In this document: positions 1 through 33,726 of the stretch, in pieces
How the letters are laid out: each line of letters begins with the position of its first letter
Numbering within the stretch: position 1 is the first letter of the stretch
NCBI GenBank assembly: GCA_001799715.1
Contig: MGTZ01000042.1
Span: forward strand, 20,501 to 54,226
Length of the DNA: 33,726 bases
Source of the DNA: Elusimicrobia bacterium GWB2_63_16
GTDB taxonomy: Bacteria; Elusimicrobiota; Elusimicrobia; Elusimicrobiales; UBA9959
Reading direction: 5' to 3'
Position numbers and translations under genes: made by a program
The notes under the pieces: model-generated
Told to the model about the DNA's origin: nothing
Database searches by the model: none
The model's input: only the letters and a program-made list of their open reading frames with translations

Positions 1-8
1 TATTTTTA

Positions 9-14
9 TATAAT
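9..14 (+). promoter_or_regulatory. Candidate -10 box of first operon
   Basis: A perfect TATAAT lies at 9-14, with only six bases between it and the ATG at 21, and no purine-rich ribosome binding site fits in that space. If it is used, transcription would begin at or next to the start codon (leaderless mRNA). The -35 region lies outside the window, so this remains a guess from one hexamer in an AT-rich stretch. Confidence 0.4.
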
Positions 15-20
15 AGATAC

Positions 21-827
21 ATGCGAGGGGCGAAAATAATTATCTTCACGCTGTTCCTGGCGGCCGCCGCCGGCTGCGGTTCGCGCTATGGCGACGGCGT
101 GCAGCTGGAAAAGCAGGGCCGCCTGCTGCAGGCCGCCGAGGAGTACAGGGCTTTCGCGCTGCGCAACCCGGCCGACCCGTCCGCCCCCAAGGCGCTGCAG
201 GCGGCGGCTGAACTGTACGCCGTCAAGTTGGGCCTCTGCGACCGGTCCCGGCCCCTGCTGGAGCGGCTGGCGCGGGAGTATCCCTCCTACAAGCTGCCGG
301 GCGACGTTTTCAGGCGCATCTTCGTCTGTCCCGACTATTTTCCGGCGGCTACCGGCAGCAAATGGCGCTACGGCGACTCGCAGACGCTGGGCCTCAACGC
401 CAGGCAGCTCGCCGAGGTCTACGACCAGACCGCCCGCGGCGCGGTGATGCGCAATTCCTACTACGCCGGCGACGAGTTCGTCAGCAGCCAGAAGAAGGTC
501 TACCGCTTCGCCGGGACAAATTTCATGGAGCGGCAGGACGCCTGGGATACCCGCATCCTGGACTACCCGCTGGAGCCGGGCAAGGCCTGGACCTCCGTCG
601 GCCCCGAGGGCAAGGTTGAATTCCGGGTGGAGGCCGCCGGCCTGAAGGTGAAGGTGCAGGCCGGGGAATTCTCCAACTGCGTGAAGATACGCCGCCGCCC
701 CGCCGGCACGCCGTCGTGGATCTTCGAATACTACGCCCCGTGGACCGGCAGGATACTCACCTCCGTCGGCGGGCCGGGCTACGAGAACAGGGTAACGGAA
801 CTATTACAGTATGAAGAAAAAAAGTAA
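21..827 (+). CDS. TPR-like outer-membrane lipoprotein, unknown function
   Basis: A 268-residue predicted lipoprotein. The N-terminus is basic then hydrophobic and ends in a lipobox-like AAGC with Cys19, so it should be exported, lipidated and membrane anchored. Residues about 25-95 look like one or two TPR-type helical hairpins (periodic Ala, Leu and Tyr, with a 'GRLLQAAEEYRAF' helix), reminiscent of the BamD/YbgF style. The C-terminal half (about 105-268) is a separate, probably beta-rich domain starting near PDYFPAATGSKW that I do not recognise. The last 17 bases overlap the start of the nuclease gene, so the two are translationally coupled. The ATG at 21 is the only start that keeps the signal peptide. 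The function is unknown; the lipoprotein call rests on the signal sequence only. Confidence 0.8.
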   Translation: MRGAKIIIFTLFLAAAAGCGSRYGDGVQLEKQGRLLQAAEEYRAFALRNPADPSAPKALQAAAELYAVKLGLCDRSRPLLERLAREYPSYKLPGDVFRRIFVCPDYFPAATGSKWRYGDSQTLGLNARQLAEVYDQTARGAVMRNSYYAGDEFVSSQKKVYRFAGTNFMERQDAWDTRILDYPLEPGKAWTSVGPEGKVEFRVEAAGLKVKVQAGEFSNCVKIRRRPAGTPSWIFEYYAPWTGRILTSVGGPGYENRVTELLQYEEKK

Positions 828-2085
828 GGAAGAGACGCCCGCCGCCGCGCCGGCGCCGGGCCTGTTCGGCGGGGCTGTCCCCGCCCCGGCGCCAGCCTTA
901 AAGAGCGGCCTGCTGGCCTTCTCCTACTCCAAAATGTCCCTGTACGAGGAATGCCCCCTCAAGTACAAGTTCAAATACATCGACAAGATCAAGGAGGAGC
1001 CCAAGTTCTATTTTGCCTTCGGCTCCGCCATTCACGCCGCGCTGGAGTTCCTGTATTCCGTCAAAGCCCCCCCGTTCCCCACCGTCGAGGAGCTCTGCGA
1101 GGCCTTCCGCCAGGAATGGAACGGCAAGTCCTACCTGGAGAAGGGCTACCGCACGCAGCAGCGCTCCGACGACGACTACCAGAAGGGCCTGCTGATGCTG
1201 CGGGCCTACTACGAGCATAACCGCGCCCGCTTCGCCCCCCCTTTCCTGGTGGAGTATTCCACCGACGTGGAGGTGGACGGCCTGCTGGTGCGCATCATCG
1301 CCGACAAGATAGAGCACCAGGGCGGCGGCCGCCTGCTGGTCACCGATTACAAGACCGGCAAGGACGTGAAACGCCAGCCCTCGCAGCTTTACATGTACCA
1401 GAAGATCGTCGAGCTCGACCCGCGGCTGAAGGAGAAGATCGCCGAGACCTACGGCGAGCGGGACGCCGCGGTGCGCATCTCGCAGATGCTGTACTACCAC
1501 GTGCCCACCAACAAGGAGTACCACTTCGAGCGCGCCGACGACAAGGAGATAGGCGGTTTCTGGGAGCGCGTGCTGGGCGTGGCCGACTCCATCAAGGGGC
1601 TCAAGTTCGACCCCACCCCGGGCGAGATGCAGTGCAAGTGGTGCGACTACAAGGCGCTCTGCCCCCATTTCTACGGCGGGCATCCCCCCCCGCTCCAGAC
1701 GCTGCCGGCCGCGCAGGAGCACATCGAGGTTTTAGTGGACCGCTACGGGCGCCTCAAAGAAAAGATGGACGAAATCCAGGCCCAGCTCGCCGAGGTGACG
1801 GAGCAGATAGGCCGCGCGGCCAAGGACGGCGGCGAGTACGCCGGCAATTCCTACACGGCGCGGGTCAGCAAGGGGCAAAAGTGGTCCTTCCCCAACCGCG
1901 AGGCCGTCATCGGCGTGCTCAACCAGTTCGGCCTCTACCAGCGGGCCATGAGCCTGACGCTGACCGGCATCGCCGGCGTGCTCGACAGCGCCGACCTCTC
2001 CGACGAGGCGCGCCGCCGGCTGCTCGAGCAGGCCGTTAAAAAAACGGCCGTGGAGATAAAGGTGGAGCGCAAGCCCGGTACCTGA
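811..2085 (+). CDS. PD-(D/E)XK family (RecB/AddB/Cas4-like) nuclease with Fe-S cysteines
   Basis: A 424-residue protein with the RecB-type nuclease core. After a Pro/Ala-rich N-terminal tail (1-33) come FSYSKMSLYEECP (Cys48), a motif-I-like His75 (GSAIHAALEF), Asp165 (IADK) and the catalytic DYK of TDYKTGK (Asp179, Lys181). A cluster Cys275-x2-Cys278-x5-Cys284 follows. One upstream Cys plus three downstream Cys is the arrangement that holds a 4Fe-4S cluster in AddB and Cas4 nucleases. Residues about 305-340 look like a coiled coil, and a C-terminal tail of about 85 residues is unassigned. There is no helicase, RecB/AddA partner or CRISPR locus nearby. It overlaps the lipoprotein gene by 17 bases, and the kinase gene starts one base after its stop. 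A DNA repair or processing exonuclease is likely; a Cas role is not supported here. Confidence 0.85.
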   Translation: MKKKSKEETPAAAPAPGLFGGAVPAPAPALKSGLLAFSYSKMSLYEECPLKYKFKYIDKIKEEPKFYFAFGSAIHAALEFLYSVKAPPFPTVEELCEAFRQEWNGKSYLEKGYRTQQRSDDDYQKGLLMLRAYYEHNRARFAPPFLVEYSTDVEVDGLLVRIIADKIEHQGGGRLLVTDYKTGKDVKRQPSQLYMYQKIVELDPRLKEKIAETYGERDAAVRISQMLYYHVPTNKEYHFERADDKEIGGFWERVLGVADSIKGLKFDPTPGEMQCKWCDYKALCPHFYGGHPPPLQTLPAAQEHIEVLVDRYGRLKEKMDEIQAQLAEVTEQIGRAAKDGGEYAGNSYTARVSKGQKWSFPNREAVIGVLNQFGLYQRAMSLTLTGIAGVLDSADLSDEARRRLLEQAVKKTAVEIKVERKPGT

Positions 2086-2086
2086 T

Positions 2087-3583
2087 ATGTCCGAAAAATT
2101 CATCATCGTTCTCGACCAGGGCAGCTCCAGCTCCCGCGCCCTGGCCTTCACCCCCGAGGGCGAGATCCGCTACAAAGCCCAGCGCAAGCTCGAGGCCGCC
2201 TATCCCCGCCCGGGCCTGGCCGAATACGACGCCGAGAAACTTTACGCCAGCCAGGCCGACAGCCTGGCCGAAGTGCTGGCCAAGCTGCCCCCCGACTCCG
2301 AGGTGGCGGCGCTGGGCATCGCCGCGCAGCGCTCCACCACGGTCTTCTGGGACAAGGCCACCGGCGCCCCCCTGGCCCCGGCGCTGAGCTGGCAGGACGG
2401 GCGCGCCCTGGAGCTGCTGGGCCGCGTGCAGCTGTCCAACACGGCCATCCACGATATCACCGGCCTTTACAAGACGCCTTATTACAGCGCCTCCAAGATG
2501 GCCTGGGCGCTGGAGAACTTCCCCGAGGTGAAGGCCGCCGCGGCCGAGGGGCGCCTGCAGATGGGCCCGGTGGCCACCTATGTGGTCTGGCGCCTGTCCG
2601 GCGGCAAGGTCTTCGTCACCGACCCGTCGCAGGCGCAGCGCACGCTGCTGTTCAACCTGCGCCGGCTGCGCTGGGAACCGAAACTGCTGGCCGCTTTCGG
2701 CATAGACAAGGCCCTGCTGCCCGAGATAAAGCCCAGCGTGGGCCGCCTCGGCCACGTAGAGCTGGCCGGCCGCCGCGTGCCCGTGACCGCCATGCTGGGC
2801 GACCAGCAGGCCGCCATGCTGGGGCTCGGCCTCGAGGCCCCCAACTCCGCCGCCCTCAATTACGGCACCGGCGCCTTCCTGCTGGTGAACACCGGCCGCA
2901 CGCCGCTCAAGATCCGCGGCCTGCTCAATTCTTTCGGCTGGCAGGAAGGCAAAGGCCGCAAGAACATCCGCTATTTCACCGAGAGCACCGTGAACTCCGC
3001 CGGCACCGCGCTGGAATGGCTGCGCCAGAAGTTCGGCCTCTTCGACGATATCGGAGAAGTGGACGGCATGTGCCGCAAGTCCAAGAACCGCCTGCACTGC
3101 CTGCCGGCCATCGGCGGGCTGGGCGCGCCCTACTGGGACTTCTCGGCTTTCACCACCTTCGCCGGCTTCTCCCCCCACTCCGACAAGTACGACGTCGTGC
3201 GCGGCGTGACGGAGGGCATCGCCTACATGGTGGCCGACGCCTTCGACCTTGTGAAGAAGAAGGGGCTGAAGATAGAGGAACTCAAAGTTTCCGGCGGGCT
3301 GTCGCGCATAGACTGGCTGCTGCAGTTCCAGGCCGACGTCACCGGCGCCCGGCTGACGGCGCTCGAAGAGAGCGAGGCCACGGCCATCGGGGCCGGTCTG
3401 GCCGCCGCCCGCGGCCTGGGGCTCGCCCCGCAGTGGACTTCTAAAGTCTCTACCCGCGTCTTCACCCCCGCCATCGGCGAGGAGGAGCGGCAGAACCTGA
3501 TCAAGGGCTGGCGCATCTTCGTGCGCAACGTGCGGCGCACCAGCCGCGACCTGCGCAAGCTCAGCATCCTCCCTCACGCGTAG
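2087..3583 (+). CDS. FGGY carbohydrate kinase, glycerol kinase-like with altered substrate site
   Basis: A 498-residue protein, full length for a glycerol kinase. It has the N-terminal phosphate-binding VLDQGSSSSRA (Asp10), QRSTTVFWDK (81-90), WQDGR (102-106), PYYSASK (131-137) and GDQQAAMLG with the catalytic-base Asp239. It should phosphorylate a polyol or sugar with ATP in the cytoplasm. Compared with E. coli GlpK, the glycerol-contacting Arg, Trp, Tyr and Asp are all present, but the Glu that follows the Arg (RE in GlpK) is Ser83 here (RS). Glycerol may therefore not be the true substrate. No glpF, glpD or sugar transporter gene is near. The gene starts one base after the nuclease stop. 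Its own stop, TAG at 3581-3583, is the first three bases of a palindromic repeat. Kinase family is certain; substrate is not. Confidence 0.85.
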   Translation: MSEKFIIVLDQGSSSSRALAFTPEGEIRYKAQRKLEAAYPRPGLAEYDAEKLYASQADSLAEVLAKLPPDSEVAALGIAAQRSTTVFWDKATGAPLAPALSWQDGRALELLGRVQLSNTAIHDITGLYKTPYYSASKMAWALENFPEVKAAAAEGRLQMGPVATYVVWRLSGGKVFVTDPSQAQRTLLFNLRRLRWEPKLLAAFGIDKALLPEIKPSVGRLGHVELAGRRVPVTAMLGDQQAAMLGLGLEAPNSAALNYGTGAFLLVNTGRTPLKIRGLLNSFGWQEGKGRKNIRYFTESTVNSAGTALEWLRQKFGLFDDIGEVDGMCRKSKNRLHCLPAIGGLGAPYWDFSAFTTFAGFSPHSDKYDVVRGVTEGIAYMVADAFDLVKKKGLKIEELKVSGGLSRIDWLLQFQADVTGARLTALEESEATAIGAGLAAARGLGLAPQWTSKVSTRVFTPAIGEEERQNLIKGWRIFVRNVRRTSRDLRKLSILPHA

Positions 3584-3707
3584 GGGACGCTCATTCCTAA
3601 TTCCTAATTCACAGCGGAAAAAACGCAAAAAGAGGGCAGGTCTTTTTCTATGCGAAAAAGACCTGCCCGTTTCAGCCTAATTAGGAATTAGGAATGAGCG
3701 TCCCCTA
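3581..3707. repeat. 127-bp palindromic element, arms 29 bp, TAG-ended
   Basis: Perfect 29-base inverted repeats lie at 3581-3609 and 3679-3707. Each arm begins TAGGGGACGC and carries two TTCCTA copies (TTCCTAATTCCTAATT). The 69-base core holds a second perfect 15-bp hairpin (3634-3648 with 3654-3668). The terminal TAG on the left is the stop codon of the kinase gene, and the terminal TAG on the right, read on the minus strand, is the stop codon of trxB. The same arm design recurs at 32179-32298 and 32802-32828. This looks like a non-autonomous, palindromic mobile repeat (MITE- or REP/BIME-like); no transposase is in the window. Confidence 0.9.
3615..3668 (-). terminator. Hairpin likely terminating the trxB operon
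   Basis: Inside the palindromic element a 15-bp perfect stem (GGGCAGGTCTTTTTC at 3634-3648 with its complement at 3654-3668) has a five-base loop. Read on the minus strand the stem is followed by T-rich runs (CTCTTTTTGCGTTTTTT), which suits intrinsic termination of the leftward trxB operon. Read on the plus strand it has no T-run, so it should terminate the kinase operon less well. Confidence 0.5.
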
Positions 3708-4631
3708 GCCTTCTATGAAGGCCAGCGCCTCCAGCGCGGCCTTGCAGCCGGCGCCGGCGGCCACTATGGCCTGCTTGTAGCGGGTATCCATCACGTCGCC
3801 GGCCGCGTAGACGCCCGGCACCGAGGTGGCGGTATGGTCGTCGGTGACTATATAGCCGCCTTCGTCGAGCTTGAGCTGGCCCTTGACCAGCTCCGTCGCG
3901 GGGGTATGGCCGATGGCGATGAAAGCGCCGGTGACCTCGAGGCGGCGGGGCGCGCCGGTCTTGACGTTCTTCAGCATTACGGCCGTGAGCTTGGTCTCGC
4001 CGGCGAACTCCTCGGGGATATGGTCGTAGACTATCTCCACTTTGGGATTGGCCCTGAGTTTCTCCTGCAGGCGGAAGTTGGCCCGCAGCGCGTCGCGGCG
4101 GTGCACCAGGTAGACCTTGGTGGCGAACTTGGTAAGGAACAGCGCGTCCTCGGCGGCGGTGTCGCCGCCGCCTATCACCGCCACCTCCTTGCCGCGGAAG
4201 AAGAAGCCGTCGCAGGTGGCGCAGCCGGAGACGCCCTTGCCCTTGTACTTCTCCTCGGAAGGCATGCCCAGCCACTTGGCCTGCGCGCCGGTGGCGAGGA
4301 TCACGGCGTCGGCGGTGTAGTCCTTGCCGCTGGAAGCCTTCAGCCTGAAGGGCCTGGCCGAGAAGTCGGCGGAGGTTATGGACTCCTGAAAAACGGCGGC
4401 GCCCAGGCGCTGGGTCTGCTTGAGCATCTTCTGCATCAGGTCCGCGCCCACCACGGGATCCACGAAGCCGGGGTAGTTCTCTATCTCCATAGTCTGCAGC
4501 AGCTGGCCGCCGGGGGCGACCCCGCCGAACAGGGCCGTGGCGGCGCCTCCGCGCACGGCGTAGATGGCGGCGGTGAAGCCGGCCGGGCCGGAGCCGACGA
4601 CGACTATCTCGAAATGGTTCTGTTCTGTCAT
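3705..4631 (-). CDS. trxB: Thioredoxin-disulfide reductase
   Basis: A 308-residue protein, the normal TrxB length. It has the FAD-binding GSGPAG (13-18), the redox-active CATC (Cys137, Cys140), the NADPH-binding GGGDTA (154-159), an HRRDALR motif (177-183) typical of NADPH-using enzymes, and a C-terminal second FAD motif near AAGDV. It transfers electrons from NADPH to thioredoxin in the cytoplasm. It is the last gene of the leftward operon cutA-DUF4321-maf-queD-trxB, nine bases after queD, with AAGGA upstream of the ATG as ribosome binding site. Its TAG stop is the end of the palindromic element at 3581-3707, so repeat and coding sequence share three bases. The thioredoxin gene itself is not in the window. 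Confidence 0.95.
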   Translation of the reverse strand: MTEQNHFEIVVVGSGPAGFTAAIYAVRGGAATALFGGVAPGGQLLQTMEIENYPGFVDPVVGADLMQKMLKQTQRLGAAVFQESITSADFSARPFRLKASSGKDYTADAVILATGAQAKWLGMPSEEKYKGKGVSGCATCDGFFFRGKEVAVIGGGDTAAEDALFLTKFATKVYLVHRRDALRANFRLQEKLRANPKVEIVYDHIPEEFAGETKLTAVMLKNVKTGAPRRLEVTGAFIAIGHTPATELVKGQLKLDEGGYIVTDDHTATSVPGVYAAGDVMDTRYKQAIVAAGAGCKAALEALAFIEG

Positions 4632-4640
4632 AAAAGTTCC

Positions 4641-5048
4641 TTATTCCCTGTAGGAGGCCATCGACGTCGGGGTTTCCCAGAAACCGGTCTCTTCCACCGG
4701 CAGCCCCATGGCGCGGGCCTCGGCGTAGATCAGCCGCGCCAGCACCTCGGCGGTTGGGTTCTCCGCCGTGAGGTAGCAGGCCTGGCCCTGCGCCGCGAGC
4801 ACCGGCGCCAGCGGGTCGGCCTTGGCCAGGATCACCTTGTGGTCCAGGTTGTCGTCCAGCCAGGTCTTCATCCTGCTGCCCAGCACCGTGAAATCCATCA
4901 CCATCCGCTCGGAGTTGAGCTCCGCGGCCTTCAGCGTCACTTCCACGACGCCATTGTGGCCGTGCAGGTTCTCGCACTTGCCGTTGTAGTTGAGCAGCCT
5001 GTGCCCGTAGGCCAGATGGAAAGTTTTCTTTACCCTGTGTTCAGCCAT
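4641..5048 (-). CDS. queD: 6-carboxytetrahydropterin synthase (QueD/PTPS family)
   Basis: A 135-residue T-fold enzyme of the 6-pyruvoyl-tetrahydropterin synthase family. Zinc-ligand histidines are His16 and the HGH pair His29/His31. The Cys25-ENL-HGH arrangement (CxxxHGH) is the one associated with QueD, which converts dihydroneopterin triphosphate to 6-carboxytetrahydropterin on the way to queuosine and other deazapurines. Asp69-His70 and Glu126 (WETPTSMASY) supply the remaining catalytic and pterin-anchoring residues. Its start codon overlaps the maf stop by one base (TAATG). No queC, queE or queF is nearby, so queuosine synthesis is inferred from family knowledge. A biopterin-type activity is the alternative, less likely given CxxxHGH. 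Confidence 0.85.
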   Translation of the reverse strand: MAEHRVKKTFHLAYGHRLLNYNGKCENLHGHNGVVEVTLKAAELNSERMVMDFTVLGSRMKTWLDDNLDHKVILAKADPLAPVLAAQGQACYLTAENPTAEVLARLIYAEARAMGLPVEETGFWETPTSMASYRE

Positions 5049-5608
5049 TAGTTCGCTCCTGCCCGCTTCATGAATTTGCGCACGAGGCTCATCGGCAGCC
5101 CCACTACGGTGTCGTAACGGCCTTCGATCTTCTCGATGAAGGCGTCGTCCTTGTCCTGCACGGCGTAGGCCCCGGCCTTGTCGTGATGTTTAGATGCGAA
5201 AGACTTCAATTCGGTTTCAGAGAGCTTCCTGGCCTTACAGCGGGCGACCTCGCTGCCGGCGAGGAAGATGCCCTTGTCCAGCCAGACCAGCGCCACGCCG
5301 GTGTGCACGGCCTGCCAGGAGCCGTTAAGCAGCCGCAGCAGGCGCAGCGCGTCCTTGTGGCCGGCCGGCTTGCCCATCACCTCGCCCTTGCAGTAGACCA
5401 GCGTGTCCGAGCCCAGCACCGGGGCTCCGGGATGCTTGAGCGCCACGCTGAGGGCCTTCTTATAGGCCAGCTCGCGCACTATCAGCGCGGGGCGCTTGTA
5501 GTCGGAGACCTCCTCGATATGGCTGGGGACGACGCGGTACTTTATCCCCGCTTCCGAGAGCAGTTCCATGCGGCGCGGCGACTTGGAGGCGAGTATCAGC
5601 CTGGGCAT
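5048..5608 (-). CDS. maf: Maf-family nucleotide pyrophosphatase
   Basis: A 186-residue protein of normal length for Maf/YhdE/YceF house-cleaning NTP pyrophosphatases. It begins with the signature LILASKSPRR followed by ELLSEAGI, and has the conserved GSDTLV, GKP (MGKPAGHKDA), the Ser/Thr-rich VHTGVALV and the C-terminal GRYDTVVGLP with its typical aspartate. It hydrolyses non-canonical nucleoside triphosphates (dTTP/UTP or methylated forms, depending on subgroup) to monophosphates in the cytoplasm. It overlaps its upstream neighbour DUF4321 and its downstream neighbour queD by one base each, so all three should be co-translated. The substrate subgroup cannot be settled by eye. Confidence 0.95.
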   Translation of the reverse strand: MPRLILASKSPRRMELLSEAGIKYRVVPSHIEEVSDYKRPALIVRELAYKKALSVALKHPGAPVLGSDTLVYCKGEVMGKPAGHKDALRLLRLLNGSWQAVHTGVALVWLDKGIFLAGSEVARCKARKLSETELKSFASKHHDKAGAYAVQDKDDAFIEKIEGRYDTVVGLPMSLVRKFMKRAGAN

Positions 5609-5877
5609 TATTTCACCAGCTGCTTGTAGATCACGGCGGCGACGAAAATGCCGAGGATGCTGGCGATGTTGAATTTGAAGACCAGGCCGGCCGTCACCTC
5701 GAGCAGGTTCAGGTCCACGGTGGTGGGCCTCAGCCCGGTGTTGATGCCGGTATTGATCAGGCCGGCTACCTGGCTGCCGGCCGGGAACCAGATGCCGGTC
5801 AGCTTGGTGATGAACATCCCCAGCAGGGAGCCCACCACGACCACCACTATCACGTGCAGTATGTTCTTGACGTCCAT
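5608..5877 (-). CDS. DUF4321-type small membrane protein
   Basis: An 89-residue protein with two hydrophobic segments: about 8-28 (VIVVVVVGSLLGMFITKL) and about 66-85 (FNIASILGIFVAAVIYK). Between them lies a short loop with FPAGSQ and TVDLNLLEVTAGL. Length, layout and the GSLLG start agree with what I remember of DUF4321 proteins, which are often found beside maf. The function is unknown. It lies between cutA (stop directly before this ATG) and maf (one-base overlap). The family assignment is from memory of the pattern, not a search. Confidence 0.75.
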   Translation of the reverse strand: MDVKNILHVIVVVVVGSLLGMFITKLTGIWFPAGSQVAGLINTGINTGLRPTTVDLNLLEVTAGLVFKFNIASILGIFVAAVIYKQLVK

Positions 5878-6231
5878 TTATTTCCTCTTCGGGGCGCTTT
5901 TAATTTTCTTCGGGGCCGTGTTCTCGCCGAGCCAGTCCAGGTACGGCCGCGAACCGGCGTCGATCGCGGCGAATATGATCTCGGGCACCTCGTAGGGGTG
6001 GTTGCGCTTTACGAAGTCCGTCACGCCGCCGCGCAGCGCGCGGCGCGTCTTTACCAGCAGCAGTATCTCCTCCGCTTTTTCCACGCGGCCCTTCCACAGG
6101 TACGCCGAGCTCGCGCCGGGCAGGGCGGTCACGCAGGCGGCCAGGCGCTCGCGCAGCAGGCCCGCGGTCAGCCGGTCGGCCGTGGCGCGGTCGCCGGCGG
6201 TAACTAGGCAGAGGTCGTACTGTGTGGCCAT
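5878..6231 (-). CDS. cutA: CutA1 divalent-cation tolerance protein
   Basis: A 117-residue protein of the PII-like CutA1 family. Conserved features are the N-terminal beta strand (DLCLVTAGD), LLRERLAACV with Cys33, YLWKGRVEKAEEILLLVKT, and HPYEVPEII with Pro and Glu at the trimer core. CutA1 forms stable trimers and is linked to copper and other metal tolerance, though its biochemical role is uncertain. The C-terminus has a lysine-rich tail (APKKIKSAPKRK) beyond the normal end. It is the first gene of the five-gene leftward operon ending in trxB. A -10-like TATCAT lies six bases before its ATG and no ribosome binding site is visible. Confidence 0.93.
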   Translation of the reverse strand: MATQYDLCLVTAGDRATADRLTAGLLRERLAACVTALPGASSAYLWKGRVEKAEEILLLVKTRRALRGGVTDFVKRNHPYEVPEIIFAAIDAGSRPYLDWLGENTAPKKIKSAPKRK

Positions 6232-6237
6232 ATTATA

Positions 6238-6243
6238 ATGATA
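6238..6243 (-). promoter_or_regulatory. Candidate promoter of the cutA-trxB operon
   Basis: On the minus strand TTAAAG, 17 bases, TATCAT, then six bases to the ATG of cutA. A TATAAT also abuts the ATG directly. With TATCAT as the -10, the start point would coincide with the start codon. Both hexamers match the consensus only partly. Confidence 0.35.
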
Positions 6244-6262
6244 TAAAATCCGCGGCCGGCCT

Positions 6263-7147
6263 TTAACGCATGTCGCAGTCGGAGAATTCGGTCCTGGCCC
6301 GGTCTATCTCCGCCTGGTGCGCCGCGCGCCAGGCCGCGTCGCGGGCCACCTCCGCCGCGTAGAGCCTGGCGAAGCGCTTGAAGACTTCGTTCTGGTCGTC
6401 GTAGAAGGTGCGCTGGAAACGGTAGACCTCGTAGGTGGGCAGCGCCCGCACGGCGGCGTCCCGCTTCATGGCTTCGCTGGAGGTCATCGAGCCCTTCTTC
6501 ACGCGCGCCTGGTCGCGCTCGTAGAGCAGCTGGTAAAAAGTCTCGTCGTTGATGGCCTTGCGCGTCTTCTCCAGCCAGACGCGCTGGTTCTCCAGGGTCT
6601 CCAGCGGGCGCTGGCAGTCCGCGTCGGCCGTCAGCGCTTCGCGGCGGGCCTGCGCCATGGCGTAGCGGGAGGTCTCCAGCACGTAGGTGCAGAAATCCGT
6701 CTTTATTTCGGGGGCTCCGCCGGCTTTTGCGAAATCGGCGGCGACGAGGTTTATCTCCAGCGCTATCCTGGCCTGGAACAGCGAGCCCAGTTCCTCCTCC
6801 TCGGAGATGATCTCCTCCAGGCCGCTCTGCGCGGAGAGGCGGTAGATCTGGGCGGCGCGGGCTATGGCCAGCGCCAGCACCAGGTCCGAGCCCTTGTAGC
6901 CGGCCGGCATGAAGATCTGCCCGCTCTTCAGCGCGAACTTGTGGCACAGCCCCGGGGTGTTGGCGTACTCGAAGCGCACAGGGCTCTTGCGCAGGAACTT
7001 CATCAGCGACTTGCCTTCCGGTACCGAGGCGATAATGTCGAACGCGCGCTCTATGGAGGGCTCGCTGGTAAGGCGCACGTCGGGCCGGGTGCCCGCGCAG
7101 CCGGCCAGCGCCAGCGCCGCGGTCAGGAGTATCGGGTATGTTTTCAT
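6263..7147 (-). CDS. Predicted lipoprotein of unknown function
   Basis: A 294-residue protein with a clean lipoprotein signal (MKTYPILLTAALALAGC, Cys17). The mature part is mostly alpha-helical and charged, with segments such as SLMKFLRKSPVRFEY, LALAIARAAQIYRL and an acidic EEIISEEEELGS followed by LFQARIALEINLVAADFAK. The region around FMPAGYKGSDLVLALAIARAAQ resembles the spacing seen in small putative metallopeptidases, but there is no HExxH. I do not recognise the family. It overlaps the AsmA-like gene by four bases (ATGA), so the two are co-translated and probably act together at the envelope. The ATG at 7147 is fixed by the signal peptide. Confidence 0.8.
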   Translation of the reverse strand: MKTYPILLTAALALAGCAGTRPDVRLTSEPSIERAFDIIASVPEGKSLMKFLRKSPVRFEYANTPGLCHKFALKSGQIFMPAGYKGSDLVLALAIARAAQIYRLSAQSGLEEIISEEEELGSLFQARIALEINLVAADFAKAGGAPEIKTDFCTYVLETSRYAMAQARREALTADADCQRPLETLENQRVWLEKTRKAINDETFYQLLYERDQARVKKGSMTSSEAMKRDAAVRALPTYEVYRFQRTFYDDQNEVFKRFARLYAAEVARDAAWRAAHQAEIDRARTEFSDCDMR

Positions 7148-9396
7148 TTGTTAAAAAGGCCTTTAAGCAGCTTCTCCGCCTTGGGGGCGAGGCGCTCCAC
7201 CGCTTTCTTTACGGCCGGCTGTTCCGCTATGGACTTTACGTCCGGCTTTACCGCCGGGTCGGCGAACGTCCCCTTTACGAACAGGCCTACCGGCACGCTC
7301 ATGCTGATGCCGCTGGCCCGCTTCATGGCCACGCTCAGGCGCATGTCCAGGCGCTCGGCTGGCAGATTGATGGAGCCGGTGGAGGACACGTCCGCCACGG
7401 AGGCGATCAGCCCGGACTTGTTGAGCCGCATCTGGCCTTTGGTGAAGGCGTAGTCCCCCTCCGCCAGTTCGAAGTCTATGTTGTCGAAGTCGGGCAGGTT
7501 CAGGCCCTTCGCCGCCTTGGAGGCCTTCTGCAGCACCAGCAGCGGGTAGAGGGCCACCTTGGCCGCCTTGTAGCGCGCGGCCAGCTTGTAGAGCTCCGAG
7601 AACTTGCCCGGCCCGGCGGAGAAGGACGCGGAGCCGTCGAGCGCCTGCAGGTCCGCCGAGACGTTGCGCAGGTTCAGCCGGAACGCGGCGGGGCCGCAGC
7701 GCAGGTTCGGGTGCTCTATGGCCCCGGCGCGCGCCGAGCCGGAGATATCGGCGTAGAAAGGTTTCCCGGCCGGGGCCGCGGGCGAAACCTTGGCGGCCGG
7801 CGCGGCGGCGGGAGGCGCGTCCTTTAGCGTCAGCTTGCTGATGTCCAGGTCGAATTCCGCTTTGGGGTGCGCCAGCGCGTCGCGCAGGCTGAAGGAGGCG
7901 GTGAAGTCCCCGCCGTCCAGCCGGCCCTGGATCTTTTTGGAGGCGGCCGAGTCGCCGGTGAAGTCCACGTCGCCGCGCAGGCCGCTCAGGCTGTAGCCGG
8001 CGTAGGCGGCGCCCGCGTCCTTCAGCGAGGCCTTGCCGGAGAGCGAGAGCGCGCCGGCGTAGGTATAGTCGAAAGCGGCGGAGGCGGCGCCGGACAGGCC
8101 GTAGGCCGCCAGCGCGGCGGGCGCTATCTCGGCGAGGCGCGCGAGGTTGTGCATCTCGGCCCTGGCCGAGCCGGAGGCCCTGAGGCGCGCTCCGGAGAAA
8201 GCCACCACGGCTTTGCCCTTAACCGAGAACGGCGCGGCGTCGGCGGCGAAAGAGCGTATTTCGGCCTTGCCGTCCCTCAGCCGCAGCGAGGCGGAGACTT
8301 CGGTCAGCGGCAGCTTCAGGCCCCGCGGCACCGGGTACATCTTGGCCTTCCTGGCCAGCAGGGTGGTGTCTATCTCGGGGATCTGGGCGCTGGCGTCGGC
8401 CTGCAGGTCGTAGCTGAGCCGCGGAGCCCAGGCGGCGCGGCCTTTGAGGGCGGCCTTGAGAGGGCCGGCCCGCAGCCGCGCGGAGCGTATCTTTATGTCC
8501 TTCTGCGTGAGCTTGAAATCGGCCTCCGCCTCGATCTCCGGCAGCAGTATCTTGGGCGGCAGGTTGCCGTAGACCTGGCGCAAGTCGGCGGTGGAGAACT
8601 GGCGGACGGTCAGCTGCAGCCGGGCGTCCGGCTCGAGCAGGTTCTTCAGGGTTCCCTTCAGGTCCGCCTCTACCTTGCCCAGCGTGAAGGAAGCTTTTTC
8701 GATTTCAGCGCTGCCCCGCTCCGGAGCGAAGCCGCCCAGGGCGAGGCGGCCTTTTACCCGGGCCGGCACCTCGCCGTTGAAGTACGGGGAGGCCACGGCC
8801 AGAGTGAACTTCCCCTCCGCGGGGAAAAGGCCGTCTGGCGAGATGGCCGAAGCCGACAGGTCTATGTCGCGCAGCGTCACAGACAGGTCGCCGGCGGCGT
8901 TGGTATAGACGAAGCGCGAGCCCCGCACCTTGAGGCTGGAGACGGTCAGGCGCGGGGCGGCCGCTTCCGGCTGCGCCTGCCGCTGGGGTTTGGGCGCCGG
9001 TTCGGCGGCCAGCAGGTCGGAGAAATTGTAGGTCTCCGGCTTCACCTCGGTCACGCGCACGCTGAGGCCCGAGGCGGAGACGGACTCTATGCGCACCTCG
9101 CGCCGCAGCAGCGCCCGGAAAGAGGGCCGCATGGAGAAGGAGTCGGCGCTGAAAAATTCGCCTTTTTTGAAATCCGGATATTCCGAGACGCGCAGTTTGG
9201 CGATGGAGATGCCGGAGAGGTTCAGCGCCACCGCCTCGAAGGCTATCTCGCGGCGCAGGTTTTTGCGGGCGTAGTCGGTGGTCAGGGCCTTAAGGCGCTC
9301 CTGCGTGAAATAGAACTTCGCCGCGGCGGCCGCGGCGCCCAGGGCCAGGACGGCCCCCGCGGCGGTCCAGAGCAGGATTTTTAGAGCTTTGCCCAT
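7144..9396 (-). CDS. AsmA/TamB-like envelope protein
   Basis: A 750-residue protein with one N-terminal membrane anchor (about 6-27) and a long extracytoplasmic part made of repetitive beta-strands (runs of alternating hydrophobic residues, 'GxA.f.l', 'gsa..s.g.i.l'). It starts with the AsmA-type pattern of a signal anchor followed by LKALTTDYARKNLRREIAFEAVALNLSG. The C-terminal part (SGLIASVADVSSTGSINLPAERLDMRL) matches the end of AsmA domains. Relatives are bridge-like or chaperone-like proteins that affect outer-membrane assembly and lipid transport. It overlaps the downstream lipoprotein by four bases. A TATAAT lies seven bases before its ATG. Family call is good; a specific cargo cannot be named. 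Confidence 0.85.
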   Translation of the reverse strand: MGKALKILLWTAAGAVLALGAAAAAAKFYFTQERLKALTTDYARKNLRREIAFEAVALNLSGISIAKLRVSEYPDFKKGEFFSADSFSMRPSFRALLRREVRIESVSASGLSVRVTEVKPETYNFSDLLAAEPAPKPQRQAQPEAAAPRLTVSSLKVRGSRFVYTNAAGDLSVTLRDIDLSASAISPDGLFPAEGKFTLAVASPYFNGEVPARVKGRLALGGFAPERGSAEIEKASFTLGKVEADLKGTLKNLLEPDARLQLTVRQFSTADLRQVYGNLPPKILLPEIEAEADFKLTQKDIKIRSARLRAGPLKAALKGRAAWAPRLSYDLQADASAQIPEIDTTLLARKAKMYPVPRGLKLPLTEVSASLRLRDGKAEIRSFAADAAPFSVKGKAVVAFSGARLRASGSARAEMHNLARLAEIAPAALAAYGLSGAASAAFDYTYAGALSLSGKASLKDAGAAYAGYSLSGLRGDVDFTGDSAASKKIQGRLDGGDFTASFSLRDALAHPKAEFDLDISKLTLKDAPPAAAPAAKVSPAAPAGKPFYADISGSARAGAIEHPNLRCGPAAFRLNLRNVSADLQALDGSASFSAGPGKFSELYKLAARYKAAKVALYPLLVLQKASKAAKGLNLPDFDNIDFELAEGDYAFTKGQMRLNKSGLIASVADVSSTGSINLPAERLDMRLSVAMKRASGISMSVPVGLFVKGTFADPAVKPDVKSIAEQPAVKKAVERLAPKAEKLLKGLFNK

Positions 9397-9403
9397 TAAG
9401 GAT

Positions 9404-9409
9404 ATTATA
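9404..9409 (-). promoter_or_regulatory. Candidate -10 box of the AsmA operon
   Basis: A perfect TATAAT on the minus strand with seven bases (ATCCTTA) to the ATG of the AsmA-like gene. No ribosome binding site fits between, which suggests a leaderless or nearly leaderless transcript. No convincing -35 is seen. Confidence 0.4.
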
Positions 9410-9442
9410 TAAAAAGTCAGGTTTTCCCTCTTCCCATAAAAA

Positions 9443-9451
9443 TGCTAAATT
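9443..9451 (+). promoter_or_regulatory. Candidate extended -10 of the PfkB kinase operon
   Basis: TGCTAAATT (TGn plus a -10-like hexamer) lies 16 bases before the ATG at 9468, within the 71-base AT-rich gap that separates this gene from the divergent AsmA operon. No -35 or strong ribosome binding site is visible. Confidence 0.35.
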
Positions 9452-9467
9452 TAAAAACAAGACAACA

Positions 9468-10403
9468 ATGAACGCCCTAATCGTAAACCTCAACCTGTCC
9501 GTGGATAAAACGGCCCTGATCCCGTCTTTCGAGCCCGGCCGCATCTTCCGCATAGGTTCCACCATCACTCTGCCCGGAGGCAAGGGCGTCAACGTGGCTC
9601 GCGCGCTGCGCTCGCTGGGCCTGGAGTGCCCTATCGCCGGCTTCGCCAGCGGCCACAACGGCCAATGGATAACCTCCAGCCTGGGCAAGGAGGGCTTCAA
9701 GACCTTCATCGAGACCCACCGCGCCGGCGAGTCGCGCGTCTGCTATACGGTGGCCGACGCCGGAGGCCGCACCACGGACCTCAACGAGGAAGGGCCCGCC
9801 GTGCCCGCCTCCTCGCAGCGCGCTTTCCTCAAAAACTTTTCCGGGCTGGCCCCGCGCTTCCGCGCCGCCGCCGTCTGCGGCCGCACTTCGGCCGGGCTGA
9901 AGAAGGGCTTTTACGCCGCGCTGGTGCGCCAGGCGGCGGCCCACGGCTGCTTCTGCGTGTTAGACACCAGCGGCCCCGCGCTGGCCGAGGCCGTGGCCGC
10001 CGGCGCAGCCGGAGTTAAGATCAACCGCTACGAGTTCGAGGAACTGTGCGGCCGCCGCTTCTCGCAAACCGCCGTGCTGGAGTTCTTCGGCCGCAAAGCC
10101 CCGCTCGGGCTCAAAACGCTCATAGTGACGGACGGCCCGGACCACGCTTACGCCGCTTCCCCCTTCGGGCTGTGGCGGGTCACCCCGCCGCGGCTGCGCC
10201 GCCTTACCAGCGCCGTCGGCGCCGGGGATTCGTTCATGGCCGGGTTCCTGTTCGGCTTCATCAACGGTTTCGATTTCGAGCGCACCCTGCGGCTGGCGGC
10301 CGGCGCGGCCGCCTCGGACTGCCTGAGCCTTGGCGCGGGGTTCATAGACCGCGCGCAGGCGCTGGACTACGCCAGCCGGGCGGCCGTGCGGAAAATAAAG
10401 TGA
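9468..10403 (+). CDS. PfkB-family sugar-phosphate kinase (1-phosphofructokinase/LacC type)
   Basis: A 311-residue ribokinase-fold kinase of the FruK/LacC/PfkB branch. It shows the N-terminal NLSVDKT (9-15), the substrate-binding PGGKGVNVARAL (36-47), KINRYEFEEL (184-193) and the signature VGAGDSFMAGF (250-260) with catalytic Asp254 in GAGD. Such enzymes phosphorylate fructose-1-phosphate, tagatose-6-phosphate or fructose-6-phosphate with ATP. There is no PTS gene in the window, so use of fructose-1-phosphate is not supported by context. It is the first gene of an operon with the acyl-CoA synthetase, 16 bases upstream, which links sugar phosphorylation with ATP recovery from acyl-CoA. The substrate cannot be decided here. 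Confidence 0.88.
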   Translation: MNALIVNLNLSVDKTALIPSFEPGRIFRIGSTITLPGGKGVNVARALRSLGLECPIAGFASGHNGQWITSSLGKEGFKTFIETHRAGESRVCYTVADAGGRTTDLNEEGPAVPASSQRAFLKNFSGLAPRFRAAAVCGRTSAGLKKGFYAALVRQAAAHGCFCVLDTSGPALAEAVAAGAAGVKINRYEFEELCGRRFSQTAVLEFFGRKAPLGLKTLIVTDGPDHAYAASPFGLWRVTPPRLRRLTSAVGAGDSFMAGFLFGFINGFDFERTLRLAAGAAASDCLSLGAGFIDRAQALDYASRAAVRKIK

Positions 10404-10419
10404 CGCGGAGGGAGACAAC

Positions 10420-12684
10420 ATGGAAAATTTCAACGAGATAGAGAAGATGCTGGCCTACGCCGGGGCGCAGGGCCGCAAGAGCCTCAGCGAACCGGAGGTT
10501 TACCGCGTGCTGGAGCTGGCCGGCCTAGAGGCCCCGAAGCACTTCCTTTTCCCCGCCACCGGTTTCTCCCCCGCGGCGGCCGCGCGCGAAGCCTGCGAAG
10601 GTCTGCCCGGCGACAAAGCCGTGCTCAAACTGGTCTCGTCCAAGACCCTGCACAAGACCGAAGCCGGCGGCGTGAAGGTCTGCGACAAGACCCCCGAAGC
10701 GCTGGGCGAGGCTATGAAAACCATGGCGGCCAAGTTCCCCGAGGCCGAGGGCTTCATGGCGGTGGAGTTCGTGCCGCATTCCGCTTTCGCGCTGGGCGAG
10801 GAGCTGCTGCTCGGCGCGCGTTCCGACGACGCCTTCGGCCCGGTCATCACCCTCGGCCCGGGCGGCACCAATGCCGAGTCACTGATAAAATCACTGCGCC
10901 CCGGCACCGCCCCCTCCGTGCTGCCGGCGGACCTGGCTTTTAATCCCAAGGCCTGGGAGGCCTTCCTGGCCGGCAGCTGGATCTGGCGCTACAGCGCGGG
11001 CGAAGTGCGCGGCGGCCGGCGCCTGGCGGCTGACGGCGAGATGGTGAAGTGGCTGGAGGGTTTCTCCCACCTCATGCGCCAATTCCGCGACGGCGGCGAT
11101 CGCGACTGGGCGATAGAGGAATTCGAGATCAACCCGATAGCCGTGAGCAAAGGCAGGCTGACCGCGCTCGACGGCGTGCTGCGCTTCAGGCCCGCGAAGA
11201 AGGCCGCGCCCAGGGTGAAGCCCTCCCGCCAGGGCGTGGACGGCCTCATACACACCAGGAGCGCCGCGGTGGTGGGCGTCAGCGAGAAGAAGATGAACAT
11301 GGCGCGCATCATCCTCAACAATATTTCCAAGGCCGGTTTTCCCAAAGAGCATACCTATATCATCAAGGAAGGCGCCGCCGAGATCGACGGTGTAAAATGC
11401 TACGCCTCGCCGGCGCTGCTGCCGGAGAAGGTGGACATGTACGTGGTGGCCGTCCCCTCGCCCGAGGTGCCGCGCGTGCTGGCCGAGGCCGGCGATTCCG
11501 GCAAGGTCAACGGCGTGGTGCTGATCTCCGGCGGCATGGGCGAGAAGGCCGGCTCCGAGGGTATGGCCGGCAGAGTGGTGGACGCCATCGCCGCCGCCCG
11601 CGCCAAGAACCCGGATTTCGCCCTCTCCGGCGGCAATTCCATGGGCATCGTGCTCAACGGCGTGAAGCTGAACACCTTCTTCATCCCCGAGTACAAGATG
11701 GAGCACCCGCTCGGCGTGAACCCCAACATGGCCAAGACGGCCTTCGTCAGCCAGAGCGGCGCCTTCGTGATCTCGGCCATCAGCAAGATGCCGTGGCTCA
11801 AGCCCGCCTACAGCGTCACCGTGGGCAACCAGCAGGACGTGACGGTGCCGGATTACGTCGAGCGCCTCGCCGACGAGGACGACCTGAAAGTGATCCTGGT
11901 CTACATGGAGGGCTTCAAGCCCGGCGACGGCCTGGCCCTGGCCAAGGTCATCGAGAAGGCCCGCCTGAAGGGCAAGCAGGTGGTGCTCTACAAGGCGGGC
12001 CGCACCGCCGTGGGCCAGAAGGCCGTGATGGGGCATACCGCCTCCATCGCCGGCGACTACCTGGTGACGCGCCTGATCATGGAGCGGGCGGGCGCGCTGG
12101 TGGCCGAGACTTTCGACGATTTCACCGACCTGGCCGCGCTGGCCTGCTCCTTCGGCGGCTTAGAATTGAAGCACGGCAATACTTTCTTTATGAGCAACGC
12201 CGGTTTCGAGGGCGCCGGCATGGCCGACTCCGTAGGCGGCCGCGTCACGGCCGAGATGCACGCCCCCACGGCGGCCGCGATGGCGGCCACGCTCAAGGAG
12301 TTCAAGCTGGACTCCATCGTGGACGCCAAGAACCCGCTGGACATCACGCCGATGGCCTCGGACGCGGCGATAGGCGGAGTGGTGGCTTCGGCGCTCGCGG
12401 CCGACGAGTTCTCGGGGGCCGTGGTCTCCATGGTGCCGCTGACGGCCATGATGAACACGCTGCCCAAGGGCGGCCAGTACCCGGACGACTTCGACAAGTC
12501 CTTCCTGAAGCCGGCGGCGGAAGCCGCGCGCAAGGCGCGCAAGCCGCTGCTCTTCGTGGTGGCGGCCGGCACTCTCTACGAGCCCTACTGCGCCTACGCG
12601 CAGTCCCTGGGCCTGCCTGTGTTCCGCTCGGCGGACCGCGCCGTGCGCCTGTACGCTAAATACCTGGAGTACATACTCGGTTAG
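10420..12684 (+). CDS. ADP-forming acetyl/acyl-CoA synthetase, fused beta-alpha subunits
   Basis: A 754-residue single-chain enzyme. Residues about 10-245 form an ATP-grasp (beta-subunit) domain (AVLKLVSSKTLHKTEAGGV, GLGEELLLGARSD, EINPIAVS). A CoA-binding Rossmann domain (about 270-375, AAVVGVSEKK, VVLISGGMGEK) and succinyl-CoA-ligase-like domains (SQSGAFVISAISK, then to the C-terminus) follow. MGHTASIAGDY contains His539, the likely phosphohistidine. It makes acetate (or another acid) and ATP from acyl-CoA, ADP and phosphate, a hallmark of many anaerobic fermenters. Here the beta-type domain comes first, the reverse of the more familiar alpha-beta fusions. A strong GGAGG ribosome binding site precedes the ATG, and the gene ends at the shared terminator at 12700-12733. 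Substrate range is not predictable. Confidence 0.9.
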   Translation: MENFNEIEKMLAYAGAQGRKSLSEPEVYRVLELAGLEAPKHFLFPATGFSPAAAAREACEGLPGDKAVLKLVSSKTLHKTEAGGVKVCDKTPEALGEAMKTMAAKFPEAEGFMAVEFVPHSAFALGEELLLGARSDDAFGPVITLGPGGTNAESLIKSLRPGTAPSVLPADLAFNPKAWEAFLAGSWIWRYSAGEVRGGRRLAADGEMVKWLEGFSHLMRQFRDGGDRDWAIEEFEINPIAVSKGRLTALDGVLRFRPAKKAAPRVKPSRQGVDGLIHTRSAAVVGVSEKKMNMARIILNNISKAGFPKEHTYIIKEGAAEIDGVKCYASPALLPEKVDMYVVAVPSPEVPRVLAEAGDSGKVNGVVLISGGMGEKAGSEGMAGRVVDAIAAARAKNPDFALSGGNSMGIVLNGVKLNTFFIPEYKMEHPLGVNPNMAKTAFVSQSGAFVISAISKMPWLKPAYSVTVGNQQDVTVPDYVERLADEDDLKVILVYMEGFKPGDGLALAKVIEKARLKGKQVVLYKAGRTAVGQKAVMGHTASIAGDYLVTRLIMERAGALVAETFDDFTDLAALACSFGGLELKHGNTFFMSNAGFEGAGMADSVGGRVTAEMHAPTAAAMAATLKEFKLDSIVDAKNPLDITPMASDAAIGGVVASALAADEFSGAVVSMVPLTAMMNTLPKGGQYPDDFDKSFLKPAAEAARKARKPLLFVVAAGTLYEPYCAYAQSLGLPVFRSADRAVRLYAKYLEYILG

Positions 12685-12699
12685 CGCGTTGCCGGGAGT

Positions 12700-12733
12700 A
12701 AAAAAGAAGGCCCCTTCCGGGGCCTTCTTTTTT
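12700..12733. terminator. Strong bidirectional intrinsic terminator
   Basis: A perfect 15-bp stem (AAAAAAGAAGGCCCC at 12700-12714 with its complement at 12719-12733) with a TTCC loop. The A-run on one side and the T-run on the other make it work in both directions. It lies between the convergent acyl-CoA synthetase and alcohol dehydrogenase genes. Confidence 0.95.
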
Positions 12734-12746
12734 GCGGTACGGCGGC

Positions 12747-13892
12747 TTAAACGGCGAGGCGCAGTATCTTCTCTATCTCCGGCTGCTCGTGTTTCATCCC
12801 CCACAGGCGGATGAGGCCCATGGCGTTGGCGGAGATTTTTGGGATGTCCTCCGCCGGTATGCCGGCCTCGGCCAGGCGCACCGGGGCCCCCGCTCTGCGG
12901 AAGAAGTCCTCGAAAGCCGCTATGGTTTCGGCCGCGCCGCTCACGCCGAACACGGCCGCGCCGAACTTCTCCAGCCGGGCCGGGCCCGCGGTTTCCAGGT
13001 GATGCCGGAACCAGGCGGGCATCACTATGGCCAGGCCGGCGCCGTGGGCGATGTCATAGATGGCGCTGAGGGAATGCTCGATGGCGTGGTTGATGAAGGA
13101 CGTCCCGCCATAGCCGCAGGTGGCCAGGCCGTTGAGGGCCAGCGTGGCGGACCACATCATGGAGGCGCGGGCGTTGTAGTCGGCCGGGTCTTTGAGGATG
13201 CGCAGCGTGGAGGCGACTACCGAGCGGGCCAGCGCGTGCACTATCTCGTCGGTAACTTCGGCGTCGGCGTCCCTGGTGGTGAAATAGCCCTCGATGATGT
13301 GCGCTATGGAGTCGACCGCGCCGTAGGCCACCTGCTCGCGCGGCAGCGTCAGCGTGGTCTCGGGGTCCAGCGCGGAAACGCGCGGGAACAGCGCCGGGGA
13401 GTGGGCGGAATATTTCTGGGCGGTGACCTCGTTGGTCACCACGCAGCCGGCGTTCATCTCCGAGCCGGTGGCGGGCAGCGTGAGCGCCGTGAAGAGCGGC
13501 AGAGCCTGGCGGATCTCGGCCTTGCCGCAGAAAAAGTCCCAGACGTCGCCCTCGTACATCGCCCCGGCGGCTATGGCCTTGGCCTCGTCTATAACGGAGC
13601 CGCCCCCCGCCGCCACTACCAGGTCGCAGCCGGCCGCGCGGGCCTTCGCTATGCCGGCCTGCACGTGCGAGAGCGCCGGGTTCGGCTTTACGCCGGCATG
13701 CTCCGTCACCGCCACGCCGTTCCTGGCGAGGGATTCCATTATGACGTCGTAGACGCCGTTCTTCTTGATGCTGCCGCCGCCGTAGACGAACAGCGCCTTC
13801 TTGCCGGCCTTCGCGGCCTCGGGCCCGAGCTTGGCCACCACGGCCTTGCCGAAGATTATCCTCGTGGGATTTACGAAAGTGAAGTTCTGCAT
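12747..13892 (-). CDS. Iron-containing alcohol dehydrogenase (YqhD/BDH-like)
   Basis: A 381-residue group III alcohol dehydrogenase, close in pattern to E. coli YqhD and clostridial butanol dehydrogenases. It starts with FTFVNPTRIIFGK, has the nucleotide-binding YGGGSIKK (37-44, of the NADPH-preferring YqhD type) and GGGSVIDEAKAIA (96-108). The metal ligands are Asp194, His198, His269 and His283. It reduces aldehydes to alcohols with NAD(P)H and would serve as a sink for reducing power, or for aldehyde detoxification. It lies downstream of a membrane-protein gene with a ten-base gap and ends at the shared terminator. The exact aldehyde is unknown. Confidence 0.92.
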   Translation of the reverse strand: MQNFTFVNPTRIIFGKAVVAKLGPEAAKAGKKALFVYGGGSIKKNGVYDVIMESLARNGVAVTEHAGVKPNPALSHVQAGIAKARAAGCDLVVAAGGGSVIDEAKAIAAGAMYEGDVWDFFCGKAEIRQALPLFTALTLPATGSEMNAGCVVTNEVTAQKYSAHSPALFPRVSALDPETTLTLPREQVAYGAVDSIAHIIEGYFTTRDADAEVTDEIVHALARSVVASTLRILKDPADYNARASMMWSATLALNGLATCGYGGTSFINHAIEHSLSAIYDIAHGAGLAIVMPAWFRHHLETAGPARLEKFGAAVFGVSGAAETIAAFEDFFRRAGAPVRLAEAGIPAEDIPKISANAMGLIRLWGMKHEQPEIEKILRLAV

Positions 13893-13902
13893 AGGGTCTC
13901 CT

Positions 13903-14868
13903 TTACTGCTGTTTAACCGCGCAATCCTTCAGGTGGGCCAGGTCGTCGATGCCGTCGAGCAGGCAGGGGCGCCTGACGTCGCGCAGCGCCGGGATAGGCC
14001 GCCGCGCCGCCTGGGCTTCGCCGATGGCCTTCTCCCAGTTCAAATGCCACAGGTACAGCATGGCCGTGAACATCTGCTCCAGGTAGATGCTGTAGCTCCA
14101 GGCCAGCGCGATATACGCGATCGTGCCGAACCAGACCCATTCCGGGAAAGTGATCTTGCCCTCGCTGGAAATATAGAGGAGGATGGCCGGAGGGATGAAG
14201 ACGATGGTCGCCGCCAGCTCCGACAGCGCGTAGCCGGTCATGAAGGTGCCGATGTTCATACGCAGTATGCGCATGCCGCGGGTGAAGGCGTCCCATGGCC
14301 CCTGGTTCTGCCAGGCTATGGCCGGCAGTACCAGGAACACCGCCATCCTCACGCCCTTGTTGAGCGCGCGGAAGAAGGCGGCCGACAGCGAGAACCTGGT
14401 ATCGCCGGCCAGCGTGCGGGCGGCGTTCTCGGCGCTGAAATTATCGTCCCGCGCAGAAGAGGAGCCGCGCTTCTTGCGCGTCAGCAGCGCCGTCAGCACG
14501 GTCAGCACGAACCACACCAGCGTCCAGACCACCACTATGGGCAGCATGCGCAGCAGGTTGGAGCCGAGCGAGTCGGCGAAGGCCTCCGTGAGCGAGAGTT
14601 CCCGGCCGGACTCGGCCTGCTGTATGAGCTCCAGCAGCATCGAGGCCGAAAAGGCCAGCAGCAGGGCGAAGAAGAAGGTGATGCCCAGCACCGTCAGCAG
14701 CGTCTGCTGCAGCGTCAGCGGGTCCCAGTCGAAGCGGTATTTAAAATAGAGGACGGTGGGCGCGTACAGCAGCCAGGTGAACAGCAGCGGCATCAGCATG
14801 ACGGGATGTCTCAGGAACAGCGTGGTGGAATATTTGATGAGGTCCCAGCCGCTCTTGATGGAGTTCAT
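13903..14868 (-). CDS. Multi-pass integral membrane protein, unknown function
   Basis: A 321-residue protein with about six hydrophobic segments: near 22-40, 60-82, 108-130, 170-190, 212-232 and 240-265. The loop at about 131-165 is hydrophilic and basic (LLTRKKRGSSSARDDNF). The start MNSIKSGWDLIKYSTTLFLRHPVML and later FTRGMRILRMNIGTF recall uncharacterised bacterial membrane proteins of the DUF6159 type, but I cannot confirm this. The C-terminal tail (about 280-321) is soluble, with two Cys. It sits upstream of the YqhD-like gene with a ten-base gap, so they may be co-transcribed, although no functional link is obvious. GAAGG directly before the ATG serves as ribosome binding site. Confidence 0.75.
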   Translation of the reverse strand: MNSIKSGWDLIKYSTTLFLRHPVMLMPLLFTWLLYAPTVLYFKYRFDWDPLTLQQTLLTVLGITFFFALLLAFSASMLLELIQQAESGRELSLTEAFADSLGSNLLRMLPIVVVWTLVWFVLTVLTALLTRKKRGSSSARDDNFSAENAARTLAGDTRFSLSAAFFRALNKGVRMAVFLVLPAIAWQNQGPWDAFTRGMRILRMNIGTFMTGYALSELAATIVFIPPAILLYISSEGKITFPEWVWFGTIAYIALAWSYSIYLEQMFTAMLYLWHLNWEKAIGEAQAARRPIPALRDVRRPCLLDGIDDLAHLKDCAVKQQ

Positions 14869-14900
14869 GCCTTCAGTTTAATATTTAAGGCGGCAAAAGA

Positions 14901-14927
14901 AAAGCCCCCCGGCCGCTCCGGGGGGCT
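14901..14927 (-). terminator. Intrinsic terminator of the 537-residue secreted-protein gene
   Basis: A ten-bp GC-rich stem (14903-14912 with 14918-14927, AGCCCCCCGG) with a five-base loop. Read on the minus strand it is followed by TTTCTTTTG, so it should stop leftward transcription from 14946-16559 before the membrane-protein gene. Confidence 0.85.
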
Positions 14928-14945
14928 CTGCCGCGCCGGAGCGCT

Positions 14946-16559
14946 TTATTCGGCGTCCACCCAGATGCGCCCGGGGAGCTGCGCGCCGCCGAAGCCCTTG
15001 GTGCCCACGGGCGCCTCGGAGGCCAGGCAGCCGGAGATGAAGGCGCGGGCCTTCACGAGTTCATGCATGGGGTTGATCAGGATAGCCTTGCTCTTGCCCT
15101 TCTTGAAGTCCACGTGGTCCTTCTTTACGATGTACTTGGAGTTCAGCTGGCCGGAGTAATCGTTGTAGATGATCTCGACGTGGCAGTCCAGGTAGTCCCG
15201 GGACAGGGGCTTGAGCCACATGCGCGCCTCGTCGAGCGAGACCTTGAAGTCCGTGCTCTCCACGTACTCTATGCGGTCGCGGAAATCCTCGGAGAGGTCC
15301 AGGTAGACGTTGGGGTCGCAGTAGTTCTTGTCGGGGGTGAAGGCCTCGAAGAGCCGTTCGCGCAGCACCTTGGCCAGGCGGGCGCCTATCTTGCCGCCGG
15401 TGGAGTTGACGTAGTCCTCCTGCTGTTCGTCGCTGGCATCGTGGGCGCTGCCCAGCACGTGCGAGCCGGCGGTCTCGATGCCGCCTATCAGCGCGGCCCT
15501 GAAGCCGCCGCGCACGTAGCCGTAGAGCATGATGCCGTGGAAGTGGTACCAGGCGCCGTACTTGTCGCCCTTGCCCTGGTAGAAATTGCTGATGCCGGCC
15601 AGCTTGCGGGTGACGGCCAGTTTGTCGCGGTCCGGGTGGCGCCAGTTATCGCCCAGGATGTTCTCGATGGTCAGGATGGCCAGGTAGACGTCGCCGCCAG
15701 CCAGGCGGTAGCTGGCGCGGAACAGCTGGTCCATCGTCACGGAGCCTTCCTCGCGGGAGAGGATGAAATTGATCAGCTCCACTTCGGTGCCGGTCTTGAA
15801 GTGCCTGGAGGTCACGCCGGAGGCCAGCGCGGTCAGCAGCTTGGTGAAGGTCAGCGGGATGACTTCCCCCTTCTCGCGGCAGTACTGCATGAACTCGGGG
15901 CTCCACTCATGCGGCAGGCCGAAGGAGGGCTGCAGGCCGCGTTCGCGCTCCTCCACGATGATCTGCTGGTACATCTTGAGCATCTCTTTCTTGCGGAAGG
16001 GGTTGATGCGGCCCTCGATGTGCAGCTTGGAGTTGCGCAGCTGCACCAGCAGGCGCTGCTTTTCGTCCTCGGGGATGTCGAGGGCCAGGATGTCGGCCTC
16101 GGTGGGCATGGCCACCGGCGGGTCCTGCACCACCGGGTTCTGGTCGCTGTAGGTGCCGCCGGCGGGGTTGCCGTTGTCCTCGGCGATGCCGAACAGCACC
16201 TGGAAGAGGACCTTGGGCAGGTTCTTGGTATACACCGCCAGGGCCACGTCGCTCTGCAGGTCGTGGCGCTGGTAGGCGGCCTGCCTGTACTGGCGGGCGA
16301 AATCTATGGTGCCGTCTATGCCGGGGATCTCTATCTTGCCGCCGATGATGTGGATCTTCTCGCCCTGGCGCGAGGGGCGCTGCAGCAGGGGATCGTAGGA
16401 ATTGACGTCCAGGTAATAGTTCCCGCGCCTTACGGGCTGGGCGTCGGCGGAAATCTTCGAGGAGGCTTTGAGCTGCTGCACGTCCGGATACTCTAGCTGC
16501 TGGGCGCCGGCGGGCAGCGCGGCGAGGCAGGCGGTCAGGGCGAATAGGGCTTTTTTCAT
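14946..16559 (-). CDS. Large secreted protein of unknown function
   Basis: A 537-residue protein with a signal peptide (MKKALFALTACLAALPAGA, cleavage predicted after Ala19). The LTAC at residues 8-11 fits a lipobox, but the hydrophobic stretch before it is too short, so a soluble periplasmic or secreted fate is more likely. The mature protein is mixed alpha/beta with few cysteines; distinctive segments are GKIEIPGIDGTIDFARQYR, a NPFRKKEMLKMYQQI helix, ILGDNWRHPDRDK, and YGAWYHFHGIMLYGYVRGG followed by a C-terminal part near YNDYSGQLNSKYIV. I recognise no family. It is monocistronic, with GGAG upstream of the ATG, and divergent from a glycosyltransferase gene. It could be lineage-specific; no function is offered. 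Confidence 0.8.
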   Translation of the reverse strand: MKKALFALTACLAALPAGAQQLEYPDVQQLKASSKISADAQPVRRGNYYLDVNSYDPLLQRPSRQGEKIHIIGGKIEIPGIDGTIDFARQYRQAAYQRHDLQSDVALAVYTKNLPKVLFQVLFGIAEDNGNPAGGTYSDQNPVVQDPPVAMPTEADILALDIPEDEKQRLLVQLRNSKLHIEGRINPFRKKEMLKMYQQIIVEERERGLQPSFGLPHEWSPEFMQYCREKGEVIPLTFTKLLTALASGVTSRHFKTGTEVELINFILSREEGSVTMDQLFRASYRLAGGDVYLAILTIENILGDNWRHPDRDKLAVTRKLAGISNFYQGKGDKYGAWYHFHGIMLYGYVRGGFRAALIGGIETAGSHVLGSAHDASDEQQEDYVNSTGGKIGARLAKVLRERLFEAFTPDKNYCDPNVYLDLSEDFRDRIEYVESTDFKVSLDEARMWLKPLSRDYLDCHVEIIYNDYSGQLNSKYIVKKDHVDFKKGKSKAILINPMHELVKARAFISGCLASEAPVGTKGFGGAQLPGRIWVDAE

Positions 16560-16588
16560 CAGTTTCTCCGTTGGTTACGGCTCGATAT

Positions 16589-16596
16589 ACTATAAT
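16589..16596. promoter_or_regulatory. Overlapping divergent -10 boxes
   Basis: ACTATAAT at 16589-16596 contains TATAAT on the plus strand (16591-16596) and TATAGT on the minus strand (16589-16594). It lies between the secreted-protein gene (-) and the glycosyltransferase (+). Both directions have room for a leader, and the minus-strand gene has GGAG before its ATG. A competing pair of back-to-back promoters is plausible. Confidence 0.4.
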
Positions 16597-16677
16597 TTAA
16601 CAGAAGGACGGGCCTTTGTAATGCGCATAAAGGCCCAGGCGCGGCCGGTATTTGGACCTAGGCCGCTCATAGGCCCC

Positions 16678-17814
16678 ATGACCGACAAACTTAAAATACT
16701 GCACGTTACCGAGAGCTTCGGCTGGTCCGGAGGGGCCGCCCAGGCCCTTTACCTGGCCCGCGGCCTGCGCGAACTGGGCCATGACTGCTATTTCGCCTGC
16801 CCGCTGGGCGGCGACCTGGGCCGCAAGGCCGCCGCCGACGGCTTTCCGGTGCGCCACTTCCAGCCCCGCCGCGACTACGACCTGAAGACCGCCAGGAGCC
16901 TGGCCCGCCTGCTGGACGAACTGAGGCCGGACGTGATGCAGGCCCACCATCCCAAGGCGCACGCCATGGGGCTGATAGCCAAGTTCCTGGCCAGTCACAA
17001 ACCGTTGTTCATCTTCACCCGCCGCGTCTCACACCCCATCGTCAAAGGCTTTTTCGCCAAACTCAAATATACCAGCCGGCTGATAGACGGCGTGATAGCC
17101 GTGGCCGGCTCGGTGCGGGACATTCTGACGGCTTACGGCGTGGCCCCGGAGCGGGTGCGCGTGATCTACAGCGGCACGGACCCGGCCCGCTTCTCCCCCC
17201 GCCCTCCAGACGAGGGCATAGCCCGGGAGCTGGCCCTGCCGCCGGGCCTGCCGGTGGTGATGCTGGTGGGCAATTTCAGCGCTCATAAGGGCCAGCACGT
17301 GCTGGTGAAGGCGGCCGCCCTGCTGAAGGCTCGCGGCCTGGATTTCATACTGGTGTTCGCCGGGCGCGGCACGGATTCCGCGGAATTGAAGGCGATGTAC
17401 GCCGCCGCCGGTCTGGACCCGCGGAAGGGCCGCTTCCTGGGTCTGCGCGACGATGTGGAGCGCCTGCTCTCCGTGGCCTCGGTCAGCGTGAACGCGGCCG
17501 TGAAGGGCGAGGCGCTGAGCGGCAGCGTCCGCGAGTCGCTGGCCATGGGCGTGCCGGCGGTGGCCAGCGATATTTCCGGGAATTCCGAGATCGTGAAGGA
17601 GGGCGCTACCGGCCTGCTGTTCCCTCCCGGCGACCACCTCGCCATGGCGGACCGCCTGGAGGCCGTGCTGAAGGACCCGTCCTTGCGCGCGCGCTTCTCC
17701 GCTGAGTCCGTCTCGCTGGTGCGAGGCGCTTTCACCACGGCCATCATGGCCCGGCGCACGCTGGATTATTACCTGGAATTGCTGGCCCGCAGGAAAAGCG
17801 GGGCCGCGGACTAG
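16678..17814 (+). CDS. GT4-type glycosyltransferase
   Basis: A 378-residue GT-B-fold glycosyltransferase of family 4. The N-terminal domain starts KILHVTESFGWSGGAAQAL with the Gly-rich donor/acceptor loop. The C-terminal domain has VVMLVGNFSAHKGQHVLV and the EALSGSVRESLAMGVP-x-VASDISGNSEIV motif, with the ExxxxxxxE arrangement that binds the nucleotide sugar. It would add a sugar to a lipid or polysaccharide precursor on the cytoplasmic side of the membrane. I chose the ATG at 16678 because family N-termini begin right there. An in-frame ATG at 16621 would add 19 residues and has AGAAGGA upstream at a rather long spacing, so it remains possible. It stands alone, not in a polysaccharide cluster. 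Confidence 0.88.
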   Translation: MTDKLKILHVTESFGWSGGAAQALYLARGLRELGHDCYFACPLGGDLGRKAAADGFPVRHFQPRRDYDLKTARSLARLLDELRPDVMQAHHPKAHAMGLIAKFLASHKPLFIFTRRVSHPIVKGFFAKLKYTSRLIDGVIAVAGSVRDILTAYGVAPERVRVIYSGTDPARFSPRPPDEGIARELALPPGLPVVMLVGNFSAHKGQHVLVKAAALLKARGLDFILVFAGRGTDSAELKAMYAAAGLDPRKGRFLGLRDDVERLLSVASVSVNAAVKGEALSGSVRESLAMGVPAVASDISGNSEIVKEGATGLLFPPGDHLAMADRLEAVLKDPSLRARFSAESVSLVRGAFTTAIMARRTLDYYLELLARRKSGAAD

Positions 17815-17840
17815 CCGGTCAGGTCGCGCGTAGAAAATAA

Positions 17841-17876
17841 AAAACCGCGGCGCCTCTTAAGGGGCGCCGCGGTTTT
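17841..17876. terminator. Bidirectional intrinsic terminator
   Basis: A perfect 14-bp stem (AAAACCGCGGCGCC at 17841-17854 with its complement at 17863-17876) flanked by A-rich and T-rich tracts. It lies between the convergent glycosyltransferase and mgtE genes, five bases after the mgtE stop. Confidence 0.95.
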
Positions 17877-17881
17877 AGCTT

Positions 17882-19195
17882 TTATACGAGTTTTCCCTGC
17901 AGCAGCCAGGCGGTGCTGAGGAAGGCGAAGAAGCCGACCACGTCGGTGACGGTGGTCAGGAAGATGCCGGAGGAATGGGCGGGGTCGTAGCCGAGGCGCT
18001 TCATCGCGAGCGGTATCATGGCCCCGGACGCGCCGGCCGCCACCATGTTGACCACCATCGCGATGCCGACTACGAGGCCGAGCCAGGGGTTGCCTTTCCA
18101 GAGCAGGGCCGCGGCCGCGGTGATAAGCCCGGTGGCCGTGCCGTTGACCAGGCCAACGAAAAGTTCGGTCTTGACCAGCTGCCAGGCGTTGTGGGACGCC
18201 ACCTCGCGCATCAGCATGCCGCGGATCACCACGGCCAGCGTCTGCGTGCCGGCGTTGCCGCCCTGCCCGGCGATGATGGGCAGGAAGACGGCCAGCACGG
18301 CCACGCGGGCGATGAAATCCTCGAACAGCGCCACCACGGAGCCGGCCAGGAAGGCCGTGGCCAAATTCACCGTCAGCCACGGCAAACGGCGGGTGATCTT
18401 GAACCAGGCCGGGGAGAAGGCGCGCTCTTCGGCGCTGCCGCCGAAGAGCAGCTGCAGGTCCTCGGTGGCTTCCTCCTCTGTGGAGGCTATGATGTTCTTG
18501 GTATTGACGATGCCGATCAGGCGGCCGTTCTCGTCGGTGACGGGCACCGCCAGATAGTGGCGCCGCGCCGCCAGGGCCACCAGTTCCTCTCGGTCCGTGA
18601 ACGGCGAAACCTTCACCACGTCCCGGATCATGATCTCCGCCACGCCGGTCTCAGGAGAGGCCAGCAGCAGATCGCGCATGTTCAGCACTCCGGAGAGGGA
18701 GTTGTTGAGGTCCACGACGTAGCAGTAGGTGGCGGCCGGCAGCTGCTTTTTTGCCATCTGGCGGAGGCGGGCCACCACCTCGCGCACTTTGGAATTATCC
18801 CTGAAAGCCAGGAAGTCGGTATGCATCATGCGGCCGGCGCTCTCGCGCGGGTAGGCCAGGATCTCGGAGACGTCCTTGGAGAACTCCTGGTTGAGCAGCG
18901 GGATGACGGCCTTGGAAAAATCGGGGCTGAGGCGCCGGAAGATGTCGGCCGCCTGGTATTTCCCGATGCGGTGCAGCACCTCGGCCGCTTCGCCCAGGGA
19001 CAGTTCGGAGAGGATGGCCGCCGCTTCCTGCGGGGGCAGGTTCTCCATGGCCTGCGCGGCCACCGAGGGCGGCAGGTCCTTGATCAACTGCGCCGCGTCG
19101 CGCGGCGGCAGCGTTTCGAGCGCCTGCGCGGCCCGCACCGGGTCGGTCTGTATGAAACTTTTTACAAGTTCTATGGCGGCTTCTTTCTTTTTCAT
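17882..19195 (-). CDS. mgtE: MgtE magnesium transporter
   Basis: A 437-residue protein with the complete MgtE layout: an N-terminal superhelical domain of repeated 'LPP.eAA.il' units (about 20-125), a CBS pair (about 130-255, MMHTDFLAF to GIVNTKNII), a plug helix, and five transmembrane segments (about 280-437). The pore region has PIIAGQGGNAGTQTLAVVIRG and the conserved acidic DPAHSSGIFLTTVTDVVGF. It conducts Mg2+ into the cell as a homodimer and is gated by Mg2+ bound between the N and CBS domains. It starts one base after the tsaC stop, so it is co-transcribed with tsaC. No separate Mg2+-sensing riboswitch space exists upstream. Confidence 0.96.
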   Translation of the reverse strand: MKKKEAAIELVKSFIQTDPVRAAQALETLPPRDAAQLIKDLPPSVAAQAMENLPPQEAAAILSELSLGEAAEVLHRIGKYQAADIFRRLSPDFSKAVIPLLNQEFSKDVSEILAYPRESAGRMMHTDFLAFRDNSKVREVVARLRQMAKKQLPAATYCYVVDLNNSLSGVLNMRDLLLASPETGVAEIMIRDVVKVSPFTDREELVALAARRHYLAVPVTDENGRLIGIVNTKNIIASTEEEATEDLQLLFGGSAEERAFSPAWFKITRRLPWLTVNLATAFLAGSVVALFEDFIARVAVLAVFLPIIAGQGGNAGTQTLAVVIRGMLMREVASHNAWQLVKTELFVGLVNGTATGLITAAAALLWKGNPWLGLVVGIAMVVNMVAAGASGAMIPLAMKRLGYDPAHSSGIFLTTVTDVVGFFAFLSTAWLLQGKLV

Positions 19196-19196
19196 G

Positions 19197-20153
19197 TTAA
19201 GCGGAGGCCCGGCGCAGCCGGTCCATGATGGCCCGGCCCAGGCCGTGCTGCGGCACTTTTTCCGCGTAGATGACGCGGGCGCCGGAGCGTTCCAGGGCGT
19301 GCAGCGCCCCGAACAGCCCGGCTGCGGCCTCCCGCAGGTCTCCCGACGGTGAAAGTACTTTTACGGCGGCCCACTTGCCCGCCGGCCTGCCGGTGAAGGC
19401 CAGGTAGGCCGCGCTCGCGGAGGGCCTCACGGCGGCCCCGGGGGTTATCAGCCTGAGTTTCACCTGCGGGGCGTAATGTTTTTTGAGGCAGCCGGGGGCG
19501 GCCGGCCCGGCGGCGCGCCGCGACGGGGCGGACACCGGTCCCGCTACCGCTTCTATCTCCTCCAGCGGCAGACCGCCGGGCCGCAGCAGTACCGGGACGC
19601 CGCGCGCGAAGGTTATGATCGTGGATTCCACCCCTATGCGGGTCTTTCCCCCGTCGAGGATGATATCGGGGCCGCCGTCCAATTGCGTTTTTACGTGCGC
19701 GGCGGTGGTGGGGCTCAATGCCCCGAAACGGTTGGCGCTGGGCGCGGCCACCGGCCGGCCCGCGGCCTTTATCAGGGCGAGCGCGTGCCTGCCGGCGGGC
19801 ACCCTTACGGCGACGGTCCCGAGCCCCGCCGTGACGATATCCGGCACCGCTTTGGCCTTGGGCAGCACCAGGGTCAGCGGCCCCGGCCAGAACTTCTTCA
19901 TCAGCCTTTCGGCGGCCGGCGGCACCGACGAGAAAAGTTTTTTGGCCCTGGCGGCCGAGCACTCGTGCAGGATGAGCGGGTCGAAGTGGGGCCGGCCCTT
20001 GATCTCGAAGATCCGGGCGCAGGCGACGGGGTCGAGGCCGTCGGCGCCGAGCCCGTAGACGGTCTCCGTCGGAAAAGCTACCACGCCGCCCCGTTTGAGG
20101 GCGGCGGCGGCTTTCCTGATGCCGGCTTTTCCGGCTTTGAGTATTTCGGTCAT
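19197..20153 (-). CDS. tsaC: L-threonylcarbamoyladenylate synthase (Sua5/TsaC type)
   Basis: A 318-residue protein: a YrdC-like domain (about 10-200) plus a Sua5-type C-terminal domain (about 205-318), so it is the long TsaC2/Sua5 form. Markers are FPTETVYGLG (27-36), KGRP (52-55), WPGPLTLVL, PSANRFGALSPTTAAHV and the linker CLKKHYAPQ. It makes threonylcarbamoyl-AMP from threonine, bicarbonate and ATP, the first step of the universal t6A37 tRNA modification. It heads a two-gene operon with mgtE. TGCTAAAAT (20166-20174 on the minus strand) lies 12 bases before its ATG, and no ribosome binding site is evident. tsaB, tsaD and tsaE are not in the window. Confidence 0.95.
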   Translation of the reverse strand: MTEILKAGKAGIRKAAAALKRGGVVAFPTETVYGLGADGLDPVACARIFEIKGRPHFDPLILHECSAARAKKLFSSVPPAAERLMKKFWPGPLTLVLPKAKAVPDIVTAGLGTVAVRVPAGRHALALIKAAGRPVAAPSANRFGALSPTTAAHVKTQLDGGPDIILDGGKTRIGVESTIITFARGVPVLLRPGGLPLEEIEAVAGPVSAPSRRAAGPAAPGCLKKHYAPQVKLRLITPGAAVRPSASAAYLAFTGRPAGKWAAVKVLSPSGDLREAAAGLFGALHALERSGARVIYAEKVPQHGLGRAIMDRLRRASA

Positions 20154-20165
20154 GGGGCGGATTAG

Positions 20166-20174
20166 ATTTTAGCA
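20166..20174 (-). promoter_or_regulatory. Candidate extended -10 of the tsaC-mgtE operon
   Basis: TGCTAAAAT on the minus strand: a TGn extension plus a -10 hexamer close to consensus, 12 bases upstream of the tsaC ATG. The space before the start codon (CTAATCCGCCCC) has no ribosome binding site. Confidence 0.45.
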
Positions 20175-20201
20175 ATTTCGGCGGTCCGCCCGGCGCCGGG
20201 G

Positions 20202-23200
20202 CTATTCGCCGGCGGGCGGGTTACAGTGTCCGGGCAGGCCGTCGATGATCTGGCGGCAGCGCAGTTCGGATTCCTTAAGCGGCGTGATGTCTGTCCACGA
20301 GCCGGTGATCTCGCCGGCCGCTTCCGGCCCGGCCTTGAGCTGGCTGTGTACCCAGACATAGCCCTTGCCGTCCTTGCGCCGCACGCGGAAATCCTGTGAT
20401 AGCGAGCCTTTGGCGAAGATCTGCTGCTTCTCGGCCAGCACCCACTCCTTGTCTTCCGGGTGCACCGTGCTCTCGAACCAGCCGGGCGCCAGCATCTCCG
20501 CCGGCTCGTGGCCGGTCACCAGGTTGGAGTTGCCGCTGACCCACTGGGTTATGAAGCGGTCTTTGACTTTGCGCAGCGTGAACAGGATTATCGACGTGGC
20601 TTCCATCACGTGGGTCAGGTGGTCGGCCGTGCGCTCCAGCGCCGCCTGCGCGGCGGCGCGCTTCTCTTCGGCTGAGATGGCCTCTATGGCCAGGCCCGTC
20701 TCGGCCTGTATCGCCGCCAGCATTTTTAGTTCCTCGTCGGTGAAGGCGTACTTGTCAGCGCTGTAGAGGTTGAGGATGTTAGTTAGCTTGTCGCCGTCGT
20801 AGAGCGGTATCGCGGCCGAGGAGGCGTAGCCCATCTCCAGCGCTTTCTCCCGCCACGGCTCCATGCGCGGGTCGGCCGCGATGTCCTGGCACGCCGAGAT
20901 GCGGCCGGTCCTGGCGGCTTCTCCCGTAGGCCCCTTTGAGGCTGGACCTTCGGTCATGAAGATCTTTATCGGGTTCAGGTAATCCTTGGCGTCCCCGGCC
21001 GAGCAGAGCGGCAGCACGCGGCCTGTGTCCTTGTCCGGGTAGCCTACCCAGGCCATCTTGAAGCCCCCTGCCACTACGGCAATGTCGCAGATCCGCTCCA
21101 GCAGCTGCTTGCGGTCCTTTATCAGCGAGGCCGCCTGGTTGATCTGGGCCAGCATAGTGTAGAGGCGCAGGTTCTTGGCGAGGTCCCGGTTGAGCTCCTC
21201 GCCGCGCAGCTCGGCTTCTTTCCTGGGCGTGATATCGAAGAAGGTGGTGGCGAACTGGCCCCGGCGCGGGCTGAAGGCGCTGACCTCGAACCATTTCCCC
21301 AGTTCCTCGGCGCGGCTCTCGAAATGTATGAGCTTGCCGGTCAGGGCCACGTCGGCGTACTTCTCTATCCAGCCCCGCTCCGTTTTTGGCAGGACCTCAA
21401 GCACGCGCTTGCCCAGGACGCTGGCGCGCTTTAGCCCGGTAAGGCGCTCGAAAGCCGGGTTCACCTCGAGGAAGCGGTAATCCACCGGGCGGTTCTTTTC
21501 GTCGTAAATTATCTCGTGGCAGGCGAAACCTTCGTCCATGGTCTCGAACAGGTGCTTGTAGGACTCCTGGCTCTCGCGCAGCGCGGTCTCGGCGGCGGCC
21601 TTGTCCGTGCTGTCCATGATCAACCCCTCCAGGGCCTCCACCTTGCCGTTCTCTCCGGCGATGCCCGCGCCCTGCTCCCAGACCGTGCGTACCTGCCCGT
21701 CCCTGCGGCGGATGCGGTATAGCAGGCGGAAGGGCCGGCGCGCGCCGACGGCTTTCTGCACTTCCCTCCAGACCATGTCACGGTCCGCAGGGATTATCAG
21801 GTCGCTGTATCTCAGCGCGTTGTCCCCGGTGAGTTCCGAAGCCTTATACCCGGTGAGGGGCTCGCAGCCCGGGCTGACGAATTCCAGCGTCCATTCGGGG
21901 TCGTTCTTGCAGCGGTAGGCCATGCCGGGCAGGTTGCTCATTATTCCGGCCAGCTTGCGCTCCTTCTCCTTAAGCTCCGCCTCCAGGCGGCGCCGTTCCG
22001 TAACGTCGCGGCAGATGAAATAGACCAGGTCCCGGCCGTCCTGGCGTACGCCGGTGGCGCTGACCTCTATGCGGAAACGCTCGCCGTTCTTCTTCATGTG
22101 CGTGACTTCGTAAATAGCGCTCTCTCCGGCCGCCAGCGCTTTGTATCGCGCGTAAAACCGCTGGATGTCCTCCGGCGGTATCATGTCCTCCGGGTGCAGC
22201 TTCAGCATCTCCTCCTCGGAGTAGCCGTAGGTCTCGCAGGTCTTGCGGTTCACCATCAGCAGGGAGTGCTTCTCCGGGTCGGACAGGAGTATCATGTCAT
22301 TGGCCCGGTCGGTCAGCGTCTCGAGGTTGATGCGGTATTTTTCCTTCTCGGATTCTATCTCCAGCAGGCTGCGGGTGTAGGCCGAGGCCTGGAGGCGGAA
22401 GAGCAGGTAGGCGGTGACGGCGGCGGCCAGGAGCATGGCCAGCGTGAAGAGCAGGATGAGCGCCGACGCCTGCCCTGCATCGGCCAGGATCTCCTTCCAG
22501 TCCATCTTAACCACGATGCCCCAGTCGGAGTCCGGGATCATGCCCAGCGAGGCCAGCACCGTCTCGCCGCGGTAGTCCTTGGCGAAGACGACCCCAGTCT
22601 CTCCGCTCAGGGCCTTGGTCATGGGCATGTCCAGCGCGGACATCGGGTAGCGAAGACGCAGCGGGGTGGTCTTGTCGTAGCGGAATTCGTTGAGGGCTAC
22701 CGCGGTATCCCCCTCCCTGCGGCCCAGCGTTATCTCGCCGGTGGCGCTGTTGGTGGGCCACTGCGAGATCATCGGGTAGAGGTATTCGGCGGGGGCTACC
22801 TTGAGCACCAGGAACAGCCTTTTGCCGTTGGCGGCGGCGGCCCTGCCAGCCACGTCGAGATGCGGCTTGCCGTCAGGCCCAAGGTAGAAATCTCCCAGCT
22901 CTACCTTGCCCGACGCGGCCGACTTGGCGATCAGATCCCTGGTCTCCTGTTCCAGCCGTTTCGGTGCGTTTCCCGCGGAGATCAGGATCCTGCCGTCGGG
23001 CCAGGCCAGCATCGCGGAGGTGTAGCGGTTATATTTGAGGTAAACCCGCAGGCGCGAGCGCATCCAGGCCTGGAGTTCCTTGTCGTCCGGGCTCAGCGCC
23101 AGGCGGTTGAAGAAGACCGAGAGGACTGGGGTGTCGAGCAGCGAATTGGTGTCGTTTATGCGGTCGGACCGCCAGAATACGATCTGGTCGGTTTTCAACT

Positions 23201-23366
23201 GCCGGATGGAAGACAGCAGTTCGGACGCGTCCTTGCGTATGGCTTTCTGGAAATGGTGGTGATAGGCGAAGCCGCCCGTCAGTATGCAGGCCGCCGCGAC
23301 CGCAAAGATAACTGCCAGGCGCTTTTTTAGCCTGGCCAGTTCGCTGGAAAGATGAGGGTCTGACAA
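20202..23366 (-). CDS. Transmembrane multi-PAS/GAF sensor lacking an output domain
   Basis: A 1054-residue sensor: TM1 about 16-35, an extracytoplasmic Cache-like domain about 40-295, TM2 about 300-324, PAS1 about 345-458 (ends ICRDVTERRR), PAS2 about 470-590, PAS3 about 600-715 (ends FFDITPRKEAEL), GAF about 735-895, and PAS4 about 910-1035 (ends SWTDITPLKESEL). Such arrays normally feed a histidine kinase, GGDEF/EAL or similar module. Here translation ends 19 residues after PAS4 with RQIIDGLPGHCNPPAGE, which reads like the start of another PAS domain cut short. No HisKA, HATPase or GGDEF motif is seen in any frame, and tsaC begins 48 bases later. It may be a 3'-truncated gene. The start is TTG at 23366, with AGGGGG upstream; no ATG is usable near the N-terminus. 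Confidence 0.85.
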   Translation of the reverse strand: MSDPHLSSELARLKKRLAVIFAVAAACILTGGFAYHHHFQKAIRKDASELLSSIRQLKTDQIVFWRSDRINDTNSLLDTPVLSVFFNRLALSPDDKELQAWMRSRLRVYLKYNRYTSAMLAWPDGRILISAGNAPKRLEQETRDLIAKSAASGKVELGDFYLGPDGKPHLDVAGRAAAANGKRLFLVLKVAPAEYLYPMISQWPTNSATGEITLGRREGDTAVALNEFRYDKTTPLRLRYPMSALDMPMTKALSGETGVVFAKDYRGETVLASLGMIPDSDWGIVVKMDWKEILADAGQASALILLFTLAMLLAAAVTAYLLFRLQASAYTRSLLEIESEKEKYRINLETLTDRANDMILLSDPEKHSLLMVNRKTCETYGYSEEEMLKLHPEDMIPPEDIQRFYARYKALAAGESAIYEVTHMKKNGERFRIEVSATGVRQDGRDLVYFICRDVTERRRLEAELKEKERKLAGIMSNLPGMAYRCKNDPEWTLEFVSPGCEPLTGYKASELTGDNALRYSDLIIPADRDMVWREVQKAVGARRPFRLLYRIRRRDGQVRTVWEQGAGIAGENGKVEALEGLIMDSTDKAAAETALRESQESYKHLFETMDEGFACHEIIYDEKNRPVDYRFLEVNPAFERLTGLKRASVLGKRVLEVLPKTERGWIEKYADVALTGKLIHFESRAEELGKWFEVSAFSPRRGQFATTFFDITPRKEAELRGEELNRDLAKNLRLYTMLAQINQAASLIKDRKQLLERICDIAVVAGGFKMAWVGYPDKDTGRVLPLCSAGDAKDYLNPIKIFMTEGPASKGPTGEAARTGRISACQDIAADPRMEPWREKALEMGYASSAAIPLYDGDKLTNILNLYSADKYAFTDEELKMLAAIQAETGLAIEAISAEEKRAAAQAALERTADHLTHVMEATSIILFTLRKVKDRFITQWVSGNSNLVTGHEPAEMLAPGWFESTVHPEDKEWVLAEKQQIFAKGSLSQDFRVRRKDGKGYVWVHSQLKAGPEAAGEITGSWTDITPLKESELRCRQIIDGLPGHCNPPAGE

Positions 23367-23377
23367 TTTGCCCCCTG

Positions 23378-23402
23378 AAAAAATAGGCGGCCCGCGGCCG
23401 CC
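23378..23402 (-). terminator. Intrinsic terminator after tRNA-Ser
   Basis: A seven-bp stem (GGCGGCC at 23386-23392 with GGCCGCC at 23396-23402, three-base loop) followed on the minus strand by TATTTTTT. It lies 41 bases downstream of tRNA-Ser and just upstream of the sensor's TTG start. Confidence 0.75.
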
Positions 23403-23443
23403 TCCCCAAACCCTAAAACAAACACCCTGTACTGAAAAAACTA

Positions 23444-23533
23444 CGGAGAGGAAGGGATTCGAACCCTTGATACGGGTTTACCCCGTATGCCGGTTTAGCA
23501 AACCGGTGCCTTCAACCACTCGGCCACCTCTCC
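23444..23533 (-). tRNA. tRNA-Ser(GCU)
   Basis: On the minus strand the sequence folds as a class II tRNA. The acceptor stem pairs GGAGAGG with CCTCTCC, and the D-arm is GGCCGAGTGGTTGAAGGC. The anticodon loop TTGCTAA on the CCGGT/ACCGG stem gives anticodon GCT (serine, AGC/AGU codons). The long variable arm (ATACGGG...CCCGTAT) is typical of serine tRNAs, and the T-arm is GGGTTCGAATCCC. Discriminator base G is at 23444, and the 3' CCA is not encoded (GTAG follows). A second copy of its first 21 bases, with one mismatch, lies 110 bp upstream. Confidence 0.97.
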
Positions 23534-23886
23534 ATCAAAACTGTTCAGAGAACTTCAGGGCCACACACTAGGCCTAAACCGCCCGACTGCCCCGATTGTG
23601 TCCGTAGTGTCGCGAGAAGCGAAGTCCACCCGGCCACCTCTCCATCTGATAACGCGCTCCTCGCTTTCGCTCGGAGGCTTCGCCCCGGCCTCGCAATGTA
23701 ATCCGGCCGGGCGCTTTACAAGGGGGGCTAAGCCCCCCGTTTCGTCGTCGCTCGCTATTCCGGCATTAAGCCGGAACCGCTCGCTGAACCCCCCTTAAGA
23801 GGTAAGCGGGGCTTGCTGCGAAGGTAGCGCCCCGCGCGACTTATAAAGACCTGTGTTAATTATATAAAAATATGCGCGAAGGGAAC
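23534..23886. other. Non-coding 350-bp spacer, palindrome-rich, with tRNA 5' fragment
   Basis: There is no credible gene here; the short ORFs have no codon bias or ribosome binding site. Seen directly: a duplicate of the tRNA-Ser 5' end at 23626-23646; alternating 'gctcgc/ggcttcgcccc' repeats (about 23655-23700); and the hairpin GGGGGGCTAAGCCCCCC near 23721-23737. From about 23840 it becomes AT-rich (ATTATATAAAAATATG). It looks like decayed or repeat-derived intergenic DNA. Confidence 0.6.
23626..23646 (-). pseudogene. tRNA-Ser 5' fragment
   Basis: Twenty of 21 bases match 23516-23536, which spans the first 18 bases of tRNA-Ser and three bases upstream of it. The offset is exactly 110 bp. 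After GGCCGGGTGG the similarity to the tRNA stops. It is either the remnant of a second tRNA-Ser or a trace of a small duplication. Confidence 0.6.
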
Positions 23887-24834
23887 TCAGGAAAAAGTTT
23901 TCCTTATGCCTTCTTCCAGCGGCGTCCACTGCGCGCCGCCCGCGGTCTTCTCCCAGAGGGCCGGAGTCGCGGTCCAATTTGGCGCCGAGGCTTCCCTGGC
24001 CTTGTCCCGGTTCATCACCGGCTCCGCGCCGGCCAGGGCGCTGACGGTCTCGTAGAGCCAGCCCACCGCGCAGACGGCCGCCGGCGGCAGCGAGAGCATG
24101 ACCGGCATCTTCACGCCCATGCCGGCCGCCAGCAGGCGGATGAATTCCCGCCACTCGTAGGAGCGGCCCTCGCAGACGTAGAAAGTGCCGCCGTCGAATT
24201 TAGGGGTTTCTAGCGCGTCCACGATGGCGCCCACCAGGTCGTCGACGTAGATGAAGCTGAAGCGGCCGCCCGCCGAGCCGGCGTTCACCATCACGCCTTT
24301 GCGCACCCATTCCGCTATCTTGGAGAGGCCGGAGTCCTTCTTGCCGTAGACTATGGGCGGGCGCAGAATGACGGCAGGCCCGTTGGCGAAGGCGCGCGCC
24401 GCCTTTTCCCCCGCCAGTTTGCTCTGCCCGTAATAGGATACCGGCGCCTCCGGCTCTGCCTCGCTGCGGGGCCGGTCGGCGGAGGAGGGCCCGCCGGCGG
24501 CCAGGCTGGAGATATAGACCAGCTTCCTGAGCGTCGGGACCTGGCCGGCTGCGGCGACCAGATTGGCCGTGCCCTCGGCGTTGGCGCGCATGAACTGCTC
24601 GCGCGAGCGGCAGAAGAGCGCCGCCGCCAGGTGCACCGCGGCGTCCGCTCCGTCGAGCGCCCGGCGCAGGCTCGCCTTGTCTGAGAAATCGGCTTCGGCG
24701 TAGGCCGCGCCTTCCAGCACCGCGGCCGGCTTGCGGCGCGTGATCACGCGCACGGCGCAGCCCCTGGCGAGCAGGGCTTTGCACAGCGCCCGCCCCACGA
24801 ACCCGGTGCCTCCGGTAACGGCGATGGTCTTCAT
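23887..24834 (-). CDS. NAD(P)-dependent epimerase/dehydratase (extended SDR)
   Basis: A 315-residue extended short-chain dehydrogenase with GGTGFVG (8-14) for the dinucleotide, DGADAAVHLAA, Ser109/Ser110 (YISSLAAGG), the catalytic Tyr135-x3-Lys139 (YYGQSK), and a substrate-domain motif VILRPPIVYGKKDSG. It probably acts on a nucleotide-sugar, sterol-like or polyketide-type substrate; the class is too broad to name one. It is the last gene of the exbB-exbD-tonB operon, four bases after the small membrane protein gene. That place would hold tolB or pal in a classical Tol operon, so its link to the envelope is a context-based guess. Confidence 0.88.
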   Translation of the reverse strand: MKTIAVTGGTGFVGRALCKALLARGCAVRVITRRKPAAVLEGAAYAEADFSDKASLRRALDGADAAVHLAAALFCRSREQFMRANAEGTANLVAAAGQVPTLRKLVYISSLAAGGPSSADRPRSEAEPEAPVSYYGQSKLAGEKAARAFANGPAVILRPPIVYGKKDSGLSKIAEWVRKGVMVNAGSAGGRFSFIYVDDLVGAIVDALETPKFDGGTFYVCEGRSYEWREFIRLLAAGMGVKMPVMLSLPPAAVCAVGWLYETVSALAGAEPVMNRDKAREASAPNWTATPALWEKTAGGAQWTPLEEGIRKTFS

Positions 24835-24838
24835 AGGC

Positions 24839-25261
24839 TTAGTCTTCCTTGAGCTTCTTCAGCGCTTTGCCGGCTTCCCGGTCCACCACGTTCCTTACCG
24901 CGCCGCCCACGTCGCGGTCGAGGTGGATGCCGAAGCGCAGCAGGCCGGAGCTGATGGTAGCCCGGTCGGGGTATTTCCCCTTCTGCAGCTTCTCGAGCAC
25001 GCTGGTCTTGTCGTACTGCGGCATGGTGGCCGCCAGGGCCAGGGCTATCAGCGCGAAGGCGGCCAGGTTGACGGCCATGCCGGCCAGGCCGCTGATCAGC
25101 CGCACGATCTTCGTGCTGGTGTTGATGAACAGGATGAAGACGGCCCAGACCAGCAGCGAGGCGGCGAGGTAATAATCGCCGTAAGGCCCGGTGCCGGGGT
25201 AGGAGACGTAGAAGGCCGCGTGCAGCAGCGCGACGGCCAGCAGTTTGAATATAAGGCTCAT
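24839..25261 (-). CDS. Small membrane protein, paralogue of its upstream neighbour
   Basis: A 140-residue protein with three hydrophobic segments (about 3-22, 30-48 and 58-82) and a hydrophilic C-terminal third. It shares an ordered set of motifs with the protein at 25258-25632: H-A-x-F-x-SYP-x-x-G-x-x-G, then S-x-LLW-x-x-F, and after the last hydrophobic segment L-x-K-x-x-x-G-x-YP followed by GLLR-x-G. The two therefore come from a tandem duplication. The C-terminus ends in a basic/acidic helix (EAGKALKKLKED). It overlaps the upstream gene by four bases. I do not recognise the family; the operon suggests an accessory of the ExbB/ExbD/TonB-like complex. Confidence 0.75.
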   Translation of the reverse strand: MSLIFKLLAVALLHAAFYVSYPGTGPYGDYYLAASLLVWAVFILFINTSTKIVRLISGLAGMAVNLAAFALIALALAATMPQYDKTSVLEKLQKGKYPDRATISSGLLRFGIHLDRDVGGAVRNVVDREAGKALKKLKED

Positions 25262-25632
25262 AATGGCGTTTCTTCCTTTTTTGGCGGGGCCAGCGCGGGG
25301 ACTTCCACGCCGAGCCGCAGCAGGCCGATATAGAAGTCGGCTTTAACCGGGTAGCTGCCGGCTAAGAACTTCTTCAGGGCGGGCCGTCCGTCCTTCTGCG
25401 GCAGCAGGGCCAGCGCCGAGAAGGCGCAGGCCAGGGCGAACAGCGCGGCGAAAGCCGCCTTGCCAGCCCTGTCGTAGTTTTCCGTGATCCTCGCGATGAA
25501 GACCGAAAAGCCCGTCCAGAGCAGCATGGAGACGAAAATGAAGGGCTGGCCGAACCGGCCGCTGTGCGGGTAAGAGAGGAAGGCGGCCAGGTGTACAACG
25601 GCGGCGATGAGGACGAGGGCGCTTATGGGCAC
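25258..25632 (-). CDS. Small membrane protein, tandem paralogue
   Basis: A 124-residue protein with three hydrophobic segments (about 4-22, 28-47 and 58-78) and a soluble tail. Conserved positions shared with 24839-25261 include HLAAFLSYP, the LLW of SMLLWTGF, the LKKFLAGSYP turn and GLLRLGVEVP. It starts two bases after the TonB-like gene and overlaps the next gene by four (ATGA), so all are co-translated. Function unknown. The C-terminal tail is proline- and lysine-rich (PALAPPKKEETPL), which differs from the paralogue. Confidence 0.75.
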   Translation of the reverse strand: MPISALVLIAAVVHLAAFLSYPHSGRFGQPFIFVSMLLWTGFSVFIARITENYDRAGKAAFAALFALACAFSALALLPQKDGRPALKKFLAGSYPVKADFYIGLLRLGVEVPALAPPKKEETPL

Positions 25633-25634
25633 GG

Positions 25635-26282
25635 CTAGTCCATCGCCTTGAACTCGACGTGTACGGTCAGGCGGTCCTCGAAGAAATCGTCGGGCAGCGG
25701 TTCGAACGGCGCGGCGGCCTGGGCGGCGCTCTCGGCCGCGGTGTCGAAGAGGCGGTTGCCGGAGGACTTCTCCACGCTCACCGACTTTATGTCCCCCTCC
25801 CGGGAGATGCTGAAGCGCACGGTGCAGCGCAGGCTGCCGGCGGAGGGCATGCGGGAGGTCCAGGAGTTCCAGAGCGCCTCGCGCACCTGGGTGATATACC
25901 AGGGGTAAGGGAAATTGGCGGAATCGGTGACGAGCGGCGTGCCGCCCTCGCCGCCGGGCGCGGGCTTTTCCGTCTCGAAGAGCTTGGCGCCGCCGGAAAG
26001 TACGCTGGGCTTGGGCAGGGCCCCGCCGGAAAAATCGTCCTCTTCGGGCTGTTCGGTCTTGGCGGCGGCACCGGCGGCCTTGGCCGCGGTTTTGGCTGCG
26101 GGCAGGTCGCCGCGGCCCGGGGCGTCGGCGGCCTTGGCCATGGTGACCACGCTCGACGGGCCGACGAAATCTATGTAATAGGCCTGCTGCTTCTTGGCGC
26201 CGACGGCGTGGCGCCCGGCGAAGAACAGGGCCGCCAGCAGCACGAAGTGGGCGGAGGAGGAATAGAGGAGGTAGGAGCGCAC
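25635..26282 (-). CDS. TonB/TolA-like energy transducer
   Basis: A 215-residue protein: N-terminal membrane anchor (about 7-24), an Ala/Lys/Pro-rich low-complexity linker (about 45-125), and a C-terminal domain (about 125-215) of TonB-C type. The latter shows YPWYITQVREALWNSW, RFSISREGDIKSVSVEKSSGN, LFDTAAESAAQAAAPFEPLP and the last strand LTVHVEF. It would carry the energy of the ExbB/ExbD (or TolQ/TolR) motor to the outer membrane. It follows exbD by one base. The linker is shorter than in E. coli TolA, which favours TonB or a short TolA; the two cannot be told apart here. Confidence 0.88.
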   Translation of the reverse strand: MRSYLLYSSSAHFVLLAALFFAGRHAVGAKKQQAYYIDFVGPSSVVTMAKAADAPGRGDLPAAKTAAKAAGAAAKTEQPEEDDFSGGALPKPSVLSGGAKLFETEKPAPGGEGGTPLVTDSANFPYPWYITQVREALWNSWTSRMPSAGSLRCTVRFSISREGDIKSVSVEKSSGNRLFDTAAESAAQAAAPFEPLPDDFFEDRLTVHVEFKAMD

Positions 26283-26283
26283 G

Positions 26284-26691
26284 CTAGTCTTCCGGTTTGA
26301 CGGCGATGCCGATCTTGCCGGCGCCCAGTTTCTTGGCGGCGTCGAACACCGCCACCACGCGCTCGACCGGCACGCTCTTGTCGGCTTCCACCAGCACGGT
26401 CTTCTTGTGGGATTTGGCCAGGCGCAGCGTCAGCTCCTTCTCCAGGCGCTGGAACTTCACGGCGCGGCCGTCGATGGTCATGGCGCCGTTGGCGGCCAGC
26501 TGCACCTTGAGCACCTGCTCGTCGGCGGTCTTGATGCCGGTGGAGGCCTTGGGCAGGTTCACCTGTATCTGGGACTGCACCAGGAACGGCGTGATCACCA
26601 TGAAGATGATCAGCAGGATCAGCGAGACGTCGATGAGCGGGATCATGTTGATCTCCGCTATGATGCCGCCTTTCTTGGAGTGTACTCTCAT
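26284..26691 (-). CDS. ExbD/TolR-family biopolymer transport protein
   Basis: A 135-residue protein with a short cytoplasmic N-terminus, one transmembrane helix (about 19-38, LIDVSLILLIIFMV) carrying the essential aspartate Asp21, and a periplasmic domain (about 60-135). This matches ExbD/TolR in length and layout. INMIPLIDV and the DxSLILLIIFMV signature place it with certainty in the family. With the upstream ExbB/TolQ it forms the proton-driven motor. The gaps to its neighbours are two bases and one base, so stoichiometry is probably set by translation. ExbD versus TolR cannot be resolved. Confidence 0.94.
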   Translation of the reverse strand: MRVHSKKGGIIAEINMIPLIDVSLILLIIFMVITPFLVQSQIQVNLPKASTGIKTADEQVLKVQLAANGAMTIDGRAVKFQRLEKELTLRLAKSHKKTVLVEADKSVPVERVVAVFDAAKKLGAGKIGIAVKPED

Positions 26692-26693
26692 GG

Positions 26694-27335
26694 TCAGCGC
26701 GCCGCCGCCTCCGGGAGGCCGGACTCGCGGGGCACCGAGCGGTCTATCACCTGCTCGGCCACCCAGTTGATCTCGCTGGCGAAGTCGTTGGCCTTATGCG
26801 TGAAATAGTTGTAAGCCACGATGGCGGGGATGGCCACGAAGAGGCCCGCCGCGGTGTTGACCAGCGCCTCGGCTATGCCCATGGCCACCACGGAGGGGCC
26901 GGCGCCGGCGTACATCGACAGGTCGCGGAAGGCCCGCACGACGCCGATCACGGTGCCGAAGAGGCCGATGAAGGGGCTGATGCTGCCTATGGTGGCTATC
27001 GGGGTCAGGCCCTTGCTCAGGCGCGAGACGTGCCAGTCCACGGCCTTCTCCGCCAGCTCGCGCTTCTCGAACGGCGTGCCGTAGTGGTTGATGACCTTGT
27101 GGATGATGTCGCCCGCCGGGTTCCTGGCCTTGGCGCACAGCTCCGAGATCTGGCGGATCTCTCCGGTGCGCAGCAGCGCGTGCACCTTGTGCAGCAGGTC
27201 GTCGAGGCCTTTCATGGTGCGCTTGTACGCGGTCCAGCGCTCCCAGATCAGGGCTATGGAATAGATGGAAAGGCCGGCCAGCAGGAAGAGTATCGGGCCG
27301 CCGGCTATGATAAGTTGTTTAAAGGTGATGTTCAT
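26694..27335 (-). CDS. ExbB/TolQ-family proton channel
   Basis: A 213-residue MotA/TolQ/ExbB protein with three transmembrane helices (about 8-30, 105-130 and 145-170). The conserved segments are LTPIATIGSISPFIGLFGTVIGVV with its GLFGTV signature and MGIAEALVNTAAGLFVAIPAIVAYNYF. It forms the pentameric channel with ExbD. It is the first gene of a six-gene operon that continues with exbD/tolR, a tonB/tolA-like gene, two paralogous membrane proteins and an epimerase. TGGTATAAT and a GGAG ribosome binding site precede the ATG, so unlike several other operons here it has a normal leader. No tolB or pal is in the window. Confidence 0.95.
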   Translation of the reverse strand: MNITFKQLIIAGGPILFLLAGLSIYSIALIWERWTAYKRTMKGLDDLLHKVHALLRTGEIRQISELCAKARNPAGDIIHKVINHYGTPFEKRELAEKAVDWHVSRLSKGLTPIATIGSISPFIGLFGTVIGVVRAFRDLSMYAGAGPSVVAMGIAEALVNTAAGLFVAIPAIVAYNYFTHKANDFASEINWVAEQVIDRSVPRESGLPEAAAR

Positions 27336-27364
27336 CGCTTCTCCGGTGCTATATATTAGTTTAA

Positions 27365-27373
27365 ATTATACCA
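27365..27373 (-). promoter_or_regulatory. Extended -10 promoter of the exbB operon
   Basis: TGGTATAAT on the minus strand: perfect TATAAT plus a TGn extension, 29 bases before the ATG, with GGAG between them. This is the best-matching promoter in the window. Confidence 0.55.
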
Positions 27374-27399
27374 ATTCGGGAGGACGGCGGCGGGGCGCG

Positions 27400-27430
27400 A
27401 AAAAGCCGGCGCCCGGGAAGGGACGCCGGC
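27400..27430 (-). terminator. Terminator of the coiled-coil protein gene
   Basis: GCCGGCG at 27405-27411 pairs with CGCCGGC at 27424-27430. On the minus strand the stem is followed by TTTTT (27404 to 27400). It lies about 20 bases after the stop of 27449-28477. Confidence 0.75.
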
Positions 27431-27448
27431 CGGCGGCCGCGCGGGCGT

Positions 27449-28477
27449 TCAGGCTTTCCTGAAGGCGTACTTCACGCGGGCTTCCAGGTTCTCGAAATAG
27501 CCTGAGAGCAGCTTGAGCTTGGCGCCCAGCACGTCGTAGAGCTCTTCCTGCTCGCGGCTCTTGATCTCGTCCACGGCCTCGAACTCCTTGAGCTTGTTGA
27601 CGGCCGAGAACAGCTCCTCGCGGATCTTGGCCGTTTCCTGGTCGCGCCATTTGAGGTCGGCGCGCAGGCGGCCTATCTCCTCGCAGAACTTCTTGTTCTG
27701 CTCCTCATAGTCGCGGCGCTCGTCGAACATGATCTTCTGGAATTCTTCGTTCTTGCCGGCCAGGGAGGCGATGTTATCGCTCAGCGTGCGGGCCAGCATG
27801 TCCTTCTCCTCGAACTGGGACCGGAGCTCTCTGATCTCGCGCTCCAGGTCGGCCGTTCTGGCGGCGGCTTCGCCCTGGGCGCGCTTGAGCGAGGCGTCGG
27901 CGTTCTCGGCGGCGGCCATCAGGCGCTCGCGCAGGCGGGCGTTCTCGGCCGCCTTCTCGGAGAGGTCCTGCGTGGCTTCGCAGAGCTTCTCCTCGGAGCG
28001 CTTCTTGAGGGTCTTGTACAGGGTTTCCCACGACGGGTGTTCCCCCTTCGCGGCCTGGGTGTTCTGTATGGAGCGCTTGAGCTTCTCGGTGAGGGCGTGG
28101 ACTTCTCCCTCCTTGCGCTTGAGCTGCTCCTCGAAAGCGTGCTTTTCGGTAGTGTAGGCCTTGCGCAGGTCCTTGACCTCGCGCTCCAGGTGGGCGTTCT
28201 TGTTGATGGCCTTTTCCAGCAGCGAGCGGGCCGCGGTCTCTTCGGCGGCCTCCACCGTCATCGGCGGGCGCGGCTTGGCCGGGGCCTGCGGGGGCATTTC
28301 GATCAGCGCCTGGAAAGCGGGTTCGAGCGAGGCTTCGCGCCACTGGCCCAGGGCCTTCTCGGGGCAGACCAGCGAGGAGCGCCCGAAGCCGGGCTGCAGA
28401 GCCGCGTCCTTGGGCGAGAAAGGCCCGCGAATGCTCTTTTTGATGTAGACGTAAAAACGGGAAATCGGTTCGGTCAT
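27449..28477 (-). CDS. GYF-like domain plus long coiled coil
   Basis: A 342-residue protein. Residues about 6-60 (FYVYIKKSIRGPFSPKDAAL then CPEKALGQWREA) read like a GYF_2-type domain, a fold that binds proline-rich peptides. From about 85 to 330 it is a near-continuous coiled coil with heptad-like Leu/Glu/Lys repeats (EREVKDLRKAY, LKRSIQNTQ, LEREIRELRSQFEEK). The C-terminus ends near NLEARVKYAFRKA. Such proteins serve as scaffolds or in cell-structure roles, but nothing more specific can be said. It is transcribed alone; TGGTAAGAT lies six bases before the ATG with no ribosome binding site, suggesting a leaderless transcript. GYF assignment is moderate, coiled coil is clear. Confidence 0.8.
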   Translation of the reverse strand: MTEPISRFYVYIKKSIRGPFSPKDAALQPGFGRSSLVCPEKALGQWREASLEPAFQALIEMPPQAPAKPRPPMTVEAAEETAARSLLEKAINKNAHLEREVKDLRKAYTTEKHAFEEQLKRKEGEVHALTEKLKRSIQNTQAAKGEHPSWETLYKTLKKRSEEKLCEATQDLSEKAAENARLRERLMAAAENADASLKRAQGEAAARTADLEREIRELRSQFEEKDMLARTLSDNIASLAGKNEEFQKIMFDERRDYEEQNKKFCEEIGRLRADLKWRDQETAKIREELFSAVNKLKEFEAVDEIKSREQEELYDVLGAKLKLLSGYFENLEARVKYAFRKA

Positions 28478-28483
28478 GGTTAA

Positions 28484-28492
28484 ATCTTACCA
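28484..28492 (-). promoter_or_regulatory. Extended -10 promoter of the GYF/coiled-coil gene
   Basis: TGGTAAGAT on the minus strand, with six bases (TTAACC) to the ATG. No ribosome binding site fits; leaderless translation is likely if this promoter is used. Confidence 0.5.
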
Positions 28493-28544
28493 AAGGGGTG
28501 TTACAAAGAGATTACAGATAAGATAATAGTTCCGGGTCTTGTCT

Positions 28545-28642
28545 GCCGGCGGCCCGGCCCCTCGCTCCTGGGGGAACCGTTACGCGGTTCCCCCCGCGGC
28601 GGGGCCCCCCTCCCCGAAGTCGCTCGGAACCGGGCCGCCGGC
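28545..28642. repeat. 98-bp nested GC-rich palindrome
   Basis: Outer arms: a perfect 13-bp inverted repeat at 28545-28557 and 28630-28642. Inside lies a perfect ten-bp hairpin GGGGGAACCG (28570-28579) with CGGTTCCCCC (28585-28594) and a five-base loop. There is no T-run, so it is not an intrinsic terminator. It occupies most of the gap between mtnA and the GYF/coiled-coil gene and belongs to a different family from the TAGGGGACGC elements. Confidence 0.75.
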
Positions 28643-28681
28643 CGACCTGGGCAGGCACACCACGGCCAGCCGGGGCCGGGC

Positions 28682-29746
28682 TTACTTGGCCAGGTTCTTT
28701 TTGATGTTGGCGCGGGTGACGGGGCTGATGACGCCTTTCTCGGTGATGAGGGCGGTGATGAGGCCGGCCGGGGTGACGTCGAAGGCCGGGTGGCGCACCC
28801 GCACGTTCTTCGGCGCTATGCGGTTGCCCTTCACGAAGGTGACCTCTTCGCAGGACCGCTCCTCTATCACGATCGCGTCTCCGTCTTTGGCCTTCAGGTC
28901 TATCGTCGGGGTGGGCGCGGCCACGTAGAACGGGACCTTGTGATGTTTGGCTATCACGGCCAAACCGTAGGTGCCTATCTTGTTGGCGGTGTCGCCGTTG
29001 GCGGCTATGCGGTCGGCGCCCACCACGATGGCGTTGACGCCGCAGGTCTTGATGATGTGCGCGGCCATGTTGTCTGTCAGCAGCTCCGACGGCACGCCCT
29101 CGCGCATCAGCTCCCAGATGGTCAGGCGGGCGCCCTGCAGGTAGGGGCGCGTCTCGCAGGAGTAGGCGTGCCTGATCTTCCCCCGCTTGTGCGCGGCGGT
29201 GATCACGCCCACGGCCGTGCCTATGCCCATGGTGGCCAGCGCGCCGGCGTTGCAATGCGTCATGATCACGCAGTTCCTGGGCAGCAGGGCGGCCCCGTAG
29301 CGGCCCATAGCGTCGCAGGCGGCCTCGTCCTCGGCGGTTATAAGCCGGGCTTCTTTGTCGGCCAGGGCGAGCAGCTTTTTAAGCGTGGCCGGGGAGAACC
29401 TGCCGTGGTGGCGGGCCGCGAAATTCACGGCCAGGTCGAGCATGCGGTCGGCGGCATAGAACAGCGCCACGGCCGTAGGGCGGGCGGCCTTCAGCAGGCC
29501 GGCCGTACGGGCGGCGGTCTTGATGAGTTCGGCGGCGGAGGCGGGCTTGAGGCGGCGCAGTTCCAGGGCGAAGCCGAAGGCGGCGGCGCAGCCTATCAGG
29601 GGCGCGCCGCGCAGGGCCATGTCCCTGGTGGCTTTGGCGGCGCCGGCGGCGTCGCGCACGGTAATGAACTTTACCCGGTCCGGCAGCAGGCGCTGGTCGA
29701 GCACCTTCAGCCTGCCCCTGCTGAAGATCAAGCGCGGCGGTATCAT
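28682..29746 (-). CDS. mtnA: S-methyl-5-thioribose-1-phosphate isomerase
   Basis: A 354-residue eIF2B-like isomerase of normal MtnA length. It has RGAP (46-49), THCNAGALATMGIGTAVGV with catalytic Cys165, the ETRP of CETRPYLQGARLT, and GADRIAANGDTANKIGTY with catalytic Asp245. It converts methylthioribose-1-phosphate to methylthioribulose-1-phosphate in methionine salvage, or the deoxyribose analogue in related shunts. No other salvage gene (mtnK/mtnP/mtnB/mtnC) lies in the window. It follows yggS and yggU in the same direction, but a hairpin with a T-rich tail lies between yggU and mtnA, so it may have its own promoter. Paralogous aldose isomerases or eIF2B subunits are excluded by the conserved Cys and Asp. 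Confidence 0.95.
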   Translation of the reverse strand: MIPPRLIFSRGRLKVLDQRLLPDRVKFITVRDAAGAAKATRDMALRGAPLIGCAAAFGFALELRRLKPASAAELIKTAARTAGLLKAARPTAVALFYAADRMLDLAVNFAARHHGRFSPATLKKLLALADKEARLITAEDEAACDAMGRYGAALLPRNCVIMTHCNAGALATMGIGTAVGVITAAHKRGKIRHAYSCETRPYLQGARLTIWELMREGVPSELLTDNMAAHIIKTCGVNAIVVGADRIAANGDTANKIGTYGLAVIAKHHKVPFYVAAPTPTIDLKAKDGDAIVIEERSCEEVTFVKGNRIAPKNVRVRHPAFDVTPAGLITALITEKGVISPVTRANIKKNLAK

Positions 29747-29757
29747 GTTTCCCCCTT

Positions 29758-29785
29758 AAAAGTAAGGGCCCGCTTGCGCGGGCCC
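29758..29785 (-). terminator. Hairpin terminator after yggU
   Basis: GGGCCCGC at 29766-29773 pairs with GCGGGCCC at 29778-29785. On the minus strand the stem is followed by TTACTTTT, so it can stop transcription from yggS-yggU. A second, weaker hairpin (GTAAAACCCC with GGGGTTTAC, 29789-29810) overlaps the yggU stop. Confidence 0.65.
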
Positions 29786-29806
29786 GGCGTAAAACCCCTG
29801 GGGGGT

Positions 29807-30070
29807 TTACGGGATGGAATCGAGCAGGTTCTTGAGCTCTTCCTCGGTCTTGCCGGTGATCTCCACGGTCTTCTCCCGGCCTTTGGCGCCGCGGATGATG
29901 TTGACCAGCTTGGAAGGCACCTCGAAGAACTCCGAAAGATAATCCCTGAGCAGCAGGTTTATCTTCAGGTCGGCGGCCGGCGCGCAGATCTTCACGCGCA
30001 GCACGCTGCCAATGCGGGAAACTACCTCGTTGTCTTCGCAGTTCGGTATAACTCTGACTTTTACGATCAT
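29807..30070 (-). CDS. yggU: DUF167/YggU-family protein
   Basis: An 87-residue protein typical of the DUF167 family in length, with the pattern VKVRVIPNCEDNEV at the start, RVKICAPAADLKINLLLRDYLSEFF with the conserved Ala-Pro in mid-protein, and IIRGAKGREKTVEI. The family has a small alpha/beta fold and no proven function. It often lies next to yggS and yggT, and here it follows yggS by 69 bases, without yggT. AGAGG precedes the ATG as ribosome binding site. Confidence 0.9.
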   Translation of the reverse strand: MIVKVRVIPNCEDNEVVSRIGSVLRVKICAPAADLKINLLLRDYLSEFFEVPSKLVNIIRGAKGREKTVEITGKTEEELKNLLDSIP

Positions 30071-30139
30071 GTCCCCTACCTCTCTGTTGCGGCCCGCGCC
30101 GCGGTTGTTTTCCCCCTGCTGTGCGGGGCTTCCTGAATG

Positions 30140-30847
30140 CTAAGCGAAAAGGGAACCGCCGATGCGCGGCAGGCTAGAGCCAGCCTCCACCGCCAGTTCA
30201 TAATCCCCGCTCATCCCGAGCGACAGGCGGTTCCCGGTTCCCGGGAAATCCCTGTCGAAGAGAACTTTGGCCTTGTTGAAGGCGGCTTTCAGCTCTTCCG
30301 GGCCGGCGTCGGCGGGAGCTATGCCCATGTAGCCGCGCGGGTCGAGGTTCTTGAAACCGCGCAGGCCGGCCAGCAGCGCGCCCGCTTCTTCGGGCGAGAC
30401 GCCGGACTGGGTGGGCGAGGCGTTGAGCTTGAGCTGTATCATTACCGGCATGGTCTTGCCCAGGGCGGCGGCGTGGCGGTCCAGCTCGGCGGCTATCTTG
30501 AGGCTGTCCACGCAGTCTATCCAGTCGAAAGTCTCTACGGCGGCTTTGGCTTTGTTGGTCTGCAGGTGGCCTATGAAATGGAGCTGTACACGGGAGCGCA
30601 GCGGGGCCAGGGCGCCATTGAGCCATTTGGCCCGCGCGTCCTGCACCTTGTTCTCGCCGGCGGTCTTGAGGGCGCCGGCCTCTATAAGGAGCTTCACGTC
30701 CTCGTCAGCGGCGTACTTGGTGACAGCCAGCAGTTCTACCCCGGCGGGGTTGCGGCCGGACCTGGCGCAGGCGGCGGCAATGCGTGCCGTTATGTTCTGG
30801 AAATTGGAAAGTAGTGTGCCCTTGCGTGTGATTTCAGCGGTCGGCAT
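30140..30847 (-). CDS. yggS: PLP homeostasis protein (YggS/PLPBP)
   Basis: A 235-residue TIM-barrel PLP-binding protein. It has VELLAVTKYA with the PLP lysine Lys44, the GENKVQDARAK motif, HFIGHLQTNKAK, and a phosphate-binding C-terminal region (SLGMSGDYELAVEAGSS). It has no known enzymatic reaction; it stores or delivers pyridoxal-5'-phosphate and affects amino-acid balance. It is first in an operon with yggU. A palindromic ACTATAGT (30859-30866) lies 11 bases before its ATG and can act as -10 in both directions. No ribosome binding site is evident. Confidence 0.95.
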   Translation of the reverse strand: MPTAEITRKGTLLSNFQNITARIAAACARSGRNPAGVELLAVTKYAADEDVKLLIEAGALKTAGENKVQDARAKWLNGALAPLRSRVQLHFIGHLQTNKAKAAVETFDWIDCVDSLKIAAELDRHAAALGKTMPVMIQLKLNASPTQSGVSPEEAGALLAGLRGFKNLDPRGYMGIAPADAGPEELKAAFNKAKVLFDRDFPGTGNRLSLGMSGDYELAVEAGSSLPRIGGSLFA

Positions 30848-30858
30848 GGTTGGGGATA

Positions 30859-30866
30859 ACTATAGT
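30859..30866. promoter_or_regulatory. Palindromic -10 box upstream of yggS
   Basis: ACTATAGT reads the same on both strands, so TATAGT is present in both directions. On the minus strand it lies 11 bases from the yggS ATG. On the plus strand it lies ten bases before an in-frame ATG at 30877 of the MFS gene, an alternative start. Confidence 0.35.
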
Positions 30867-30918
30867 TTAGCAAAAAATGGCTGTTTTTCATAGGGAAATC
30901 CGGCCCGCCCGTCGTAAA

Positions 30919-30927
30919 TGCTATTAT
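30919..30927 (+). promoter_or_regulatory. Extended -10 promoter of the MFS gene
   Basis: TGCTATTAT lies six bases before the ATG at 30934. It supports that ATG as the true start and, again, a transcript with almost no leader. Confidence 0.45.
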
Positions 30928-30933
30928 TTGCTC

Positions 30934-32181
30934 ATGAGTTTGCCGCCCGGTTTCTGGATCCTGGCCGCCGCCGAGGGGCTGCTGACGGCCGGTTACGCCA
31001 TTTCTTTCCCTTTCCTGGCCGTCTACTTGAGCGGTGAGCGGGGCATGCCCATGGCCTGGACCGGCGCTTTCCTGGCCCTGTCCATGCTGGTCTCTTCGGC
31101 GGCGCAGTTCATAGGCGGCGAGGTGTCAGACGCCATCGGCCGCCGCAAGGTGATGGTCTGGTCCATGGGCCTGCGTACGCTGCTGATAGGCGTGATAGCC
31201 TGGGCTATCTATACCCGGGCCCCGCTGGGGGTGGTTTTCCTCTTCCACCCGTTGGGCATGTTCATCGGCTCCTTCTTCCACCCCGCCGCGCGGTCCTGGG
31301 TAGCCGACTTCACGCCGCCCGCCGGCCGCATGCGGGCCTACGGCTTCCTGCGCATGGGCAATAACGCCGGCTGGGCGCTGGGCCCGGCGCTGGGCGGCCT
31401 GCTGGCCGAGGGCTCGTATTCACTTATGTTCTTTGTGACGGCGCTGGTGTTCGGCATCTGCACGGCCATAGTGTGGCTGTCGGTGCGCGACGTGCCGGGC
31501 CTTGCGAAGGGCCGCTTTGTTTCACCGGGGCTGGCCGGGGCCGCGCACGCGCTATCCAATAAGATTTTCCTGCGCTTCTGTGTCTTCTCCTTCATCATGA
31601 GCGCGGCGATGAGCCAGCTGGTTGTGTCCAGCTCCCTGTATTCCAAAGCCTATCTCGGCTTCTCCGAGCGGGAGATAGGCCTGCTGTTCTCCATCAACGG
31701 CCTGATGGTGGTGGTGTTTCAGTATTTCGTGACCGAGCTGCTGGGGCGGAGACGTATCACCACGGGGCTGGCGGCGGGCGCGCTGTGCTACGCCGCGGGC
31801 TACCTGTGCTTCGGCTACGCGCCCTCCTTCTTCTACGCTGCGGCGGCCATAGTGGTGGTGACTTTCGGCGAGATAGCGGTGTCGCCTGGCATGCAGGCGC
31901 TGGGCGCCAACATGGCCCCGAAGGCCGAGAAGGGCCGCTACCTGGGCCTGCAGGGACTTTTTCAGCAGGTGGGCAGTTCCGCCGGCATCCTGATAGGTTC
32001 CAACGCCATCGGCTTCATCAGCCCGGTTTTTCAGCAGGGCCCCTGGTTCATCATCGCGGCGCTGGCAATAACTTCCTGCTTTGGCTTCCTGGGCCTGGGC
32101 CGCCGCCTCACCGCCGACCAGGACGGCCTGCGCTCCTCCCCGCCTCCCCCCGCCCCCGAACAAGCCACCGAACCCGCCTAG
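30934..32181 (+). CDS. Major facilitator superfamily transporter
   Basis: A 415-residue protein with about 12 hydrophobic segments and the MFS layout. The loop between TM2 and TM3 carries the GG-E-SDAIGRRKVM motif (a variant of GxLaDrxGrr), and the C-terminal half repeats weakly. It is probably a drug- or metabolite-exporting carrier, but its substrate cannot be predicted. I chose the ATG at 30934 because the first membrane helix starts eight residues later and an extended -10 lies just before it; an upstream in-frame ATG at 30877 would add 19 residues. The C-terminal tail is Pro-rich (SSPPPPAPEQATEPA). Its stop codon, TAG at 32179-32181, is the first three bases of a palindromic repeat. Confidence 0.88.
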   Translation: MSLPPGFWILAAAEGLLTAGYAISFPFLAVYLSGERGMPMAWTGAFLALSMLVSSAAQFIGGEVSDAIGRRKVMVWSMGLRTLLIGVIAWAIYTRAPLGVVFLFHPLGMFIGSFFHPAARSWVADFTPPAGRMRAYGFLRMGNNAGWALGPALGGLLAEGSYSLMFFVTALVFGICTAIVWLSVRDVPGLAKGRFVSPGLAGAAHALSNKIFLRFCVFSFIMSAAMSQLVVSSSLYSKAYLGFSEREIGLLFSINGLMVVVFQYFVTELLGRRRITTGLAAGALCYAAGYLCFGYAPSFFYAAAAIVVVTFGEIAVSPGMQALGANMAPKAEKGRYLGLQGLFQQVGSSAGILIGSNAIGFISPVFQQGPWFIIAALAITSCFGFLGLGRRLTADQDGLRSSPPPPAPEQATEPA

Positions 32182-32298
32182 GGGACGCTGCTTCCTATCT
32201 TCCTAACCATTTATGGCGCGGGGTCCGCTTTTTTTCAAAATAAAGCCACCTGCCTTCCCTAGCGGCTTCATTAGGAAGATAGGAAGCAGCGTCCCCTA
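32179..32298. repeat. 120-bp palindromic element, arms 28 bp, TAG-ended
   Basis: Perfect 28-base inverted repeats at 32179-32206 and 32271-32298. Each arm begins TAGGGGACGCTGCTTCCTA and repeats TTCCTA. The terminal TAG on the left is the stop codon of the MFS gene. On the right the arm ends CCCCTA and is followed by AATTTTG, not by a gene end. The core (32207-32270) has a weak hairpin (AAGCC...GGCTT). The arms differ slightly from the element at 3581-3707 (GCTGC for GCTCA), so the two belong to one family but are not copies. Confidence 0.9.
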
Positions 32299-32326
32299 AT
32301 TTTGTTTAATCTTATCGGGCTATCTT

Positions 32327-32746
32327 ATGATCAAATACAGTGATGATTTGAAGGGTATTACGGCTCGGAAGCTGGGCGGGTTCTTTGTCGGCTGGCCGAA
32401 TCCTCCAAAGCCGGCTGCTCATCTTAAACTGCTCAGGGGCAGCGACCTGACGGTTCTGGCCGTGGACGGGGGCAGGGTGGTCGGGTTCATTACGGCCATT
32501 ACCGACGGGGTGCTGGCGGCCTATATCCCTTTCCTGGAAGTGCTGCCGGAGTACCAGGGCCGCGGCATAGGCGGGCAACTGGTCAAGCGCATGTTGCGCA
32601 AACTGGGCAAAGCCTATATGGTGGATCTGCTCTGTGACAAGGAACTGCAGCAGTTCTATAAACAGTTCAAGATGTTCCCCGCCACCGGCATGATGCTGCG
32701 CAACCGCCGCTGCCAGTCCGGCTCCCGTATCCAACCGTTAAAATAG
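32327..32746 (+). CDS. GNAT-family N-acetyltransferase
   Basis: A 139-residue protein with the GNAT core: a strand LTVLAVDGGRVVGFITAI, the LEVLPEYQGRGIGGQLVKRML acetyl-CoA-binding motif (Gln77-Gly78-Arg79-Gly80-Ile81-Gly82 fits QxxGxG), and a C-terminal YKQFKMFPATGMML. The substrate is unknown. Its neighbourhood is odd: palindromic repeats lie on both sides (32179-32298 and 32802-32828), so the gene may have moved with them. Its stop codon TAG at 32744-32746 begins a degenerate TAGGGctccg-ttcct, resembling a decayed repeat arm. No ribosome binding site is seen. Confidence 0.9.
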   Translation: MIKYSDDLKGITARKLGGFFVGWPNPPKPAAHLKLLRGSDLTVLAVDGGRVVGFITAITDGVLAAYIPFLEVLPEYQGRGIGGQLVKRMLRKLGKAYMVDLLCDKELQQFYKQFKMFPATGMMLRNRRCQSGSRIQPLK

Positions 32747-32828
32747 GGCTCCGTTCCTGCATATTATAAAACGAGACTGCCGGGCTTACCGGTGGTCTCG
32801 TTTAGGAAGATAGGAAGCAGCGTCCCCT
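32744..32828. repeat. Decayed palindromic element
   Basis: The right arm, 32802-32828 (27 bases), is identical to 32271-32297. On the left, TAGGGCTCCGTTCCTGC (from 32744, the GNAT stop codon) resembles a degenerate left arm. Between them is an imperfect hairpin (CGAGAC...GTCTCG, about 32772-32800). Unlike the intact elements, the right outer end reads CCCCTGC rather than CCCCTA. Confidence 0.6.
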
Positions 32829-32844
32829 GCCCCCTCCCCATGTT

Positions 32845-32853
32845 TGTTACAAT
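32845..32853 (+). promoter_or_regulatory. Extended -10 of the 121-residue gene
   Basis: TGTTACAAT (TGn plus TACAAT) lies 29 bases before the ATG at 32883, with GAGG between. This gene has a normal leader. Confidence 0.45.
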
Positions 32854-32882
32854 ACGGGGACTAAGTTGCTGTGAGGTTACGG

Positions 32883-33248
32883 ATGCTCTCAAGATATATC
32901 TATATCCAGGTATTTAAGGACCGATTTGTCGTGCGCGACGCCGGGAATCCGGTTGGCGAGCCGATGGAGGCCAGAGGCGCTTTTTCTCAGCCAAGGCTTC
33001 TTCTTGGCAATTTTGATGCCGCTCTGACTTGCCTTAAGCCGCTGCTATTGGGAGTTCGCGGATCTTTTATACATGCCCCGTTCACATACGCGGTTATTCA
33101 TCCGGCAGAGCAGTTTGAAGGCGGCCTGGCCGAGATAGAGCAGAGAGCCTTTGCGGAACTTGTAGAGCAGGCTGGTGCGGCCAAGGTTGTTGTCTGGACA
33201 GGGCCACAACTCAGTAATCTTGAAGTTATTGAGAAATTGAAAAAATAG
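32883..33248 (+). CDS. Small protein of unknown function, lower GC
   Basis: A 121-residue protein. GAGG six bases before the ATG at 32883 chooses that start over an upstream GTG at 32871. Visible features: N-terminal beta strands (RYIYIQVFKDRFVVRDAG), ARGAFSQPRLLLGNFDAALTCLK, FTYAVIHPAEQFEGG, and a C-terminal helix-strand pair (EIEQRAFAELVEQAGAAKVVVWTG). The last part resembles MreB/actin-like proteins (helix followed by EAGAREV), but only faintly, so I do not assign it. GC content by eye is about half, lower than neighbours, and the gene sits between the repeat-flanked GNAT and groEL. It may be horizontally acquired. Confidence 0.7.
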   Translation: MLSRYIYIQVFKDRFVVRDAGNPVGEPMEARGAFSQPRLLLGNFDAALTCLKPLLLGVRGSFIHAPFTYAVIHPAEQFEGGLAEIEQRAFAELVEQAGAAKVVVWTGPQLSNLEVIEKLKK

Positions 33249-33266
33249 TCTAAAGTAAGAAATAAT

Positions 33267-33295
33267 AAAAACCCCGGCTTTGGGCCGGGGTTTTT
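33267..33295. terminator. Bidirectional intrinsic terminator
   Basis: AAAAACCCCGGC at 33267-33278 pairs perfectly with GCCGGGGTTTTT at 33284-33295 (five-base loop). It separates the convergent small gene and groEL. Confidence 0.93.
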
Positions 33296-33315
33296 ATTTA
33301 CTTCAGCGTCGCCGA

Positions 33316-33726
33316 TTAGTACATGTCGGCGCCGGGGGGCATGCCGCCGGGCATACCCGACATGGCGGGCTGCTTCTTCTCGGGCATGTCGGCCACGAGG
33401 CAGTCCGTGTTCAGCAGGGTGCTGGCGATGGAGGCGGCGTTCTCGAGGGCCGTGCGGGTTACTTTGCACGGGTCCACGATGCCGGCCTTCAGCATGTCGA
33501 CGTATTCCAGGGTGTCGGCGTCGAAGCCGATGTCCGTGGCGGAGTTCATGATCTTGTCCACCACTATGGAACCGTCGGCGCCGGCGTTCTCGGCGATGAT
33601 CCGGAGCGGGGCGTAGATGGCGCGGCGCACTATGTTCACGCCGGTCTTCTCGTCCTCGTGGTCGGTCTTCACCTTGTCGAGCACCTTGGAGGCGCGGATC
33701 AGGGCCACGCCGCCGCCGGGCAGCAG
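33316..33726 (-). CDS. groL: Chaperonin GroEL, C-terminal part (5' end beyond window)
   Basis: The last 136 residues or so of GroEL; the gene runs past the right edge. It reads LLPGGGVALIRASKVL, then DEKTGVNIVRRAI, PLRIIAENAGADGS, VDPCKVTRTALENAASIA, and ends in the typical Gly/Met-rich tail (GMPGGMPPGADMY). These are conserved equatorial-domain segments. GroEL is the ATP-driven 14-subunit folding chaperone of the cytoplasm. Its TAA stop lies 20 bases from the shared terminator. groES should lie upstream, outside the window. Confidence 0.97.
   Translation of the reverse strand: MLPGGGVALIRASKVLDKVKTDHEDEKTGVNIVRRAIYAPLRIIAENAGADGSIVVDKIMNSATDIGFDADTLEYVDMLKAGIVDPCKVTRTALENAASIASTLLNTDCLVADMPEKKQPAMSGMPGGMPPGADMY

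Follow-up and report, generated by a model that had tools for sequence, protein, structure and literature searches.

Why should the outer edges of palindromic repeats coincide with the stop codons of the genes beside them? This question is raised by two elements in the 33,726-nucleotide stretch of DNA analyzed here (the window), which belongs to an Elusimicrobiota MAG (G000). An inverted-repeat scan of the whole window bore out the initial annotation's perfect 28-29 bp arms: those of element 1 (3581-3609 and 3679-3707) are 29 nt each with 69 nt between them, those of element 2 (32179-32206 and 32271-32298) are 28 nt each with 64 nt between them, and the two elements rank first and second among 31 inverted repeats in the window. 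Their RNA folding z-scores, taken on both strands, were -14.3, -12.6, -9.1, and -11.1, and the only Rfam match in the window at the gathering threshold was one tRNA. For 25 loci encoding relatives of the MFS protein whose gene lies beside element 2, most records are titled Elusimicrobia, Elusimicrobiota, or Elusimicrobiales. The features that bear on the question are as follows, with the border of element 1 inferred from 126 element ends.

3582 to 3706, no strand assigned: element 1, consisting of a AGGGGACGCTCATTCCTAATTCCTAATT arm, a spacer, and the inverted arm, with T 3581 and A 3707 taken as host bases
3581 to 3583, plus strand: TAG stop codon of the kinase gene, host T followed by AG of element 1
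3705 to 3707, minus strand: TAG stop codon of trxB, host T followed by AG of element 1
3634 to 3668, minus strand: hairpin in the element 1 spacer followed on that strand by a T-rich tail, resembling a terminator for trxB
32180 to 32297, no strand assigned: element 2, consisting of a AGGGGACGCTGCTTCCTATCTTCCTAA arm, a spacer, and the inverted arm
32179 to 32181, plus strand: TAG stop codon of the MFS gene, host T followed by AG of element 2
32802 to 32827, minus strand: lone arm of this family past the GNAT gene, adjoining a hairpin

The kinase, trxB, and MFS stops thus coincide with arm ends as first described, and the arm end at 32298 indeed lies away from any gene end, its GGGG border falling 30 nt upstream of the GNAT start. 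A fourth, degenerate case proposed at the GNAT stop was weak and unconvincing: the segment 32744-32771 aligned with the arm better than its own shuffles did (P 0.002), but 14 of 163 other TAGGG sites in the examined G000 loci did just as well. The arm at 32802-32827 is complete and starts 55 nt past the GNAT stop.

Which bases belong to the repeat was examined with 63 arm pairs (126 ends), 27 from G000 and 36 from G002-G005, the latter fetched with patterns that favor TTCCTA families. In 43 of the 63 pairs, the arms matched perfectly for 25 nt or more (25-29 nt). Because A directly precedes GGGGACG at 102 of the 126 ends and TA at just 43, the repeat most likely starts AGGGGACG, and the T belongs to the flank; a border TAG is then a host T joined to AG of the repeat. 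TAG as part of the repeat was rejected, as the first flank base (-2) is T at only 50 of 126 ends, or 41 of 116 once border-TAG ends are removed. Both ends carry the A in 41 of 63 elements. Identical flanking 2-mers occurred in 13 of 63 elements and identical 3-mers in none; nine of the 2-mers were TA, and for these 9 of 63 elements a 2-base TA duplication may be conceivable. No GTAG or CGTC REP head was seen in the arms. The family is repetitive in G000, where TAGGGGACGC has 27 copies compared with 13 for a reversed-pattern control and GGGGACGCNNNTTCCTA with up to two mismatches has 86 compared with 12, and the exact sequence GGGGACGCTNNTTCCTA is present in 16 of 32 genomes of the genus. Inverted repeats of related families with the tips GGGACAG, GGGGACAGG, or GGGGTCAGG lie near gene ends in relatives (L158, L170, L144, L278, L279, and L308).

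A different kind of repeat region was noticed at L081 (G000, contig C55, 66000-85493) and L088, both of which look array-like. The 14 genes called in L081 are all on one strand with low coding scores; a hairpin of the form CCGCCGGG...CCCGGCGGTTTTGTTTTG, often followed by TAGAAT, recurs, and single arms in one orientation stand directly ahead of several of the hairpins. The region is possibly a gene-cassette array.

The elements in the window are miniature inverted-repeat elements, and Y1 (HUH) transposase genes are found in longer copies that share their arms. G000 has four Y1_Tnp (PF01797) genes, all above the Pfam curated cut-off, and 27 of 32 genomes of the genus have a match. Those on contigs C52, C19, and C60 each lie between inverted arms, of three families, with the arms around the C52 gene belonging to the family of element 2; the fourth, on C20, has repeats with another tip. 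The NCBIfam model for REP-associated tyrosine transposases matched all five proteins tested (4e-17 to 1e-18; 62-67 bits, below its 80-bit cut-off). In the C52 protein, the one in which residues were read, the HUH motif NHFH and the Y motif YIHLNP fit the NH[YF]H and Y[IV]HLNP listed for TnpAY1 subclass 2.1 in Table 1 of PMC6006769. Two of four long proteins had a C-terminal Bac_DnaA_C match (1.9e-6 and 4.9e-5) and the other two had weak C-terminal HTH matches, all below curated cut-offs, and a profile search found no C-terminal HTH of the Bac_DnaA_C, HTH_23, or HTH_28 type in the short C20 protein. A recognized transposase frame was present in 36 of the 47 stretches scanned and was accompanied by a strong repeat with a recognized tip (29), a repeat with another tip (2), a short repeat (1), or no repeat (4). 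Among the 29 tabulated elements, 18 have the transposase stop within the right arm, 5 have a frame that reads through this arm, and 6 show neither arrangement. The C52 gene (L080, 3188-4189) reads through its right arm, so that residues IRKIGSSVP near its C terminus are encoded by the repeat.

Comparison with published systems indicates that these elements belong to a known class, the REPIN-like TIRYT/TIRtron elements, and differ in their tip. The sections of Di Nocera et al. 2013 (PMC3733652) on TIRYTs and TIRtrons describe tyrosine transposase genes flanked, as here, by long inverted repeats rather than GTAG REPs, with repeats that overlap the transposase 3' end and also occur as genome-wide dimers. 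The same sections give these repeats a GGGGWSAS motif, reported for the majority and not for all, which the main tip here, GGGGACG[C/T], misses by one base, whereas other families of the genus (GGGGACAG, GGGGTCAG, and GGGGACAC) fit it. Quentin et al. 2018 placed 20 of 26 TIRYTs in subclass 2.1. Relative to what those sections report, the present elements are in Elusimicrobiota, and their placement at stop codons was measured and compared across species. REPINs and RAYTs, in the portions consulted of Bertels and Rainey 2011 (PMC3116915), PMC8049555, and Nunvar et al. 2010 (PMC2817692), likewise consist of two inverted units forming a hairpin with a variable spacer, described as highly diverse in a REPIN paper, are thought to be mobilized in trans by a Y1 transposase as we propose here, and often have REPs right at the rayt stop codon, as with the transposase genes here. 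In contrast to the units described there, the arms here lack a GT[AG]G head or a short GC-rich REP palindrome and are inverted repeats instead. The passages of PMC3733652 on GTAG REPs report that these lie near gene 3' ends and that their ends often supply TAG to flanking ORFs; there the GTAG head lies within the repeat, whereas here a host T is joined to the element's AG. The idea that a repeat supplies TAG is therefore real but only partly new, being in print for GTAG REPs. One of our literature searches, on Elusimicrobia with REP-associated tyrosine transposase, found no paper.

We measured distances to stops with genes called by our own codon-model script, which was looked over on the window. 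Among 68 3'-facing ends, 43 lie from -25 to +25 nt of a stop, 13 at 50-59 nt, and 11 further away; the element at L084 is inside a called gene, making its distance of -835 meaningless. A single 3'-facing end, that at +25, falls 18-49 nt from a stop. The null placed elements uniformly in their own gaps for 47 tandem or convergent elements with both neighbors within 400 nt, leaving out 7 divergent elements, 9 with a missing, distant, or overlapping neighbor, and ends more than 2 nt inside a gene. With the classes -1, 18-49, and 50-59 picked after the distribution had been seen, we observed 9 ends exactly at -1 (null 3.0 +/- 1.4; 1 of 5,000 simulations as high), 1 at 18-49 (null 15.1 +/- 3.1), and 13 at 50-59 (3.3 expected); ends at -1 to 17 numbered 33 against 24.4 expected. 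An intrinsic-terminator pattern precedes every one of the 13 ends at 50-59 and 17 of 20 ends at 26-300 nt. Transposase-bearing elements, some of whose loci overlap stretches of the 63-pair set, had 24 of 33 3'-facing ends at -22 to +18 and 4 of 23 5'-facing ends within 25 nt. The elements are therefore concentrated on or within about 18 nt of stops or just past an intrinsic terminator, and the suggestion of insertion at or just after stops holds up as an excess over uniform placement in their own gaps.

These counts also weigh on whether the TAG coincidence arises by chance from short gaps. The gaps are indeed short, and TA precedes 43 of 126 ends. Yet the simulation speaks against chance, transposase-bearing elements add 3 ends at -1, and frames running into an element end at a border TAG in 10 of 17 cases, with 0.13 expected for each (P 1.4e-5); had every end a T, the same frame test would give P 0.027, which leaves chance some room. 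We consider chance very improbable.

A stop was made from host T and element AG at 10 of the 68 3'-facing ends, nine at -1 and one at -2 with the tip AGGGACG, and 7 of 68 use a stop inside the arm. Read from outside, seven consensus arms contain stops in one frame (two families), two frames (four), or three frames (one). The proposal that the element's own TAG serves as a stop thus stands insofar as a border TAG arises, but the T is a host base and not part of an element triplet. Stops were compared with those of relatives, the own locus being left out of the counts. The kinase stop, whether TAG, TGA, or TAA, falls on the same codon in 29 of 29 other loci, 3 of which carry an element. So does the MFS stop in 17 of 20 relatives (an element lies nearby in 2 of the 17), the L076 stop in 27 of 27 other loci (at least 5 have an arm at this stop), and the stop of the right gene at L068 in 26 of 27. 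At L076, the A of TAG most likely comes from the element because TGA is commonest (17 of 28 loci, own included) and G000 and G011 have TAG with an arm. The left gene at L068 keeps its stop codon position in just 5 of 19 loci, and trxB in 0 of 28, with 27 proteins 3-5 residues longer and 1 a residue shorter; G000 TrxB ends 3 residues before that of its close relative G011. Stops at the kinase, MFS, and L076 genes are therefore mostly at the same codon without this element, an outcome that the initial annotation had itself named as refuting and that counts against pure recruitment, and the idea that insertion preserves the protein end applies to most genes but fails for trxB and the left gene at L068.

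The initial annotation had viewed the repeats as modules retained because they bring a stop codon, a terminator, and 3'-end protection. REPs near stop codons may have a role in ribosome stalling, although the results of our literature searches did not show it. In keeping with a module, the hairpins are strong on both strands, the element contributes all or part of the stop used at 17 of 68 3'-facing ends, and the spacer of element 1 contains the terminator-like hairpin. However, 4 of 6 genes tested keep the codon position of their stop in most relatives, and the intrinsic-terminator pattern lies inside the element at 1 of 43 near-stop ends, a count on which we rejected the element as an intrinsic terminator. 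Moreover, such a pattern was found in or within 150 nt beyond the element at 13 of 43 such ends versus within 150 nt of the stop at 88 of 181 control gene ends, the windows compared being unequal. Retention as a 3'-end module thus appears quite improbable.

Elements recur at the same gene ends across species. At the L076 stop, G000, G011, G004, G003, G031, and G012 have arms of different families beginning no more than 5 nt away, with the first arm alone seen in G011, G031, and G012; G029 has a TAGGGGACG start there. An element of another family sits right behind a TAA at the MFS stop in the G003 stretch L199 and record L167. In the convergent gap at L068, a short element runs from stop to stop in G000, elements of transposase length are found in G015 (stop to stop) and G016, and G012, G018, and G027 have starts of other families; G011, G005, G024, G002, and G001 have a terminator, missing in G000, and no element. 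Long inserts there in G014, G009, G020, G013, and G019 contained no such repeat. At least seven further orthologous gaps (L062, L064, L067 twice, L078, L085, and L181 with L197) have arms of different families by species, partly at the same base. A separate repeat of about 150-300 nt with ...GGTGTG... and ...CCGG motifs was also noticed in the same intergenic gaps of relatives (L302, L348, L350-L352, L364, L365, L367, L368, and L370).

Repeated hits on the same stops could mean targeting rather than selection, with a transposase that prefers single-stranded or hairpin DNA at gene ends, hits the same stop again, and sometimes replaces the terminator hairpin. The different arms on the L076 stop in six genomes, the varied elements in the L068 gap together with the terminator absent there from G000, and elements directly behind terminator T-tracts are all consistent with such targeting. 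So is a control gap (window 12684/12747), chosen as element-free in G000, in which G002 has a transposase-bearing element against both stops. However, the recurrently hit loci were chosen for their G000 element, and of the 14 other loci where both genes flanking this sole control gap could be located, 1 had an element at the stops; several of these gaps are long and were searched within 60 nt of the stops. Selection against hits in genes, promoters, and terminators would cluster survivors likewise, and because a terminator-like hairpin lies inside the element 1 spacer, terminator loss is not general. Active targeting is a possibility we take seriously, while judging it somewhat doubtful.

Elements corresponding in position to element 1 are present in G002 and G003. 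The much closer G011 has none and, like other relatives, retains a terminator there, which suggests independent insertion. Yet the spacer of G000 shows a weak relationship to those of G002 and G003 (z 3.6 and 3.3), which would speak for common origin with loss or exchange. At L075 (3085-3180) and L346, an element and its spacer are common to G000 and G003, with the closer G011 empty; left of the L075 element G000 is nearer to G011 than to G003 (94 versus 88%), and right of it about equally near to both (78 and 79% over 300 nt), a pattern that may reflect exchange by recombination.

Each G000 element has a unique spacer between near-identical arms. No related pairs were found among the 27 G000 spacers at E 0.05; 26 occur once in G000, and the remaining one, of 13 nt, was too short to search. 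In G011, 1 of the 27 was clearly found (96% of 96 nt), a search that short or diverged spacers could escape. Capture of spacers from elsewhere in G000 was rejected, as the search returned the 26 self matches, an 86% match in the hairpin of element 1 itself, and apart from these E values of at least 0.45; in G011, a 27-nt stretch of DNA without arms matches a G000 spacer at 93% (E 0.0016), all others having E of at least 0.46. Rewriting of arms in place around a persisting spacer was disfavored by 17 orthologous pairs: spacer z was 8.1, 5.9, 4.2, 3.6, 3.3, and 2.1 in the six with 26-27 of 27 arm bases equal and -1.6 to 2.5 in the eleven with more divergent arms. The unique spacers of G000 are a poor fit to simple whole-unit copying and call into doubt that copying always involves the entire unit. 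Three elements in G002 (L177, L179, and L184), all lying next to a terminator, have one 17-21 nt spacer in common, which resembles whole-unit copying. A combined scheme, with gene-end targeting by the transposase, AG-first ends remaking TAG from any stop codon, terminator hairpins sometimes swapped for the element, and arms spreading with a new spacer at each insertion, strikes us as rather unlikely.

With considerable confidence, we favor a model in which these are non-autonomous elements of the TIRYT/TIRtron class whose survivors lie at gene 3' ends by selection, perhaps with targeting. A Y1 (HUH) transposase, encoded between such arms and with a possible HTH-like region at its C terminus, would act on arms built of the common tip AGGGGACG[C/T] and a family-specific tandem motif. 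The AGGGG... end would join flanking DNA with a mild preference for T and no consistent target duplication, as the flank statistics indicate, and the insertions that survive are those on or beside stops or just past intrinsic terminators. Since every stop starts with T and the element starts with AG, landing behind the T of a stop would give an in-frame TAG whatever the old stop, and arms of several families would add stops in one to three frames, so that most landings would leave the protein end nearly unchanged. Against this model, trxB shows that a landing can shift the protein end. Gene 3' ends would then be safe sites maintained by purifying selection, perhaps together with targeting.

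These findings give a cross-species picture of how stop-restoring ends let hairpin elements land on the last codon of a gene with little harm in crowded bacterial genomes. Furthermore, because different families recur at the same stops, it becomes possible to test whether gene ends are sought out by Y1 transposases or are simply where selection leaves the elements.
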